DNA of 64,000 nt from NCBI RefSeq assembly GCF_000597725.1, contig NZ_JFBL01000002.1, positions 1 to 64,000 of the forward strand, in the 5' to 3' direction. Below, one piece after another: positions 1 to 64,000 of the stretch. Positions within the stretch are counted from its first letter, which is position 1; every line of letters begins with the position of its first letter. Source of the stretch: Sulfurospirillum arcachonense DSM 9755. Its GTDB lineage: Bacteria; Campylobacterota; Campylobacteria; Campylobacterales; Sulfurospirillaceae. The position numbers and the translations under genes were made by a program. The notes below the pieces were generated by a model, which did not search any database, was not told the origin of the DNA, and saw only the letters and a list, made by a program, of their open reading frames with translations.

Positions 1-18
1 AAGGGGTCGCACAATAAA

Positions 19-94
19 TGGTGTCCCGTGTTGGATTCGAACCAACGGCCACTTCCTTAAAAGGGAAATGCTCTACCGACTGAGCTAACGAGAC
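19..94 (-). tRNA. tRNA-Lys(UUU)
   Basis: On the minus strand this reads as a 76-nt cloverleaf with an encoded CCA end (plus-strand TGG at 19-21). The seven-pair acceptor stem has one G-U pair, the T loop is TTCGAAT, and the anticodon loop CTTTTAA gives anticodon UUU. It lies downstream of the CinA-like gene on the same strand, with about 90 bases of AT-rich spacer between them. Confidence 0.97.
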
Positions 95-185
95 ATTAAA
101 AGTTGTTCTACTCGTAATGAGGGTGAAATTATAGAGAAAAAAGAACTATTTGTCAAGAGATTTTTCTACTTTTTTTTAAATTCTT

Positions 186-1283
186 TTATTTTTTAAAAAA
201 AACGTCTTTTCCCACATGTAAAAGTAATCTAAGAGCATGATAACAACTTTGTATTTGTATATACTTTCTATCACCTTTTATTAATACTCTTTCAACGAGT
301 ATTTCTCCATTTTTTGCACGTGCTCCTACAAAAACTGTACCAACTGGTTTAGATGAAGTACCACCATTTGGTCCTGCTATACCACTTGTTGCTAGAGCAA
401 AATCAGATGAACTTGCTTTTAGGATTCCTTCCATCATTTCTCTTATACAAAGTTCACTTACTGCACCATAATTTTTAAAGGTCTCATCACTGACTCCAAG
501 CCATGCTTTTTTAATATCATTAGAGTAGCTTACAATACTTCCATTGAAAACTTCTGAAGAACCACTTATCCCTGTTATCATTGAAGCTATTTGGCCTCCT
601 GTGCAACTCTCTGCAACACTAAGAGTTTGGTGAGAATCTTTTAATGATTCAACAATATGGGTTAGGATATTACCATCTTGTATAAATTTATCAGGGAATA
701 ATGATTTAACTGAAAGTAAAAATTTTTCTAAATTACCATATTTATATGTAGTTGCTTCTATATAACTCCAACCTTCAATTACAGAAGTAGAAGTTAATTT
801 TATTTCGTAGGTATCTGCTAGTGGTTCTAAAAGAATTTTAGTTGAATCTTCATCTAAACCTATAAGCGAAAACATAGTTGATTCTTCTTGGGACGTAAGA
901 AGAATTTGCGGCAGTTTTTCGTTTTCTTTTGCTTCTATAATATTTATTTTTTTATTTTTGTACATTAATAGATAGGATTTGTTTTTTTGCTCTATGGTTT
1001 TTGAAGGAACTAACATACCTTCTTTTAACTCTAGGACATCTTCATTAAGTGTTGAAATTATTTTTCCAATAAGATTAAAACTTTCACTTGAAGTCATAAG
1101 AATTGTTTGTTCTGATTCACTAATAATTTTTTCTAAATTTTCAAATAAATTATTATCATTTTTATCCAAATATATTTTGATGTTTGGAGTCTTAACATGT
1201 AAATAAACTTGGGAGTCAATATAGTCTAAAAATGGTTTATTTATTTTTAGTGATTTGCCTACAATAACGAGCGTAGTTGCCAT
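186..1283 (-). CDS. CinA-family protein, C-terminal nicotinamide-nucleotide amidase (PncC) domain
   Basis: The C-terminal half (about residues 205-360) is a CinA/PncC domain with the AESCTGG signature and the SGIAGPNGG loop. This domain deamidates nicotinamide mononucleotide in NAD salvage. The N-terminal 200 residues are weakly conserved and probably a degenerate molybdopterin-binding-like half. The ATG at 1281-1283 follows a TATAAT box on the minus strand. It is divergent from ileS. A near-copy of the ACATGTAA motif sits in its last codons and another near the N-terminus, both read as LHV. The family assignment is firm; activity of the N-terminal half is doubtful. Confidence 0.85.
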   Translation of the reverse strand: MATTLVIVGKSLKINKPFLDYIDSQVYLHVKTPNIKIYLDKNDNNLFENLEKIISESEQTILMTSSESFNLIGKIISTLNEDVLELKEGMLVPSKTIEQKNKSYLLMYKNKKINIIEAKENEKLPQILLTSQEESTMFSLIGLDEDSTKILLEPLADTYEIKLTSTSVIEGWSYIEATTYKYGNLEKFLLSVKSLFPDKFIQDGNILTHIVESLKDSHQTLSVAESCTGGQIASMITGISGSSEVFNGSIVSYSNDIKKAWLGVSDETFKNYGAVSELCIREMMEGILKASSSDFALATSGIAGPNGGTSSKPVGTVFVGARAKNGEILVERVLIKGDRKYIQIQSCYHALRLLLHVGKDVFFKK

Positions 1284-1303
1284 TATTTACCTTTTTTTTA
1301 GTA

Positions 1304-1309
1304 ATTATA
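1304..1309 (-). promoter_or_regulatory. -10 box for the cinA-like gene
   Basis: TATAAT on the minus strand, about 20 bases before the ATG of the CinA-family gene. There is no clear -35 box, as is common in Campylobacterota. Confidence 0.5.
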
Positions 1310-1382
1310 GCATATAAGATAAGTACTTCTTAAATAGATTTTAGATAAAATTGCGTAATTTTATATACAACAGGAAAAATAC

Positions 1383-4142
1383 ATGGACTACAAGGACACT
1401 CTGCTCCTCCCTAAAACTGGCTTCTCTATGAGAGGGAATTTGCCACAAAATGAACCAAAGCGTTATACTCAATGGTTTAATGAAGATAAAGCCTACGAAA
1501 AAATGAAAACGAATCGTAAAAATGCTGAAAAAAAGTTTATCTTACATGATGGACCTCCTTATGCAAATGGGCATATTCATATAGGACATGCATTAAATAA
1601 AATTTTAAAAGATATTATCGTTAAAACTCACTACTTCTTTGGTGAAGAAGTACGCTATGTTCCAGGTTGGGATTGTCATGGTTTACCAATTGAACAGCAA
1701 GTTGAAAAGAAAATTGGTAAAGAGAAAAAAGAGAGTCTTCCTAAAAGTAAGATCCGTGAACTTTGTCGTGAACATGCTCGTAAATTTATAGATATTCAAA
1801 GAGATGAATTTAAAGCTCTTGGTGTTATAGGTGATTGGAAGAATCCTTATATGACTATGAAGTTTGAATTTGAAGCAGATATTTATAGAGCTTTATGTGA
1901 AGTTGCAACAAAAGGTCTTCTAATAGAAAGAAGTAAACCTGTATATTGGTCATGGGCTGCAAGAACTGCACTAGCAGAAGCAGAAGTTGAGTATGAAGAT
2001 AAAGAAGATTACTCAATCTATGTCGCATACCCTTTAAAAGATGAAGCAAAAAAAGCATTAGAGATAGAAGAAGATGCAAATGTGATTATCTGGACAACAA
2101 CTCCATGGACACTTCCTGCAAACATGGCAATTAGTTTTAATCCTGAAGAAGATTATGTTTTGACAACAGATGGTTTTATAGTAGCTAAGGCACTTCATGA
2201 GAGTTTATTGGAGCAAGAAGTACTTAAAGGTGAAATCAAAAAAACATTTAAAGCTGATATTTTAGAAAATCTTTATGCAAAAAGTCCATTAAATGGTAAA
2301 GACTCAAAACTTATCTTAGGTGAGCATGTAACTATGGATGGTGGTAGTGGTTGTGTTCATACAGCTCCTGGCCATGGTGAAGAAGATTATAGAGTTGGAC
2401 TTAAATATAATATAGAAGTTATGATGCCTGTTGATGAAAGAGGGTGTTATGATGAAACTGTAGTTCGTGAAGGACTTTTGCCAGATCCAGAGAGTTTTGT
2501 AAACGTTCATATTTTTAAAGCAAATGAGAGAATTTTAGAGTTGTTAGGTGATTCTTTATTGAAGTGTTCTAAGTTTACTCACTCGTATCCATTTTGCTGG
2601 AGAACTCACAAACCTGTTATTTATAGAGCAACAAAGCAGTGGTTTATAGCGATGGATGAAGAGACAAAGGGAAGAGATACTCTTCGTCAAATGGCTACCC
2701 AAAATATTTCAAAAGTGAAATTTTATCCTGAGAGTGGTATTAATAGACTAGGAAGTATGATCGAAAATAGACCTGATTGGTGTATTTCTCGTCAACGTGA
2801 TTGGGGTGTACCTATCGCATTTTTTAGAGATAAAACAACGGGTGAGCCTATCTTTGATGAAAAAGTAATGAACTATACGGCTATGATTTTTGAACAACGC
2901 GGGGCAGATGCTTGGTGGGATATGGAGATAAGTGAACTACTCTATCCAGGAAGCGGATATAATCCTGAAAATCTTGAAAAAGTTATGGATATTCTTGATG
3001 TTTGGTTTGATAGTGGAAGCACATGGAAAGCTGTTCTTGAATCTCGTGTATATGATTCAGGTGCATATCCAGCTAGTATGTATCTTGAAGGAAGCGATCA
3101 ACATCGTGGTTGGTTCCAAAGCTCACTTCTAGTTTCAACGGCAGCTCGTGGAATTGCTCCGTATGATAAAGTTTTAACTCATGGATTTACCGTTGATGCT
3201 AAGGGTGAAAAGATGAGTAAATCTAAAGGCAATGTTGTTGCCCCTAATGATATAGCAAAACAGTATGGTGTAGAGATACTTCGTTTATGGGTAAGTCTTA
3301 GTGAATATACAACAGATTTAAAAATCAGTAATGAAATTTTAAAACAAGTAAGTGAACAGTATAGAAAAATAAGAAATACATGTAGATTTCTTTTAGCTAA
3401 CTCTGAAGGACTTAAAGAGATACTACCATATGAAAAAATGGGAGTTCTTGATAGATGGATTTTAAATCATGCTAAAAAAGTATTTGATGAAGTAGAAGCG
3501 TGTTTTAAAGAGTATGATTTCTCAAAAGGATTTTCACTTTTAAGCCATTTTATTGCAGTTGAGTTAAGTGGTATTTATCTTGATATCTCAAAAGATAGAT
3601 TATATTGTAATGGTGAAAAAGAAAATATAAGATTGTCTACACAAAGTGCAACAGCACTTATAACAAGACGCCTTTTAGCTCTTATAGCACCAACACTAAC
3701 ATACACTGTAGATGAAATATTAGAACATGCTCCAGCAATTATCAAAGAAGATATGGATGATGTTTTTGACATGCTTTATACTCAAATGGATAATATAGAA
3801 GTAGATTTTGATGCAGAGTATATGATGGAAGCAAGAGAAAAATTCTTTGAAATTATAGATAATTTGAAAAAAGAGAAAGTTATCAAATCAACATTAGAAT
3901 TAGTTTTAGTGACAACTTCTGAAAAAGTTGCAAAAATCAATAGTACTGATGCTGAAGATTGGTTTACGACAAGTGGTATTGTAAGTGAATCAACAGGTGA
4001 AGATATGGGTAGTTTTAAAGTTGGAGATGATACGTTTAAAATAGTAAAAGCAACAGAGAATAAATGTCCAAGATGTTGGAAATTTAAATCGAGTGAAGAA
4101 GAGGGCTTATGTAAAAGATGTGATGAGGTTTTAAATGCCTGA
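1383..4142 (+). CDS. ileS: isoleucyl-tRNA synthetase
   Basis: Cytoplasmic class I synthetase that charges tRNA-Ile. At 919 aa it is full length for bacterial IleS. Visible motifs are the HIGH motif (GHIHIGH near residue 65), the KMSKS loop (KMSKSKGN near residue 610), the WTTTPWT editing-domain signature, and a C-terminal zinc finger (CPRCW ... CKRC). It is the first gene of a long plus-strand run. Its stop codon overlaps a downstream 36-aa membrane-protein gene. A TAAAAT-like -10 box lies about 33 bases upstream. No copies of the scattered TTACATGTAA palindrome occur in it. Confidence 0.98.
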
Positions 4143-4245
4143 TTTATCTAGTCCTGTTGAGTTTAGTTTTGTACTCGCTACTATAGGGATAATTACAGTA
4201 ATTACTATAGTAGGGATAGTTTTGATAAAATTAAAAAAAGTATAA
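4135..4245 (+). CDS. 36-aa single-span membrane protein
   Basis: This small gene starts with ATG inside the end of ileS (8-bp overlap) and ends 9 bases before the gatA start. It has a short polar N-terminus ([10 protein letters not shown]), about 20 hydrophobic residues rich in Ile, Val and Thr, and a basic tail (KLKKV). That is the layout of a small inner-membrane protein with a cytoplasmic C-terminus. A GAGG ribosome-binding site lies 6-9 bases upstream. The tight packing between ileS and gatA argues that it is translated. I do not recognise its function. Confidence 0.6.
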
Positions 4246-4254
4246 GGAGCAATA

Positions 4255-5613
4255 TTGATAACTTTGAAAGAAGCCTTAGCACTTAACAAAGAAGAAATTG
4301 TTAAATTAAGAAGTGACTTAAAAACAAAAATAGAAGAAAAAAAAGAGATAGGTGCTTATATAGAACAATTACAAAACAAGCCTATTGCTGAATTTGGTGA
4401 AGGAATACCAATAGCTATTAAAGATAATATCCAAGTAAATGGCTGGAATGTCACAAGCGGCTCAAATATTCTTCAAGGATATGTTGCTCCATATAACGCA
4501 ACTGTAATTGATAATATGCTCTCACATGGATTGGCTCCATTTGGTAGAGCAAATATGGATGAATTTGCTATGGGTAGTTCGACTGAAAGTTCATTTTATG
4601 GCAAAACATTAAATCCTCATAATACTTCTTGTGTTCCTGGTGGAAGTAGTGGTGGTAGTGCTGCTGCTGTTGCTGCTGGTATTGCAGTTGCTGCTTTAGG
4701 AAGTGATACTGGTGGTAGTATTCGCCAGCCTGCTGCATTTTGTGGTTGTGTTGGGATGAAACCAACATATGGAAAAGTAAGCCGTTATGGGCTTGCTTCT
4801 TATTCAAGTTCACTTGATCAGATAGGACCAATAACGCAAAATGTAGAGGATGCTGCAATACTTTATGATATCATAGCTGGACATGAAGTGAAAGATTCTA
4901 CAAGTGCAAATATAGCACATGAAAAAGTGAGTGATAAGTTAGATAGCCAGAGAAAACTGACTATAGCGGTTATTGAAAATTATGTAGAAGAGACTGATGA
5001 AGAGATAAAAAATACAACAAAAGCAGCTATAAAAGCGCTAGAAGATGCTGGGCACAAGATAGTATATAAAAATCTTACAAATTCAAAATATGATATTGCA
5101 ACATATTATGTAATTGCTGCAGCTGAAGCGAGTGCTAATTTTTCAAGATATGATGGTGTTAGATATGGAAATCGTGCAGAGTCTACTAATCTAAAAGAGA
5201 TGTATAATAAAACAAGAAGTGAAGGTTTTGGAGAAGAAGTAAAAAGAAGAATTCTTTTAGGAACTTTTGTTCTTAGTAGTGGTTATTATGATGCATATTA
5301 TATTAAAGCACAAAAAGCGAGACATTTTATAAAATCACAATTTGAAGAAATTTTAAATGAAGCAGATTTGATTTTTGCTCCGGTAACTCCAACTACAGCA
5401 TTTGAATTTGGAAGTAAAAGTGATCCACTAGAGATGTACCTTCAAGATATTTATACTATTTCTGTAAACTTAGCTGGATTACCAGCAATTAGTTTACCTA
5501 TTGGATTTGATAGTAAAAATATGCCAATTGGAGCTCAATTTATAGGGCATGCATATGGGGAACAGGCACTATTTGATGGTGCATTAAGTTTAGAAAAGAT
5601 ATTAAAAAAATAA
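4255..5613 (+). CDS. gatA: Asp-tRNA(Asn)/Glu-tRNA(Gln) amidotransferase subunit A
   Basis: GatA hydrolyses glutamine and passes ammonia to GatB to convert mischarged Glu-tRNA(Gln) to Gln-tRNA(Gln). The amidase signature is clear: catalytic Lys in AIKDNI, the glycine/serine-rich segment PGGSSGGSAAAVAAG, and the nucleophile region SDTGGSIRQPAAF. The length (452 aa) is typical. The TTG start at 4255 follows an AAGGAG ribosome-binding site and fits the usual N-terminus. It is cotranscribed with ileS and followed by a structured 78-base leader before guaB. Confidence 0.97.
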   Translation: MITLKEALALNKEEIVKLRSDLKTKIEEKKEIGAYIEQLQNKPIAEFGEGIPIAIKDNIQVNGWNVTSGSNILQGYVAPYNATVIDNMLSHGLAPFGRANMDEFAMGSSTESSFYGKTLNPHNTSCVPGGSSGGSAAAVAAGIAVAALGSDTGGSIRQPAAFCGCVGMKPTYGKVSRYGLASYSSSLDQIGPITQNVEDAAILYDIIAGHEVKDSTSANIAHEKVSDKLDSQRKLTIAVIENYVEETDEEIKNTTKAAIKALEDAGHKIVYKNLTNSKYDIATYYVIAAAEASANFSRYDGVRYGNRAESTNLKEMYNKTRSEGFGEEVKRRILLGTFVLSSGYYDAYYIKAQKARHFIKSQFEEILNEADLIFAPVTPTTAFEFGSKSDPLEMYLQDIYTISVNLAGLPAISLPIGFDSKNMPIGAQFIGHAYGEQALFDGALSLEKILKK

Positions 5614-5620
5614 GATAGTG

Positions 5621-5685
5621 CCTCTTACTATTGTAGCTTTAGTAAGAGGAATTTTCATCGGGCTTTGCTCGATTAAAAGGAGAAA
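5621..5685 (+). promoter_or_regulatory. structured leader element in front of guaB (copy 1 of the repeated family)
   Basis: Two hairpins occupy the gatA-guaB spacer. Hairpin 1 pairs 5621-5630 with 5640-5649 (10 bp). Hairpin 2 pairs ATCGGGC (5657-5663) with GCTCGAT (5667-5673) around a TTT loop, directly before the AAAAGGAGA ribosome-binding site. The box AGAGGAATTTT and the ribosome-binding site are shared with leaders before metX, the 48855-50036 permease gene and obgE, while the stem bases differ and stay paired. Hairpin 1 could also act as a terminator or attenuator. Confidence 0.65.
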
Positions 5686-5691
5686 TTAAAT

Positions 5692-7140
5692 ATGAAAATT
5701 AGAAAAAAAGCATTAACATTTGAAGATATATTATTGGTACCTAAGTATTCTGAAATTTTGCCAAGAGAAGTAGATATAAAAAGTAAATTTAGTAAAAATG
5801 TACCATTAAATGCTCCTTTAGTCTCTGCAGCAATGGATACAGTAACAGAACATCGTGCAGCTATTATGATGGCTAGACTTGGTGGTATTGGAATAGTTCA
5901 TAAAAATATGGATATAGAATCACAAGCAAGAGAGATTAAAAGAGTTAAAAAAAGTGAAAGTGGAATTATTATTGATCCAATTTCTGTAAAAGCGGATGCA
6001 ACTATACAAGAGGCACTTAATCTTATGAAAGAGTATAGAATTTCTGGTGTGCCAGTTGTTGATGATAAGAATATTTTAATTGGTATTTTAACAAATAGAG
6101 ATTTACGTTTTGAAACAGAATTTGAGAAAAAAGTAGCACAAGTTATGACAGAAATGCCTTTAATAACTGTTAAAAAAGGTACAACTTTAGATGAAGCAGA
6201 AGATATATTTAAATCTAATAAAGTAGAAAAACTTCCTGTTGTTGGAGATAATAATCAACTTGAAGGGTTGATTACCATTAAAGATTTAAAAAAACGTGTA
6301 GAGTATCCTAATGCAAATAAAGATGAATTTGGACGACTAAGAGTAGGTGCTGCTATTGGTGTTGGGCAACTTGACCGTGCTGAAGAACTTGTTAAAGCAG
6401 GTGTTGATGTACTTGTTTTAGATTCAGCTCATGGTCATTCAAAAGGTATTATGGATACTGTTAAAAAAATTAAAGAGACTTTAGATGTGGATGTAGTTGC
6501 TGGAAATATTGCAACAAAAGAAGCAGCACTTGCTTTAATAGAAGCTGGCGCTGATGGAGTTAAAGTAGGAATTGGACCAGGAAGTATTTGTACAACTCGT
6601 ATAGTTGCAGGTGTAGGTGTTCCTCAAATAAGTGCAATTGAAGAATGTGCTGAAGTTGGACGTATTCATGGGGTTCCTGTTACTGCTGATGGTGGTATTA
6701 AGTATTCTGGTGATGTTGCAAAAGCACTTGCTGTAGGTGCAAGTTGTATTATGATAGGGAGCTTACTGGCTGGAACGCATGAGAGTCCAGGAGAACTTAT
6801 TACTTATCAAGGACGTCAATTTAAAACTTACCGTGGTATGGGAAGTATAGGTGCTATGACTAAAGGTAGTACAGATAGATATTTTCAAGAAGGAACAGCA
6901 GCTGATAAATTAGTACCTGAAGGAATAGAAGGCCGTGTTCCTTACGTTGGTGGTGTAAAAGATGTTATACATCAGCTTCTTGGTGGGCTTCGCTCATCTA
7001 TGGGTTATGTAGGTGCTAAAGATATACTTGATTATCAAGATAGAGCAGAATTTGTAGAAATAACATCAGCAGGACTTAAAGAGAGTCATGTTCATGATGT
7101 TATTATCACTCATGAAGCACCAAATTATAGAGTAAACTAA
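5692..7140 (+). CDS. guaB: inosine-5'-monophosphate dehydrogenase
   Basis: Oxidises IMP to XMP with NAD, the committed step of GMP synthesis. The (beta/alpha)8 barrel carries the catalytic-cysteine loop GPGSICTTR (near residue 300), the phosphate-binding GSLLAG and the flap region YRGMGS. A pair of CBS domains is inserted at about residues 95-200. At 482 aa it is the normal length. Expression may be tuned by the hairpin leader immediately upstream. Confidence 0.98.
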
Positions 7141-7152
7141 TGAACTATTCTA

Positions 7153-7215
7153 CACTAAATGTAAGCTTTAGTGATAGGAATTTTTACTGGGTTTTGCTTA
7201 GTAAAAAGGAGAAAG
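7153..7215 (+). promoter_or_regulatory. structured leader element in front of metX (copy 2)
   Basis: Same layout as the guaB leader. Hairpin 1 pairs CACTAAA (7153-7159) with TTTAGTG (7167-7173). Hairpin 2 pairs TACTGGGT (7185-7192) with GCTTAGTA (7196-7203), and the flanking TTTT/AAAA extend the stem up to the GGAG ribosome-binding site. The shared boxes are GCTTTAGTGATAGGAATTTT and AAAAGGAGAAA. The stem sequence differs from copy 1 but is fully paired. Confidence 0.65.
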
Positions 7216-7219
7216 TTAA

Positions 7220-8314
7220 ATGAAAATTGTCACTACAATAGAAAATTTTGATGAGCCACTTTATTTAGAGAGTGGCCGTATCTTAGAATCGTTTAAACTC
7301 GCTTATGAAACATATGGTGAATTAAATAAAGATAAGTCAAATGCTATTGTAGTTTTTCATGCTCTAACAGGAAGCCACCATGCTGCTGGTAATTATGAAG
7401 GCGATAAAAAAGCTGGTTGGTGGAATCCTCTCATTGGTGATGAAAAAACAGTAGATACTAAAAAGTATTTTGTTATTTGTGTAAATGTTTTAGGAAGTTG
7501 TTTTGGCTCAACTGGCCCTATGTCAAATGGTGATAAGGATCCTTTGAGATTAAAATTTCCTGTCATTACGATTAGTGATATGGTTAAATCTCAAATGAAA
7601 CTGTTTGAGCGTTTGGGTATAAAAAAAGCACATGCTATCATAGGTGGTTCAATGGGAGGTATGCAAGCTCTTTGTTGTGCCGTTGAATATCCAGCTTTTA
7701 CAGATCGTGTTATTTGTTTGGCTTCCACATATGCTACTCAAGCTTGGGCTATTGCTTTTAATCGTTTGGCGATGGAAGGTATCGTGAATGACCCTCGTTT
7801 TAAAGATGGGCATTATGGTGAAAATGATTTTAAAGAAGAAGGATTATTTGGTTTTGCTGTTGGTAGAATGGCGGGTCATATAAGTTTTCTTTCCCCACAT
7901 TCAATGGATAAAAAATTTGGAAGAAACTATGTAGAAACTGATGGTTTATATGAGCTTTTTGGAAGATTTCAAGTTGAGAGATATATGGAATACAACGGGC
8001 ATAGTTTTGCAAAAAGGTTTGATCCTTTGAGTTATTTGTATATTATTAAAGCAATGAATATCTTTGATGCTACTAGAAATTATGATTCTTTAGAAGACTC
8101 TTTACATCATATCAAAGCAAAGATGACTCTTATAGCTTTTAAAGAAGATAAACTGTTTCGTCCTCGAGAGATGGAAGAGATAAGAGATACTTTAGTAAAT
8201 GTTGGACGTGGTGAACAAGTGGACTATGTTTGTATAGATAGTGATTACGGACATGATGCATTTTTGATTGAATATGATAAATTTGATTTTTATATAGAGA
8301 AGGCTTTAAAATGA
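7220..8314 (+). CDS. metX: homoserine O-acetyltransferase
   Basis: Alpha/beta-hydrolase-fold enzyme that acylates homoserine for methionine synthesis. The nucleophile elbow is GGSMGGMQAL (Ser near residue 145), followed downstream by the catalytic Asp (KEDKLF) and His (YGHDAFL), with the family motif NVLGSCFGSTGP. Its 364 aa match MetX. MetX can use acetyl- or succinyl-CoA, which the sequence alone does not settle. It sits in the housekeeping run after the second leader hairpin. Confidence 0.95.
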   Translation: MKIVTTIENFDEPLYLESGRILESFKLAYETYGELNKDKSNAIVVFHALTGSHHAAGNYEGDKKAGWWNPLIGDEKTVDTKKYFVICVNVLGSCFGSTGPMSNGDKDPLRLKFPVITISDMVKSQMKLFERLGIKKAHAIIGGSMGGMQALCCAVEYPAFTDRVICLASTYATQAWAIAFNRLAMEGIVNDPRFKDGHYGENDFKEEGLFGFAVGRMAGHISFLSPHSMDKKFGRNYVETDGLYELFGRFQVERYMEYNGHSFAKRFDPLSYLYIIKAMNIFDATRNYDSLEDSLHHIKAKMTLIAFKEDKLFRPREMEEIRDTLVNVGRGEQVDYVCIDSDYGHDAFLIEYDKFDFYIEKALK

Positions 8315-8359
8315 AAATTCTATGCAAAGTATTAACTTTGAGTAATAAGGATTATTGAT

Positions 8360-8557
8360 ATGAGTGAAGAAAAAGTAAGTTTTGAAAAAAAGTTAGAAGA
8401 TGCAAAACGAGTTCTAGAAGAGTTAGCCAATCCAGAAATTTCTTTAGCAGATGGTATGAAAAAATATAAAGATGGATTAAAACTTTTAAAAGAAGCAACA
8501 AAAATGATTGAAGATGCAAAACTAGAGTACATTCAACTTCAAAGTGAAGAGAAATGA
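8360..8557 (+). CDS. xseB: exodeoxyribonuclease VII small subunit
   Basis: A 65-aa, strongly helical, acidic/basic protein with the XseB pattern: FEKKLEDAKRVLEEL, then a second helix ending in EYIQL. XseB binds XseA to form the nuclease that degrades single-stranded DNA. The stop overlaps the next gene's ATG by 4 bases, so the two are probably translationally coupled. xseA is not in the window. Confidence 0.9.
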   Translation: MSEEKVSFEKKLEDAKRVLEELANPEISLADGMKKYKDGLKLLKEATKMIEDAKLEYIQLQSEEK

Positions 8558-9351
8558 TGAAAATCGCTGCTTTACAACTTTCAACTTTACCTATGAGCAG
8601 TGCTAAGCTGGACTACTATTTTAGAATATGTAAAAATAAAGATGTAGAGTTGCTTTTACTGAGTGAATATGCACTTAATAGTTTTTTTAAAGAGTTAGAA
8701 GTTACACCACTTTCTATGATTAAAGAGCAATCAAATCATAAGATTAACGTTTTAAAAGAGTTATGTGTAAAGTATGATATGAGTGTTGTTGCTCCTATCG
8801 TACATGTAAAGAGTCAAGCAGTTTATAAATCAACTGTGAGATTATCTGCTAAATCAGTTCATTATTATGATCAACAATTTTTGATAAATTATAAACATTG
8901 GAATGAAGAGAAGTTTTTTGCTAATGAGTGTGGAGAGTTTAGTCTTCCTTCTTTTTCAGTGAATGGTATGAAGTTTGGAATTATCAATGGGTTTGAATTA
9001 CATTTTGATATTGCTTTTAGTCAAGTAATGAAGAAAGGAATTGATGTAATATTATGTCCATCAGCGTCAACTTTTGATTCATCAAGTCGTTGGATTGAGA
9101 TTTTAAAAATGAGGGCTTTTACAAATAGTGTTTATATCTTACGTTCTAATCGTGTTGGAACATTTAAAGATACTACTTTTGAGTGGAAGTTTTATGGACA
9201 TAGTAATTTAGTATCTCCTTGGGGTGAAGTAGAATTAACACTAGGTAGTCATGAAGAAGTACTAATAGTAGAAATCTCAAAAGATGAGCTTGTAAATGCA
9301 CGAAAGACTTGGGGCTGGAAAAAAGCATTAAGTAAAAGGGATATATTATGA
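8554..9351 (+). CDS. carbon-nitrogen hydrolase (nitrilase) family protein lacking the catalytic Cys
   Basis: The fold of the nitrilase superfamily is recognisable over 265 aa. A glutamate is present in LLLSEYALN and a lysine in NYKHWNEEKFF. At the place where the family has I-C-Y-D-x-R-F-P-E, this protein reads IINGFELHF, so the nucleophilic cysteine is replaced by asparagine. The later segment ILCPSAS contains a cysteine but is the usual strand after the active site. It may be a non-catalytic or repurposed member. It is coupled to xseB upstream and to the ThiF-like gene downstream (4-base overlaps). Confidence 0.75.
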   Translation: MMKIAALQLSTLPMSSAKLDYYFRICKNKDVELLLLSEYALNSFFKELEVTPLSMIKEQSNHKINVLKELCVKYDMSVVAPIVHVKSQAVYKSTVRLSAKSVHYYDQQFLINYKHWNEEKFFANECGEFSLPSFSVNGMKFGIINGFELHFDIAFSQVMKKGIDVILCPSASTFDSSSRWIEILKMRAFTNSVYILRSNRVGTFKDTTFEWKFYGHSNLVSPWGEVELTLGSHEEVLIVEISKDELVNARKTWGWKKALSKRDIL

Positions 9352-10016
9352 TGGAATATTTTCATAGACAAGTGCAACTTTGGGGTGAAGATACTCAAAA
9401 AAGTTTACAAGATAAGAGAATTGTTATTATTGGTTGTGGGGGACTTGGTAGCTCACTCGCTATTGGTCTTGGAGCAACGGGTATAGGTCATATTCATTTA
9501 GTAGATTTTGATGAAGTGAGTGTACACAATATACACCGTCAAATTGCTTTTAAAGTAGGTGATGAAGGAAAATTTAAATCTGAAATAGTTGGTGAACTTT
9601 TAGAGCAAAGGTGTCCATTTGTAAAAACCTATGTACATGTAAACAGTTTTGAAGAGTTTGCAAAAAAAGATATTGAAGTAGATTTGATTATAGATGCTAC
9701 TGATAATCTTCCTGTGAGAGCCGAAATAGATAAGTATGCAAAAAAAGTGAATACTCCTTGGTTATATGGCTCAGTGGAAGCTTTTAATGGACAAGTATGC
9801 TTTTTTGAAAAAAGTGGTTTTGGCGCATTTAAAGTGAAGAAAAAACAACCTGCTGGAATAGCTGCACCAATAGTAATGCATATAGCTTCACTTCAAGCAA
9901 ATCTTGCTTTGAGATATCTTGCAGGATTCTCAGTAAAAAAAGACTTTTTATACTACCTTTATATCAATGATGAAGGTGAGTTAATAACTCAAAAATTTGG
10001 AATGCCGAAGGAATAA
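9348..10016 (+). CDS. ThiF/MoeB/HesA-family E1-like adenylating protein
   Basis: Rossmann-type nucleotide-binding N-terminus GCGGLGSSLAIGLGATGIG, followed by LVDFDEV, the arginine in NIHRQ and DATDN, all standard for E1-like enzymes that adenylate a ubiquitin-like carboxy terminus such as ThiS or MoaD. At 222 aa it is shorter than ThiF/MoeB and has no CxxC zinc pair. No ThiS/MoaD-like partner lies nearby. The partner and the pathway are unknown. One TACATGTAAA copy lies inside. Confidence 0.8.
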   Translation: MMEYFHRQVQLWGEDTQKSLQDKRIVIIGCGGLGSSLAIGLGATGIGHIHLVDFDEVSVHNIHRQIAFKVGDEGKFKSEIVGELLEQRCPFVKTYVHVNSFEEFAKKDIEVDLIIDATDNLPVRAEIDKYAKKVNTPWLYGSVEAFNGQVCFFEKSGFGAFKVKKKQPAGIAAPIVMHIASLQANLALRYLAGFSVKKDFLYYLYINDEGELITQKFGMPKE

Positions 10017-10019
10017 TGA

Positions 10020-11156
10020 TTGAATTTTGAACCATACCCATTTGAAAAATTAACAAATTTATTAAAAAATGTAGAACCAACGACGAAGTATGAACCAGCT
10101 GTTTTAACTATAGGAGAACCTCAGTTCGAGACTCCTTTGTTTATCCAAGAGAGTTTAAAAGATAATGCAAGTTTATTAAACAAGTATCCAAAAACTGTAG
10201 GTGAAGAGTACTTGAAAGATGCGCAAAAGAGTTTTGTAAAAAAACGCTTTGGAGTTGCACTTAATGATACTCAAATTATTCCAACGTTTGGAACTCGTGA
10301 AGTTTTATTTAACTTTCCACAGTTTTTATTGCATGATATAAAAGAGCCAGTAATGGCTTATCCAAATCCTTTTTATCAGATTTATGAAGGTGCAGCAACG
10401 GCTTGTAAAGCTAAGGTTGTTCATCTTAATCTTATAAAAGAAAATGGATTTAAACCAGATATTAATCATGAACAATTAAAAGAGGCAAACTTAGTAATTT
10501 TAAATTTTCCCAATAATCCAACAGCGTCAACATTAAGTCTTGAAGAACTTGGTGGATGGGTAAAACTTGCTTTAAAATATGACTTTGTTTTATTGAATGA
10601 TGAGTGTTATAGTGAAATTTATTGTGATGAAAAACCGATATGTTTATTAGAAGCGAGTTTACATGTAAAGAATCATGATTTTAAAAATGTATTAGTAGTA
10701 AACTCTATTTCAAAAAGAAGCAGTGCACCTGGTCTTCGTTCAGGTTTTATCGCTGGGGATGAGAGTATACTTACAGAGTATATGAAGTACCGTACATATA
10801 TAGGAGCGGCTAGTCCTCTTCCTTTACAATGTGCAGCAGCTGCAGCATGGAATGATGAGTTACATGTAAGCAAAGCAAGAGAAGTTTATAAAAAGAATTT
10901 AGAATTAGCAAGTCAAATTTTACATGTAAAGAAAAGTGAAGCTACTTTTTATGTTTGGCTTGAAGTAAAAGATGAATTAGAGTTTACAAAAAAACTTTAT
11001 GAAAAGAAAAATGTTAAAGTTTTACCTGGAAGCTTTTTAGGGCGTGAGGGAATAGGAAGTGCTTATGTTCGTATAGCTTTAGTTGAAAATAGTGTAAAGA
11101 CAGAAAAAGTGTTAAATAGAATTAAAGACTTTATAAAAGAAGAGGAAATTATATGA
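10020..11156 (+). CDS. pyridoxal-phosphate aminotransferase, probably succinyldiaminopimelate transaminase (DapC)
   Basis: Fold-type I aminotransferase of 378 aa. It shows NFPNNPTAST, the Asp in LLNDECYSE and the PLP lysine in SISKRSSAPGLRSGF. In Campylobacterota the homologue in this gene order is usually assigned to the DapC step of lysine/diaminopimelate synthesis, which fits its position just before murC. Specificity is inferred, not visible. The TTG start at 10020 lies three bases after the upstream stop. Three exact TTACATGTAA copies lie inside (10659, 10860, 10920), all read as Leu-His-Val. Confidence 0.8.
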   Translation: MNFEPYPFEKLTNLLKNVEPTTKYEPAVLTIGEPQFETPLFIQESLKDNASLLNKYPKTVGEEYLKDAQKSFVKKRFGVALNDTQIIPTFGTREVLFNFPQFLLHDIKEPVMAYPNPFYQIYEGAATACKAKVVHLNLIKENGFKPDINHEQLKEANLVILNFPNNPTASTLSLEELGGWVKLALKYDFVLLNDECYSEIYCDEKPICLLEASLHVKNHDFKNVLVVNSISKRSSAPGLRSGFIAGDESILTEYMKYRTYIGAASPLPLQCAAAAAWNDELHVSKAREVYKKNLELASQILHVKKSEATFYVWLEVKDELEFTKKLYEKKNVKVLPGSFLGREGIGSAYVRIALVENSVKTEKVLNRIKDFIKEEEII

Positions 11157-12448
11157 AATCTATCCATTTCGTTGGAATTGGTGGAATAGGGCTTTCAGCA
11201 CTTGCACGTTATTTAAAAAAAGAAAATTATATTGTTAGTGGCTCTGATATAAGAGAGACTAAAATAACAAAATGTTTGGTGAGTGAAGGTATTGATGTAA
11301 GTGTACCTCATAGTGAAAAAAATATAAAAGAACAAGATTTAATAATATATTCAGCAGCAGTAAAAGATGATAATATAGAGTTAATAGAAGCAAGAAAAAG
11401 AGGAATTATGACTCTTTCTAGAAAAGATGCTTTACCTCTTATATTAAAAGAAAAAAGAGTTTTTTCAGTGTGTGGAGCACATGGAAAAAGTACCACAAGT
11501 GCAATGCTTGCTAGTATGGTTGATGGATCTGTAATTATTGGGGCTGAAAGTAAACAGTTTGATACAAATATGTATTATAGAAATAGCAATAATATAATTT
11601 TTGAAGCAGATGAGAGTGATTCTAGTTTTTTAAATTCAAATCCATATATTGCTATTGTAACAAATGCAGAACCAGAGCATATGGAGTATTATAATTATGA
11701 TTATGAAAAATTTTATGATGCGTATAAAACTTTTTTAAAAAGTGCAACCATTAGAGTGATTAATGCTGAAGATGAGTTTTTAGCAACTCTTGATGATATG
11801 GATGCAATTCGTCTTTATCCGAGTCGAGACATAACTGAATTAAAAACTATTATTAAAAATGGTGAACCATTTACCTCTTTTATTTTAAAAGATTTAGGAC
11901 GTTTTGAAGTATGGGGTATTGGTTCACATATAGCAATAGATGCATCTTTAGCAATTTTAGCAAGTATTAATGAAATAGATTTAGAAACAACAAGAGAAAA
12001 AATTAAAAATTACCGTGGTATCAAAAAGAGATTTGATATTCTCTCTTCAAAAGAAGGATATGCTCTTATTGATGATTATGGACATCATCCAACAGAGATA
12101 AAAGCTACAATAGCTTCTGCTAAAATTTATGCAGATTTGTTAAATATTGATAAAATTACAGCAATTTGGCAGCCACATAAGTATTCAAGAACAGTTGATA
12201 ATTTAGAAGGGTTTGTGGATTGTTTTAAGGGAATTGATAAACTTGTAATTATGCCTGTTTGGAGTGCTGGAGAAGTTAAAAGAGAGATAGATTTTGAAAA
12301 AGAGTTTCAAAAATATAGCCCACAATTTATAAATTCTCTAAAAAGAGTTGGGGACTTTATAAATTTGGATAGTGCTACAAAACTAGATTCAGGACTTGTT
12401 ATTGGTTTTGGAGCTGGTGACATAACATATCAATTAAGAGGTGCTTAA
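11153..12448 (+). CDS. murC: UDP-N-acetylmuramate--L-alanine ligase
   Basis: Cytoplasmic Mur ligase that adds L-Ala to UDP-MurNAc. N-terminal GIGGIGLSALARYL, the ATP-binding P-loop GAHGKSTTSAML (near residue 105), central EADESDSSFL and the C-terminal DDYGHHPTE are all present. Its 431 aa is short compared with the E. coli enzyme, but short MurC forms are usual in this phylum. It overlaps the aminotransferase by 4 bases and the next gene by 1 base. Confidence 0.95.
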   Translation: MKSIHFVGIGGIGLSALARYLKKENYIVSGSDIRETKITKCLVSEGIDVSVPHSEKNIKEQDLIIYSAAVKDDNIELIEARKRGIMTLSRKDALPLILKEKRVFSVCGAHGKSTTSAMLASMVDGSVIIGAESKQFDTNMYYRNSNNIIFEADESDSSFLNSNPYIAIVTNAEPEHMEYYNYDYEKFYDAYKTFLKSATIRVINAEDEFLATLDDMDAIRLYPSRDITELKTIIKNGEPFTSFILKDLGRFEVWGIGSHIAIDASLAILASINEIDLETTREKIKNYRGIKKRFDILSSKEGYALIDDYGHHPTEIKATIASAKIYADLLNIDKITAIWQPHKYSRTVDNLEGFVDCFKGIDKLVIMPVWSAGEVKREIDFEKEFQKYSPQFINSLKRVGDFINLDSATKLDSGLVIGFGAGDITYQLRGA

Positions 12449-12789
12449 TGCAAATAGTTCTTTTTTTAGTCTTAGTTCTATTAGTACTTTTAATAGTAGT
12501 AAGTAAAAAAGATTCTTTGAGTAAAAATACAAAAATAACAATTATGCTAACAATAGCAATTTTTTGTACAATAATATATTTTTATGAGAGTAGTACAAGT
12601 AAAAGTGCAGAAAAAAACCGTGAAATTGTCAATACATTTAGACAAGGAAAAATTTTAACTTGCGGTGAATATAAAGTTGATAAAAATAGATTTTTATATG
12701 TGAGTGGTACTCAAACTTTTGTACCACAAAAGAGCGAAACTTCTTTAGAAGGAGTTATTGTAAAAGTCTCTACATGTAAAGATAATTAA
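12448..12789 (+). CDS. conserved hypothetical two-span membrane protein between murC and mutS2
   Basis: 113 aa with two hydrophobic segments (about residues 1-18 and 31-48) and a soluble C-terminal part containing TCGEYKVDKNRF and a second Cys near the end (VSTCK), so the two cysteines could pair outside the cytoplasm. Its start and stop overlap murC and mutS2 by one base each, so it is cotranscribed. I recognise it only as a small protein carried in this gene order. A TACATGTAAA copy encodes its last residues. Confidence 0.7.
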   Translation: MQIVLFLVLVLLVLLIVVSKKDSLSKNTKITIMLTIAIFCTIIYFYESSTSKSAEKNREIVNTFRQGKILTCGEYKVDKNRFLYVSGTQTFVPQKSETSLEGVIVKVSTCKDN

Positions 12790-14996
12790 TGGAAAAAATT
12801 CTTTCCCAGCTTGATTTACAAGAGTACACATCTTCGTATGAAGCGTATTTAGCAAGGCAAAAACCTCTTTTCTTAGAGGGAGATATTCATCTTCATTTTA
12901 AACTTATTCAAGAGCTTGTTAACCAACAAAGTGTAAAACCAATTCCTTCTATGATAAATCTAGATCGTTCAATCGCAGTTTTACAAAAAAGTGGTGTTTT
13001 AAGACTTGAAGAGATATATGCCTATGTTAAGATTATAAAATACTTTTCATATTTAAAAAAGATATTTGTAAAGGATTTATTAGCATCTTGGATGGATAAA
13101 ATAGTCATTCCTGAGAATCTTTTTGAAATATGTGATTTTTTTAATGAGAAGGGAGAACTAAAGAATTCAGTAGATGAAACATTTGAATCTATTAACAGAA
13201 GTTTACACCTTATCAAAGAAGATATGAGTTCTACTTTACGAAGAACTATGTCAGGACAAAAACTCAGTACTTATTTAGTTGATAGGCAAGTTCACTACAT
13301 AAATGACCAAGAAGCACTTCTTTTAAGAGGTGGATTTAATCATGTTATTAAAGGTAGCGTAATAGGTCGTAGTAGTAGTGGCTTTTTTTATGTAACACCT
13401 GACTCTATCACTAAACTCAAATCAAAACAAAATGATTTAATTGCAAAAAAAGAGGAACTTACCTACCAATATTGTAAATCAATTTCATCGACTTTTAGCA
13501 AATCACTATTTTTTTTAAAATATATTAATAAAGAGTTTGATAGATATGATGCTTATCAAGCAAGAGTTAATTTTGCAAAAGATAAAGATATGGAATTTGT
13601 TCTTCCAAAAAAAAGTACACAAATAAAGTTAGATAGATTTTCTCATCCTGCACTGCACGATCCAAAACCAATTAATTTAGATTTTTCAAAACAAGTTTTG
13701 ATGATAACAGGTGTTAATGCTGGTGGTAAAACGATGCTTTTAAAGTCCATATTAAGCGCAGCTTTTATGGCAAAATATCTATTACCGATGAAAATAAATC
13801 CCGATAAATCAGTCATAGGTTCTTTTAAAGAGCTTTTTGCAATTTTAGATGACCCTCAAAATGTAAAAAATGATATTTCTACATTTGCTGGTCGTATGAC
13901 GCAGTTTGCAGGACTTTTTGGAAAAAAATCCACTTTAGTAGGTGTTGATGAGATTGAATTAGGAACGGATGCAGATGAAGCAGCGAGTCTATTTAAAGTT
14001 ATTATAGAAAAACTTATTGATAGAAATATGAAAATAGTTATTACTACTCACCACAAAAGATTGGCTTCGCTTCTTGCTACTCATGAACAAGTAGAACTTT
14101 TAGCAGCTATTTATGATGAAAAAAATCAAAGACCAACATATGGATTTTTACAAGGAACTATTGGTAAAAGTTATGCTTTTGAGACAGCTTTAAGATATGG
14201 AGTACCAGCAACTTTAGTAAGTGAAGCTAGAGAAGTTTATGGTGATGATAAAGAGAAACTCAATGATTTAATTCAAAAAAATATTGATTTAGAATTGAAG
14301 ATGAGAGAACAATCTATCAAGTTAAACAGTGAACTCGAAGAGATACAAAGATTAAAAGTAAATCTTAAAGATGAAAAAGAGAGTTATAAAGCAGAGTTTG
14401 ACACTTTAAAATCAAAAATGAATTTGGATTATACAAAAGCTATAAAAGAGGCAAAAGAGGCTATAAAAACGAAAGACTCAAAAGAGGCTCATCGTCATCT
14501 AAATAAAGCACATGAGTATAAAAAGGCAACCCATAAAAAAGAGACAATTAAACAAGAACCAATTCCTTTAAAAGTGGGGGATAGAGTTAAATATGGAAGT
14601 TCACGAGGTTTGCTAAAAAGTATCAAGAAAGATATTGCTTTAATAGAGTGTGATGGAATGCAATTAAGAGTACCATTGAATACTTTAAAAAGAAGTGGTA
14701 ATGTTCCTAAAAAAAGTACAATATCAAGAGTGACAGTTTCAAAGCAAAATGCAAACTCAACAGTTGTATTAGATTTACATGGACAAAGAGGTGAAGAAGC
14801 TGTTGAAAATCTTGATAAATTTATATCTGATGCATTAATACAAGGGTATGAAGAGTTAAGAGTATATCATGGCATTGGTACAGGAAAATTAGCGTACGCT
14901 GTAAGAGAATTTTTAAAAATACATCCTAGTGTAGAATCATTTTGTGATGCCCCTCCTAATCAAGGAGGCTTTGGAGCTACTATTGTAAAATTGTAA
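12789..14996 (+). CDS. mutS2: MutS2-family ATPase with C-terminal Smr nuclease domain
   Basis: 735 aa. The MutS-type ATPase core has Walker A GVNAGGKTML (near residue 310), a Walker B region (GVDEIELG) and the TTHHKRL switch. A long charged coiled coil at about 490-590 follows. The C-terminal Smr domain starts at DLHGQRGEEA and ends with HGIGTGKL. MutS2 suppresses homologous recombination or rescues collided ribosomes in the species studied; it does not do mismatch repair. It ends the plus-strand housekeeping run. Confidence 0.95.
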   Translation: MEKILSQLDLQEYTSSYEAYLARQKPLFLEGDIHLHFKLIQELVNQQSVKPIPSMINLDRSIAVLQKSGVLRLEEIYAYVKIIKYFSYLKKIFVKDLLASWMDKIVIPENLFEICDFFNEKGELKNSVDETFESINRSLHLIKEDMSSTLRRTMSGQKLSTYLVDRQVHYINDQEALLLRGGFNHVIKGSVIGRSSSGFFYVTPDSITKLKSKQNDLIAKKEELTYQYCKSISSTFSKSLFFLKYINKEFDRYDAYQARVNFAKDKDMEFVLPKKSTQIKLDRFSHPALHDPKPINLDFSKQVLMITGVNAGGKTMLLKSILSAAFMAKYLLPMKINPDKSVIGSFKELFAILDDPQNVKNDISTFAGRMTQFAGLFGKKSTLVGVDEIELGTDADEAASLFKVIIEKLIDRNMKIVITTHHKRLASLLATHEQVELLAAIYDEKNQRPTYGFLQGTIGKSYAFETALRYGVPATLVSEAREVYGDDKEKLNDLIQKNIDLELKMREQSIKLNSELEEIQRLKVNLKDEKESYKAEFDTLKSKMNLDYTKAIKEAKEAIKTKDSKEAHRHLNKAHEYKKATHKKETIKQEPIPLKVGDRVKYGSSRGLLKSIKKDIALIECDGMQLRVPLNTLKRSGNVPKKSTISRVTVSKQNANSTVVLDLHGQRGEEAVENLDKFISDALIQGYEELRVYHGIGTGKLAYAVREFLKIHPSVESFCDAPPNQGGFGATIVKL

Positions 14997-15013
14997 TACT
15001 TATTATTTTGGAG

Positions 15014-15019
15014 TATAAT
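15014..15019 (+). promoter_or_regulatory. -10 box for the GGDEF-EAL gene
   Basis: TATAAT preceded by GAG, about 30 bases before the ATG at 15049. It marks a separate transcription unit after mutS2. Confidence 0.5.
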
Positions 15020-15048
15020 AAGTATTATGATTGTAAATGGAGGTAGTA

Positions 15049-16659
15049 ATGGAAGAAAATAAAAGTATTTCTAAAAGTATATACCTTCCGATATTTGTTA
15101 TTATTTTAATAACAATGATATCTGCTACTGTTTTTATAGAATATGAATGGGAGCGTTTTGAAGAAAAAATGCTTCTAAGGGCACCTCTGGTACTTAAAAA
15201 TGCACAAAAAACTTCCAATATAGATAAGTTTATAGAAAATGAAATGATTCAAAAAAGTGTAGTTTTTAAAAATATGGCTACTACTAGACTGTTGAGTATA
15301 GGAATTATTAGTAGTGTTATTGGTGTGATAATGTTTGTTTTATTATTGTTAGCTTCACAAAAATATAGTTTTGCAATAAGAAAATATAAAAAAGAGATAG
15401 CCCAACGTAGAAAAAATTTAATTGATAAAAATAAAGAACTAGAAAGGCTCTTATATACAGATATTTTAACAGGCTTACCTAATAGGACCTCTTTTGAAAA
15501 AGATATAAAAAATGCTATTCATCCAAAAGTTATTTTAGTAGATATAGATGCTTTTGGTGCAATTAATGAATATTATGGACGTACTACAGGAGATTTTGTT
15601 TTAAAAATTATAGCAAACAGAATTAAATCTTTTGCAGATAGTGAAGATATGGTCACGTACAGATTAGAATCCGATGTTTTTGCTCTTTTAGATGTTAGTA
15701 TAAAATTAGATATAGAAAAGTATGAGCGTATTGCTGAAGAGATGGTTAGAGTATTAAAAAGTAAAATGATTGAATTACCTGATGATTATGAAGCTATGAT
15801 AATAGATGCTACTATCGGGTTTTGTTTAGAAAGTGATGATACTCTTGCTAAAGCACTTATAGCCTTAGGCCATGCAAAAAAGTTACAAAAAGATTTTGCT
15901 TGTTATCTTCATGGTATGGATACACGAAGTCAATATATCGATAAATTGAAATACACGAAGTTATTAAAAGCCGCACTCGAAAATAATAAAGTTATGCCAT
16001 ATTTTCAGCCGATTTTAAATAGAGAAGAAACAATAATTAAGTATGAAGCACTTTCACGTGTAGAAGATAGTGATGGAAATATAATAAGTCCAGGATTTTT
16101 TATGGGAACATCTAAAAAAGTGAGACTTTATTCTTTAATGACAAAAAAAATCATTAATCAAAGTTTTAGTGAAATTTCAAAAACATCTTTATCTATTTCA
16201 GTAAATCTTTTAGCCCGTGATATGATGGATAGTGATATAAGTAATTATATTATAGATAAAATAAAAGAGTATAAAATAGCAAAGCAAGTTATATTTGAGA
16301 TATTAGAAGATGAAAATATAGAAAATTTAGAAAGAGTAGAAAATTTTATTATTAAGGCAAAACGTTTAGGTGTTAGAATAGCTATTGATGATTTTGGAAC
16401 AGGCTATAGTAATTTTTCTTATCTTTTAAAACTGCGACCAGATTATCTTAAAATTGATGGTTCTATTATAAAAAATATAGATAAAGACCCAAATTCAGAA
16501 GCAATTGTCAAAGCAATTATATCTTTTGCAAAAGCCTTAGAAATTTTAACAATAGCAGAATTTGTTCATTCTAAAGAGGTCTATGATAAATGTTACGAAC
16601 TTGGAATTGATGAATTTCAAGGTTTTTATTTAGGCAAACCAAATCCTCATTTTGTATAA
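15049..16659 (+). CDS. membrane GGDEF-EAL protein with a degenerate GGDEF site (c-di-GMP phosphodiesterase candidate)
   Basis: Two membrane spans (about residues 10-30 and 80-105) flank a small periplasmic region. A GGDEF domain starts at YTDILTGLPNRTSF, but its active-site loop reads RLESDVFALL instead of GGDEF, so cyclase activity is unlikely. The EAL domain is intact: YEALSR, DDFGTGYSNFSYL, and KIDGSII. The likely role is c-di-GMP hydrolysis or binding. I chose the ATG at 15049 because GGAGG lies just before it; an ATG at 15037 would place the ribosome-binding site inside the gene. Confidence 0.88.
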   Translation: MEENKSISKSIYLPIFVIILITMISATVFIEYEWERFEEKMLLRAPLVLKNAQKTSNIDKFIENEMIQKSVVFKNMATTRLLSIGIISSVIGVIMFVLLLLASQKYSFAIRKYKKEIAQRRKNLIDKNKELERLLYTDILTGLPNRTSFEKDIKNAIHPKVILVDIDAFGAINEYYGRTTGDFVLKIIANRIKSFADSEDMVTYRLESDVFALLDVSIKLDIEKYERIAEEMVRVLKSKMIELPDDYEAMIIDATIGFCLESDDTLAKALIALGHAKKLQKDFACYLHGMDTRSQYIDKLKYTKLLKAALENNKVMPYFQPILNREETIIKYEALSRVEDSDGNIISPGFFMGTSKKVRLYSLMTKKIINQSFSEISKTSLSISVNLLARDMMDSDISNYIIDKIKEYKIAKQVIFEILEDENIENLERVENFIIKAKRLGVRIAIDDFGTGYSNFSYLLKLRPDYLKIDGSIIKNIDKDPNSEAIVKAIISFAKALEILTIAEFVHSKEVYDKCYELGIDEFQGFYLGKPNPHFV

Positions 16660-16704
16660 AATTTATTTGTAAATCAAAACTTCGACAATTTATAAGAAAA
16701 TTGA

Positions 16705-16710
16705 TATAAT
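16705..16710 (+). promoter_or_regulatory. -10 box for dapE
   Basis: TATAAT in TTGATATAAT, 24 bases before the dapE ATG. Confidence 0.5.
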
Positions 16711-16734
16711 AATTTTTCATTTTTAAGGAATTTT

Positions 16735-17829
16735 ATGACAACTCAAGAACTTTTTTTTAAGCTACTAAAATATAAATCAATTACTCCCAATGATGATGGA
16801 GCATTTTTTTTTATAGCAGATTATTTATCTCAATATAAACACACTATTATAGATATAGAAGATACTAAAAATCTTTTTTTATATAAAAAATTTGGAGAAG
16901 GACCTCATTTATGTTTTGCTGGGCATATTGATGTTGTACCTCCTGGTGATGGATGGAGTAGTGATCCTTTTGAGCCAACAATTAGAGATGGTAAAGTATA
17001 TGCTAGAGGTACACAAGATATGAAAAGTGGAGTTTGCGCTTTTCTTCAAGTATTTAAACAAATAAAAGAGTTTAATGGTACTTTATCTATTATACTAACA
17101 AGTGATGAAGAGGGTGATGCCGAACATGGTACCATTGAAGTTCTTCGTCATTTAAAGAAGATAGATTTTCTTCCTGATTATGCCATAGTAGCAGAGCCTA
17201 CTTGTGAAAAAGTTTTCGGTGATGCTATTAAGATTGGAAGACGTGGATCTATAAATGGAGTTTTAAATATAGAAGGACTTCAAGGTCATGCTGCTTATCC
17301 AGAAAAAGGTATAAATCCAGTTAACCTCATAGCTCCCATTTTAGATAAAATAGCTGCACATAATTTTGATGAAGGTGATGAGAATTTTGCTCCAAGTGAG
17401 TTAGTTGTTACTGATATAAGAGCAGGTATGGAAGTTACAAACGTAACACCTGGTAATCTTAAAATGATGTTCAATGTAAGAAATTCTACTAATACAAAAA
17501 AAGAAGATATACAAAAGTATATTGAGAATATGTGCGAAGGGTTAAATTTTTCCTTAACACTTTCTCAAAGCTCATTTCCATTTGTTACATCAAGTGAAAC
17601 TCTCATAGTAAAACTACTTCAAAATGCTATTGAAGAAATAACTACATGTAGACCTAAACTTTCTACTGCAGGGGGAACAAGTGATGCTAGATTTTTAGCA
17701 GAGTTTGGTATAAAAACAGTTGAGTTTGGTGTTATCAATGATACAATTCATGCTCCAAATGAGAGATGCGGTATGGATGAGGTAGAAAAACTAGAAAAAG
17801 TTTTTTTACATGTAATAAAAAAATTTTAA
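16735..17829 (+). CDS. dapE: succinyl-diaminopimelate desuccinylase
   Basis: M20-family zinc peptidase of 364 aa in the lysine/diaminopimelate pathway. Metal-binding motifs are CFAGHIDVVPPGDGW, ARGTQDMKSG and TSDEEGD; the dimerisation-domain histidine is in LQGHAAYPEKG, and the last ligand is in the C-terminal IHAPNER. Its own promoter lies upstream. ridA follows 19 bases later. It carries a near-copy (17641) and an exact copy (17806) of the palindrome close to its C-terminus. Confidence 0.95.
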   Translation: MTTQELFFKLLKYKSITPNDDGAFFFIADYLSQYKHTIIDIEDTKNLFLYKKFGEGPHLCFAGHIDVVPPGDGWSSDPFEPTIRDGKVYARGTQDMKSGVCAFLQVFKQIKEFNGTLSIILTSDEEGDAEHGTIEVLRHLKKIDFLPDYAIVAEPTCEKVFGDAIKIGRRGSINGVLNIEGLQGHAAYPEKGINPVNLIAPILDKIAAHNFDEGDENFAPSELVVTDIRAGMEVTNVTPGNLKMMFNVRNSTNTKKEDIQKYIENMCEGLNFSLTLSQSSFPFVTSSETLIVKLLQNAIEEITTCRPKLSTAGGTSDARFLAEFGIKTVEFGVINDTIHAPNERCGMDEVEKLEKVFLHVIKKF

Positions 17830-17848
17830 AATACTAAAGGAAAATACA

Positions 17849-18223
17849 ATGAATTACGTAAGTACACAAAAAGCACCAGCAGCAATAGGACCTTATTCAC
17901 AAGCCGTAAATATTGGCGATTTTATATTTACATCAGGACAAATTCCATTAAATGCTAATGGTGTTTTAGTAGAAGGTGATATAAGTGCACAAACAACACA
18001 AGTTTTAACAAATTTGAGTGAAGTTTTAAAAGAGGGTGGAAGTAGTTTAGAAAATGTTGTAAAAACAACGATTTTTTTAGCAAATATGGAAGACTTTGCT
18101 CAAGTTAATAAAGTATATGCTGAGTTTTTTGGTGAGCATAAACCAGCTCGTAGTACAGTTGCTGTTAAAACATTACCTTTAAATGCTAATGTAGAAATTG
18201 AAGCGATAGCTTTAAAAAGATAG
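17849..18223 (+). CDS. ridA: RidA/YjgF-family enamine/imine deaminase
   Basis: 124 aa with the full RidA pattern: IGPYSQAV near the N-terminus, the substrate arginine in the segment KPARSTVAVKTLP, and the C-terminal VEIEAIAL. RidA hydrolyses reactive 2-aminoacrylate and related imines formed by PLP enzymes. It is cotranscribed with dapE and ends in a strong hairpin. Confidence 0.95.
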   Translation: MNYVSTQKAPAAIGPYSQAVNIGDFIFTSGQIPLNANGVLVEGDISAQTTQVLTNLSEVLKEGGSSLENVVKTTIFLANMEDFAQVNKVYAEFFGEHKPARSTVAVKTLPLNANVEIEAIALKR

Positions 18224-18244
18224 AGGAGGTTAATCCTCTGTCTT
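18217..18244. terminator. shared hairpin between ridA and the convergent small gene
   Basis: An 11-bp stem including AGAGGA/TCCTCT with a GGTTAA loop overlaps the stop codons of both converging genes. It probably serves as a two-way terminator. Confidence 0.6.
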
Positions 18245-18529
18245 ATATCTTTTTGACATTTTTACGATATCCTCAATATTATTAATAGCGTATTGATGTC
18301 CTTTGACAGCTTTATCATAGGTTGTATATCTTTTATCATACACTGAGCTTTCGTATTGGACTTTATCATCTTTTTCATCAAAAACCATAGTTTCATAAAC
18401 ATAAACATTTTTATGCTGGTTTATCCAAGAGTGGCGTATTTCCATCTTGATAGTAGAAATAAAAAACTTTTTACCATTTACTTCTTTGATATCCTTTAAT
18501 TCAAGATCTTTATCTAATAAGTGGTCCAT
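18230..18529 (-). CDS. conserved hypothetical protein, 99 aa
   Basis: Charged soluble protein with no signal peptide or membrane span. It has an alternating beta pattern in the middle (ISTIKMEIRHSW, YVYETMVFDE) and a helical C-terminus with AVKGHQYAINN. The start is placed at 18527-18529 because AAGGAG lies at the right distance before it; a more upstream ATG would lack a ribosome-binding site. No function recognised. Confidence 0.6.
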   Translation of the reverse strand: MDHLLDKDLELKDIKEVNGKKFFISTIKMEIRHSWINQHKNVYVYETMVFDEKDDKVQYESSVYDKRYTTYDKAVKGHQYAINNIEDIVKMSKRYKTED

Positions 18530-18652
18530 TTTCACTCCTTTGCAGGTGATTATAGTTAAATTATACAATAAGTTCATATAATATTCATAAATTTTAATTT
18601 ATGAATATTAGTAATTTTTTAATTTATAAAAGTTTTTGTATTATTATGTCAA

Positions 18653-18658
18653 TATAAT
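18653..18658 (+). promoter_or_regulatory. -10 box for mqo
   Basis: TATAAT in GTCAATATAAT, about 28 bases before the mqo ATG. Confidence 0.5.
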
Positions 18659-18686
18659 AAAAAATTTTAGTTTGAGGATATATTGC

Positions 18687-20030
18687 ATGGCAAAAAATCA
18701 TTATGAAGTTTTGGTGATTGGTGGCGGAATTTCAGGCGCAGCACTTTTTTATGAATTGGCGAAATATACAGATGTTAAAAGTATAGCTTTAGTTGAAAAA
18801 TATGACGGTTTAGCAAAATTAAACTCTAGTGGTACAAGTAATTCTCAAACTATACATTGTGGAGATATTGAAACGAATTATACTGTTGATAAAGCAAAGA
18901 GTGTAAAAAGAACTGCAAAGATGATTGAAAAGTATTGTTTGCAATATGGATATCAAGATAAATTCATGTTTGCTCATCAAAAGATGGCTATTGGTGTAGG
19001 TGATGAAGAAGTTGCTTATATGAGAAAAAGATATGAAGATTTTAAGGAGTTATTCCCTTATTTAGAAGTTTTTGAAAAAGATAAACTTGCCCAAATTGAG
19101 CCAAAACTTATTTATGATGAACAAGGAAATGAACGGCCTGAAAGTATTGTTGGTGTTGGTGTTGAGAGTGGAGAATATAGCACAGTTGATTTTGGACAGA
19201 TGACAGAATCATTGGTTGAAAATGCAACCAAGATAGAAGATAAACAAACAGATGTATTTTTAAGCTCACAAGTTACGAATATCAAAAAATTTGGTAAAAC
19301 TCATGTTGTTGAGACTGCTAATGAAACTTTTACAGCTGATTTTGTTGTGGTTAATGCTGGAGCACATTCATTATATTTAGCACATAGAATGGGACATGGT
19401 ACGGATTATGGCTGTTTACCAATGGCAGGAAGTTTTTATATGACAACTAAAAAAATTCTTAATGGTAAAGTCTATATGGTGCAACATCCAAAACTTCCTT
19501 TTGCTGCACTTCATGGAGATCCTGATATCTTAGCAAATGGTTTTACAAGGTTTGGTCCTACTGCTTTAGCTTTACCTAAATTAGAAAGATACCATGGTAA
19601 TTCTACAGTTATAGATTTTATAAGAACTTTAAGATTTGATACTTCTGTTGCAAAAATATTTGGAGATTTACTTTCGGATTCAGATATAAGAAACTATATA
19701 TTTAAAAACTTTATGTTTGAAGTACCATTTATCAATAAAAGATTATTTGTACAAGATGCTAGAAAAATAGTTCCATCTTTGGGGCTTGATGATATAGAGT
19801 ATGCAGATGGATTTGGTGGCGTTCGTCCACAAGTACTTGACAAGAAAAACAAAAAACTTATGCTTGGAGAAGCAAGTGTTAATCCAGGAACAGGAATTAT
19901 ATTTAATATGACACCAAGTCCTGGAGCTACTAGTTGTCTAGGAAATGCAGAAAGAGATGTAAAATCTGTTTGTGAATATCTTGGAAAAACTTTCAATCAA
20001 AAAGAGTTTGATAAGGATTTGGTAGAATAA
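18687..20030 (+). CDS. mqo: malate:quinone oxidoreductase
   Basis: Membrane-associated FAD enzyme that oxidises malate to oxaloacetate and reduces quinone, replacing malate dehydrogenase. The FAD-binding N-terminus VIGGGISGAALFYELAKY, the segment LNSSGTSNSQTIHCGDIE and the C-terminal GGVRPQ and PSPGATSCLGNAE are characteristic. The start at ATG 18687 follows TGAGGA. Campylobacterota Mqo proteins are somewhat divergent (about 450 aa), as here. Confidence 0.9.
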   Translation: MAKNHYEVLVIGGGISGAALFYELAKYTDVKSIALVEKYDGLAKLNSSGTSNSQTIHCGDIETNYTVDKAKSVKRTAKMIEKYCLQYGYQDKFMFAHQKMAIGVGDEEVAYMRKRYEDFKELFPYLEVFEKDKLAQIEPKLIYDEQGNERPESIVGVGVESGEYSTVDFGQMTESLVENATKIEDKQTDVFLSSQVTNIKKFGKTHVVETANETFTADFVVVNAGAHSLYLAHRMGHGTDYGCLPMAGSFYMTTKKILNGKVYMVQHPKLPFAALHGDPDILANGFTRFGPTALALPKLERYHGNSTVIDFIRTLRFDTSVAKIFGDLLSDSDIRNYIFKNFMFEVPFINKRLFVQDARKIVPSLGLDDIEYADGFGGVRPQVLDKKNKKLMLGEASVNPGTGIIFNMTPSPGATSCLGNAERDVKSVCEYLGKTFNQKEFDKDLVE

Positions 20031-20031
20031 T

Positions 20032-20715
20032 TTGCATTCATTAGATTTATATGCCAAAATTGAACCTTTAATAGGTTTTTATGATGAGTATGATGCTTTA
20101 TACTCATCATATCTGCAACTTCTTTACCCTTTACATGTAAATACTATTTTAGATATTGGTTGTGGTAATGGAAGACTTCTAAAACTTTTACAGGATAATG
20201 ATTTTAAAGCTTTTGGGATTGACAGAAGTAAAGAGATGATAACAAGAGCACAAAGTCTTGGAGTCAATGCAGATACAAAAGAGTTAAAAGAATTTAAAAA
20301 AGGTTCATTTGAGTGTGCGTTAGCAGTGGGTGATGTTTTAAACTATATGAAAGAAGATGAGCTTAATAGTTTTTTTTCTGATGTTTCAAATACTCTCTCA
20401 GATGAGGGTTATTTTTTGTTTGATGTGAATACTTTAGCTGGTTTTGAAGTAGCTGATGGAGCAGTTGTTAAAGATGAAGAAGATAAGTTTTTATCTATTG
20501 AAGCAAATTTTGAAGAAAACATACTTACGACAAATATAACTTTGTTCGAAAAAGAGGGTAAAACTTTCAATAAAATAAGTGGTGAAGTAAAGCAGTATTA
20601 TCATACTAAAGAAGTGTTTCAGAATTTAAAAGAGTTTAGATATGTAGCTGATTCTCCTATTAGTATGTTTAGTGATGAAGAAGAAAAGTTGCTAATATTA
20701 CTACAAAAGAGGTAA
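20032..20715 (+). CDS. class I SAM-dependent methyltransferase
   Basis: 227 aa with the SAM-binding motif LDIGCGNGRLLKLL, the acidic residue in FGIDRSKEM, and a post-motif region typical of small-molecule methyltransferases. The TTG start lies one base after the mqo stop, so it is cotranscribed with mqo. Substrate unknown. One exact palindrome copy (20131) is read as PLHVN just before motif I. Confidence 0.85.
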   Translation: MHSLDLYAKIEPLIGFYDEYDALYSSYLQLLYPLHVNTILDIGCGNGRLLKLLQDNDFKAFGIDRSKEMITRAQSLGVNADTKELKEFKKGSFECALAVGDVLNYMKEDELNSFFSDVSNTLSDEGYFLFDVNTLAGFEVADGAVVKDEEDKFLSIEANFEENILTTNITLFEKEGKTFNKISGEVKQYYHTKEVFQNLKEFRYVADSPISMFSDEEEKLLILLQKR

Positions 20716-20750
20716 AATAATAAAAAGTAATTTTTTTATAAAGGCTTTTT

Positions 20751-21599
20751 ATGCAAACAGTAGCAATAACAGGTGCAAGTGGCTTTGTGGGTAGTTCTTT
20801 AAAACAAATGTTTGAAAAACAAAATTTTAAAGTTCTTTCCATTAAAAGAGATGAATTACAAAATTTAGAAAAACTTACTACTATTATAAATGAAAGTGAT
20901 ATACTCATAAACTTAGCAGGTGCAAGTATTATAAATCGTTGGAGTGAAGAGTATAAAAAGATTCTTTATTCCAGTCGAATAGAAACTACAAAATATCTTC
21001 TTGATGCAATCACTCAATCTCAAAACAGACCAAAATATTTCATATCTACTTCTGCTATTGGCATTTATAAAAATAATGATACGTATGATGAAGATAGTTT
21101 AGACCTTGAGAATGATTTTTTAGCCAATCTTTGTAAAGAATGGGAAGAAATTGCTTTAGAAGCAAAAATGTATGGGGTAAAAACTTCTATATTTAGATTT
21201 GGTATTGTAATGGGAAAGGGAGGAGCATTGGCAAAAATGTTACTACCTTTTAAATTAGGAATTGGAGGAACTATAGCAAGTGGAAAACAAGCTTTTTCTT
21301 TTATTCATATTGAAGATTTGATGAGAGCATATAAGTTTGTGATAGAACAAGAGTTAGAAGGTGTTTTTAATCTGTGTGCACCAACTTCTACAACCAATGA
21401 GGGCTTAACAAGAACACTTGGTAAAAAGTTACATAGGCCTACATTTTTTCCAATTCCTGAGTTTGTATTAAAATTATTGTTTGGTGAAGGATCAAAAGTT
21501 TTGTGTGATGGTCAAAGAGTTATTCCTAAAAGATTAATTGAAAATGGATTTGAGTTTAAGTATGAAAATATAGATCAGACTATACAGGATTTAGTATGA
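20751..21599 (+). CDS. TIGR01777/YfcH-family NAD(P)-binding epimerase-like protein
   Basis: Extended short-chain dehydrogenase fold. N-terminal GASGFVGSSL is the nucleotide-binding glycine loop; NLAGASIINRWS and STSAIGIY are typical for the YfcH/SDR39U1 group, and the C-terminal domain contains VPKR-like VIPKRLIENGF. Cellular role of the family is unknown. It overlaps the glutathione peroxidase gene by 4 bases. Confidence 0.85.
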   Translation: MQTVAITGASGFVGSSLKQMFEKQNFKVLSIKRDELQNLEKLTTIINESDILINLAGASIINRWSEEYKKILYSSRIETTKYLLDAITQSQNRPKYFISTSAIGIYKNNDTYDEDSLDLENDFLANLCKEWEEIALEAKMYGVKTSIFRFGIVMGKGGALAKMLLPFKLGIGGTIASGKQAFSFIHIEDLMRAYKFVIEQELEGVFNLCAPTSTTNEGLTRTLGKKLHRPTFFPIPEFVLKLLFGEGSKVLCDGQRVIPKRLIENGFEFKYENIDQTIQDLV

Positions 21600-22129
21600 A
21601 AATATTATTGACATTATTCCTGTTTTTTAGTTTAAGTTTTGCAGGAGAGACAATGAGTATTTATGATATGAGTGTAAAAACAATTGATGGTGAAAGTGTC
21701 AGTTTAAGTAAGTATAAAAACCGTGTAATGCTTATAGTTAATGTTGCTAGTAAATGTGGTTTTACAAGTCAGTATGAAGGATTACAGCATTTACATGCAA
21801 AGTACAATCAAAAAGGTCTTAGTGTATTAGGTTTTCCTTCTAATCAGTTTTTAGAACAAGAACCAGGTACTGAAAAAGAGATTAAATCTTTTTGTACATT
21901 AACATATGGTGTTGAGTTTGATATGTTTAGTAAAGTTGATGTAAATGGTGATGATGAGATTCCACTCTATAAATATTTAAAAAAACAAAAAAGTGGTTTT
22001 TTAGGTCTTGGTACTATTAAATGGAACTTCACAAAGTTTTTAGTGGACAGACAAGGTAATGTTGTGAAACGCTATGCTCCTTCTACAAAACCAAGAGAGA
22101 TTGAAAAAGATATACAAAAGCTGTTATAA
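21596..22129 (+). CDS. periplasmic glutathione peroxidase-like thiol peroxidase
   Basis: 177 aa with a cleavable signal peptide (about 17 residues ending SLSFA) and a GPx-fold domain: catalytic cysteine in NVASKCGFTSQ, the glutamine in FPSNQF, and the WNFTKFL tryptophan/asparagine. It is the Cys form; such bacterial enzymes usually use thioredoxin-like reductants and detoxify peroxides. It is coupled to the epimerase-like gene and converges on the isochorismatase-like gene 1 base away. Confidence 0.92.
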   Translation: MKILLTLFLFFSLSFAGETMSIYDMSVKTIDGESVSLSKYKNRVMLIVNVASKCGFTSQYEGLQHLHAKYNQKGLSVLGFPSNQFLEQEPGTEKEIKSFCTLTYGVEFDMFSKVDVNGDDEIPLYKYLKKQKSGFLGLGTIKWNFTKFLVDRQGNVVKRYAPSTKPREIEKDIQKLL

Positions 22130-22130
22130 G

Positions 22131-22673
22131 TTATTTGACTACAGCACTCAATTCTTTAAATATTTCATTTTTAGAACTTAGGCATAACTCAAATAGGATT
22201 GATTCATATGTTGTAGGAATTGCTCCTGCTTGTATCATTCTTTGTATTGCTACGGTTTTATCATTACTATTTCTTGAGTTAATACAATCTGTGACTAAAA
22301 CAGGAATAAATCCATGTTCTAGTAAATCTAAAACACTTTGAAGTACACAAACGTGGGCTTCAATACCAAAAACAATAACAAACTTTTTTTTATTTTGTTT
22401 TATAACATTCATGGTTGTATCTGTTTTACAGCAACTAAAAGTAAATTTTTCATAAGCTATTTCATTTTTCAAAAGCTCTTTTATGGGTTCAATTGTATAT
22501 CCTATACCTTGTGGGTATTGTTCATTGAGAATAAAAGGCACTTGCAAAATTTTAAGCCCTTTGATAAGTTTGAGGGTATTTTTTAAAAGCAATTCATTAT
22601 TGCTTATGTGTGGGAAAATTTTTTCTTGTATGTCAACTACTAAAGCTTGAGTTTGCTGTAAATCAATTCTCAT
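22131..22673 (-). CDS. isochorismatase-family cysteine hydrolase (YcaC-like)
   Basis: 180 aa with the family triad visible: Asp in VVDIQEK, Lys in YEKFTFSC, and the nucleophile Cys in FGIEAHVCVLQS. These enzymes hydrolyse isochorismate or amides; the subgroup resembles YcaC, whose substrate is uncertain. It lies 9 bases downstream of the CheX-like gene, probably in one operon. Confidence 0.88.
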   Translation of the reverse strand: MRIDLQQTQALVVDIQEKIFPHISNNELLLKNTLKLIKGLKILQVPFILNEQYPQGIGYTIEPIKELLKNEIAYEKFTFSCCKTDTTMNVIKQNKKKFVIVFGIEAHVCVLQSVLDLLEHGFIPVLVTDCINSRNSNDKTVAIQRMIQAGAIPTTYESILFELCLSSKNEIFKELSAVVK

Positions 22674-22682
22674 AACATATCC

Positions 22683-23726
22683 TTATGTTGTAATATACAT
22701 GTAAAAAGGTTTGCCCTCAAGGTCCATATTTATCCAAATACCACTATTATCAGAGAGGGAATTTATTGTAGAAGTAATTGTTGTATAGGTTCTAGGAAGT
22801 TCAAAAAGAACTTTTATATCTTTTTGAGAAAGTTTAGTTTTTGCACCACCAGTTATAATATTACAAAATTCACCTATACCATCACTAATGCCTTCTAAAT
22901 CATTAGGATTTAACTTTTCACCAAGCATCGCTTCAATAGAAAGTAAGGCCACTTCTTTTGGAAAAATAAGAACAAATTTTCCTATTATAGCACCTTTAAA
23001 TTGCATGATTGCACATATACTATTGTTCGGTATGTCTTTATTAAAAGGACTTATTAAGTGAGAAGTTTTTTTTGCTGTTAAGCCTGTAAGCATTTCTAAA
23101 TTTTCTACTGCTGTATCTATAAAAATTGGTAAGTTACTTACGAGTGCTTTGGATAAAGAAAAAGCGGCTTTTGATTTTTCTTTTTTTTCTTTATCTAAAT
23201 TTATTTTAGTTTGGGAAATGGCAAAATCGATATTTTTATCATTGATTTTCTTTTGGAATTCTTCTTTATCTTTTGTGTATACTATATTGTGTTCAAATCT
23301 TGTAAGTAAAGCAGCTTGTTTATCTAGTTCTTCCTCATCTTTTGGATCATCATACATAAGAATCTTTAGCTTTTTTTTAAAATCTTGTGTATTTAAAAAG
23401 AGTATGGCTAAATCGAAAGTTTTAAATAGTTTGATATAAGTAGATTTTGTTTCTTTTTTGAGAATTTGATATAAAGCACTATCATATTCGCCTAAACATA
23501 CAGGAACTTCTAGTGCAGTAGTTACTTTTTGTAGTAGTAATAAAAAATTTTTTAAATTATTTAAATCATATGGGACATTTTGTAAAGATATAAAAATTCC
23601 ACGCAATTTTCTCTCTTCTATATTTATTTGCATTGCATAGATTTCTTGAAGTAATAACTTGCTGTTTCTCTCTATCATTTTACCTTCATAAGTAAAATAG
23701 AGGATTTTATTTTTTACAGTTTTCAT
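22683..23726 (-). CDS. protein with C-terminal CheX-like domain
   Basis: About 347 aa. The C-terminal 150 residues match the CheX/CheC phosphatase fold, including E-F-C-N-I-I-T-G-G near residue 295, where the E-x-x-N pair is the CheY-phosphate-binding site. The first 110 residues alternate helices and strands like a STAS-type domain (FISLQNVPYDLNN), and the middle has a receiver-like appearance with KILMYDDPKDE. It may link chemotaxis phospho-signalling to another input. The ATG at 23726 is preceded by TAAAAT only 5 bases away and no ribosome-binding site; a TTG at 23741 is the alternative. Confidence 0.7.
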   Translation of the reverse strand: MKTVKNKILYFTYEGKMIERNSKLLLQEIYAMQINIEERKLRGIFISLQNVPYDLNNLKNFLLLLQKVTTALEVPVCLGEYDSALYQILKKETKSTYIKLFKTFDLAILFLNTQDFKKKLKILMYDDPKDEEELDKQAALLTRFEHNIVYTKDKEEFQKKINDKNIDFAISQTKINLDKEKKEKSKAAFSLSKALVSNLPIFIDTAVENLEMLTGLTAKKTSHLISPFNKDIPNNSICAIMQFKGAIIGKFVLIFPKEVALLSIEAMLGEKLNPNDLEGISDGIGEFCNIITGGAKTKLSQKDIKVLFELPRTYTTITSTINSLSDNSGIWINMDLEGKPFYMYITT

Positions 23727-23806
23727 GTGACATTTTATCAAAAAATTGTTAATTTTAATATAAAAAATACATTATATATAATAGGAGATTATAACATTAG
23801 ATTTGA

Positions 23807-23812
23807 TATAAT
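23807..23812 (+). promoter_or_regulatory. -10 box for pyk
   Basis: TATAAT in TTTGATATAAT, about 49 bases before the pyk ATG. Confidence 0.5.
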
Positions 23813-23860
23813 TTTGTAATAATTTAATAGTAAACTAAAAATAAAAGAAGGATGATAAAA

Positions 23861-25309
23861 ATGAGTAAAAAAACAAAGATTTTGGCAACAGTTGGTCCAG
23901 CAAGTGATAGTATAGAGGTTTTAGAAGGGCTAATTAAAGCAGGAGTTAATGTTTTTCGTCTAAACTTTAGTCATGGAACTCACGAATATCACTCAGAAAC
24001 TTTAAAAAAAATAAGACAAGCTTCAGAAAATGTAAAAATTAAAGTAGGGGTTCTTCAAGATATTTGTGGACCTAAAGTAAGGGTTGGTAAATTAAAAGAA
24101 GATTTTTTATTAAAACAAGGTGATAAAGTTACTTTTGTAAAAGAAATTATAGAGGGTGAAAAAACAGGAGACAACTCTTATAAACTTTGTATTAATCAAC
24201 CTGAAATTTTAGATATGCTAAAAGTAGATGAGTATATTTATCTTTATGATGGAACTATAAAAGCAAAAGTAACAGAAATAGAAGACGAAATAATCACTAT
24301 AATTGAAAATGACGGAAAATTATCTTCTAATAAAGGTGTGAATTTTCCAAGTACTGTTATAAATATTGAAGTTATTACTGAAAAAGATGAACATGATTTA
24401 CTATGGGGTGCAAAAAATGGTGTTGATTTTGTTGCAGTTTCATTTGTACAAAATGCACAAGATATTATAAAAGTAAGAGGCATTTTAGAAGGACACAAAT
24501 CAAGAAGTCAAATATTTGCAAAAATAGAAAAATTTGATGCAGTTGAAAATATAGATGAGATTTTAGAAGTGAGTGATGGTATTATGGTTGCTCGTGGAGA
24601 TCTTGGTATAGAAGTACCTTACTATAAAGTTCCAAGTATTCAAAAAAGAATTATACGTAAAGCAAATGCAGCGTCTAAACCGGTTATTACTGCAACTCAA
24701 ATGCTTTTATCTATGGCTTTCAACGAAGTAGCAACTAGAGCTGAAATTAGTGACGTCGCAAATGCAGTATTAGATGGAACAGATGCTGTGATGCTTTCAG
24801 AAGAGAGTGCCGTAGGTAATAATCCAATAAATGTTGTTGAAGTTATGTCAAACACTATTAAAGAGACTGAATCAGTATACCCATATAATAAATTTAACAG
24901 ATATGAATTTTTAGATGATACAGATATTATCTCGGAGTCAATTGCTAAATTATCTACAAATCTCAATGTGGAAGCTGTTATTAGTTTAACAAGTTCTGGT
25001 ATGAGTGCAAAAAAGCTTGCTCGTTATAGAATTAAAAGTCACATATATGCGGTAACACACGATGAAAGAGTTGCACGATCACTTACTATTGCATGGGGTG
25101 TTACTCCGATTATGACAATAGAAAAAGGAAGTAATATCAATATAATTTTAGCGCAAACAATTCAAAATGGATTGCAAAAAGATTTTATTGATAAAGATAA
25201 AACATACATAGTGACAGCTGGTTACCCAACAGGTATTCCTGGTAACACGAACTTTATTCGTATCATGAAAAGAGAACAGATAGAACATTATATTGATTTA
25301 GTAATATAA
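23861..25309 (+). CDS. pyk: pyruvate kinase
   Basis: Converts phosphoenolpyruvate and ADP to pyruvate and ATP. It begins KTKILATVGPASDS and has FRLNFSHG, the active-site VARGDLGIEVP and the potassium/magnesium site of the barrel, followed by ATQMLLSM. At 482 aa it is full length, with a C-terminal domain. The ATG at 23861 is chosen because AAGAAGG directly abuts the earlier in-frame ATG at 23852. A hairpin terminator follows. Confidence 0.97.
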   Translation: MSKKTKILATVGPASDSIEVLEGLIKAGVNVFRLNFSHGTHEYHSETLKKIRQASENVKIKVGVLQDICGPKVRVGKLKEDFLLKQGDKVTFVKEIIEGEKTGDNSYKLCINQPEILDMLKVDEYIYLYDGTIKAKVTEIEDEIITIIENDGKLSSNKGVNFPSTVINIEVITEKDEHDLLWGAKNGVDFVAVSFVQNAQDIIKVRGILEGHKSRSQIFAKIEKFDAVENIDEILEVSDGIMVARGDLGIEVPYYKVPSIQKRIIRKANAASKPVITATQMLLSMAFNEVATRAEISDVANAVLDGTDAVMLSEESAVGNNPINVVEVMSNTIKETESVYPYNKFNRYEFLDDTDIISESIAKLSTNLNVEAVISLTSSGMSAKKLARYRIKSHIYAVTHDERVARSLTIAWGVTPIMTIEKGSNINIILAQTIQNGLQKDFIDKDKTYIVTAGYPTGIPGNTNFIRIMKREQIEHYIDLVI

Positions 25310-25323
25310 AGATTTTTCTCTTC

Positions 25324-25353
25324 AAGAGGAGGTAGTCGTGAAAGCTTCCTCTT
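25324..25353 (+). terminator. pyk terminator hairpin
   Basis: AAGAGGAGG pairs with CTTCCTCTT (9 bp, one G-U), followed within 10 bases by a T-rich stretch. Confidence 0.6.
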
Positions 25354-25423
25354 ACAATAATTTTTCCTTTTAACAATAACTACACGCAATTTGAGTAATA
25401 TTCTTAAAATAAAGGAATAAATC

Positions 25424-26389
25424 ATGACAATTATAAAAAAACCAGATTGGTATATAAGTGAAAATGAAGTTACAGATGAGGCACTGTTTAACAAACGTCG
25501 TAACTTTTTAAAACTAGGTGCAGCTGCTTTGGTTTCTTCTTCTGTTATAGCTGAAAAATTAGCTGCTGTTGAGAATGTTAAAAGAGAATCGTTAAAGTTT
25601 CAAAAAACTACTTTTGGTAAAGGGTTAGAATTAAACTCATATGACCAAGCCAGTACTTATAATAATTTTTATGAATTTTCAACTTCTAAAAGTGATCCAG
25701 CAAAGATGGCTCACACTTTAAAACCAAACCCTTGGGATGTAGAAATCCTTGGTGAAGTGGAAAATCCTATGGTGATTAGTCTTGAAGATATTTATAATTC
25801 ATATCCTTTAGAAGAAAGAATATATCGTTTTCGTTGTGTAGAAGGTTGGTCTATGGTTGTCCCTTGGATTGGAGTTACTTTATCGCATATTCTTCAAAAA
25901 GCAAAACCAACTTCAAAAGCAAAGTATGTAAAATTTACTACTTTAGTTGACCCCAAACAGTTTCCAGATCAAAAAGCAGGAAAACTTTTTCCAAATATTC
26001 CCTATCCCTATGTAGAAGGTCTTAGAATGGATGAAGCTATGAATGAGCTTACTTTTATGAGTGTAGGAATGTACGGTAAAATGTTACCAAATCAAAATGG
26101 CGCACCTATTCGTTTGGTGGTTCCTTGGAAATATGGCTTTAAGAGTATTAAATCTATAGTAAGTATAGAGTTAGTAGAAGAAGAACCACTCAATACTTGG
26201 AAAATGATAAATGATTTAGAGTATGGTTTTTATGCAAATGTAAATCCAAATGTAGATCACCCAAGATGGTCCCAAGCAAAAGAGAGAAAACTAGGAAGTT
26301 TTTTTAAAACTGAAACTCTTATGTTTAATGGCTATGAAAAAGAAGTAGGACATATGTATAAAGATATGGATTTAAGAAGGTATATTTAA
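25424..26389 (+). CDS. msrP: periplasmic methionine sulfoxide reductase, molybdopterin subunit
   Basis: MsrP (YedY) reduces methionine sulfoxide in periplasmic proteins using a molybdopterin cofactor. The Tat signal [16 protein letters not shown] lies at about residues 25-40. The molybdenum-ligand cysteine is in [11 protein letters not shown] (near residue 140), and [11 protein letters not shown] is conserved. The 321-aa length is usual. The downstream msrQ overlaps its stop codon, giving the standard msrPQ pair. Confidence 0.96.
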
Positions 26390-26940
26390 TGAAAAGAAGC
26401 TTATTGTTTTTTGTTTTGTTATTGCCACTTTTGTATCTTTTAATTAGTGTACAAAGTGCCAATGATCCTATTAAATATATCTTTACATGTACAGGGATTA
26501 GCTCTTTAATAATCCTTATACTGTCTCTTAGTTTAACTCCTTTAAAAAAGATTATTAATCTTATAAAGTATAGAAGGATGATGGGACTTTTTTCCTTTTT
26601 TTATGCTTTATTGCATTTTTTAAATTTTTATATTTTAGATGCTCAGTTTGATGTTACTTTTGTATTAAAAGAGACACTTGATAAGCCTTTTATTTATCTT
26701 GGAATGATTGCTTTTAGTATTCTTTTATTTATGGCGATTACATCTACAAGAAAATTATTTGCTAAATTTAATAAATGGCATAAATTAGTCTATATAGTTC
26801 TCATTTTAGTTGTAATTCATGAAGCAATGGCTCAAAAAGTTTTAGGAAACTTAGAGTTTATGTTTATTTTTATGACTATTGTTTTGTTGGGATATAGAGC
26901 TTTTCTATTCAGAGTGAAGTGGTTAAAAAAGAAAAAGTGA
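26389..26940 (+). CDS. msrQ: heme-binding membrane subunit of the MsrPQ system
   Basis: 183 aa with about five or six hydrophobic spans and histidines within them (FYALLHFLNF, KWHKLVY, VIHEAMAQ) placed as in the ferric-reductase-like MsrQ family. It passes electrons from the quinone pool or flavin reductase to MsrP. The TAATG junction couples translation to msrP. A TTACATGTAC near-copy is read as FTCT. Confidence 0.92.
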   Translation: MKRSLLFFVLLLPLLYLLISVQSANDPIKYIFTCTGISSLIILILSLSLTPLKKIINLIKYRRMMGLFSFFYALLHFLNFYILDAQFDVTFVLKETLDKPFIYLGMIAFSILLFMAITSTRKLFAKFNKWHKLVYIVLILVVIHEAMAQKVLGNLEFMFIFMTIVLLGYRAFLFRVKWLKKKK

Positions 26941-26959
26941 TTTTATGAACATATTAACA

Positions 26960-27412
26960 ATGAAAAAAATAATAGCTTTAGGATTAATTGTATTTCCTTT
27001 ATATACATTATCGGCAGACGATTGGCCAGAAGGTAGTGCAATGCATGCTGGTAATCTTGAAGCTAAAAAACGGGATATTAAAATTAAGAGAGTTAATAAG
27101 TTAGTGAACAAGATTGATGCAAAGTTGCAAACTATACAGTATGCTACCGTTACTTATTGGAATGGTTCTTTAGAAAAGCAGCATAAAGCTTGGCTAGATT
27201 ACGTAGATAAAACTTGTATGATGAGTGGAGTGATGACTGGTTCTGGAGGTTCATGGCCAAGTTATTATGCATTAAAGTGTGAAAATAATATGCTCGATCA
27301 AAGATTGTTTACTTTAACAAATACTTTTCAATGTATAAAAAGACATGTAAAGAATAAAGAAGAGTTTGATGTTGCAAATTGTTTATATCAAAGCTTTAGC
27401 ATTACATACTAA
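26960..27412 (+). CDS. periplasmic protein with LprI-type (lysozyme-inhibitor-like) domain
   Basis: A signal peptide (MKKIIALGLIVFPLYTLSA) precedes about 130 residues with three or four cysteines, including CMMSGVMTGSGGSW and LKCENNMLDQRL. These match the pattern of DUF1311/LprI-like domains (W..y....C....G.gGS....y...C....). Such domains inhibit lysozyme in some species. The start may instead be the ATG at 26945. It follows msrQ by only a few bases, so it may be cotranscribed with msrPQ. Confidence 0.65.
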   Translation: MKKIIALGLIVFPLYTLSADDWPEGSAMHAGNLEAKKRDIKIKRVNKLVNKIDAKLQTIQYATVTYWNGSLEKQHKAWLDYVDKTCMMSGVMTGSGGSWPSYYALKCENNMLDQRLFTLTNTFQCIKRHVKNKEEFDVANCLYQSFSITY

Positions 27413-27438
27413 AGCATATAAAGAAAATTTATAAAAAA

Positions 27439-28626
27439 TTAAATAGTTTGTACTTTTAAATCTAAGCATAAAATTTTTTCTTTATCGTCAAGTATAAATT
27501 TTTGTGCAAAAGTTCTACACATACGACCTGATGCTCTAGAAATATATTTTTGACTCAGATAATTTCCTCGTTTTGATTCTTTTGTTATGTAAAAGTACTC
27601 TTTAAGTTCATGATTATCACCTTCTTTAGCAGGCTGAAAAAAATCATTTGTATCAGCACTAATAAAAGTATCCCCTTCTTGAATCCCAGTAATAGCATCA
27701 ATAAAATAGATAGCTTCTATATTGTCATGTTTTTGTAAAAAATTGGAAAAATTAACAGTTTGTGTTTTCTTTATTGACTTGATAATTTTAAGGGTATAAT
27801 CTTTAGCACTTTTGATGATAAGTTTTTTATTTTTCATTGAATCTTTAACGTTTTGTGTATGTTTAGCTCCAATATAAGCAATTTTTTCATCTAAAAGCGT
27901 TTTATTATATGGTAAGTTGCTTGGTCTTGCAAACCAAAATCCTTGAAAAAAGTCAATATCAAGTTTTAAAGAACGCAATATTTCTTCTTCATCTTCCACG
28001 CCTTCGGAAAGAACAAGGGCACCTATATTGAAACACATATTTGCAACAGATTTTAAAATCTCTTTATTAATAAAATTTTTATGTACGTTAAAAATAATAG
28101 AGCGATCAACTTTTACAATATGTGGACGTACAGTTGAAATACGATCAAAATTAGCATTACCTGCTCCAAAATCATCAAGGGCTATTATAAAACCTCGTTC
28201 TTTATAAAAATTACAAAATTCTTTGAGTCTTTGGGTGTTTTTTATTTGATACTCTTTGATTTCAATAACAATACGTGAAGGTGGGATACCTAACTCTTGT
28301 GCAACTGAGGAAAATACAAAATCTTCAATCGAGATAGTAGTATCGAGTAAATGTGATTCAAAGTTTAGAAACAATAATAGCTCTTTATTTTCTTGCCATA
28401 AAGGTTTAAAACTTTGTAAAGCTTTATTTCGTACAAATTTATCAAGTACAAAAGATAGATTTTCTTTTTTTGCTTGATCAAAAACAAATATAGGTGAGAG
28501 TAGTTCTTCATGTTCATCATATGCTCGCATTAAAGCTTCAAATCCAATAACTCTAGCATTACGGATAGAAATAATAGGCTGAAAATAGATATGAATACTA
28601 TCGTCTTCAATAAGTTTTTTAATCAC
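27439..28626 (-). CDS. EAL-domain c-di-GMP phosphodiesterase with C-terminal sensor-like region
   Basis: The EAL domain fills the first 235 residues: FEALMRAYDE, then LNFES, IALDDFGAGNANF, KVDRSII and the late EGVEDEEE, so the catalytic residues look intact. The last 140 residues form a separate domain (QEGDTFISADTNDFFQPAKEGDNHELKEYF split over two strands), resembling a Cache-like or YkuI-type C-terminal domain. The start is set at GTG 28626, which has a GAAGGAA ribosome-binding site; an upstream ATG at 28656 lacks one. Confidence 0.9.
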   Translation of the reverse strand: MIKKLIEDDSIHIYFQPIISIRNARVIGFEALMRAYDEHEELLSPIFVFDQAKKENLSFVLDKFVRNKALQSFKPLWQENKELLLFLNFESHLLDTTISIEDFVFSSVAQELGIPPSRIVIEIKEYQIKNTQRLKEFCNFYKERGFIIALDDFGAGNANFDRISTVRPHIVKVDRSIIFNVHKNFINKEILKSVANMCFNIGALVLSEGVEDEEEILRSLKLDIDFFQGFWFARPSNLPYNKTLLDEKIAYIGAKHTQNVKDSMKNKKLIIKSAKDYTLKIIKSIKKTQTVNFSNFLQKHDNIEAIYFIDAITGIQEGDTFISADTNDFFQPAKEGDNHELKEYFYITKESKRGNYLSQKYISRASGRMCRTFAQKFILDDKEKILCLDLKVQTI

Positions 28627-28726
28627 AAGTGTTCCTTCAAATATAAACAAACACAATTATACATTATTAGTAGCTGATTTTTGTGCTTAATAAAGAGGCA
28701 AATAATTTTGAATAGAACATTTTTTT

Positions 28727-28768
28727 AATATTAGTATGCTATAATAATACGAAATAAATATTAGTATT
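28727..28768 (+). promoter_or_regulatory. candidate operator of the nik operon
   Basis: The 11-base sequence AATATTAGTAT occurs at 28727-28737 and again at 28758-28768, exactly 31 bp apart (three helical turns). Alternating half-sites GTAT / ATAC / GTAT run through it and enclose the -10 box, as expected for a repressor site. A nickel regulator such as NikR is the obvious guess; no nikR gene is in the window. Confidence 0.45.
28740..28745 (+). promoter_or_regulatory. extended -10 box for the nik operon
   Basis: TATAAT preceded by TGC (extended -10), lying between the two 11-base direct repeats, 62 bases before the nikA ATG. Confidence 0.6.
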
Positions 28769-28806
28769 AAATATAATATATATTTTTATTACAAAAGGAG
28801 ATATGC

Positions 28807-30399
28807 ATGAGAAGAGGGTTACAAAACCTTTTAGTCACGGGTTTAATGGTGTTTACATTGGTATTTATGGGCTGTGAAAGTAAACCTGTGAGTCAAAAAG
28901 AGAATAAAAAAGAGCTAGTTTATGCTAGTACTAAAGATATTCGCAATATCAATCCACATTTATATGGTGGAGAGATGGCGGCTCAAAATATGGTTTTTGA
29001 ATCATTAGTGATTAATACACCTGAGGGAATTAAACCTTGGTTAGCTCAAAGTTGGGAAATTCAAAATGAAGGCAAAACATATATTTTTCATTTGCGAAAA
29101 GATGTAAAGTTTAGTGATGGTTCAGACTTTAATGCTGAGGTTGTCAAAAAAAATATTGATGCAGTTTTAGCAAATCGCTCTCGTCATGCATGGTTAGAGT
29201 TAGTCAATGAGATAATTGGTAGTGAAGTAGTAGATGAATATACTTATAAGTTGACGCTTAAAAACTCTTACTATCCAACTCTAACAGAGTTAGCTATGAC
29301 AAGACCATTTCGTTTTATTGCTCTTAATAGTTTTAAAGATGGTGCCACTAAAAATGGAGTAAATAGTTACATAGGTACTGGACCATGGATACTAAGTGAA
29401 CACATAAAAAATGCAACAGCTTTGTTTAAAGCAAATCCAAGTTACTGGGGTGAAAAGCCAAAATTAGAAAGTATTAAATGGCGTGTTATGCCAGACCATC
29501 AAACGATTCTTCTTGCTCTTCAAAAAGGTGAGGTTGACCTTATCTTTGGTGCAGATGGCGATATGATTGATATTGATGCTTTTAAGGTTCTTCAAAAAGA
29601 GGGTAAATACACTACACTTTTAAGTAGACCTACGGCTTCAAGAGCAATTCTAATTAATACAAAACAGCCAATAACTCATGATATAAAAGTGCGTGAAGCA
29701 CTGCAACATGCAGTCAATAAACAAGCTATAGTTGAAGGTATTTTAAATAACTCAGAAACCATAGCAAAAACACTTTTTTCACCTACTACTCCATATTGCA
29801 ATGTTAAATTAAAAGAGTATGCATATGATTTAAAAAAAGCAGGTTCTATTTTAGATAAAGCAGGTTGGAAGTTAGATGAAAAAACTCAATACCGTTCAAA
29901 AGATGGTCAAGTACTTAGTTTACGTCTTTACTTCAATGCAAATAATGCTCAAGAAAAAACAATCAGTGAGTATATGCAAAGTAATCTTAAAGATATAGGG
30001 GTTGAACTTAAAATTATAGGAGAAGAAAAGCAGGCATTTTTAGATAGACAAAAAAGTGGTGATTTTGATTTACAATATTCTCTTTCATGGGGAATCCCAT
30101 ATGATCCACAGTCTTATATCTCATCTTGGAGAATGGCTGCACATGGTGATTATCAAGCACAATTAGGATTAGAGAAAAAAGCGTGGTTAGATAAAACTAT
30201 CCAAACAATTTTAATTGAACCAGATGAAATCAAACGTCAAAAATTGTATGATGAAATGTTGACATATGTTCATGATCAAAATGTATATGTTCCTTTGAGT
30301 TATTCACGTACAAAAGCAGTTTTTACACCACAACTTAAAGGAGTGAGTTTTAATCCTTCGCAGTATGAGATTGCATTTGAAAAAATGTATTTTGAATAA
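28807..30399 (+). CDS. nikA: nickel ABC transporter substrate-binding lipoprotein
   Basis: 530-aa periplasmic binding protein of the peptide/nickel family. The lipobox is VFMGC (Cys near residue 23). Similarity to E. coli NikA runs over the whole length: NPHLYGGEMAAQNMVFESL, SRHAWLELVNEI, RPFRFIALNSF, GTGPWIL and HLFSP-like TLFSPTTPYCN. That supports nickel rather than peptide as cargo. It is the first gene of nikABCDE, behind a possible operator. Confidence 0.92.
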   Translation: MRRGLQNLLVTGLMVFTLVFMGCESKPVSQKENKKELVYASTKDIRNINPHLYGGEMAAQNMVFESLVINTPEGIKPWLAQSWEIQNEGKTYIFHLRKDVKFSDGSDFNAEVVKKNIDAVLANRSRHAWLELVNEIIGSEVVDEYTYKLTLKNSYYPTLTELAMTRPFRFIALNSFKDGATKNGVNSYIGTGPWILSEHIKNATALFKANPSYWGEKPKLESIKWRVMPDHQTILLALQKGEVDLIFGADGDMIDIDAFKVLQKEGKYTTLLSRPTASRAILINTKQPITHDIKVREALQHAVNKQAIVEGILNNSETIAKTLFSPTTPYCNVKLKEYAYDLKKAGSILDKAGWKLDEKTQYRSKDGQVLSLRLYFNANNAQEKTISEYMQSNLKDIGVELKIIGEEKQAFLDRQKSGDFDLQYSLSWGIPYDPQSYISSWRMAAHGDYQAQLGLEKKAWLDKTIQTILIEPDEIKRQKLYDEMLTYVHDQNVYVPLSYSRTKAVFTPQLKGVSFNPSQYEIAFEKMYFE

Positions 30400-30410
30400 A
30401 GTGGAGTAGA

Positions 30411-31340
30411 ATGCTTTTATATACGCTCAAACGTTTAGCTTTGATAGTGCCCCTTTTATGGGGCATATCTTTAGTTACTTTTACACTTATAAATCTTAGT
30501 CCAAGTGATCCAGCAGAAGTCTCTTTACGGATCAATGAAATTACCCCAACGCCAGAAGCAATAGCCCAAATGAGAGAAGAACTTGGTTTGGATAAACCTT
30601 TAGTACAGAGGTATACTTTCTGGCTTAGTAATTTAATTCATGGTGATTTTGGCACGAGTTATGTTACAAAAGAACCTGTTGCACAAGAGATTCTATATGC
30701 CTTACCTACTACTTTGGCACTTGCTAGTTTATCTTTAGTGCTTATTGTTGTATTTGGTCTAAGTCTTGGTATTGTGTGTGCAATTTATGAAAACACATTT
30801 ATAGATAAAGCCATCCGCGGTTTTGTCTTTTTCTTTACAGCTATGCCTAATTTTTGGATGGGGTTGTTGTTGATTTGGTTTTTTGCTTTTCATCTAGGCT
30901 TGTTTCCTACAAGTGGCTTAGAGAATCCAAGTGGTATTATCTTACCTGCTATTACACTTGCTTTAAGTTATGTATCTACTTATATAAGACTTATGCGAAA
31001 TACTATGATTGAGAGTAAACAAGAGCTTTATGTCTTGTATGCAAGAGCGAGAGGACTCAAAGAGAGAGTCATTACAAAACACATCGTGAAAAATGCACTG
31101 CATCCTTTTATAGTAGCACTTGGTATGTCTATCCCGAAACTTTTAGCAGGTACAGTTATCGTAGAAAACATATTTGCTTTACCTGGTGTTGGAAGGATTT
31201 GTGTGAATGCCATCTTTAGTCGAGATTTTCCTATGATTCAAACATATATTCTTTTTATGGCACTTATGTTTATGATTTTTAATTTGATGGTAGATGTTAT
31301 AACCAGAGTATCTGATCCACGCTTAAGAAGACAAATATGA
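30411..31340 (+). CDS. nikB: nickel ABC transporter permease
   Basis: 309 aa, DppB/NikB-type inner-membrane permease with six predicted spans. The N-terminus LLYTLKRLALIVPLLWGIS and the EAA loop region (YARARGLKERVITKHIVKNA) that docks on the ATPases are typical. It starts 11 bases after nikA and overlaps nikC by 4. Confidence 0.93.
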   Translation: MLLYTLKRLALIVPLLWGISLVTFTLINLSPSDPAEVSLRINEITPTPEAIAQMREELGLDKPLVQRYTFWLSNLIHGDFGTSYVTKEPVAQEILYALPTTLALASLSLVLIVVFGLSLGIVCAIYENTFIDKAIRGFVFFFTAMPNFWMGLLLIWFFAFHLGLFPTSGLENPSGIILPAITLALSYVSTYIRLMRNTMIESKQELYVLYARARGLKERVITKHIVKNALHPFIVALGMSIPKLLAGTVIVENIFALPGVGRICVNAIFSRDFPMIQTYILFMALMFMIFNLMVDVITRVSDPRLRRQI

Positions 31341-32182
31341 ATAATTTTTGGCATAAACTCAGACATGACTCTTTAGCAATGCTATCGCTTAGCATAATAG
31401 TTGGTGTGATACTTTTGGGTATTTTTGCTCCTTGGATATCTCCAAATGATCCTTTACAACCTCACTTGAGTGAAAAGTTTGCCTCTTGGGGGAGTGATTT
31501 TCCTTTAGGGAGTGACCATTTAGGAAGATGCCTTTTATCGAGGCTTCTTTATGGCATACGTACAACTCTTTTTTTAGCACTTATGACTATGGCAATTACT
31601 GTTACATTGGGAACAATTTTGGGTTTGATTGCAGGTTATTTTCGTAAAGTTGAAGAGAGTATGATGCGTATTTGTGATGTGATGCTCTCTTTTCCTAGTG
31701 AACTGATGATTTTAGCAGTAGTAGGAATGTTGGGAGCGGGAATAAAACATGTGATTATTGCGAGTGTTATTGCAAAAGTTGCTTGGTATACACGTATGGT
31801 TTACTCTTTTGTTCTTGTGCATCGTCAAAAAAATTATCTTCTATTTTCGCAAGTAGCAGGAGTCTCTTCGTGGACTATCTTGCGTAAGCATCTTTTTCCT
31901 TTTATCTTAGACGACATAGCAATGTTAGCTACCCTAGATACGGGTTGGGTGATACTGAGTATCTCGGCACTTTCTTTTTTAGGACTAGGCGTACAAGCAC
32001 CAACACCTGAGTGGGGTATGATGCTGAGTGAGGCTAAAAATGTATTGAGTATTTATCCTATGCAGATGATACCTTCAGGTTTTGCTATATTGATTGTCGT
32101 AGCAGCATTTAACTTTTTAGGTGATAGTATCAGAGATGCACTTGATCCTAAACATTGTCTTATACCAAAGAGTGTTGTATGA
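31337..32182 (+). CDS. nikC: nickel ABC transporter permease
   Basis: 281 aa, DppC/NikC-type permease partner of NikB. It has the N-terminal span, PLGSDHLGRCLLSRLLYG, the EAA loop (SQVAGVSSWTILRKHLFP) and the family ending FLGDSIRDALDPK. Overlaps of 4 bases with nikB and nikD mark a single operon. Confidence 0.93.
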   Translation: MNNFWHKLRHDSLAMLSLSIIVGVILLGIFAPWISPNDPLQPHLSEKFASWGSDFPLGSDHLGRCLLSRLLYGIRTTLFLALMTMAITVTLGTILGLIAGYFRKVEESMMRICDVMLSFPSELMILAVVGMLGAGIKHVIIASVIAKVAWYTRMVYSFVLVHRQKNYLLFSQVAGVSSWTILRKHLFPFILDDIAMLATLDTGWVILSISALSFLGLGVQAPTPEWGMMLSEAKNVLSIYPMQMIPSGFAILIVVAAFNFLGDSIRDALDPKHCLIPKSVV

Positions 32183-32970
32183 GTTTACTGAGTGTAAAAA
32201 ATCTTACGATTAGAGATAAACGAACAAATAATATACTTGTTCAAGACTTATCTTTTGAGCTTTCATTAGGAAAAGTACTTGGGATAATTGGTGAGAGTGG
32301 GAGTGGGAAATCTCTTACATGTAAAGCTATTTTAGGACTCAATCCAGATTGGTTAGAAGCAAGTGGAAGTGTGCTTTTTGAAACAGAGGAGTTACTAGGA
32401 AAATCTCATAAAGATTTGAGAAAAATAAGAGGCAAAAAAATAGCAATGGTACTTCAAGATGCTATGAATGCATTTAATCCACTCTACCGTGTTGGTCACC
32501 AGATGGTAGAGAGTTTGTGTGAGTTTATGAGTACAGCACAAGCAAAAAAACTAAGTTTGCAGTGGCTAGTAAAGATGGGATTTGAAAAACCTGAAGTGGT
32601 TTTTAAAAGCTATGCACATGAGCTTTCAGGTGGGATGCTTCAGCGTGTGATGATTGCTTTAGCCTTAGCACAAGAGACACAAATCATCATAGCTGATGAG
32701 CCAACTTCTGCTTTAGATGTGATTCATCAACATGAGATTATAAATCTCTTTGCTTCGATTAGAGATGAAAAGCATTCGCTTATCTTTGTTTCCCATGATC
32801 TTGGTATTGTCTCTTATCTTGCTGATGATGTGTTGGTTATGAAAGAGGGAAAAGGGATCGAGTATAAACCATCTCAAAATCTTTTTTCAAATCCAGAGCA
32901 TGAGTATACAAACTATCTTATCCAGACACGCCGCACTATATCTCAAAGGTTTAGCCAATGCTTAGCGTAA
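32179..32970 (+). CDS. nikD: nickel ABC transporter ATP-binding protein NikD
   Basis: ABC ATPase with Walker A GESGSGKSLTCKAIL, signature LSGGMLQRV, Walker B IIADEPTSALD and the His switch VSHDLG. The start is ATG 32179, overlapping the nikC stop; an earlier in-frame ATG would extend deeply into nikC. An exact palindrome copy lies in the Walker A helix (32315), one of only two in-gene exact copies not read as Leu-His-Val (here LTCK). Confidence 0.93.
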   Translation: MSLLSVKNLTIRDKRTNNILVQDLSFELSLGKVLGIIGESGSGKSLTCKAILGLNPDWLEASGSVLFETEELLGKSHKDLRKIRGKKIAMVLQDAMNAFNPLYRVGHQMVESLCEFMSTAQAKKLSLQWLVKMGFEKPEVVFKSYAHELSGGMLQRVMIALALAQETQIIIADEPTSALDVIHQHEIINLFASIRDEKHSLIFVSHDLGIVSYLADDVLVMKEGKGIEYKPSQNLFSNPEHEYTNYLIQTRRTISQRFSQCLA

Positions 32971-33680
32971 AAAATGTGTGCAAAGAGTACAAAAAAGGAG
33001 TACGTGTTTTAGATGATATATCATTTGAGATTGCTTCAAACTCTTGTGTTGGTTTGATTGGAGAGAGCGGGAGTGGAAAAAGTACCTTAGGTCGACTCAT
33101 CCTTGGCTTAGAAAAAGCAACTTTAGGCGCAATTACAATGGATAGTGAACCAATCCATCTGTGGCACAAGCATAACCGTGGAGAGATGAGCGTAGTGTTT
33201 CAAGACTACAATACTTCTGTAAATCCACGTTTTTGTGTTGAGCAGATTTTGCAAGAGTCTTTATGGATGAGTTCAAAAAAAATGTCAAATACAGAGTTGA
33301 AAAAGTTATTACAAAGCGTAGAGTTACCAGTAAGTTTTTTAAATAGATATGCACATGAGCTTAGTGGGGGACAACTTCAAAGAGTTTGCATAGCTCGTGC
33401 TTTAGTAAGTAATCCTCGTTTTTTACTTTTAGATGAGTCTTTGAGTGCCTTAGATGTTTCAGTCCAAGCAGAGATTGTAAAGCTCTTGAAACATATTCAA
33501 AATGAAAAGCAAATGAGTTATTTTTTTATTGCTCATGATTTAGAGAGTGTGAGTGCTTTGTGTGATACTTTGATGGTTTTGCATCAAGGAAAGATTGTTG
33601 AATCTGTTCGTACAGAGTCTTTAAAATATGCACAACACCCTTATACACAAAAGTTATTAGATGCGGTTATACCGTTTTAA
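32958..33680 (+). CDS. nikE: nickel ABC transporter ATP-binding protein NikE
   Basis: 240-aa ABC ATPase with Walker A GESGSGKSTLGRLILGL, signature LSGGQLQRVCIARAL, Walker B LLLDESLSALD and IAHDLE. It overlaps nikD by 13 bases and completes the NikDE ATPase pair that powers NikBC. Confidence 0.93.
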   Translation: MLSVKNVCKEYKKGVRVLDDISFEIASNSCVGLIGESGSGKSTLGRLILGLEKATLGAITMDSEPIHLWHKHNRGEMSVVFQDYNTSVNPRFCVEQILQESLWMSSKKMSNTELKKLLQSVELPVSFLNRYAHELSGGQLQRVCIARALVSNPRFLLLDESLSALDVSVQAEIVKLLKHIQNEKQMSYFFIAHDLESVSALCDTLMVLHQGKIVESVRTESLKYAQHPYTQKLLDAVIPF

Positions 33681-33693
33681 AAGGAAAAATTAT

Positions 33694-34230
33694 ATGTTAC
33701 ATTTAGATACGATAAGCATTGAAAAAGTGAGTTTTAAAAATCTTTTAAAAGCAGAGAAGTTTTTGTTTGAACAGTGTAAGCTACACTATGGAAATAAAAT
33801 CACACCTTTACGTTATGAAGAGTTACGTCTTCGTTTGCAAAAAGAGATGCAAAGAGATGACCATGCTATGTTTATTGCCCAAACTAGGGATGAAAAAGTC
33901 GTAGGGTGTATAACACTCTCTTGTTATGATGACCGTATTGATGCTATAAAAGGAAGATATGCAAAAGGGAGTGCCTTAGAAGTAAGCCGTTGTTATGTAG
34001 ATAATAATTATCGAAGAAGAGGCATAGGCTCTTTGTTATTTGATAAAGTTTGTGCTTTTGCTAAAGAGTTGGATTATGAGATGCTTTACTTGCATACACA
34101 CTATTTTTTACCAGGTGGTTTTAACTTTTGGAATGCAGTTGGATTTACAATAACACTTGAAGAGGGCGGTAGTTGGCAAACTGTTCATATGGAACGTTAT
34201 GTTGAAGAAGAAGCGGTTTGTTATGCATAA
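33694..34230 (+). CDS. GNAT-family N-acetyltransferase
   Basis: 178 aa with a GNAT core: strand EVSRCYVDNNYRRRGIGSLLF carries the acetyl-CoA-binding RRxGIG loop, and FNFWNAVGFT is the usual C-terminal element. The start at ATG 33694 follows AAAGGAA. It is 13 bases after nikE and so probably the last gene of the nickel operon; its substrate and any link to nickel are unknown. Confidence 0.85.
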   Translation: MLHLDTISIEKVSFKNLLKAEKFLFEQCKLHYGNKITPLRYEELRLRLQKEMQRDDHAMFIAQTRDEKVVGCITLSCYDDRIDAIKGRYAKGSALEVSRCYVDNNYRRRGIGSLLFDKVCAFAKELDYEMLYLHTHYFLPGGFNFWNAVGFTITLEEGGSWQTVHMERYVEEEAVCYA

Positions 34231-34374
34231 AAAGCTAGATCAAATGAATCAATTGCGATTTAGATAGTATTTTCTAAGTTATGAGTAGATTTTTTATATG
34301 TAAAGAATATTTTGTTAAATAGCATTAATTTGATAGTCATTAGGTATCTTACCATCGCAACTTACTATATTTGC

Positions 34375-34380
34375 TATAAT
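34375..34380 (+). promoter_or_regulatory. -10 box for the zinc-ribbon membrane protein gene
   Basis: TATAAT in TTTGCTATAAT, 29 bases before the ATG. The 179-bp gap upstream otherwise holds nothing I can identify. Confidence 0.5.
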
Positions 34381-34409
34381 AGATTTTTGCAAAAGATAAA
34401 AGGATAATT

Positions 34410-35672
34410 ATGTTGAAAATATTTGACAAGATAAGAAGCTTTTATAAATTAAAATTGAGTTATCAACAAGATAGTAAAAATATAGAAAAATTAACAAGAT
34501 GGTCTATATTGTTGATTGTTATTTTGGATATTTTTGTTTATAGTAGTATTCAGATGGGTATACATTTTCAAACTTCAACTATAAATAATCCAAATACAAA
34601 ATTTACCTATCAATGCTTGAACATAGTAAAAGACAGTTCAGGGGTTAAAAATTACAATTGGCATGGATATCGTGTAATTCGTATGAATCAATATTATAAT
34701 CCCATTGGAAGTACTCTCGCAAGTAAAAATGTAATTAGGGATATACGGTTAAAAGAGTTAGATGGAAGATGTGCTCATATACAAGAACAAAGTAATAGAA
34801 TAGCCAATAATAAGAAGTTGAAAAATATAAAAAAGAGCATAAAAAGTTTAAAAAAACAAAGCACAAAATATAACAAAGCTTTACAATATATACAAAACAA
34901 TTATAATACAGTTTTATTTGAAAAAATGGTAAATCAAAAAGAGTCGAAATCTATCTTAAAAATGGACTTAAAAAGTAAAAATGTAAAAATAAAGTATGAT
35001 GATTTACAAAAACAAATAGCTTCTACAAATCAAAGTATAGAAAATTTGAAAAAGCAGTTTAGAACCAATAAATTAGTAGTTAATCTCTATAAGTATATAA
35101 CAACAAATAAAGAAAAAATTCTCAGTGATTATAAAAAAGAAAATACTAAATATTTTTTGAAAAAAGCTGGAATTATAGTCTTGTTTCTATTACCGTTGGC
35201 TTTACTATTTTATTGGCAAATGAATGTTCAAAATATAAAGAAAAATTACACAAAATATATAATATTTAAAAATATTTTTACTATAACAATGATATTTTTA
35301 TTTATCAATACTATTAGTATTGTTTACAGTTTTATACCACATACTTTTATTGAAAAAGTATTGATGTTTTTTTACAATATTCAGATTCCTTTTATCGCTT
35401 ATTATATTTTGTTAGCGTTAGGAATCGTGGCTTTTAGTTTTATAATTTTGAAATTACAAAATCATAAGAAGAACAAGAAAAAAACAATAATTACATTTAT
35501 AGAAAGCTATAGATTTAGTAAGTGTGATAAATGTGGAATCAAAGTTGATTATATACAAATGAACTATTGTCCAAACTGTAGCAATACACTCAAAATAGCT
35601 TGTCAATCATGTGGTAAAGAGACTATTAAAGATTTAGATTATTGTTTTAATTGTAGTGAAAAAATAAACTAG
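34410..35672 (+). CDS. membrane protein with coiled coil and C-terminal double zinc ribbon
   Basis: 420 aa. One membrane span at about 30-48 is followed by a Lys/Gln/Asn-rich coiled coil (about 110-225), then three spans (about 245-345), then a cytoplasmic C-terminus with two zinc-ribbon-like modules: CDKCG ... CPNC and CQSCG ... CFNC. I do not recognise the full-length family. Codon use is very A-rich compared with the neighbouring nik genes, which suggests separate ancestry. It stands between two promoters and is followed 27 bases later by the cupin gene. Confidence 0.65.
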   Translation: MLKIFDKIRSFYKLKLSYQQDSKNIEKLTRWSILLIVILDIFVYSSIQMGIHFQTSTINNPNTKFTYQCLNIVKDSSGVKNYNWHGYRVIRMNQYYNPIGSTLASKNVIRDIRLKELDGRCAHIQEQSNRIANNKKLKNIKKSIKSLKKQSTKYNKALQYIQNNYNTVLFEKMVNQKESKSILKMDLKSKNVKIKYDDLQKQIASTNQSIENLKKQFRTNKLVVNLYKYITTNKEKILSDYKKENTKYFLKKAGIIVLFLLPLALLFYWQMNVQNIKKNYTKYIIFKNIFTITMIFLFINTISIVYSFIPHTFIEKVLMFFYNIQIPFIAYYILLALGIVAFSFIILKLQNHKKNKKKTIITFIESYRFSKCDKCGIKVDYIQMNYCPNCSNTLKIACQSCGKETIKDLDYCFNCSEKIN

Positions 35673-35699
35673 ATAAATCACTATGTAAAAGGAATACGA

Positions 35700-36305
35700 A
35701 TGACTAAATGTATAAATTCACCTAAAGAGCTTTTTAAATTGGCATACAAAATGGCATCAAATCTAAAAGATGAAAATGCAAACTCATTTGCTGCAGACTT
35801 ACCTCATATAGATAAACTTTCTGTGCACAAACTAACACCTTCTTTATTACCAATAACAAATGCTATGAAGTCAATAGGTAGTACAGCTAAGAGTACAGTA
35901 GAACTCGTAACAGCTATAAAAAATGCTTACAAACTTCAAGCATGGAGACAACCCTATCTCGAAAAAGATATCGGGAGTACATTTACAAATGGATCAGCTT
36001 GGTTTCCTATTGCTGATGTGAATGGACCTATCGTATATAATAAAGGTTTAGTAGAAATTATGCTACTAAATAAAGGGATTACATATCCAAAACATAGTCA
36101 TAGTCCTGAAGAGTTATATATAGTATTAGCTGGTCAAGTTTGGTGGGAAGCAGAGGGTGGAGCAAATAGTCCATGTTGGAAAAAAGCAGGAGATGTTATA
36201 CACCACTCACCAAATCAAGTTCATGCTATCACTGCTGGAGAAGAAGCAGTATTGATTTTAAATTTTTGGCGTGGCGGTGCTTTTGAAATGCCAAGTATTA
36301 CTTAG
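35700..36305 (+). CDS. cupin protein of the DMSP lyase (DddL/DddQ-like) family
   Basis: 201 aa. The C-terminal cupin has KHSHSPEELYIVLAGQVWW, i.e. H-x-H-x4-E-x-Y followed by a tryptophan pair, then GDVIHHSPNQVHAI with the last metal histidine, and a final LNFWRGG. These are the metal-binding residues and tyrosine of DMSP lyases, which cleave dimethylsulfoniopropionate to DMS and acrylate. The helical N-terminal half is also in keeping with DddL/DddQ. Acrylate-using genes are not adjacent. Another cupin function remains possible. Confidence 0.7.
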   Translation: MTKCINSPKELFKLAYKMASNLKDENANSFAADLPHIDKLSVHKLTPSLLPITNAMKSIGSTAKSTVELVTAIKNAYKLQAWRQPYLEKDIGSTFTNGSAWFPIADVNGPIVYNKGLVEIMLLNKGITYPKHSHSPEELYIVLAGQVWWEAEGGANSPCWKKAGDVIHHSPNQVHAITAGEEAVLILNFWRGGAFEMPSIT

Positions 36306-36326
36306 AAAATCACCTTGTAAAAACCT

Positions 36327-36336
36327 TTACATGTAA
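36327..36336. repeat. intergenic copy of the TTACATGTAA palindrome
   Basis: Perfect 14-bp palindrome CTTTACATGTAAAG between the DMSP-lyase-like gene and the convergent hydrolase gene, one of three exact copies outside genes. Confidence 0.7.
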
Positions 36337-36367
36337 AGAGGATTTTATTGAAATTAATAGTAAAAAA

Positions 36368-36394
36368 GTTTAGAATTTAGATTTAACCCTTTTT
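36368..36394. repeat. degenerate intergenic repeat (copy a)
   Basis: TTTAGAATTTAGATTTAACC followed by CTTTTT. It resembles segments at 39037-39063 and 39633-39660, all in gaps within a 3.3-kb accessory stretch. Confidence 0.4.
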
Positions 36395-37248
36395 CATACA
36401 TGGGTCTTTATAAAACAGGAGATTTTTTCAAACTGATCAATAATTACATGTCCAGTTTCTTTCAATATATGTATCTCTATATTTGGTATTAATTTTTTCA
36501 TTCGTTTGGCTGTTTTAAAAGTATTTAAAAGAACATCATGATCACCACCAAAGTATTGTATAGGAAAGCTAATAGTTTTTAATCTTTTATTAGATAAAAT
36601 TGGTATCGGTTCAACAACGGGATTAAAATACTTATTTAGGTTTTGTTGATATTTTATGAATTTATCATCTTTAATTTGTGGTGTTTTATAATAAATTGCA
36701 TTGTTTATTAGTTTTAGCCCCTTTGAACCAAGCATCATAAAAAATAAGGCTTTAAAGATAAAACTAACTTTAGGAGGAACGATTCCACTAGTTGATATTA
36801 TTGCTAGAGTTGAAACTCTATGAGGGTGCAATGTTGCAAAATTGAGTGAATACCAGCTTCCCAAACTCATAGAAACAATGGATGCATTTTTAATTTCTAG
36901 ATTATCAAATATTTCTAATAACCAATTTTGTGGAATTTCAGAGTTAAGAGGTATTCTTCTTGGTTCACTCAATCCTGGTTCACCTGGAATATCAATGAGA
37001 TATATGCAAAAGTCATTTATAAAATATTTAAGAGAACCAAACCATGTTGCACTATTACTCATTGTTCCATGTAACATTAGTAGTACTGGTTTATCAGGTT
37101 GACCAGTTTTTAAAATTGTAGTTTTGCCTGCTGTTGTATTTATGTCAATCTTGTGGAGCTTATATTCTGTAAAAGAGTCATATATATCTATAACTAACTC
37201 CTTAATTATCTTTTCACCATGAATAGATTTATAAACTTCTTTTGCCAT
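36394..37248 (-). CDS. alpha/beta hydrolase
   Basis: 284 aa. The oxyanion region LLMLHGTMSNSATW, the nucleophile elbow SMSLGSW (Ser near residue 130), the catalytic Asp in GGDHDVLL and the final His in KETGHVIID make a complete triad. Substrate unknown. Its ATG directly follows the stop of the upstream HTH gene (TAAATG), so the two form a translationally coupled pair. Confidence 0.88.
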   Translation of the reverse strand: MAKEVYKSIHGEKIIKELVIDIYDSFTEYKLHKIDINTTAGKTTILKTGQPDKPVLLMLHGTMSNSATWFGSLKYFINDFCIYLIDIPGEPGLSEPRRIPLNSEIPQNWLLEIFDNLEIKNASIVSMSLGSWYSLNFATLHPHRVSTLAIISTSGIVPPKVSFIFKALFFMMLGSKGLKLINNAIYYKTPQIKDDKFIKYQQNLNKYFNPVVEPIPILSNKRLKTISFPIQYFGGDHDVLLNTFKTAKRMKKLIPNIEIHILKETGHVIIDQFEKISCFIKTHV

Positions 37249-37698
37249 TTAAGTTTTCTTTTGGCTACTTAAAACATCAAATACATCTATGATTTGTGAA
37301 ATAGCTTTTGGTGTTCCATATACTATATATTTAGCTGTTTGTACTTCTGGATAATAGAAGAAATCAAACCTTGTATTACGAGTTTCTTCACTTTCACTAT
37401 TTAGCATAGCCATTAATGAATTTGATATTCTTGTTGCTTCTTCTGAATTTTGTTCTTTTATTTCTATAACTGTAGATACAGAAATCCTTTGATTAAGTGT
37501 TTCATAATTTGTTTGTTCAACTTTATTATTAGAGAGTTCTCCGTGTACATAAGTTCTCAAGTCAGATTCAGAAACCATCCAAGATCGTCCAATCTTTTTA
37601 CCTTTAATTTTATCTTCATGAATAAATCTAATGATAGTTTTTTCATGAAGATTTAAAATGCCTTTAAGTTCCAATACTGTATATAATTTTTCTTTCAT
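37249..37698 (-). CDS. excisionase/MerR-like helix-turn-helix protein
   Basis: 149 aa. The N-terminal 60 residues match the HTH_17/excisionase type: YTVLELKGILNLHEKTIIRF, then IKGKKIGRSWMVSESDLRTY. The C-terminal part is polar with a beta-rich end (FFYYPEVQTAKYIVYG). It probably regulates itself and the coupled hydrolase gene. Its ATG lies only 6 bases after a perfect TATAAT and has no ribosome-binding site, so the mRNA is probably leaderless. Confidence 0.78.
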   Translation of the reverse strand: MKEKLYTVLELKGILNLHEKTIIRFIHEDKIKGKKIGRSWMVSESDLRTYVHGELSNNKVEQTNYETLNQRISVSTVIEIKEQNSEEATRISNSLMAMLNSESEETRNTRFDFFYYPEVQTAKYIVYGTPKAISQIIDVFDVLSSQKKT

Positions 37699-37704
37699 AA
37701 AGTA

Positions 37705-37733
37705 ATTATAAAGTATTTTAAGGAACTTGTCAA
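37705..37733 (-). promoter_or_regulatory. perfect consensus sigma-70 promoter
   Basis: On the minus strand TTGACA (37733-37728), a 17-bp spacer and TATAAT (37710-37705). This is an ideal promoter, unusual for Campylobacterota, where -35 boxes are weak. Transcription would start at or next to the A of the ATG. Confidence 0.75.
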
Positions 37734-37785
37734 GTATTTATGTAGCTAAAAGTATTATTAAGGAATATTAAAGAGTATTTTAGAA
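37712..37785. promoter_or_regulatory. AGTATT direct repeats over the HTH gene promoter
   Basis: AGTATT occurs at 37712, 37734, 37751 and 37774 in the same orientation, three of them followed by TT(A)AGGAA or TTAGAA. They cover the spacer and upstream region of the promoter, as an autoregulatory operator might. The region is AT-rich, so chance repeats are possible. Confidence 0.35.
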
Positions 37786-37865
37786 TATGCAATAATTATT
37801 TATAAAATAATACAAAGCAAAATATCTTTATCTTTTACATATAATCTAAAGTTTAATAATTTTTT

Positions 37866-38924
37866 CTAATTTTTAAACCAGTGCCTAGTGTTGTTAGCAA
37901 TGTATACAAGAGTAAGCATGATAGGTACTTCTACAAGTACACCTACCACAGTCACGAGTGTTGCACCTGATTGCAAACCAAAGAGGCTGATAGCTACTGC
38001 AACAGCTAGTTCAAAAAAGTTACTCGCACCAATCATCCCTGCAGGTGAGGCGATAGCGTGAGGAAGTTTCCATGCTTTTGCCCAGCCATACGTTATGTAA
38101 AAAATAAAAAATGTTTGGATACTCAAAGGAATAGCAATTAACAATACATGTAAAGGATTGTTCAAAATAACATCACCTTGAAATGTAAATATAATAATGA
38201 GAGTAAGTAAAAGCCCTATAATCGTAGTGTTATCAAACTTTTTGATAAACACATCTTCAAAATACCTAAGACCTTTTCGTTTGATAACATATCGTCTTGA
38301 GATATACCCACTAAATAACGGTATCACTACAAACAAAACAACAGATAAAAACAGAGTATCATAAGGCACAAATACATTACTCATGCCCAATAAAAAAGCA
38401 ACAATAGGTGTAAATGCAACAAGTAAGATAAGGTCATTGACTGCGACTTGCACGACGGTATAAGCAGGATCTCCTTTAGTTAGATGGCTCCAGACAAAAA
38501 CCATAGCTGTACAAGGTGCAGCACCTAGTAAAATAGCACCTGCTAAGTATTCGTTGGCTAGATTTTCTGTGAAAAAACCAGCAAAGACCACTTTAAAAAA
38601 CAAAGCAGAAATAAGATACATAGTAAATGGTTTAATAAGCCAATTGACTGTACATGTAACACACAAGCCTTTAGGTTTTTTCCCAGCATCTAAGATACTA
38701 GCAAAGTCAATTTTGAGCATCATAGGATATATCATGAGCCAAATAAGAATGGCAATAGGAATGGAGATATTGGCATATTCAAACTTACTCAAAGTCTGAG
38801 GAACTGAGGGAATAAACTGACCGATAGCCACACCAGCGACTATACACAATATCACCCAAACACTAAGATAACGTGCAAAAAAGCCCATACTATCAACGGA
38901 TTCTGTAGATTGATTTTCCATCAT
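37866..38924 (-). CDS. Acr3-family arsenite efflux transporter
   Basis: 352 aa with about ten membrane spans. The Acr3 hallmarks are present: LGAAPCTAMVFVWSHL with the essential cysteine, TVNWLIKPF, and AIASPAGMIGASNFFELAVA. It extrudes arsenite (or antimonite) using the proton gradient. No arsR or arsC is adjacent. The ribosome-binding site AAAGGA overlaps a near-copy of the TTACATGTAA palindrome at 38932. Another two near-copies lie inside. Confidence 0.92.
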   Translation of the reverse strand: MMENQSTESVDSMGFFARYLSVWVILCIVAGVAIGQFIPSVPQTLSKFEYANISIPIAILIWLMIYPMMLKIDFASILDAGKKPKGLCVTCTVNWLIKPFTMYLISALFFKVVFAGFFTENLANEYLAGAILLGAAPCTAMVFVWSHLTKGDPAYTVVQVAVNDLILLVAFTPIVAFLLGMSNVFVPYDTLFLSVVLFVVIPLFSGYISRRYVIKRKGLRYFEDVFIKKFDNTTIIGLLLTLIIIFTFQGDVILNNPLHVLLIAIPLSIQTFFIFYITYGWAKAWKLPHAIASPAGMIGASNFFELAVAVAISLFGLQSGATLVTVVGVLVEVPIMLTLVYIANNTRHWFKN

Positions 38925-38931
38925 AATATCC

Positions 38932-38941
38932 TTTACATGTA
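38932..38941. repeat. palindrome near-copy overlapping the acr3 ribosome-binding site
   Basis: TTACATGTAT (9 of 10) preceded by CCT; read on the minus strand the AAAGGA of the ribosome-binding site forms one arm of the palindrome. Confidence 0.5.
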
Positions 38942-39036
38942 TGCTGTTTGAAATTGCTCGTGGTTAAAACAATCAATATCTTTTTTTATCTGAAACATTT
39001 TAACAAAAATATATTACAAAAAGGTATGTAAAATAA

Positions 39037-39063
39037 GTTTAGAGTTTAGACCCGACCCCTTTT
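39037..39063. repeat. degenerate intergenic repeat (copy b)
   Basis: TTTAGAGTTTAGACCCGACC followed by CCTTTT, related to 36368-36394 and 39633-39660. Confidence 0.4.
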
Positions 39064-39099
39064 ACACTTTATTTTTTCGTTCTTATCAGTTGACTTTGG

Positions 39100-39441
39100 C
39101 TATTTTTCAGGCCAGCCTTTTGTTGTTCCATAGATTAATAATAACCCAATTGTTGTTTCAATTGTATATCCAAAGAGTATTAAAACTCCTAAAATTATAG
39201 TTATGATTCTTGCCCATTTTTTTTGGTTTAATAAGCCTTTTGTAGTAAAGTATAATAATATTGCAAAAATCAATGCTAGAAAAGCTTTAATAAGCTTTTC
39301 TCCGACCATCATATGCATGAACCCAAGTTCAAGGGCATAAATATAAGATACAAAGTACAAGATAAATATAGCAATGTTTATCCAAGTAATAGACTGCAGA
39401 ATAATAATGCTTAATGCAAGTGAAGTTGGTTTTTTACTCAT
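39100..39441 (-). CDS. small membrane protein of unknown function
   Basis: 113 aa with about three hydrophobic spans (roughly 14-34, 49-67, 80-105). No family recognised. It looks like a small integral membrane protein often seen in accessory regions. It is flanked on both sides by gaps carrying related degenerate repeats, so it may be part of an acquired segment. Confidence 0.6.
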   Translation of the reverse strand: MSKKPTSLALSIIILQSITWINIAIFILYFVSYIYALELGFMHMMVGEKLIKAFLALIFAILLYFTTKGLLNQKKWARIITIILGVLILFGYTIETTIGLLLIYGTTKGWPEK

Positions 39442-39772
39442 TTTTTTCCAAAAAATTTGATTAACTTTTTTAAAACGGTTTCTTCTTTAAATAATAAATA
39501 TAACTATTTATTCGACGTACATTGTACATATATTAGCCTGATAGTAACATTATAAAGACGTAAAATATGTCTTTTGAATTATTGAACTTATAAAAAATAT
39601 TGAAAATTAATTGCTAAACTGTCCCCTTTTTATTAGAATTTAGACCTACTCGTCCTCTTTAGTTTAAAATAGTGTTGTTAATACAATTAATTAAACTTTT
39701 TAATAAAGTAAAAATATTTTATAATAATATTATTTTATGCTTGTTATAATACAATATATTATAGAAGGATAA
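39442..39772. other. 331-bp gene-free stretch with repeat remnants and a promoter
   Basis: No open frame worth calling. It holds TTGCTAAACTGTCCCCTTTT (39611-39630), a TTAGAATTTAGACC segment (39633) and the promoter of the HD-GYP gene. The TGTCCCC/TTTAGACC motifs resemble ends of small repeat elements such as those mobilised by REP-associated transposases; no transposase is present. Confidence 0.5.
39745..39750 (+). promoter_or_regulatory. extended -10 box for the HD-GYP gene
   Basis: TATAAT preceded by TGT, 22 bases before the ATG, with GAAGGA as ribosome-binding site. Confidence 0.55.
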
Positions 39773-41866
39773 ATGGTGAATACAAGTTTATCAAAATTAA
39801 GTTTTTTAAATACTATAGCTTCAATCCTCATATTCTCAATTGTGTTAGCTTCATCTATTTATATATTTACTGATAATCTTTATAAACAAAAATTAGAAAA
39901 ATTAGAAAAAAATTTTTATCAAAAAAATAAAAACTTGGTAAAAAAAGAGGTTGAACGGGAAATTAAAAATATAGTCGCCCTTAAAAAAGAGATATATAAA
40001 AATACAGAAGAAATGTTAGCCCAAAAAGTGGGAATTGTACGCAATTTGTTTGACAATCTTAAAAGTGATGAACAGCTTTCTACTTTGATAGAAAAATATA
40101 GTGAGGTACTAGATAACATAAAATGGGATAATGATACAGGATACATTTATATTTTTAATGAAGAGGGTAGTTTAATATATCATGGTACAAACAAAAAAAT
40201 AATTAATAAAAATATTTTTGAATTATCAGAAAACAATCCAAGCTTATCACAATTTTTAAAAGATTCAATGGGAAAAGAACAAAATTTTGGATCATACAAA
40301 TGGGAAAAACCAAATTCAAATAAAGAGATATTATTTGAAAAATTTGCTTATATACGAAAAGATATAAAGTACAATATGTATATAGCTGCAGGTATTTATA
40401 AAGATGAGTTAGATAAAAAAATCTTAAATATAATTCGTAAAGAGATATATGTGGATAGATTTGGAGAAAATGATTATGGTTATTTTTGGGTAACAGGTTT
40501 AAATAAAAAAATGAAAATACACCCTTTTAACCCTGAGATAGAAGAAAAAATTATACCACCTATTGATTTTCTTTTTACTGCTATAAATAAAAAAGCATTA
40601 GAAGGTGGAGGATTTATAGAGTATGAGTGGTATAGACCAAAACAAAAGTACAAAGAAGCAAAAATAGCATATGTAAAGTTGATAGATGGCTGGCCACTTG
40701 TTTTAGGAAGTGGATTTTATTTGAGCGAATTGAGTGATATTTTAAAAAATGAAAAAGATGATTTGAGAAAATTAACAAATCAATATATTCTTAATGTTTT
40801 GTCAGTATTAATTTTTATGATAATAGCAGTTATTTTACTTACAAAAATATTATCAAATAAAATAAAAAAAATTGAAGATGAACGAATAGAGCAGTTAAAT
40901 ATGCTAGAACAATATAGGTTAATTCTTGATAAAAGTTCAGTTGTTTCAAAAGTAGATCAAAAAGGTATCATTATCTATGTTAATAATAAATTTGAAAAGA
41001 TTAGTGGATATAGCACTAGTGAGGTAATAGGAAAAAATCACAATATAGTAAGACATCCAGATAGTAAAAAAGAGCAGTTCAAAGACCTTTGGCATACTGT
41101 TAAACAAGGTGATATTTGGATGGGTATTCTTAAAAATAAAACAAAAAATGGTAATACCTACTTTAATAATACTACAATTGTACCAATTAAAGATTCACAA
41201 GGTATGATTTTAGAGTATATATCTTCGGGTAGTGATGTAACAGAACTATTTGAGCTTCATAAAGAGATAGAAGAGACTCAAAAAGAAGTAATCTATAAGA
41301 TGGGTGAAATAGGGGAAACAAGAAGTAAAGAAACTGGTAATCATGTAAAAAGAGTTGCAGAATACTCAAAACTTTTGGCACATCTTTATGGATTAGATGA
41401 GCACCAAGCTAAAGTACTTTTCACAGCAAGTCCTATGCATGACATAGGTAAAGTAGGTATTCCAGATAAAATTTTGAAAAAGCCAGGAAAACTTACTGTA
41501 GAAGAGTTTAAAATCATGAAAACTCACTCAAAAATTGGTTATAATATTTTGAAAAATTCACAAAGAGAAGTACTTAAAGCAGCGTCTATAGTTGCATATG
41601 AACATCATGAAAAATGGGATGGTTCAGGTTATCCTAGAGCACTCAAAGGTGAGTCTATCCATATCTTTGGAAGGATTACGGCACTTGCAGATGTGTTTGA
41701 TGCCCTAGGTAGTGTAAGGTGCTACAAAGAAGCATGGGAAGATGAAAGAATATTTATACTGCTTAAAGAACAAAGTGGAAAACACTTTGATCCAAAACTT
41801 ATAGAATTGTTTTTTGATAATTTTGAAAAATTTGATGAAATTAGAAAAAAGTATGTTGATTCTTGA
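39773..41866 (+). CDS. Cache-PAS-HD-GYP c-di-GMP phosphodiesterase
   Basis: 697 aa. Membrane spans at about 12-32 and 335-360 enclose a double Cache-type periplasmic sensor (DTGYIYIFNEEGSL and NDYGYFWVTGLNKKM with HPFNPE). A PAS domain (about 385-490) follows, with an aer-like NIVRHPDSKKEQF. The C-terminal HD-GYP domain has HVKRV, HDIGKVGIP, EHHEKWDGSGYP and ALADVFDAL, so its metal site looks complete. It should sense a small periplasmic ligand, and possibly redox, and hydrolyse c-di-GMP. Confidence 0.93.
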   Translation: MVNTSLSKLSFLNTIASILIFSIVLASSIYIFTDNLYKQKLEKLEKNFYQKNKNLVKKEVEREIKNIVALKKEIYKNTEEMLAQKVGIVRNLFDNLKSDEQLSTLIEKYSEVLDNIKWDNDTGYIYIFNEEGSLIYHGTNKKIINKNIFELSENNPSLSQFLKDSMGKEQNFGSYKWEKPNSNKEILFEKFAYIRKDIKYNMYIAAGIYKDELDKKILNIIRKEIYVDRFGENDYGYFWVTGLNKKMKIHPFNPEIEEKIIPPIDFLFTAINKKALEGGGFIEYEWYRPKQKYKEAKIAYVKLIDGWPLVLGSGFYLSELSDILKNEKDDLRKLTNQYILNVLSVLIFMIIAVILLTKILSNKIKKIEDERIEQLNMLEQYRLILDKSSVVSKVDQKGIIIYVNNKFEKISGYSTSEVIGKNHNIVRHPDSKKEQFKDLWHTVKQGDIWMGILKNKTKNGNTYFNNTTIVPIKDSQGMILEYISSGSDVTELFELHKEIEETQKEVIYKMGEIGETRSKETGNHVKRVAEYSKLLAHLYGLDEHQAKVLFTASPMHDIGKVGIPDKILKKPGKLTVEEFKIMKTHSKIGYNILKNSQREVLKAASIVAYEHHEKWDGSGYPRALKGESIHIFGRITALADVFDALGSVRCYKEAWEDERIFILLKEQSGKHFDPKLIELFFDNFEKFDEIRKKYVDS

Positions 41867-41899
41867 TTTTATTTCTATGATAACTAATTAAAATCAACA

Positions 41900-41909
41900 T
41901 TACATGTAA
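41900..41909. repeat. intergenic copy of the TTACATGTAA palindrome
   Basis: Exact 10-base copy in the 46-bp gap between two convergent genes. Confidence 0.7.
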
Positions 41910-41912
41910 CCC

Positions 41913-42953
41913 CTAATACTCATCCTCAAAATAAAACTTATAATAAGATTGACCTGTCTCTTCGTCGTAGCCTTTTTCGTAGTTTAACTCTTCTTGGACT
42001 GCGTTGTTGAGGAACTTTATCTGTATGTTGTCATCTAGTGTTATGGAAGCTCGAAAGCTGTTTTTGTATTTTTTTACGTCGTCTCTGCTGATGCCAAAGC
42101 TATCATCAAAGCTGATTGCACTTTCATCTGCGTATTTGTCGCGGTAGTTTACAAAGTCACTTTGCATTTTGTCGTTGTGTAGGATTTCTTCGAAAAAGTC
42201 TTCTTCACTAAAGTTATCGCGCTTTTCAAAGAAGTCTATACAAGAGTTCCCAAAATCCACTTGGTCGCTTTTTTCATAGTTTGGAGTCACTACTTCATCT
42301 ACAAAACCTTTACACATGTTCATAAACTGTTTTGTTTTATAGCTATCATTTTTAACCGGAGCGATGCTAAGAAACTTGTTTATCCAGTAGTCTGTTACTT
42401 TTTGGTGGATATCGATGTTGTAGATGTTGTATCCTAGCTCTATATCATCATTGATGATAAAGCAGCCTTTTTCTATCTTACTCGCATTGATGCCTTCATC
42501 TGTCCCAAGTGTCAAAGAGTCGTGGCTTTTGAGGACTTTAAAAAACATATCTTTTTTCTCTACCTTATAGATACCTATGGCATCACGAAACTCTTCATCA
42601 AACTTTATATCTTTAAAATGCACGATAAGAAGTTCGCCCATCATGATTTTTGGATGCGTTGAAGCATCGTAGAGGTGGTTTGCTATACGCTGTGCTGATT
42701 CTGCAAAATCTCCATGTTCAAAGATACTTTTTGTATACGCGTAAACTTCATTGAAAGCCAAACTTGAGCTATGTGAGAAGCGGTGTAAGTCAGTCTCATA
42801 CTGGAAAGGTTTTAAAAAGTAGTGTAGGAGTTTTTTCTCTAGCTCAGACTCCACGCTTTGAGGATCATGAGAGAGGTAAACTCCTTCATCTTTTTGTTTG
42901 TTTCCTACTTGGTGTACTATTAGTTTGTCTATGCTTGCGTTTGAAAAATCCAT
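41913..42953 (-). CDS. nucleoid-associated protein, YejK/NdpA family
   Basis: 346 aa, starting with the family pattern FSNASIDKLIVHQVGNKQKDEG split at its usual place, then SHSSSLAFNEVYAYTKSIF, and the central EGINASKIEKGCFII. YejK binds the nucleoid; its function is poorly known. The gene has visibly different base use (more CTC/GCG codons) from its neighbours, a hint of horizontal transfer. It stands alone, with its own start. Confidence 0.82.
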   Translation of the reverse strand: MDFSNASIDKLIVHQVGNKQKDEGVYLSHDPQSVESELEKKLLHYFLKPFQYETDLHRFSHSSSLAFNEVYAYTKSIFEHGDFAESAQRIANHLYDASTHPKIMMGELLIVHFKDIKFDEEFRDAIGIYKVEKKDMFFKVLKSHDSLTLGTDEGINASKIEKGCFIINDDIELGYNIYNIDIHQKVTDYWINKFLSIAPVKNDSYKTKQFMNMCKGFVDEVVTPNYEKSDQVDFGNSCIDFFEKRDNFSEEDFFEEILHNDKMQSDFVNYRDKYADESAISFDDSFGISRDDVKKYKNSFRASITLDDNIQIKFLNNAVQEELNYEKGYDEETGQSYYKFYFEDEY

Positions 42954-43071
42954 TGGTGCTCCTATTAAAATGAAACTTTATCATTTCAGTCCTAAGAGTG
43001 ACGTAAAAGTTATACATGTAAATATAAAAAAGCTATGGTAAAATTTGTTTAGAAAAGTAAAGGAGTATATC

Positions 43072-43542
43072 ATCAAAAAAACAAATGCCGCAAGACTACT
43101 AGACAGACACAAAGTGAGTTATGAACTCCTTGAGTATAAAGTAGATGAAGATGATTTGAGTGCTATACATGTAGCTGAACTTACAGGAGTAGATATAAAA
43201 ACAGTATTTAAAACGCTTGTATGTTTAGATGAAAAAAACCAGCCTCTAGTTGCTTGTATCGCTGGAGATGATGAACTTGACCTCAAAGCCTTAGCAAAAG
43301 CAGCAGGTTGCAAAAAATGCACCATGCTCCCACTCAAAGATGTTTTAAAAACAACAGGTTACATCAGAGGAGGGTGTTCTCCTTTTGGTATGAAAAAACT
43401 CTATCCTACTTTTTTGGATGAGAGTGCTTTGAGTCAGTCAGATATCTTAGTAAGTGCAGGTCAAAGAGGATTACAACTCAAAATCAAACCTCAAAACATA
43501 CTGGATATCCTCAATGCAAAAAGTACAAAGTTGGTTATGTGA
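43072..43542 (+). CDS. ybaK: YbaK/EbsC-family Cys-tRNA(Pro) deacylase
   Basis: About 156 aa. The family pattern is complete: KKTNAARLLDRHKVSYEL, then KTLVCLDEKN, the lysine/glycine core in AAGCKKCTM and GYIRGGCSPFGMKK. It hydrolyses Cys-tRNA(Pro). Homologues start M-K-K-T-N-A-A-R; here that position is ATC (43072-43074), with AAGGAG 6 bases before it. A TTG at 43045 would give nine extra residues and put the ribosome-binding site inside the gene. A non-standard AUC start, or a sequencing difference, is likely. Confidence 0.88.
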   Translation: MKKTNAARLLDRHKVSYELLEYKVDEDDLSAIHVAELTGVDIKTVFKTLVCLDEKNQPLVACIAGDDELDLKALAKAAGCKKCTMLPLKDVLKTTGYIRGGCSPFGMKKLYPTFLDESALSQSDILVSAGQRGLQLKIKPQNILDILNAKSTKLVM

Positions 43543-44339
43543 TACACCAAGAAACTTTTTTCAAAGACAAAGCTCTTCCTTTTATAGAGTGTAGATATAG
43601 TAAGAATAGTGGGAAGCATTATAAACCCCATATTCATAGCGCTTTTAGTATAGGTGCTATCGATAATGGTGAGGTTTTATACAGGGTCAAAGATGAAGAG
43701 GCATACTTGAAGCCAAATTCACTTGCTTTGATAAATCCAGATAGTTTGCACCATTGTAATCCTTTAGAAGAGCTTTCACGAAGTTACTATATGCTTTATC
43801 TTGATACTTCTTGGTGTAAAAAAATACAAAATTCAGATGTTTTTATAAACTCAAATAAAATACTTTTAGAAGACAAAGAGATGTATGATGCGTATATACA
43901 AACTATGGATTTTTTTATGAAAGAGGGCTTTTTGCTTGAAAAAGAGCAAATGATGGTGAGTTTTTTAGAAAAAATATTTACAAAAACAACAGATATAAAA
44001 ACCTTTACATGTAAGGATTTTTCTTTACATGTAAAGACTCTTAAAGAGCAACTCAGTAAGAATTTAGATGAAGATATAACGCTCAATAAAATAGCAGATG
44101 ATTTGGAGTTAAACTCCTATACACTTCTTCGAAGTTTTAAACAAGAACTTGGCATAACGCCTCATGCTTATAGAATGAATTGCCGTATAGAGTTAGCAAA
44201 AAAACTTTTACAAAAAAAAGTAGATATAAGTGAAGTGGCACTTGAGTGTGGTTTTTTTGACCAAAGCCATATGCATAGACACTTTAAAGCTATAACTACA
44301 GTTACACCCAAAGAGTACCAACTCAATTTTATACAATAA
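43539..44339 (+). CDS. AraC-family transcriptional regulator
   Basis: 266 aa. An N-terminal cupin-type sensor (HYKPHIHSAFSIGAIDNGE) is followed by a C-terminal AraC domain with two helix-turn-helix units (NKIADDLELNSYTLLRSFKQELGITPHAYR and the SEVALECGFFDQSHMHRHFK part). The GTG start overlaps the ybaK stop. It lies just before the LysE-type exporter gene, which it probably controls. Two exact TTACATGTAA copies, 20 bp apart, lie in the linker between sensor and DNA-binding domain. Confidence 0.9.
   Translation: MIHQETFFKDKALPFIECRYSKNSGKHYKPHIHSAFSIGAIDNGEVLYRVKDEEAYLKPNSLALINPDSLHHCNPLEELSRSYYMLYLDTSWCKKIQNSDVFINSNKILLEDKEMYDAYIQTMDFFMKEGFLLEKEQMMVSFLEKIFTKTTDIKTFTCKDFSLHVKTLKEQLSKNLDEDITLNKIADDLELNSYTLLRSFKQELGITPHAYRMNCRIELAKKLLQKKVDISEVALECGFFDQSHMHRHFKAITTVTPKEYQLNFIQ
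44005..44034. repeat. pair of TTACATGTAA palindromes 20 bp apart
   Basis: Exact copies at 44005-44014 and 44025-44034, two helical turns apart, in the interdomain linker of the AraC-type gene; read as FTCK and LHVK. Confidence 0.75.
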
Positions 44340-44383
44340 AAAAAACTTTTAAAATTCTACAATTCTCTTTTTAGGAGAAATCA

Positions 44384-44983
44384 ATGGAATTTATACTTTT
44401 AGCCTCAGCTCACTTTTTAGCACTTCTTAGTCCCGGACCTGATTTTTTTATCATCATCCAAACAGCACTCAAAAAACCACTTCGTTACGCTTTTAGCGTA
44501 TGTGCAGGTATCGCAAGTGCCAATGCTTTGTATTTGGTGATTGCCGTTTTAGGTTTGGAAGTGATAAAAGAGATGCAAGGCTTGATGATTGTTTTAAAAT
44601 ACCTTGGTGGAGCATACTTAGTCTACATAGGAATTATGCTTTTAAAAGCTAAAAAAACAGACTTACATGTAGAAGAAAAATCCTTACATGTAAAGAGTTT
44701 AAAAGCAGAATTTGTCATAGGTTTTTTATCTGGATTTTTAAACCCCAAAAATATAATCTTTTATTTTTCATTGTTTACTGTTATGGTTTCGCCTCAGACA
44801 TCTTTGTTTACAAAAAGTTTGTATGCTTTGTGGATGAGTTCTTTAGTTTTGTTCTGGGATATAGGAGTCGCACTTCTTATTGGAAATCAAAAAGTAAAAC
44901 AAAAACTCTCACATTGGATATATGGAATTGAAAAAGTTTCAGGAGTAGTGCTTACAACTTTTGGCATTGTTTTAGTGTTATAA
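44384..44983 (+). CDS. LysE/RhtB-family exporter
   Basis: 199 aa with six predicted membrane spans. The N-terminal LLSPGPDFFIIIQTALKK carries the family P-G-P-D motif, and GFLSGFLNPKNIIFYFSLF is the second conserved block. These proteins export amino acids or derivatives. The cytoplasmic loop between spans 3 and 4 holds two palindrome copies (44663, one mismatch; 44684, exact) that encode LHVEEKSLHVK. Probably regulated by the adjacent AraC-type protein. Confidence 0.9.
   Translation: MEFILLASAHFLALLSPGPDFFIIIQTALKKPLRYAFSVCAGIASANALYLVIAVLGLEVIKEMQGLMIVLKYLGGAYLVYIGIMLLKAKKTDLHVEEKSLHVKSLKAEFVIGFLSGFLNPKNIIFYFSLFTVMVSPQTSLFTKSLYALWMSSLVLFWDIGVALLIGNQKVKQKLSHWIYGIEKVSGVVLTTFGIVLVL
44663..44693. 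repeat. pair of palindrome copies 21 bp apart
   Basis: TTACATGTAG at 44663 and TTACATGTAA at 44684, in frame, in the variable loop of the LysE-type exporter. Confidence 0.7.
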
Positions 44984-44992
44984 ATTTTTTAC

Positions 44993-44998
44993 TATAAT
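44993..44998 (+). promoter_or_regulatory. -10 box for the first NosL-like gene
   Basis: TATAAT in TTACTATAATC, 45 bases before the GTG start. Confidence 0.45.
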
Positions 44999-45043
44999 CA
45001 TGCTATTATCTCGTCTAGCAAAATAAAAAAGGCAGATAAAAGA

Positions 45044-45538
45044 GTGAAAAAAATAATTTTATATATATTTCCATTAGTAGCGATTTTTGTTTTATTTGGA
45101 GTATATACATCCCTCAATCAAAACCCTACAGAGGTAGTCAATACTAAAAAAGAACCGCTTAGCTTTAAAGACAATAAAATAGTATGTCCGCAGTGCAACA
45201 TGTTTTTAGTAGGCAAAAAGTACACAGCACAAGCTATAACGAGTGACCGTAAAACTCACTTTTTTGATGATGTTGGTTGTATGATTTTGTGGCTAGAAGA
45301 AAATGCAAAAGATGATAAAGAAGTAGTAGAGTGGGTCTACTCACTAGATACAAAAAAGTGGGTAAACGCAGTTGATGCTTTTTACTCTATAAATGATAAA
45401 AATAGCCCTATGCACTACGGTTTTGGCGCATATGAAAATTCTAAAAAAGAGTATATTCCCTATGAGCAAATGAAATTGCGTATGCTAAGAGGTGAAAATC
45501 TACTGAATCCTAAAATAAGAAAGAAGATATTGGGGTAA
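45044..45538 (+). CDS. NosL-like membrane-anchored protein
   Basis: 164 aa with an N-terminal membrane anchor (about residues 3-22) and a periplasmic domain. The metal-site region is VCPQCNMFLVGKKYTAQ, where NosL normally has C-P-x-C-G-M; here Asn replaces the Gly. HFFDDVGCMILWL and DAFYSI are the other family blocks. NosL binds Cu(I) for nitrous oxide reductase assembly. There is no nosZ in the window. GTG start after AAAAGAG. Confidence 0.82.
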   Translation: MKKIILYIFPLVAIFVLFGVYTSLNQNPTEVVNTKKEPLSFKDNKIVCPQCNMFLVGKKYTAQAITSDRKTHFFDDVGCMILWLEENAKDDKEVVEWVYSLDTKKWVNAVDAFYSINDKNSPMHYGFGAYENSKKEYIPYEQMKLRMLRGENLLNPKIRKKILG

Positions 45539-45560
45539 AGCACTCAATGAAGAGTGCTTT
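45537..45560. terminator. two-way terminator between the NosL-like genes
   Basis: AAAGCACTC pairs perfectly with GAGTGCTTT around a 6-base loop; T-rich on the plus side and A-rich on the other, between two convergent genes. Confidence 0.75.
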
Positions 45561-45568
45561 ATGTAGTT

Positions 45569-46270
45569 TTATTTAGCTCTTCCAGCAAGATAGAGTCCTA
45601 CTTGTTGGAAAGGTTTTCCTTTTAATTTACCACAAAGTTTATGCTCTTTTAGATAAGCTTTTGCAAGAGCTGGATTTGTAAATCTTTGATCTGTTGCTTT
45701 GCACATCTTTTCGTAAACTTTTTTACCCATTTTTGCAGCTTTTGCTTGTCTTTTTTTAATCATCGCGATTTCTTTTTTCAAGCTCAAACTAACTTGTTTT
45801 ACTACTGCATCATATTTCATGATTTTACCACCAAACTTTTTAGCAAAATCCGTTGCAGTTTTTTGTGAGCCAAAAGCGTATTTACTTACCATTGACATAG
45901 TAGCTGGTTTACTAGAACCTACTACATAAAAAGCATCTTTAGCAGGAATAAATTTTAAAGTGTCATTATCAATAACTCTAGGGTTTACTACTTTGATTCC
46001 TTTTGTCATTGCTTCTTCAAGCATACAATGAATTGAGCAGTATTGGTGAGTTTCACCATCTACATCTGCCGCGTGATTTGTTTTGTAAAACATAGGCAAT
46101 GTCATACCGCAAACTGGACAAAACTTCTTTGCTTTACCTTTTTGTAAAATCTGTACTTGCTCCATAGGCACGGCTCTAAAATTCTTCATAGGTTTTTTAG
46201 CCATATCAGCACTAAAGCCACTTACGCTAAGACCTATCACCACAAATAAACTCAAAATTATTTTTTTCAT
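45569..46270 (-). CDS. NosL-family periplasmic protein with extra C-terminal helical module
   Basis: 233 aa. A signal peptide (to about SGFSA) is followed by a NosL domain with FCPVCGMTLPMFYKTNHAA and QYCSIHCMLEEA, then a helical C-terminal extension with MGKKVYEKMC and a later Cys, shared with the neighbouring 46348 gene product. Copper binding is inferred. A hairpin CTCC-AAA-GGAG covers its ribosome-binding site (46271-46291). Confidence 0.8.
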   Translation of the reverse strand: MKKIILSLFVVIGLSVSGFSADMAKKPMKNFRAVPMEQVQILQKGKAKKFCPVCGMTLPMFYKTNHAADVDGETHQYCSIHCMLEEAMTKGIKVVNPRVIDNDTLKFIPAKDAFYVVGSSKPATMSMVSKYAFGSQKTATDFAKKFGGKIMKYDAVVKQVSLSLKKEIAMIKKRQAKAAKMGKKVYEKMCKATDQRFTNPALAKAYLKEHKLCGKLKGKPFQQVGLYLAGRAK

Positions 46271-46291
46271 AAAATCTCCTTTGGAGTATTT
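46271..46291 (-). promoter_or_regulatory. hairpin covering the ribosome-binding site of the NosL-family gene
   Basis: On the minus strand AAAAT-A-CTCC-AAA-GGAG-A-TTTT folds so that GGAG is in the stem, directly before ATG. It could limit translation. Confidence 0.4.
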
Positions 46292-46347
46292 TATTAAAGA
46301 AGTGTTAAATTAACGTAAAATTAACAATATTGAGATACACTTTATCT

Positions 46348-47232
46348 ATGAAAAATTTAATTATTATCTTGTTTTTAATCAGCTCGCTTTTTGCAAATCC
46401 TTGGTGTCCTATAACAGGGCTTAAAATATCGGAGCATTTAGAGACTTCCTACCAAGCAAAACTAGAAGCCAATGATGTGCTAAGAGTTTATAGCTCAGTG
46501 TACGCACTTTTAGAAGATATGGAAAATTACGGGGTATATGATATAAAAGCGTATGATGTAAAATCAAAAACATATATACATGTAAAAGAAGAAGATTTAG
46601 AAGAGGCAAAAAAGTCTTTACATGTAAAGCAAAAACAGATGCGTGAGGTTTATAAAAAAAGAGCCTATCCTATGGGAAAAAAGCTTTATGAAAAGAGATG
46701 CCCAAAAGATATAGATATAGAAGAGTTTTTAGAAATAAGTGACTTAAAAGAAGTACTACAACAAAGATGTGATTTAAAAGATGAAACCTATCTGCATGCG
46801 ACTGCTGTTTATCTGTGGGATGTCAAAAGAGAAGGTGGCGTGGTAGCCCAAGAGAGCAAAATCCATGTGCATGAAGATGAAAAATGTCCTATATGTGGTA
46901 TGTATGTGTATAAGTACCCAAGATGGGCAGCGCAGATTTATTATGTAGATAAACACTACTCATTTGATGGAGTAAAAGACTTGATGAAGTACTATTTTGA
47001 ACATCAAAAAGGTATTACAAAAATCCTTGTGAGTGACTACTACTCACAACATGCTATAGATGGGTATAAAGCATATTATGTGATTGGAAGCGATAAGTAT
47101 GGACCTATGGGACATGAACTGATTCCTTTTATCAACTTAGAAGATGCAAAAAACTTTATGCGTGATCATAAGGGTAAAAAGCTACTCAAGTTTGATAAAG
47201 TCACACAAGAAGATGTTACTAAACTAGATTAG
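46348..47232 (+). CDS. two-domain NosL-family protein
   Basis: About 294 aa. Signal peptide (MKNLIIILFLISSLFA) followed directly by NPWCPITGLKI, a first NosL-like half that has lost one Cys, then the MGKKLYEKRC helical module, then a full NosL domain (KCPICGMYVYKYPRWAAQI, YSFDGVKDLMKYYF, YVIGSDKYGPMGHELIPF). The start is ATG 46348. It converges with and overlaps by 4 bases the membrane-protein gene at 47229. Two palindrome copies 42 bp apart flank the variable linker (46576, 46618). Confidence 0.85.
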   Translation: MKNLIIILFLISSLFANPWCPITGLKISEHLETSYQAKLEANDVLRVYSSVYALLEDMENYGVYDIKAYDVKSKTYIHVKEEDLEEAKKSLHVKQKQMREVYKKRAYPMGKKLYEKRCPKDIDIEEFLEISDLKEVLQQRCDLKDETYLHATAVYLWDVKREGGVVAQESKIHVHEDEKCPICGMYVYKYPRWAAQIYYVDKHYSFDGVKDLMKYYFEHQKGITKILVSDYYSQHAIDGYKAYYVIGSDKYGPMGHELIPFINLEDAKNFMRDHKGKKLLKFDKVTQEDVTKLD

Positions 47233-48206
47233 AGCCAGACCCCATTTTTGATATAAAAGACTACAGGATACGCTGTTATAATAGCTGTGTATAAAGTGTT
47301 AAAGAATAAAGATACTTTATAATAACTTTTAGAATGATGAGGTTTCAAAAGAGAGAGTATCGAGCCACTTATACCGCTAAAGGTGCCAATAAAAAGAGTC
47401 ACATACAAAAGATAACCTACATAATGATACTCTTTTTGTAAGAAACAAAATGGACAGTGATGTGTTGGTAACTCATATATATAAGTACAAAAAAACAGTA
47501 TTAAAGAGATAATAGAAACTATAAAAAAGACTAAATTACTAAAGAAAAAGAACAGTTCAGACTTAAGAAAAAATGAGACTAGATAGAGAAAAAAAGTTGC
47601 GTAAAAAATAGTAATAATGATGTTATTTGGTATCATAAAAATAACTGAAAAAGATGAAGCTGAAGCTACAGAAAAAAGAGTTCCACAACAACTCACTATT
47701 TTATCTACATCCAAAGAAGCAAAAAAAGATATTTCGTAAGCTATCTCGATGATTAAAAGTAAAAAAGCCACTAAAAAGATAGAAAATTTTAGTTTTGTAA
47801 GTGAAAGTTTTTCATCTTGCATATCCTTTACATGTAAAGCTATCCAAAAGCCAAAAACAAAAAGATTTATAATCTTAAAAACAAAAAGCCATAGTCCAAA
47901 CTCTACTGAGTTTACTACTCCAGCTGCACACATTGCCCCTGTAATTACACCTGAAATTTTATCAGCAGTAAATACAAAAAACATAAAAAGAGGAAGTTTT
48001 AAAACAAATATATATTTTATAATTGTAGCTGCTAAGATAGCTTTTTTTTCAAGTGAGTATTGAAGAGAACTTGTACTATTTAAATCCCACTTTTTGACAA
48101 TATTTATACTAATTACAAATGCAAAAAAAGCAAAAACTATAAATATACAATCAAGTATAAGTATAGCTATGGTTTCAGGAGTGAGAAACATCGATGACTT
48201 CTCCAT
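47229..48206 (-). CDS. multi-span membrane protein with CPFC motif, unknown function
   Basis: 325 aa with about eight membrane spans. Periplasm-side or interface motifs are GAMCAAGVVNS, IVSCCGTLFS and THHCPFCFLQKEYHYVGY. The CPFC resembles a thioredoxin-like or VKOR-like redox pair or a metal site. It overlaps the ABC ATPase gene by 32 bases, so it belongs to that operon. I know no named family; a role in copper or disulfide handling with the neighbouring NosL proteins is a guess. One exact palindrome copy at 47828 (ALHVKD). Confidence 0.7.
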   Translation of the reverse strand: MEKSSMFLTPETIAILILDCIFIVFAFFAFVISINIVKKWDLNSTSSLQYSLEKKAILAATIIKYIFVLKLPLFMFFVFTADKISGVITGAMCAAGVVNSVEFGLWLFVFKIINLFVFGFWIALHVKDMQDEKLSLTKLKFSIFLVAFLLLIIEIAYEISFFASLDVDKIVSCCGTLFSVASASSFSVIFMIPNNIIITIFYATFFLYLVSFFLKSELFFFFSNLVFFIVSIISLILFFCTYIYELPTHHCPFCFLQKEYHYVGYLLYVTLFIGTFSGISGSILSLLKPHHSKSYYKVSLFFNTLYTAIITAYPVVFYIKNGVWL

Positions 48207-48858
48207 TTTTAAGCTCTACTATCTTATCTACAAAATCCAAATCAAAAAAGAGTGGATCATGGGTTGCTATGAGTATGGTAGTTGCATCATTTTTAAGTGA
48301 CTTGATAATCTCTATAAAGTCAAGTGAAAGTTTTGCATCTAGATTTGCTGTTGGCTCATCTGCTATGATTATTTTAGGATTGTTTATTAGAGCTCTACTT
48401 ATAGCTACTCTTTGTTGTTCTCCTCCTGAGAGGTTTTTAACGAGTACATCTTTTTTGTCTTCTATACAAAATGTTTTTAAAAGCTCATCTATCCTTTTAT
48501 GAAGTTGCTTTTCATTTGGATTTGTAGGGATCAAAGGTAAGATGATATTATCATATGCGCTCAGAGTTGGGATGAGGTTGTACTTTTGAAAGATAAAACC
48601 AACATTTTCTCTTCTAAAAAGTGAAGTAAAGTTGTCTGGCATTTTCGAGATTCTTTTTTCATCTATTATGACTTCACCAACATTAGGTTTACTAAGAGCT
48701 GCTATGAGTGAAAGAAGGGTACTTTTTCCACTTCCACTAGCCCCTTTGAGTATAACAAGCTCACCTTCTTTAAACTTCAAATCTATCTCTTTGAGTGCAG
48801 TTAATTCATTTGGTTTGTTTACATTAAAAATCTTGCTTATATTTTTACATCGTATCAT
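48175..48858 (-). CDS. ABC transporter ATP-binding protein (MacB/LolD type)
   Basis: 227 aa with Walker A GASGSGKSTLLSL, Q-loop FIFQKYNLIPTLSAYDN, signature LSGGEQQRVAISRAL, Walker B IIIADEPTANLD and the His switch ATHDP. The ANLD form is typical for MacB/LolD/FtsE-type partners of FtsX-fold permeases. Its ATG overlaps the stop of the permease gene by 4 bases. Confidence 0.93.
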   Translation of the reverse strand: MIRCKNISKIFNVNKPNELTALKEIDLKFKEGELVILKGASGSGKSTLLSLIAALSKPNVGEVIIDEKRISKMPDNFTSLFRRENVGFIFQKYNLIPTLSAYDNIILPLIPTNPNEKQLHKRIDELLKTFCIEDKKDVLVKNLSGGEQQRVAISRALINNPKIIIADEPTANLDAKLSLDFIEIIKSLKNDATTILIATHDPLFFDLDFVDKIVELKNGEVIDVSHS

Positions 48859-50036
48859 CTCATTACCTCATCAGCATCCATACTTGCAACTCTCCAAGAA
48901 GGAATAATAATAGCAGCTAAATACAGAGGAATAGTTAGAAAAAAGAGTAAAAATATAGTTTGAACATCGAGTATAAAAGGTAAATCAAAACTAGGTTTGA
49001 GTCTCGAATAGCCTATAAATATCTCTTTTAAGATAGGAGCTTCTAAAGTATATACAAAAAACAAAGAGAGTATAATCGCACTTATAAAAGCAACAAAAGA
49101 GATGATAAATGCTTCATAAAACTTCTCTTGAAGTATGTCATCTATCTTCCAACCGAGTGCTTTTAGTATGCCTATCTCTTTTTTCTCTTCACTACTAAGT
49201 CCACTTGCTTTATCGTAAATTATCATAAAAAATGTAAAAGCAGAGATAACAAAAAGAGCTAAAAACATACCGCTTTTATAATCAAATATATTTTGATAAC
49301 TCACCTTTAAATCACTCTTAGTTATAACTCTTGTATCAGGGTATAAGTTTTTTATTTTTTTTGCGATTGTTGGAATCTCTTCAGGATTAGCAACACTGAG
49401 TACTATATCAGTAGCCTTAGTTTTATCCATACCAAAAATCTCCAATACAAGAGAGCGAGGCATGAGTATGATGTCATTTGATTCAAGTGAAGTTTTACTT
49501 GAAAATGTAGAAGCTATAGGAACTTTTATAAAATCACCATCTGGTTTTATAAAATTGAAGTAGTTTTTATAGTAGTTTTCACTCAAAGCCTTTTTCACAC
49601 CTTGTCCAACAACCATAGAAGAGGTTTTTTCTAGTGCATCAAAATTTACATTTTTAACTATATTGGCAAAACTATTTTTATATTGTTTATCATATGCGTC
49701 AATGCCAACAAGTGAAAAGTTCACTCCAGCTTTTTCAAAGTAGTAGTAACCCCAAATCCTCGGTACAGCACTTTGTACTCCTTGAAATTCTAAGAGTTTG
49801 TTTACTCTTTTTAATTCTATATTTGTTTGACGTCCTGCTTGGAGTTTTTGCACTATAATTTGAGGAAGTGAATCAAGTGTCAGGTTTAACTCTTCTTTGA
49901 TTGAATTTGAGATAAAAAGTATACTTGAGAGTAAAAAGATAAGGGCTGTAAATATAAATAATACAAATAGACTTTTTGTTCCTCGTCTAAAAAGTGAGCT
50001 TACAGCAAAACCTATTAAATAGTGATTTATCTTCAT
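48855..50036 (-). CDS. FtsX/MacB-type ABC permease
   Basis: 393 aa. An N-terminal span (about 18-40) and three C-terminal spans (about 260-285, 320-345, 355-380) surround a large periplasmic domain (MacB-PCD-like). LLFFLTIPLYLAAIIIPSWRVASMDADEVMR shows the usual end of the family. Such systems act as mechanotransmission machines or lipid/lipoprotein extractors rather than classic channels. It is preceded by copy 3 of the structured leader. Confidence 0.9.
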   Translation of the reverse strand: MKINHYLIGFAVSSLFRRGTKSLFVLFIFTALIFLLSSILFISNSIKEELNLTLDSLPQIIVQKLQAGRQTNIELKRVNKLLEFQGVQSAVPRIWGYYYFEKAGVNFSLVGIDAYDKQYKNSFANIVKNVNFDALEKTSSMVVGQGVKKALSENYYKNYFNFIKPDGDFIKVPIASTFSSKTSLESNDIILMPRSLVLEIFGMDKTKATDIVLSVANPEEIPTIAKKIKNLYPDTRVITKSDLKVSYQNIFDYKSGMFLALFVISAFTFFMIIYDKASGLSSEEKKEIGILKALGWKIDDILQEKFYEAFIISFVAFISAIILSLFFVYTLEAPILKEIFIGYSRLKPSFDLPFILDVQTIFLLFFLTIPLYLAAIIIPSWRVASMDADEVMR

Positions 50037-50040
50037 CTAA

Positions 50041-50090
50041 TATCTCCTTTTCAAAGAGCAAAGCCCCTTGAAAATTCCTATCACTAAAGC
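50041..50090 (-). promoter_or_regulatory. structured leader element in front of the ABC permease (copy 3)
   Basis: On the minus strand GCTTTAGTGATAGGAATTTT is identical to the metX leader, followed by a stem of TTCAAGGGGC and GCTCTTTGAA around TTT (50050-50072), ending in AAAAGGAGA. The stem bases differ from copies 1 and 2 but all ten pairs are kept (three G-U). Confidence 0.65.
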
Positions 50091-50109
50091 ATGAAATGAA
50101 ATTTCTGTT

Positions 50110-50418
50110 TTATTCAAGTTCTATCCTTGAAGGAATATTTTTATAGTTTTGTGAGTAATTGTACGTAAATGTTGAAGGAAAATACTCTAAAAGTTCAGGG
50201 CCATTGCTAAAAAGTGAAAAAGTGTCGCTTAGACTTCTGTGCCTTATAAAATTTGCTCCATTGGATATAGCTAAATCAGGAAGGCCTACAGTTTTTACAA
50301 AGTCATTTTTTGTTTGTTCATGAAGATTTGAACTACTATACATGTAAAGGATTTCCATGCTTAAAATACAGGACAGTAAAAATATAAGGGATAACACATA
50401 ATGGCTAAATCTGTTCAT
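50110..50418 (-). CDS. hypothetical membrane-anchored protein upstream of the ABC genes
   Basis: 102 aa with one N-terminal hydrophobic segment (about 7-27) and a polar periplasmic tail (ISNGANFIRHRS ... FSLFSNGPELLEYF). It is the first gene of the ABC/NosL-side operon. The ATG lies 5 bases after a TATAAT box on the minus strand and lacks a ribosome-binding site. No family recognised; a NosL-cluster accessory is an inference from position only. Confidence 0.6.
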   Translation of the reverse strand: MNRFSHYVLSLIFLLSCILSMEILYMYSSSNLHEQTKNDFVKTVGLPDLAISNGANFIRHRSLSDTFSLFSNGPELLEYFPSTFTYNYSQNYKNIPSRIELE

Positions 50419-50423
50419 GTTTT

Positions 50424-50429
50424 ATTATA
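50424..50429 (-). promoter_or_regulatory. -10 box giving a probably leaderless mRNA
   Basis: TATAAT on the minus strand, then AAAAC and the ATG of the 102-aa gene at 50418. It is divergent from the fetB promoter. Confidence 0.6.
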
Positions 50430-50451
50430 CTTATTAATTGTTAAATAAGTG

Positions 50452-50457
50452 TATAAT
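50452..50457 (+). promoter_or_regulatory. -10 box for fetB
   Basis: TATAAT in GTGTATAAT, 22 bases before the ATG at 50480. Confidence 0.5.
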
Positions 50458-50479
50458 TGGAACTAAAAAAAGGAAAACA

Positions 50480-51160
50480 ATGCAAATTATTTCCATAACA
50501 AATCTTTCCTACATGTTAGTACCTTTGCTTTTTGTATCATTTTTTTACTATAAATGGGTCGAAGATAAAAAGGAGATTGCTTATGCAACTTTTCGTATGC
50601 TATCTCAACTTCTACTCATAGGATATGTATTAACATATATTTTTAACTCAAACAATTCATTTTTTACTCTGTTTATTGTTATTGTGATGATAAGTGCTGC
50701 GAGTTTTATAACCCTAAGAAACGTCACTTGTAAAAATAAAAAAGTCTATAAACATATATTTTTATCTATTTTTTTAGGAGGAACAATAAATCTTTTTTTT
50801 GTAGTATTTTTTGTGCTTGATTTAGACTCTTTTAACTCACCTCGTTATGTTATTCCTCTTGCTGGGATGCTTTATGCAAACTGTATGAATGCAGTCTCTT
50901 TAGTAGCTGAAAGATTTGAAAAAGAGCTAGAAACGCAGACTTATAAAAAATCACGTGCTATTGCTTTTAAAGCTGGACTCATACCTCAAATAAACTCTTT
51001 TTTAGCAGTAGGTTTAGTCTCACTTCCTGGGATGATGACAGGGCAGATACTCTCAGGTGTAGACCCAATCATAGCAGTACGCTATCAAATCATGGTAATG
51101 CTCATGATTCTTGGAAGCTCAGGTATTGCTACAGTGACATATCTTTTACAAAAAAGATAA
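50480..51160 (+). CDS. FetB/YbbM (UPF0014) family ABC permease
   Basis: 226 aa with about seven membrane spans. Family landmarks: RMLSQLLLIGYVLTYIF near the N-terminus, LAGMLYANCMNAVSL, and SLPGMMTGQILSGVDPIIAVRYQIMVM. In E. coli FetAB exports iron. The ATPase partner fetA is not adjacent. The start is ATG 50480, which follows AAAAGGAAAA; an upstream in-frame start at 50438 would overlap the promoter. Confidence 0.88.
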   Translation: MQIISITNLSYMLVPLLFVSFFYYKWVEDKKEIAYATFRMLSQLLLIGYVLTYIFNSNNSFFTLFIVIVMISAASFITLRNVTCKNKKVYKHIFLSIFLGGTINLFFVVFFVLDLDSFNSPRYVIPLAGMLYANCMNAVSLVAERFEKELETQTYKKSRAIAFKAGLIPQINSFLAVGLVSLPGMMTGQILSGVDPIIAVRYQIMVMLMILGSSGIATVTYLLQKR

Positions 51161-51817
51161 TTATTTTCTTTTAATTTCAAACTTTTGAGCACGAACAGTT
51201 ATATCTGTAACAACCATTGGTGAAGTTATTACATGTAAAAGAGTTTTAGCAATCTCTTGGGGCAATAGATGAGTATCTTCTTTATCTGATGGTTCAAAGT
51301 TGAGTTCATCAAAAAAAGCAGTTTTTGTCATATCTGGATTTATGTTGGTGACTCTTACACCACTTTTACGTAACTCTTCAAACAAAGCAAGTGAAAAGTC
51401 TCTTAGTCCACTTTTAGTGGCAGTATAAAGTGCAGAAAACTTTGAGTGGCGAGTGGCTTCGATGGAGCTTATATTGATAATATGACCTTTTGTTTTTTTG
51501 AGACTTCTTAGACAAAGGTTTGTTAAGAGGATAGGGGCTTTTAGGTTTACATCTATGATTTCGTTTATTTTTTGAAAACTTATCTCTTCATGAGGCTCAA
51601 ACACACCAAGTCCAGCGCAGTTTACAAGTAAGTCTATGTCAGTAGTTTTTAAAAACTCTTTGAGCTTTACATGTAAAGCTTTTGTATCTTGCAAATCACA
51701 GATTATATCTCCATCATTTCTATTTATAGTAAAAATTTTATAGCCATTTTCTTTGAGCTCAGTACAAATAGCTTTTCCAATACCACTACTTGAACCTGTT
51801 AGTAATGCTGTTTTCAT
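51161..51817 (-). CDS. short-chain dehydrogenase/reductase
   Basis: 218 aa classical SDR: glycine motif TGSSSGIGKAI, NCAGLGVFEPH, catalytic Ser in ISSIEATRHS and the Y-x-x-x-K in ALYTATKSGL. Substrate unknown. Two exact palindrome copies (51229, 51667) are read as LLHVIT and ALHVKL in surface segments. It lies 9 bases downstream of the diguanylate cyclase gene. Confidence 0.9.
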   Translation of the reverse strand: MKTALLTGSSSGIGKAICTELKENGYKIFTINRNDGDIICDLQDTKALHVKLKEFLKTTDIDLLVNCAGLGVFEPHEEISFQKINEIIDVNLKAPILLTNLCLRSLKKTKGHIINISSIEATRHSKFSALYTATKSGLRDFSLALFEELRKSGVRVTNINPDMTKTAFFDELNFEPSDKEDTHLLPQEIAKTLLHVITSPMVVTDITVRAQKFEIKRK

Positions 51818-51826
51818 CTCTTTCCT

Positions 51827-53353
51827 TTAAGCACTTATTGTACAGTTTCTTCCACTTTTTTTTGCTTGATAAAGTGCTTTATCCGCATTAATAAAAAGGT
51901 TGTCATAATCAACAATATCTTTAGAATTGATTGTGAAAATACCAATAGAAATCGTGACTTTATTATACTGCTCATTGTAGAGGTGTTCAATCTTTAATTT
52001 CTCTACATTTTTTCTCATTTTTTCAGCCATTTTGTATCCAAAGTTTTTATTATCAGATTCTACAATAATAGCAAATTCTTCCCCACCTATTCTATGGCAT
52101 AAATCATTTGAGCGTTTAAAAGAATATTTGATTTGATGAGCAACTCTTTTTAAAACATCATCACCTTTTTTATGCCCATAGTTATCATTGTACTTTTTAA
52201 AATTGTCAATATCAGCAATGATAAATGAAATATAGTTGTCATTACTTTGGGCTTTTTGAATTTTTAGTGGAAGGCTACTGTCAAAGTGCCTTTTATTGTA
52301 TAAAGAAGTCAAAGAATCAGTCATAGCCAAAGAGAACATATTGGTTTGTGTTTTTTCTATGATAGTTGCTTCTTTTCGAACAATTTTCAAATAGTAAATT
52401 GCTAGAAAAGCAAATAATAGAATTATTATAAAGGTTATTTTAAAAATAAGCTGCAATAAAAATTTAAATTCATCTGACATATCACACAAAATATAGATTT
52501 TACCTATCTCTTTTCCATGAGCATCTAAAAAAGGTTTACTATTTATATGGTAATGTGCCGAAAAATTATCTAAGCTGGCATGATGTATATTTTCTTGATT
52601 ATTAAGAAGTACTTTTAACTTTTTACTATAGTTATGTATAGAAGAATCAATGATATAGTAGTTCTTAAGCTCTTTGAATTTGACATTCTTTTTGGAGTTG
52701 TCCAACCATTTTTGGTAATTTTCTTTTGAAATATTTTTTTTGTTTATTGTAAAAACTATTTCACTATGTGTTAGTTTTGCAAGTTCAGGGGTTAAGTAGT
52801 CAATCTCTTTTCCTAGTTCTATATATCCAATTATTTTATTGTTTACAAACCAAGGGTAAACAACTCTAAGAGTTAAATTATGAAATATACCAAACTCTAT
52901 ACCTTTTCCAAGACCTCTATTTTTAATCGATGCATTCAGTGTAAAACGTTCAATAAGATCAGAATGTTTTTGAGGATAATGCATCCTCAAGAAGTTGATT
53001 TTTGATGTTTTATGAAAATAAAAATGACTAATTTTATATTGTTTGTTAAATTCTTCAAATGTTTTTTTATAATAGTTATAAAGACCTTCTCTGTTATTTG
53101 ATTGAAATAGTTCTATTGCTTGTTTGTCTTTACTTATAAGTTTTATAAAAGTCTTATAAGTTTTTATATCACTTTTAAATTTTTTATCTAAGAGTTTTGT
53201 TGTTTTTAAAAAAGTATTCTCAGCTATATTAAATGCATGTTTTTTTTGAATGTAATAAAGAGAACCAATAGAAATAACAGCGAGTAGTATTAAATACAAG
53301 AATAGTGGAGGAATCAATTTGTTCACTAATGTATTTCTTTTTATTTTACTCAT
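51827..53353 (-). CDS. membrane diguanylate cyclase with periplasmic sensor
   Basis: 508 aa. Membrane spans at about 12-34 and 300-325 enclose a long periplasmic double-Cache-like sensor (HFYFHKTSKINFLRMH, WFVNNKIIGYIELGKEID). The C-terminal GGDEF domain starts at MTDSLTSLYNKRHFD and has an intact active site, CHRIGGEEFAIIV. It should make c-di-GMP in response to an external signal. This opposes the several phosphodiesterases in the window. Confidence 0.93.
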   Translation of the reverse strand: MSKIKRNTLVNKLIPPLFLYLILLAVISIGSLYYIQKKHAFNIAENTFLKTTKLLDKKFKSDIKTYKTFIKLISKDKQAIELFQSNNREGLYNYYKKTFEEFNKQYKISHFYFHKTSKINFLRMHYPQKHSDLIERFTLNASIKNRGLGKGIEFGIFHNLTLRVVYPWFVNNKIIGYIELGKEIDYLTPELAKLTHSEIVFTINKKNISKENYQKWLDNSKKNVKFKELKNYYIIDSSIHNYSKKLKVLLNNQENIHHASLDNFSAHYHINSKPFLDAHGKEIGKIYILCDMSDEFKFLLQLIFKITFIIILLFAFLAIYYLKIVRKEATIIEKTQTNMFSLAMTDSLTSLYNKRHFDSSLPLKIQKAQSNDNYISFIIADIDNFKKYNDNYGHKKGDDVLKRVAHQIKYSFKRSNDLCHRIGGEEFAIIVESDNKNFGYKMAEKMRKNVEKLKIEHLYNEQYNKVTISIGIFTINSKDIVDYDNLFINADKALYQAKKSGRNCTISA

Positions 53354-53402
53354 TACAGTCCTTAATGGCTTCTATTATACTATATAATTGTGTTTATTGG
53401 TG

Positions 53403-53408
53403 TATAAT
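53403..53408 (+). promoter_or_regulatory. -10 box for the RimB/RimK operon
   Basis: TATAAT in GGTGTATAAT, 22 bases before the first ATG, with AGGAG as ribosome-binding site. Confidence 0.5.
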
Positions 53409-53430
53409 ATATGTCATATAAGTAGGAGTA

Positions 53431-53862
53431 ATGATGAAAAATAAAATTTTGGTTGGAAATATAGAGTGTATTTCAATCTTGGATTTAGAACTATATGATC
53501 TTGATGCAAAAATTGACACAGGAGCAGATTCAAATGCTCTTCATTGTGATAATATATTTGTAGATGATGAAAATTATGTGCATTTTCAACTTTTAGATGA
53601 TGTTCATCCTTCATATTATGATAAAAAAATGAAGTTACCAATATATAAGATAAAAAAGGTAAAAAGTTCAAACGGTGAAGTAGAACATAGGCCCTCAGTA
53701 AAAGTAAAAGTCTCTTTTTTTGGAAAAGAGTATGAAGCTGTCGTTTCACTTACAGATAGAACAAATATGAAATATCCTATGCTAATAGGAAGAAAATTTT
53801 TACAAAATAATTTTTTAGTGGATGTTTCAAAAAAATATTTGTCAAAACAAACAAGGAATTAA
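53431..53862 (+). CDS. retropepsin-like ATP-dependent zinc protease family protein (RimB-like)
   Basis: 143 aa with the aspartic-protease-like motif [12 protein letters not shown] and the second block [10 protein letters not shown]. Members of this family (RimB) are encoded beside RimK-type ligases, act as retropepsin-like peptidases and trim glutamate tails in the system studied. It is the first gene of a five-gene plus-strand operon and lies 1 base before rimK. Confidence 0.88.
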
Positions 53863-53863
53863 T

Positions 53864-54796
53864 ATGAGAGTATATATATTATCAAGAAATGAGACATTGT
53901 ATTCAACTAAAAGATTGGTTGAAGCTGCACAAGAAAGAAACTGGGAAGTAGAAGTTATTGATTATTTGAAATGTACTATTGAGATTATGAAGGGTGAATT
54001 AGTCATTAATTATCTTGGAAAAGTTTTACCTGTACCTGATGCAATTATCCCAAGAATAGGAGCAAGTAGAACATTTTATGGGACTGCTATGGTAAGACAT
54101 TTTGAAATGATGGATGTATTTAGTACATCTGGAAATTTAGCAATTGCAAGAAGTAGAGATAAACTAAGAAGTTTACAAATCCTTTCTAAAAATGATGTTG
54201 ATATGCCAAAAACGGTTTTTGCTTCAAATAAATCAAATGCAAAAGACGTTATTGCTTTAAGTGGTGGTGCGCCACTTGTTCTGAAAATTTTAGAAGGAAC
54301 ACAAGGTGTTGGTGTTGTTTTGGTAGATAGTGAAAAAGCTGCAAAATCAGTTCTTGGTGCTTTTTATGGCATGGATGTAAGTTTACTTGTTCAAGAGTTT
54401 ATTGAAGAAGCAGGTGGAGCAGATATAAGAGCTTTTGTAGTAGGTGGGAAAGTAGTAGGAGCTATGAGAAGACAAGGTGCTGAGGGCGATTTTAGGTCTA
54501 ATTTACACCAAGGCGGAAGTGCAAAAGCACACAAACTTACAAGAAAAGAGAAATCTACGGCACTTGGAGCAGCAAAAGCTATGGGCTTAGGAGTGTGTGG
54601 TGTTGATATGATCCCTTCTGCTCGTGGACCACTTGTTATGGAAGTAAATTCATCCCCTGGATTAGAAGGTATAGAAAAATCTACTGGAATTGATATTGCT
54701 GGAGAAATCATGAATTATATAGAAAAAAATGTAATTCCTATGAGTGATACAGTTTCTAAAAAAATTCGAAGAAAAAGAGATAATATTGGAGCATAG
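53864..54796 (+). CDS. rimK: RimK-family ATP-grasp amino-acid ligase
   Basis: 310 aa. Alpha-L-glutamate ligase type: [20 protein letters not shown] at the start, [11 protein letters not shown]-binding [35 protein letters not shown], and the metal site [14 protein letters not shown]. In E. coli RimK adds glutamates to ribosomal protein S6; other members make small peptides. The start is ATG 53864, directly after the rimB-like stop, with AAGGA upstream. Confidence 0.93.
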
Positions 54797-54798
54797 TT

Positions 54799-55845
54799 TT
54801 GAGCAATGACATATTAACTATAGGAAAATATGAAATTAAAAGAGGGACAAGTAATACTATAGAACTAGATTTACCAAATCTTTATAACACCCCTACAAAA
54901 CTACCAATAAAAGTTTTAAGAGGAAAAAAAGATGGTCCAACAGTTTTTGTAAGTGCTACTATCCATGGTGATGAATTAAATGGGATTGAGATTATCAGAA
55001 GATTTAAAAAGCTAAGTATTCTTAAGCGTCTAAAGGGAACTATTATCTTGGTTCCCGTTATCAATGTTTATGGCATACTTACTTTATCAAGATACTTCCC
55101 TGATAGAAGAGATTTAAATAGATGTTTTCCTGGAAGCACACGAGGTTCACTTGCAAGTAGGGTAGCCAAAATATTTTTTGATGAGATTGTGAGTAAATGT
55201 GACTTTGGTATAGATTTACATACTGCTGCTATTCACAGGTCAAATTTTCCTCAAATTAGAACAAATTTAAATAATAAAGTTACTTTAAAAATGGCAAAGG
55301 TTTTTGAAGCTCCTATTATTTTGCACTCAGAACTTTTACAAGGTTCATTGCGTGCACTTTGTGATGAAAAAGGGATACCCATAATCTTATATGAAGCAGG
55401 AGAAGCTTTAAGATTTGATGAAAAAAGTATTAGAATAGGGGTTAATGGGATAGTGAATGTTCTTAGAGAATATAACATGCTTCCAAAGGTTTTTAAAAAA
55501 AGTAAAAGAATCCCTCTTATAACAAGCAATAGTCAATGGATACGGGCTGTAGAAAGTGGTGTTATAAGAACTATCAAAGCTCTTGGTGATACTGTGCAAG
55601 AAGATGAGGTTATAGCTTATATAGATGAAGCACATAGTGATACTACTTTTGAGTTAAAGTCTCCTTTTGATGGTGTTATCATTGGAAAATCAGAAATTCC
55701 TCTGGCACAAGAGGGAGATGCTATTTTTCATATTGCAAAATTTAATGATTTGGAAAATGCTGAAGGAAAAATTGGATATTTTCATGAAGATGTAATTGAA
55801 CAAAGTGAGTTTGATGAACTTCAAGATGAAAAAACAATAGAATAA
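54799..55845 (+). CDS. succinylglutamate desuccinylase/aspartoacylase family zinc hydrolase
   Basis: 348 aa. The zinc site is TIHGDELNGIEI and IDLHTAAIHR, with DRRDLNRCFPG and the catalytic Glu in YEAGEAL. The C-terminal 80 residues form a biotinyl-like or beta-barrel domain (SPFDGVIIGKSEIPLAQEGD). These enzymes deacylate N-acyl amino acids. The conserved partnership with RimK/RimB suggests it processes the ligase product. TTG start 2 bases after the rimK stop. Confidence 0.9.
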   Translation: MSNDILTIGKYEIKRGTSNTIELDLPNLYNTPTKLPIKVLRGKKDGPTVFVSATIHGDELNGIEIIRRFKKLSILKRLKGTIILVPVINVYGILTLSRYFPDRRDLNRCFPGSTRGSLASRVAKIFFDEIVSKCDFGIDLHTAAIHRSNFPQIRTNLNNKVTLKMAKVFEAPIILHSELLQGSLRALCDEKGIPIILYEAGEALRFDEKSIRIGVNGIVNVLREYNMLPKVFKKSKRIPLITSNSQWIRAVESGVIRTIKALGDTVQEDEVIAYIDEAHSDTTFELKSPFDGVIIGKSEIPLAQEGDAIFHIAKFNDLENAEGKIGYFHEDVIEQSEFDELQDEKTIE

Positions 55846-55857
55846 GAAGGAAAAATA

Positions 55858-56376
55858 TTGCTAGATCAAAATATAATTTTAACGTTAGTCTTGATAATAA
55901 GTACTTTTATAAGCTTAAATGGTTCAAAATATTTTTTAAAGAAAATAGGAAATTCAAAAAGAGTATCCCAAAAAAGAATTTACTACGTATCTAAAAGCAT
56001 AAGTATTTTTATAGTTATGATTTCAGTGTTTGTTCTTGCTCTTATTTGGAGTGTAAGTTTCGATGGGGTGATGGTTTTTGCTTCGTCTATTTTTGCTGTT
56101 ATTGGTGTTGCTCTTTTTGCTCAATGGTCAATTTTGAGTAATTTAACATCAAGTATTATTATCTTTTTTTCTTTTCCTTCACGTGTAGGTGATTATATAA
56201 GAATTGTTGATGGAGATAATTCTATAGAAGGTAAAATTGTAGAAATAGAATTGTTCCACATAAGAATCATAGATAAAGATAACAACATAGTTATATATCC
56301 TAATAATCTTTTTATGCAAAAACCTGTTATTAAGTTACATAAAAAAATAGAAACAAAAAAGGATTTAGATGTTTGA
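55858..56376 (+). CDS. small MscS-like mechanosensitive channel
   Basis: 172 aa. Two or three membrane spans (about 3-22, 45-68, 75-100), the pore helix with SIFAVIGVALFAQWSIL, and the MscS beta domain FSFPSRVGDYIRI and VVYPNNLF-like IVIYPNNLFMQ. The usual C-terminal alpha/beta domain is missing. It probably releases solutes on osmotic down-shock. The TTG start follows AGAAGGAAAAA. The stop overlaps corA by 8 bases. Confidence 0.85.
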   Translation: MLDQNIILTLVLIISTFISLNGSKYFLKKIGNSKRVSQKRIYYVSKSISIFIVMISVFVLALIWSVSFDGVMVFASSIFAVIGVALFAQWSILSNLTSSIIIFFSFPSRVGDYIRIVDGDNSIEGKIVEIELFHIRIIDKDNNIVIYPNNLFMQKPVIKLHKKIETKKDLDV

Positions 56377-57145
56377 TATAAATGATTTTCATGTTGTAGA
56401 TATTGAAAATAGTTTACATCCTTCAATGTTTAAAAGCAATGAAAATTATGATCTTTTTATCGTAAGATTACCTTCTTTAGAAAATACAAATTTAATATCC
56501 CAAAGTTACTCTTATGTTTTTAAAGAGGATATTTGCTATTTTTATGATAAAAAAACAAAGAAATTTATAGATTTGTCAAATATGCAAGGTCTGTATGAAG
56601 ATTTAAATGACAAGATAAATATTACAATGGAGATTACTTCTAATATCTATCAAGCAATAGAAAATATGGAAGATGATTTTTATGATAGCAAAGATATTAA
56701 AGATTTTAACCAACAATGGTTTTCTAAAAAAAATGATTTATTAAGAATCAATAGACTGCTAAATAAAGTTATTTTAGAATATAAAAAATTTATTTTAAAT
56801 TATAAAAAAGAGCAAAGTGAATTAGAAATACACTTTGAAGATTTGTTTGAACATCTTGAAAGAACCAATAGAACGACTATCCATGCTTTAGAAAAATTGG
56901 ATGCTTTATATAATTTTTATGTAAGTACAAATAATGAAAAAATGAATAAAACAGTTTTTATCCTCACCGTACTATCTGGAATTTTTTTACCATTAAATTT
57001 ACTCGTAGGATTTTTTGGGATGAATACTACATCTTTACCGTTTACAAAAGCTGAAGGTGGGACATATGCTGTTATATTTATCTTGATATTTACAAGTATG
57101 TTGTCATATGTTTTGTATAAAACTTTAAAAAAGAATATTAGGTAA
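56369..57145 (+). CDS. CorA-family divalent cation transporter
   Basis: 258 aa. A cytoplasmic alpha/beta plus long-helix part is followed by two C-terminal membrane spans (about 190-212, 225-250), with the GMN signature in GFFGMNTTSLPF between them. CorA proteins move Mg2+, Co2+ or Ni2+. It is last in the RimB/RimK operon, coupled to the channel gene; a link to osmotic or magnesium balance is an inference. Confidence 0.92.
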   Translation: MFDINDFHVVDIENSLHPSMFKSNENYDLFIVRLPSLENTNLISQSYSYVFKEDICYFYDKKTKKFIDLSNMQGLYEDLNDKINITMEITSNIYQAIENMEDDFYDSKDIKDFNQQWFSKKNDLLRINRLLNKVILEYKKFILNYKKEQSELEIHFEDLFEHLERTNRTTIHALEKLDALYNFYVSTNNEKMNKTVFILTVLSGIFLPLNLLVGFFGMNTTSLPFTKAEGGTYAVIFILIFTSMLSYVLYKTLKKNIR

Positions 57146-57229
57146 ATAGTATTAGGCTAAATATATTGTAGTGAGCTTATATATTTGACAATCAATATAC
57201 ATAGCCAAGCCAATAAAGGCTTGGAGCTA

Positions 57230-57652
57230 TTATTTGATAGATATTTTTTTTCTATTAATATCTTTAGCTAGTTTAGGGACTGTTACTTCTAAGACACCAT
57301 TTTCATAACTCGCAGAGATATTTTCAGTATCTATATTATCAGGAACTGAAAATGCTCTTTGAAATTTTCCGAAAGATGTTTCTACTTTGTAGTAGTCTTC
57401 TTCTTTAATTTCGTCCTTAAAGTTTCTCTCACCCTTAATAGTAAGCATACCATCATGAATGTCAATATCTATATCCTCCTTTTTAATACCAGGTAAATCA
57501 ACATCTATATAATAAGCATCATCTAGTTCTCTTGTATTAACTTTAGGAACAAATGCATTTATAGACATTTCATTATCATCCCTTCTTGTATCTAAAAAAC
57601 TTCTTTGCATATTTGCAAACTCTTTAAATGGATCAAATTTAGTTAATAACAT
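57230..57652 (-). CDS. small heat shock protein, Hsp20/alpha-crystallin family
   Basis: 140 aa. The alpha-crystallin domain begins around residue 45 (AYYIDVDLPGIKKEDIDIDI) and ends with the conserved ENGVLEVTVPK. The C-terminal I-x-I-type tail is KKISIK. It holds unfolding proteins under heat stress. A CIRCE-like operator lies 75 bases upstream, so HrcA repression is likely. Confidence 0.95.
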   Translation of the reverse strand: MLLTKFDPFKEFANMQRSFLDTRRDDNEMSINAFVPKVNTRELDDAYYIDVDLPGIKKEDIDIDIHDGMLTIKGERNFKDEIKEEDYYKVETSFGKFQRAFSVPDNIDTENISASYENGVLEVTVPKLAKDINRKKISIK

Positions 57653-57678
57653 TTTATCTCCTTTATTTAATAAGTTTT

Positions 57679-57705
57679 AAAGTTGACTCTATAACTATCA
57701 ACTTT
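57679..57705 (-). promoter_or_regulatory. inverted repeat in the hsp20 5' region
   Basis: AAAGTTGA (57679-57686) and TCAACTTT (57698-57705) are perfect 8-bp arms separated by 11 bases, between the CIRCE-like site and the gene. It could be a second operator or an RNA hairpin in the leader. Confidence 0.4.
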
Positions 57706-57726
57706 TCTAAAATTTTAACAAATTTT

Positions 57727-57753
57727 TTAGCACTTGTCAATATATACTGCTAA
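57727..57753 (-). promoter_or_regulatory. CIRCE-like HrcA operator for hsp20
   Basis: TTAGCACTT, 9 bases, TACTGCTAA, compared with the consensus TTAGCACTC-N9-GAGTGCTAA. The outer six bases of each arm fit with one C-to-G change in the right arm; spacing is exact. Confidence 0.65.
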
Positions 57754-57793
57754 TAAATTAGAATTATTTATTGATTTCTAAGAAAAAAACGCT

Positions 57794-57799
57794 TATAAT
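57794..57799 (+). promoter_or_regulatory. -10 box of the candidate small RNA
   Basis: TATAAT in GCTTATAATT, 9 bases before a perfect 8-bp hairpin. Confidence 0.5.
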
Positions 57800-57805
57800 T
57801 CATTT

Positions 57806-57979
57806 ATCTTTAGTCTATATGACTAAAGTATTTGCTTTTTTATTTTATGATAAGGAGGTGGATTCTGGAAAACATATTATGTGAATAGATGAAAAATACA
57901 CTTATTTAATAGCACTCTTTGAGTTCGTTTTTTGTCTATATAAAAATGAGGAGACAGTCAAATGCTGTCTTCTTTTTAA
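57806..57979 (+). ncRNA. candidate small RNA with a 10-base match to the anti-Shine-Dalgarno sequence
   Basis: A TATAAT box is followed by a 5' hairpin (CTTTAGTC/GACTAAAG, 57808-57828), then TAAGGAGGTG (57851-57860), complementary over ten bases to the 16S rRNA 3' tail as known in bacteria, and a terminator hairpin (GGAGACAG/CTGTCTTC plus T run, near 57943-57975). No sensible ORF follows; the only frames are under ten codons. Four GGA motifs would also suit CsrA binding. It might be a leader with a lost gene. Confidence 0.45.
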
Positions 57980-58002
57980 CTATCTTATTGATTTTGTTCT
58001 AT

Positions 58003-59298
58003 TTAATTTGTTTGGATTTTTTTCATATAAGAACTTATCATACTTCGTTCCATTTCATCATTATGAGCATATTCGTAGCCAAAAACTTTTTTCCATAAAC
58101 TCTCATCTTCCATACACATGTAAAAGTAAACTTTATCGTGCCAAGGAGCAAATGCTTTATAAACACCTTTAAACATCTCTTCCTTTACATGTAAAGGATA
58201 AGACTGTTTTCCACTGGCATCTACTAAAGGCATTTGTAAAATCTTACTTTTAAAGTCACGGCTTCTTAGTTTTTTAATAACAGGTTTTATGAATGTCAAA
58301 GTCCCTAAAGATACTAAAACAACTTCACTTGGAGTAAATGTTTTTGTAAGTGTATTTATAACTTCTGCATATTCATTGAGGTAGTTCTCATACACTACGA
58401 TTGGATGAAAGTGAAAACCTACTAGTACACCTTTGTCTGCTAAAGTTCTTGCACATCCTATCCTTTGTTCTAGCGTTGCGCTTAAATGTTCTTCATTTTT
58501 TATAATAGTTGGAGTATTGATACTCCAAGTACAAAGTATATTTTTTGGAACTTCATTTTCAATAAGATATGATATGTTGTCTGATTTGGTTTTTAACTCT
58601 AAGATGACATTTGGATTGGCTTTTGCAAACTCAAAAAGAGCTTCTAAAATTCCGTGTTTATTTCCCCACATAAGAGAGTCTGAACTCTGTCCTGTTCCTA
58701 TATGGAAGGTTTTATTTGGGTCAAGTTTTAAGTTTTTGAGTTTCTCAGCAAAGTTTTTATCAAAACCTATTTTGTTTTCATTATAAAAAGATTGGATAGA
58801 ACAGTAAGAGCAGTCAAACCCACAACTCTCAACCGCATCAAGCGTCATAAGATTACAACATCGAGTTTTCGGACTTGCAACAGGACAAGACCCAAGTGAG
58901 AGTTCCTCTTTTTGGTACTCAAAAAAACTAAATTTATCCCTTTTATTGGAATCCACATTGAAGTTCTTATATGACTTTGGTTTCTCTTGTATTTGTTTGT
59001 ATAAATTTTTTACATGTAAAAGAGTTTTTTTCTTGTTTTCAAAATCTTCCCAGCTTACATGTAAAGGTGCTTCTTCCCACATACTTAAATCAATCGCTAT
59101 ATCAACAAACTGTTTTAAATCTTGAAAAGAGAGTCTATACTGATACGCTTTTTCTTCTAAAAACTTTTGGTTTTTTTCATCTAAATTTTCAAAGTTACAA
59201 TTTTTTTTATGCTGTTCAAATTTTTCTTTATAATTTTCCATACAAACTTTGTTATCCTCTTTTGTTACATGTAGATAGTTTTGTATTTTATTGAACAT
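58003..59298 (-). CDS. spore photoproduct lyase-like radical SAM protein
   Basis: 431 aa. The iron-sulfur cluster motif is CGFDCSYC (C-x3-C-x2-C, near residue 165), with SLGSCPVASPKTRCCN before it and the radical-SAM strands IGTGQSSDSL and FHFHPIVVYENY after it, as in the SPL family. Members in non-spore-formers are common but of unknown role; DNA lesion repair is a guess. Several palindrome copies are present (58185, 59010, 59054 exact; 58113, 59264 partial), mostly in the N-terminal variable part. Confidence 0.85.
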   Translation of the reverse strand: MFNKIQNYLHVTKEDNKVCMENYKEKFEQHKKNCNFENLDEKNQKFLEEKAYQYRLSFQDLKQFVDIAIDLSMWEEAPLHVSWEDFENKKKTLLHVKNLYKQIQEKPKSYKNFNVDSNKRDKFSFFEYQKEELSLGSCPVASPKTRCCNLMTLDAVESCGFDCSYCSIQSFYNENKIGFDKNFAEKLKNLKLDPNKTFHIGTGQSSDSLMWGNKHGILEALFEFAKANPNVILELKTKSDNISYLIENEVPKNILCTWSINTPTIIKNEEHLSATLEQRIGCARTLADKGVLVGFHFHPIVVYENYLNEYAEVINTLTKTFTPSEVVLVSLGTLTFIKPVIKKLRSRDFKSKILQMPLVDASGKQSYPLHVKEEMFKGVYKAFAPWHDKVYFYMCMEDESLWKKVFGYEYAHNDEMERSMISSYMKKIQTN

Positions 59299-59418
59299 TG
59301 TATTAATGCTTCTTTAACTTTTTTATGTTTTAAAATCAGTTTTAAAAAATCTATATAAAGCTAAATAAAAATAATGCTTTTTATATGAGTTAATTGTTAA
59401 AAAAAGATTTATTTGTGT

Positions 59419-59424
59419 TATAAT
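59419..59424 (+). promoter_or_regulatory. -10 box in front of the HEPN gene
   Basis: TATAAT with a TG one base upstream (TGTTATAAT), 9 bases before the ATG at 59434; TTGTTA at 59394 is a possible -35 box with a long spacer. There is no ribosome-binding site, so a leaderless mRNA is likely. Confidence 0.5.
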
Positions 59425-59433
59425 ATTTGGTTA

Positions 59434-60615
59434 ATGAATAGTTACATACAAAGAAAAAATTTGAAAAACTTTACAGAAATTATTAAAAAAATAAAAGCAC
59501 CAAGCATTGAAGATAATATTGAGTTAATCAAATCTTCAAAAGCAAAAAAAGATAATTTTGAAAATTATAAAATAAGTAAAGAAATAAATGCTTACAATTT
59601 GTATTTATATCTCTTTGCTCGTTTTGGAAAACCCAATGGATTGTTATCTCTATTTAGAGAAGAAGATAGCGACCAAATGTTTCACTGGCATTATACTTTT
59701 GAATATAACGATAGTATTATTCAAATAATGTGTACGACATATAGGATAGAAGTTTTTATGCCTACTAACTTAATGACATCTAAAGAAGAATGTATATCAT
59801 TTCTAAGACAATTAATAAAAGATATTCAAAATTATAAAGTTGAAGTTATGGAAGCGCGTAGAATAATTGAAAATTGGGAAATGATAGTCAATCCTTTTGC
59901 AAAAATACAAAAACAAATCAATATTTTTATAGATGAAATTGAAAATTTAGTAAATAAAATACCGGATTTTAAACATTCTCATGTTGATGGTATAGAATTG
60001 TCTTTGGAAGAATTTTCAAAATGGGCTCAATTAACAGAAGAATTATCTGCAAAAAGTTATGCTCTTAAATGCTTAGTTCCTGTTTATATTGAGACTTTTT
60101 TAAATTTTACAATTCAATTTCTTGCAAAACAAGAGATAAAAGATGATAGAGAGAAATTTGAGGAATATACAAGAGAACAAATTCATATTAAAATACAAAA
60201 ACTTCACGAAAAATGTATTGGATTTATTTATTCTATTGATTGGGAAGATGAGATATGTAAATCTATCCATACAATATTTAATAAAAGAAATGATTTACTG
60301 CATGGTAATTTTAATATTAAAAGTTTAAAATATGGAGAAATAGGTTTTATTAAAAATATGCCATTATTTAAAAAGTTCTCTAGTTTTCAAGAAGATATAT
60401 TGAATCTTTCTCTAGCAACTGAAAACTCAAATATTGCAATAAAAGAAATAGAAGATGCTCAATTATTTATGATGTACGTTTTAATAAGTTTAGATACTTC
60501 AACTAGAAAAGAATTAAAAAGAATGTTAGAGTCTTATACCTTAGGCTGGAATAAATCTACAAAACGTTTTGGAATACTATTTAATAACAACTCAGTAGAT
60601 TTCAAAGTTGGATAA
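59434..60615 (+). CDS. HEPN-like protein, possible toxin or defence RNase
   Basis: About 393 aa, soluble and helical. Near residue 285 it has FNKRNDLLHGNF, i.e. R-N-D-x-x-H, the R-x4-6-H signature of HEPN-fold RNases; the helices around it suit a HEPN/MAE-28990-like domain. The N-terminal 150 residues contain a beta-rich part (HWHYTFEYNDSIIQIMCTT). Translation from ATG 59434 is preferred to a TTG at 59413 that overlaps the -10 box. It is a single gene followed 6 bases later by an attC-like hairpin. Function is inferred from the motif only. Confidence 0.6.
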   Translation: MNSYIQRKNLKNFTEIIKKIKAPSIEDNIELIKSSKAKKDNFENYKISKEINAYNLYLYLFARFGKPNGLLSLFREEDSDQMFHWHYTFEYNDSIIQIMCTTYRIEVFMPTNLMTSKEECISFLRQLIKDIQNYKVEVMEARRIIENWEMIVNPFAKIQKQINIFIDEIENLVNKIPDFKHSHVDGIELSLEEFSKWAQLTEELSAKSYALKCLVPVYIETFLNFTIQFLAKQEIKDDREKFEEYTREQIHIKIQKLHEKCIGFIYSIDWEDEICKSIHTIFNKRNDLLHGNFNIKSLKYGEIGFIKNMPLFKKFSSFQEDILNLSLATENSNIAIKEIEDAQLFMMYVLISLDTSTRKELKRMLESYTLGWNKSTKRFGILFNNNSVDFKVG

Positions 60616-60621
60616 TGGTAA

Positions 60622-60695
60622 ATGTATAACAAATACGAGGAGACGCGATAATTTACCCTACGGAAAAGTTATTGCTAACGACAAACGTTATACAT
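60622..60695 (+). other. integron attC-like recombination site
   Basis: ATGTATAAC (60622-60630) and GTTATACAT (60687-60695) are perfect 9-bp inverted ends, with AAA after the left end and AAAC before the right one, as in attC sites (R-Y-Y-Y-A-A-C ... G-T-T-R-R-R-Y). Inside, ATAA-x-TTT-x-CC pairs with GG-x-AAA-x-TTAT around a CTAC loop, so the whole 74 bp folds into one imperfect hairpin. It directly follows the HEPN gene, the normal place for a gene cassette's attC. No integrase is in the window. Confidence 0.5.
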
Positions 60696-60723
60696 AAATT
60701 TAAAGGAAGTAGCATAGATATTT

Positions 60724-61254
60724 TTAGAACTTAATCGTTGTTTTGATACTTTCTAAATTTTTTTCCATGATTTCCCAAACAAACTGTTTTTTTGGGATAG
60801 TAGCACTTAAGTGGTCGGAGACTATTTTGAAGATGTATATATCCTTTACATGTAAGAACTTTTTGCTTACATGTAAGAAAGGCTCAGACTCCATATCTAC
60901 TAAAGTTGTGAAAAGTTTTTCCCTGTCTTCACAAGGTGTATCAACACAGCTTAAACTCTCAAAGAGTATATTTTCAAACTTGTGAGTTGTGCAGACAAGA
61001 GAGCCTATATCTATTGACTCATCTTTACATCCTGCAATGCCTATGTTGATAGCTTTTTTTATAGTATACTTTTCAAAAATATCTTTTACATGTAAGGAAG
61101 TTTTTTCTTTTCCCATACCTGATACAACTAAAACTATATCATTTTTTAAATATATACGGTAAGGTTTAGTTTGTAAGCATTGGAGTTTAAAGCACTCTAT
61201 GATGGGCTTTGCTTCTGCAAAGAGTGCTGTGTGGATAAGAGTGTAGTTTCTCAT
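60724..61254 (-). CDS. nucleoside phosphorylase/nucleosidase superfamily protein, short form
   Basis: 176 aa. The N-terminal IHTALFAEAKPIIEC, VVSGMGKEKT, INIGIAGCKDESIDIGSLV and the C-terminal DMESEPF and VSDHLSAT match the MTA/SAH nucleosidase and futalosine hydrolase superfamily. It is shorter than the usual 230 aa and rich in palindrome copies (60846, 60867, 61086), read as LHV. Overlaps the lipoprotein gene by 4 bases. Activity and substrate uncertain. Confidence 0.7.
   Translation of the reverse strand: MRNYTLIHTALFAEAKPIIECFKLQCLQTKPYRIYLKNDIVLVVSGMGKEKTSLHVKDIFEKYTIKKAINIGIAGCKDESIDIGSLVCTTHKFENILFESLSCVDTPCEDREKLFTTLVDMESEPFLHVSKKFLHVKDIYIFKIVSDHLSATIPKKQFVWEIMEKNLESIKTTIKF
60846..60876. 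repeat. pair of TTACATGTAA palindromes 21 bp apart
   Basis: Exact copies at 60846 and 60867, in frame, giving FLHVSKKFLHVKD on the minus strand. Confidence 0.75.
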
Positions 61255-62156
61255 ATGATCTTTAAAAGGGTTTTCAAAATTTGGTCTGAACCTGCTTTTA
61301 TGATTTTATCCCTTTGTTGTGCATGATAGAATTTTTTGTGACTTTTAGTTTTTGTATCAAACTTATAATATCTATTTTTATTTAAAGGAGTTGCTTCTAT
61401 AATTTTTTTGGCAATACCCAAATACGAACCAGCTGATTCTTTGTCTCCATTTTCATATTTTATCATTGCTAAGTTTGTTGCCATAGTGGAAAGTAGAACC
61501 CATCTATCATCATATTTTGTATATTTTGTATCTAGCGTTCCATTGATTGCTTGTTTTGAATACTCGTTGATTAGTTCATTTAATATTTTTGTTCTTTGTT
61601 CTTTATAAAGAGAGTTATTTTTGGTTTTATTTATAAAAATAGCGGCTGGAGTAAATTTAAAATCAAAATCTTTATCGTTTATATTGGTACAACCTTGAGC
61701 TTTATTGGCCAAATAAATTTCGTATGATTGGTTAGCATCAAACATATTTTGATTACCAGCTTTTTTGATAGTTTCACATGCAATCTCTTTACTCTTTTTA
61801 TTCTCAATAGCCAAAAGTGCAAAATGTGTAGCTTTTTGAATATTTGGTTTGATTAGTATTTGAGGTTTTCCATGAGTAATTGTTTTTTTACCTATAGGAT
61901 TTTTATAGTTTTCAAAAGCTTTTACATATGCTTTTGGATTTTTTTCTTTGATTGCTTTGTCTAAATATTTTTTGTAGTTTTCACTTTTTATGGAACCATC
62001 TTTATTTTCATAACTTAAAGCTTTTTTATAGTTGTCAACTTTTTTTTCTACTATTGCTGGTTTAAGTGTTTTTTTTGCTATAATACTCTGTTTTTCAGAA
62101 CATGCACTAAAGATAATTCCAACTAGAATTATGAGAAATATATGTATAATTTTCAA
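61251..62156 (-). CDS. lipoprotein of unknown function
   Basis: 301 aa. The lipoprotein signal peptide ends in IIFSACSEK (Cys near residue 19). The mature part is Lys-rich and helical and resembles a repeat or TPR-like solenoid (SYENKDGSI, YANKDKxx patterns and YLGIAKKIIEAT). No family recognised. It is the first gene of a two-gene minus operon with the nucleosidase-like gene. Confidence 0.65.
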   Translation of the reverse strand: MKIIHIFLIILVGIIFSACSEKQSIIAKKTLKPAIVEKKVDNYKKALSYENKDGSIKSENYKKYLDKAIKEKNPKAYVKAFENYKNPIGKKTITHGKPQILIKPNIQKATHFALLAIENKKSKEIACETIKKAGNQNMFDANQSYEIYLANKAQGCTNINDKDFDFKFTPAAIFINKTKNNSLYKEQRTKILNELINEYSKQAINGTLDTKYTKYDDRWVLLSTMATNLAMIKYENGDKESAGSYLGIAKKIIEATPLNKNRYYKFDTKTKSHKKFYHAQQRDKIIKAGSDQILKTLLKII

Positions 62157-62322
62157 TGAGAAACCTTAATTTTATTGATTGTGTATTGTACTAAAAAATC
62201 ATAATTATGTAAATTATTTTTTAAAAGACAAGAGTATTTCATATAAAACTTTAATCTTACCTTAATGAAACTTTTGGTAAAATCCTCATCTTAATTAAAA
62301 AACTCTTCAAAAGGACATACTA

Positions 62323-62631
62323 ATGTATGCAATCATTAAAAATGGCGGGAAGCAGTATAAAGTTCAAGAGGGAGATTTTATAAATCTTGATCGTCTTGAC
62401 GCTCAGCCAAAAGAGAAAATCGAGGTGACTGAAGTTTTAGCTGTAAATAACGGCGAACTTAAAGTGGGAGCTCCATTCGTGGATGGTGCAAAAGTGGAAT
62501 TAGAAGTTATCACTGAAGGTAAAGATGCGAAAGTAATTATCTTTAAAAAGCGTAGAAGAAAAGATTCAAAACTTAAACGTGGTTTCAGAAGACAGTTCAC
62601 AAAAGTTAAAGTTTTAAGCATAACTGCTTAA
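62323..62631 (+). CDS. rplU: 50S ribosomal protein L21
   Basis: 102 aa starting [17 protein letters not shown], with the L21 C-terminal [17 protein letters not shown]. It binds 23S rRNA in the large subunit. rpmA follows 32 bases downstream, the conserved L21-L27 pair; an AAAGGA ribosome-binding site precedes it. Confidence 0.98.
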
Positions 62632-62663
62632 TCCCATTAAGACACTAAGAAAAGGAAAAACTA

Positions 62664-62921
62664 ATGGCACATAAGAAAGGTCAAGGTAGTACCCAGAATA
62701 ATAGAGATTCAGCTGGTCGTAGACTAGGTGTTAAAAAATATGGTGGTGAATTTGTAGTTGCTGGTAATATTATAATTCGTCAACGTGGAACAAAAACTCA
62801 CCCTGGTGATAATGTTGGTATGGGAACAGACCATACAATTTTTGCTCTTGTTGATGGATATGTTCAGTTTGGACGTAAAGACAAACATAGAAACAAAGTT
62901 TCTGTAATCCCCGCATCATAA
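62664..62921 (+). CDS. rpmA: 50S ribosomal protein L27
   Basis: 85 aa starting [20 protein letters not shown], the L27 signature near the peptidyl-transferase centre, and [16 protein letters not shown]. No N-terminal cleaved extension as in Firmicutes. A strong terminator follows the stop codon. Confidence 0.98.
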
Positions 62922-62925
62922 TTTA

Positions 62926-62950
62926 AAAGACGAGTTTTAGACTCGTCTTT
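62926..62950 (+). terminator. rpmA terminator
   Basis: AAAGACGAGT and ACTCGTCTTT form a perfect 10-bp stem around a TTTAG loop. Confidence 0.85.
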
Positions 62951-62957
62951 CCCCCTC

Positions 62958-63001
62958 AAATCTATCTACAATCCTTACATGTAAAGATTATAGATAGATT
63001 T
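62958..63001. repeat. 44-bp intergenic palindrome centred on TTACATGTAA
   Basis: AAATCTATCTA and TAGATAGATTT flank AATC and GATT, which flank the central TTACATGTAA. Only two symmetric positions are mismatched. It lies between rpmA and obgE and is the most extended palindrome of the scattered family. Confidence 0.8.
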
Positions 63002-63109
63002 AAAAATAAAAATAATTTTCCTATTAATAAAATAAAAAAGTTTTTTGTCAAACTATGCGTTTTGGTAATGTAAATTTTAAAGGAATTTATTTCTTTAAAG
63101 AGAGATAAA

Positions 63110-63150
63110 ATAATAGGGATTTTTAGAGTAAAAAGCTCTAAAAGGAGAAA
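63110..63150 (+). promoter_or_regulatory. structured leader element in front of obgE (copy 4, divergent)
   Basis: AATAGGGATTTT, then a stem of TTTTAGAG and CTCTAAAA around a 7-base loop, then AAAAGGAGAAA. Same plan as the guaB, metX and permease leaders (box, stem reaching the GGAG, ribosome-binding site), with a different stem sequence and loop. Confidence 0.5.
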
Positions 63151-63154
63151 TCAA

Positions 63155-64000
63155 ATGTTCGTAGATAATGTACAATTAACACTTAGTTCTGGAAATGGTG
63201 GTGCAGGTTGTGTATCTTTTAGACGTGAAAAACATGTTATTAAAGGTGGACCAGATGGTGGTGATGGCGGAAAAGGTGGAAATGTTTTTTTTAAAGTAGA
63301 CAAAAACACTCATACTCTTTCTCATTTTCGCGGATCACAGCATTTAAAAGCTAAAAATGGACAACCAGGAATGGCACGTAAATGTTATGGTAAGTATGGT
63401 GAATCACTAGAAGTTATAGTTCCTCCAGGAACTCAAGTAGTTGATACCCAAACAGGGGATATTTTACTTGATTTGATTACTGACGGTCAAAAAACAATGT
63501 TTATTGAAGGTGGAAAAGGTGGACTAGGAAATGTCCATTTTAAAGGGCCAACAAATCAAAGACCAAGTTACGCACAACCAGGTATCAATGGTGAAACTAA
63601 ATCTGTAAGGTTAGAATTAAAACTTATAGCAGATGTTGGACTAGTAGGTTTTCCAAATGTTGGTAAATCAACGCTTATTTCTGTTTTATCCAATGCGGAA
63701 CCTGAAATTGCAAACTATGAATTTACAACATTGACTCCTAAACTTGGTGTTGTTGAAACTGATAATTATCAATCATATGTTATGGCTGATATCCCTGGGA
63801 TTATTGAAGGTGCTAGTGATGGAAGAGGTCTTGGATTAGACTTCTTAAAACATATCGAAAGAACAAAATTTTTATTATTTATGGTTGATATTGCAAACTA
63901 TAGAGAACTTGAAGATCAGTTTAAAACATTAGCAGAAGAGTTAAAAAACTTTTCTCAAAATTTAGCTGATAGACATTATGCAATCGCTTTAACAAGAAGT
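63155..64000 (+). CDS. obgE: GTPase ObgE/CgtA (cut by window end)
   Basis: The first 282 residues are present. The Obg fold with glycine-rich repeats ([20 protein letters not shown]) is followed by the G domain with the P-loop [10 protein letters not shown] and the DIPGIIEGA switch. Obg couples ribosome maturation, growth and stress; it follows rplU-rpmA in many bacteria. The C-terminal part lies beyond the window. Confidence 0.97.

Follow-up and report, generated by a model that had tools for sequence, protein, structure and literature searches.

A conserved gene module of Campylobacterales, linked to nos clusters and mcc operons, with a likely role in periplasmic copper handling

A gene set of Sulfurospirillum arcachonense was found to be a copy of a module conserved in Campylobacterales, and we consider this module rather likely to handle periplasmic copper for the maturation of copper enzymes. 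Judged from the NosL-type proteins and the gene context, the set probably helps to load or handle copper, because relatives of the module sit in operons of two different copper enzymes. The window, which is the whole stretch of 64,000 nucleotides analysed, belongs to a 99.99% complete genome of the Sulfurospirillaceae and holds an operon of four genes, which encode a small anchored protein, a permease of FtsX/LolC type, an ATPase of LolD type and the 8-TM CPFC protein; genes for three NosL-type proteins adjoin it:

45044..45538 (+), NosL2, membrane-anchored remote NosL-family protein of 164 aa with a CPQCNM motif (PF05573 21.1 bits and family-level hhalign)
45569..46270 (-), NosL-family protein of 233 aa with a CPVCGM motif (PF05573 E 1.7e-13)
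46330..47232 (+), NosL-family protein of 300 aa (PF05573 E 9.8e-36)
47229..48206 (-), CPFC protein of 325 aa, predicted 8 TM
48175..48858 (-), ABC ATPase of FtsE/LolD/MacB type, 227 aa (PF00005 E 1e-34)
48855..50036 (-), FtsX/LolC/MacB-type (type VII) permease of 393 aa, predicted 4 TM and periplasmic domain (PF02687 E 5e-12)
50110..50418 (-), small single-span anchored protein of 102 aa

An earlier note, made from the letters of the window, had described the three NosL-family proteins and the operon, and all these genes were recovered at their places. Two of the NosL-type proteins passed the Pfam PF05573 gathering score of 24 bits, which was used as the test for a NosL domain, and NosL2, with 21.1 bits below this cut-off on its own, was assigned at family level only. 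PF05573 matched 15 of the 28 members of the NosL2 family, and the profile-to-profile comparison of this family with NosL gave an hhalign probability of 96.9% (E 1.9e-10). The four NosL-like domains counted in the earlier note were, on visual inspection, a fair reading: C-P-x-C-[GN]-M is present in three of them, with C-x-M as CNM, CGM and CGM, and the 300-aa protein has a degenerate N-terminal half (CPITGL) that lacks C-x-M and a C-terminal domain with CPICGM. The 233-aa protein begins with a plain signal-like sequence, and no lipobox Cys was seen by eye after the signal or anchor in any of the three. In P. denitrificans, Cu(I) is bound by a NosL that serves CuZ and has a conserved CxM (PMC6530538). 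Against the copper reading, the C-x-M motif of NosL2 is lost in the aligned Sulfurospirillum and Campylobacter mcc copies.

The permease has the features of type VII systems (MacB/LolCE/FtsX), namely an FtsX domain, a 4-TM fold and a periplasmic domain, and its AlphaFold model (pLDDT 82) matched LolE (2e-14), LolC and MacB (7e-13) in Foldseek, which bears out the MacB/LolC type assigned to it before. Equivalog scores were 52 of 362 bits for LolCE and 191 of 308 bits for LolD, both failing; the ATPase also remained under the FtsE cut-off, and the MacB equivalog score was far too low. The module shares permease fold and ATPase type with LolCDE, MacB and FtsEX but constitutes a sub-family of its own, paired with a novel Cys protein of 8 TM instead of LolA, MacA or an amidase activator. 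The periplasmic motif VGLPDLAxSxEAxYIRHRSLSDxFSxFxxxPELLEYFPSTFxY of the small anchored protein is conserved in modules of the non-mcc form.

The CPFC protein has invariant periplasmic Cys sites at GAMC93, CC173-174 and HxCPFC251-254, all of which are predicted from charge bias to be on the periplasmic side; GAMC93 is a third motif that was overlooked in the earlier note. Conservation within the family suggests Met6 (about 48191) as the true start. No relative was found in Pfam, NCBIfam, PHROG or PDB, the 91 weak matches of the CPFC model to PDB folds included none with E <= 0.001 and were headed by GPCR-like noise, and a search for an internal repeat was negative. The CPFC proteins are a membrane protein family without known relative.

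The module was surveyed in 249 Campylobacterales genomes, which are phylogenetically non-independent as counts, and 135 loci were obtained, 113 of them of the non-mcc form. Permease, ATPase and CPFC genes were contiguous and in the same order in 118 of the 135 loci, with median overlaps of 4 nt, and the arrangement is therefore far beyond chance. CPFC was present in 118 genomes, about half of those sampled. A NosL-type gene lay within 6.5 kb of the module in 120 of the 135 loci, about 15 loci being without NosL nearby. Four contexts were distinguished: nos clusters, mcc operons, loci next to TonB-ExbBD, a neighbourhood that fits copper acquisition, and orphan loci. The recurrent neighbours LysE, GroEL paralogue, M48 peptidase, PrmC, ArsC-like and epimerase look like ordinary flanks and were rejected as module parts. 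This bacterial gene set is widespread yet undescribed.

A second complete module copy was found in the window genome (G000:C7), within a complete mcc operon, and the module therefore serves more than nos. The mcc gene cluster is reportedly composed of MccABCD-CcsBA, and its MccA is said to be a copper-haem sulfite reductase. MccA is counted among the copper enzymes (PMC7558416). With MccA of the PDB 4rkm family as query, the mcc form of the module was present in 21 of 21 genomes having MccA of at least 60% identity and in one of the 228 others, the genomes being phylogenetically non-independent, and the CPFC proteins of this form make up one clade (98*). Paralogous module, SEL1 and NosL genes accompany the mcc gene cluster in 22 genomes, whereas the window copy is placed outside any mcc cluster and has no MccA gene in its own. 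Seven genomes count against the copper reading, as they encode a more distant MccA-like octahaem protein with both candidate Cu-ligand Cys and without NosL and module. Loss of the Cu ligands from these module-free proteins, an outcome that would have strongly favoured the copper reading, was looked for and rejected, both Cys being kept; six of the seven have an extra CPxC at the first candidate Cu site.

No match to nosZ, nosD or nosY was obtained in the whole assembly of the window genome, nosD and nosY being searched with same-genus queries, and the previously claimed absence of nosZ and nosD was thereby upheld and extended to nosY. Across the survey the non-mcc form was associated with nosZ (69 genomes with both, 42 with the module only, 31 with nosZ only and 107 with neither; odds ratio 5.7, the genome counts being phylogenetically non-independent). 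The co-occurrence with nosZ raised in the earlier note was accordingly seen as an association, but the 42 genomes, from several families, have kept the non-mcc module without nosZ. The 31 nosZ genomes lacking it imply that the form is dispensable for NosZ in some genomes. On the CPFC tree the nos label changed 15 times, at least 11 of the changes being forced, and the pairing of module and nos was therefore gained or lost repeatedly. For cytochrome oxidases, the other partner suggested, a COX2 resembling the genome's own copy occurred in only 14 of the 249 genomes with no obvious tie to the module, and the CuA oxidase was dismissed as a target.

The nearest relative (G223), whose CPFC protein is 79% identical, has a complete nos cluster including nosZ no more than 16 kb from the module, and the flanks are common to both genomes (an SDR gene and the ObgE-ProB-Fmt-Par-ATP synthase genes). 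Since the module of G223 occupies the corresponding chromosomal position at 16 kb from nosZ, the window copy resembles a nos-locus module that was retained when nosZ was lost, and most simply the locus looks like a nos-type module that has outlived or been separated from nosZ. Another genome (G078) retains module, NosY and NosL with nosZ absent, and the nosZ-free G091 of the same genus also has a non-mcc module. A merely rearranged nos locus, with nosZ beside the module in most relatives, had been considered in the earlier note; this applies to the nearest relative but not to most, nos genes being found within 10.5 kb in 22 of the 113 non-mcc loci and in 8 of the 55 with full flanks. Its proposal of a machine for another cuproenzyme, or of a stand-alone system, was partly borne out, in that the module is not restricted to nosZ, given the mcc paralogue and the nosZ-free genomes, whereas "stand-alone" as worded was not supported, the nearest relative's copy being beside a nos cluster.

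In copper handling of this kind, the NosL-type proteins would hold Cu(I) by their C-x-M motifs, by analogy with the studied NosL, and the invariant periplasmic Cys, Met and His of the CPFC protein may accept Cu(I) and transfer it onward, or may maintain the transfer thiols in the reduced state. By comparison with type VII ABC systems, ATP hydrolysis in the cytoplasm would be converted by ATPase and permease to periplasmic movements that drive release or hand-over, with the small anchored protein as a putative adaptor. The module would act in addition to NosDFY in nos clusters and would have the Cu site of MccA as its target in mcc operons, and the window would hold a nos-type copy without nosZ. 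The more specific proposal, that the new 8-TM periplasmic-Cys family and the LolC/MacB-type ABC unit form a dedicated ATP-driven copper-loading module for two or more copper enzymes that are unrelated, N2O reductase and copper-haem sulfite reductase, and for a third in nosZ-free genomes such as the window genome, is put forward tentatively and is somewhat less probable than not.

Campylobacterota NosZ has a c-haem domain and MccA has eight haems, and because both are thus also c-type cytochromes a redox or haem role fits the linkage equally well. The CPFC protein could then be a DsbB/CcdA-like membrane thiol oxidoreductase that, together with the ABC unit, prepares cytochrome cysteines for haem attachment or folding, which we regard as unlikely; this reading, in which the oxidoreductase would have the NosL-type proteins as substrates or as partners, is unlikely in that part to the same degree. 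HxCPFCxLQ[KR] resembles the C-x-x-C-x-x-Q-R of DsbB and is in register with it in the weak profile match of the C-terminal half (hhalign P 0.007), a DsbB model matched one of 41 CPFC members (E 0.003), a DsbD_2 (CcdA-like) gene follows NosL2 in 19 loci, and CcsBA adjoins the mcc copies. The hhalign probability was however just 3-5% and a DsbB/VKOR fold match was absent, so that the CPFC protein was not accepted as a DsbB relative, the profile match being not significant. The mcc operons moreover already have their own CcsBA, NosL-type proteins occur at the great majority of loci, and the seven octahaem MccA-like genes do without the module, with CcsBA beside two of three examined.

The shared flanks with G223, the missing NosD and NosY and the nosZ-free set of module, NosY and NosL in G078 would also suit a decaying remnant of a lost nos cluster, functionless in the window genome today. 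This too appears improbable, as all module genes of the window are intact with full-length frames and every invariant Cys, and the non-mcc module persists without nosZ in several families, G091 of the same genus included. Least probable, and in fact very unlikely, is a Lol- or MacB-like transporter, working as a lipoprotein extractor or as an exporter of copper or a small molecule, with the NosL genes as mere neighbours: permease and ATPase resemble LolCE, LolD and MacB in sequence and fold, but their scores are far under the equivalog cut-offs, no MacA- or TolC-like partner was recognised in the module, and the pairing with the CPFC gene is near-constant, NosL is usual and the linkage is to cuproenzyme operons.

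The module shares the NosL family and an ABC ATPase-permease pair with the NosDFYL system and the Campylobacterota nos clusters. It differs in that its permease is of FtsX/LolC/MacB type whereas NosY is of ABC-2 type, in having no NosD, and in occurring also without nosZ and in mcc operons. In 22 surveyed loci it sits inside a nos cluster in addition to NosDFY, and a replacement of NosFY by the module was ruled out, since NosF and NosY genes adjoin it in most nos clusters. Within the literature on NosL/MacB, mcc/NosL and Campylobacterota nos/ABC permease, the only direct precedent was a "five-gene insertion" between nosL and nosY of the S. cavolei nos cluster, given in Fig. 5 of a 2016 paper (PMC4794192) in the order hypothetical, ABC permease, ABC ATPase, hypothetical, hypothetical. 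Genes and order are those of the module and are matched by loci L089 and L250 of S. cavolei UCH003. The insertion was published solely as unexplained ORFs of one species, and in the text consulted no link to MccA, copper or a wider distribution is drawn.

NosZ assembly is mostly framed through NosDFYL in the literature consulted, and no account of copper delivery to MccA was found there. An extra conserved module that exists in mcc- and nos-linked forms and is carried by about half of the Campylobacterales sampled offers deletable genes and a clear readout in N2O or sulfite reduction under low copper. If the copper reading is true, the module would represent a second ABC-driven route for periplasmic metal insertion, relevant to N2O-consuming bacteria, and would draw attention to the CPFC proteins.

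The three NosL-type genes and the adjoining operon that the earlier note had described were recovered at one place:

Window 45044-50418: three NosL-type genes and the module operon.
Within window 45044-50418, minus strand: operon of small protein, permease, ATPase and CPFC protein.

Domains of NosL, FtsX/MacB and LolD/FtsE type are recognised here by Pfam and NCBIfam, neither of which matches the small protein or CPFC, the Cys-rich membrane protein. The NosL of 164 aa (NosL2) scores below the Pfam cut-off by itself, and its family is NosL-related in profile comparison. The absence of nosZ and nosD holds for the entire assembly (99.99% complete) of this Sulfurospirillaceae genome, the sole match of the NosZ model being 21.7 bits within a COX2 gene, and NosD and NosY of a sister genome giving no match as queries. 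One COX2 subunit (L005:406-2079, contig G000:C17) has a C-terminal tandem of three cytochrome c domains that are nearly identical; its same-genus homologue matches residues 1-420 only.

The nearest relative of the window copy (79% identity) is in G223, a same-genus genome with common flanks (L069, L285) comprising ATP synthase, ParAB, BirA, Fmt, ProB and ObgE genes and an SDR gene adjoining the module; the opposite side of the G223 locus carries a complete nos cluster, its nosZ at a distance of 16 kb. G091, of the same genus, is without nosZ yet keeps the module with a divergent NosL pair as in the window. Because of these two genomes the window locus is most simply read as a nos-type module without its nosZ; a gain in G223 may instead explain the difference, since label counts on trees give no direction. 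Between module and SDR gene lies a gene for a UPF0014/FetB-like permease, of a family of iron-efflux permeases (window 50438-51160, plus strand), without an adjoining ATPase partner and missing from the same place in G223.

The sample comprised 249 Campylobacterales genomes, of which 118 carry CPFC, 100 nosZ and 145 NosL. For nearly all CPFC loci the flanking sequence was retrieved, and its genes were called with profiles made for this analysis. Permease, ATPase and CPFC are contiguous in 118 of 135 loci (median overlap 4 nt), and 120 loci have a NosL-type gene no more than 6.5 kb away, the exceptions being mostly contig ends or NosL-free loci. Of the 113 non-mcc loci, 22 lie in a nos cluster (8 among the 55 with full flanks), the module either following nosZ-B-D-G-C-C-H-F-NosL2-Y-NosL (e.g. 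L046, L047, L071) or sitting between NosL2 and NosY (L048, L075, L089). Orphan loci include the window and Sulfurospirillum loci with a common LysE neighbour, and a DsbD_2 gene follows NosL2 in 19 loci. ExbB-ExbD-TonB stands immediately upstream of NosL in about 10 loci, which fits copper uptake since in pseudomonads the TonB-dependent NosA/OprC brings in copper for NosZ (PMC7558416); no partner outer-membrane receptor gene was identified for these loci. In one lineage (L109, L114, L115, L119, L121, L122, L129) the ExbB-ExbD-TonB genes belong to one gene run with NosL-permease-ATPase-CPFC.

The earlier note had asked whether CPFC travels with nosZ. Non-mcc module and nosZ are associated (both 69, neither 107; odds ratio 5.7, indicative only as genomes are not independent), and 42 genomes have the module without nosZ and 31 the reverse. 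An IQ-TREE quick tree built from 91 CPFC proteins sets the mcc-linked ones on one side of a branch (98*), and mapping the nos label onto it takes 15 changes, of which starred branches force at least 11.

A paralogue of the window CPFC (35% identity) lies at G000:C7:51704 in the order SEL1-SEL1-NosL-permease-ATPase-CPFC-NosL2, its NosL having 361 aa and two domains. Upstream are MccA (704 aa), FKBP-like MccB, Fe-S MccC, NrfD-type MccD and CcsBA; MccA of this genome already has its own module copy. MccA is counted among copper enzymes (PMC7558416), and the reference MccA (L065) is of the PDB 4rkm/4rkn family. All 22 mcc-cluster modules include NosL, NosL2 and SEL1, and this form occurs in 21/21 genomes with MccA of ≥60% identity; the single extra genome, G020, has lost mccA. 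In G020 (L066:13137-15501) IS21-like transposition genes immediately precede mccC, and NrfD, CcsBA, SEL1, NosL and module are kept. Downstream of the G000 mcc module (L036:1726-4980) another MacB-like pair of permease and ATPase is followed by a YceI-domain gene, and between them stands a COX1-like protein on its own (PF00115, 27.7 bits, under cut-off), unusual as an isolated subunit of haem-copper-oxidase type.

The AlphaFold model of CPFC has 8 TM helices (pLDDT 86), and its cysteines are invariant in 132/132 proteins. GAMC93, CC173-174 and HxCPFC251-254 are probably in periplasmic loops, since, relative to length, Lys/Arg are more frequent in the Cys-free loops than in the longer Cys-bearing ones. 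Neither a PDB fold match (E ≤ 0.001) nor a sequence match was found for CPFC, and its CxxCxxQ[KR] pattern resembles that of DsbB without significant support. The permease model (pLDDT 82) matches LolE (E 2e-14) and MacB (7e-13).

Gene content, order, context and fold class are direct observations on the module. Type VII ABC systems use cytoplasmic ATP to move periplasmic parts, and the ABC unit here would power passage of Cu(I), handed among NosL-type proteins, CPFC cysteines and apo-enzyme. NosL binds Cu(I) and has a role in CuZ assembly (PMC6530538). Counted against copper maturation are the 31 nosZ genomes lacking a non-mcc module and the loss of C-x-M from NosL2 in aligned Sulfurospirillum and Campylobacter mcc copies. 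Two MccA cysteines, candidate copper ligands from the MccA structure and as the sole non-haem cysteines conserved throughout, are both kept in seven genomes with MccA-like octahaem proteins (47-50% identity) without NosL or module, likewise counted against. The module may have a thiol or haem role instead, as both target enzymes are c-type cytochromes.

The MccA-like octahaem subfamily (L268:7238-11405, L269:6322-13842, L270:7145-14561) is distinct, occurs in genomes without NosL, adjoins a six-haem protein of ~690 aa, with CcsBA in two of these three loci, and has CPxC at the first candidate Cu-ligand site in 6/7.

A five-gene insertion in the S. cavolei nos cluster (hypothetical, permease, ATPase, two hypotheticals; PMC4794192) equals the present module (L089, L250). 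No paper naming the module or tying it to MccA was found in the open literature searched. The module is probably a variant within periplasmic cuproenzyme maturation, already a known process, and includes one membrane protein family, CPFC, without recognised relationship.
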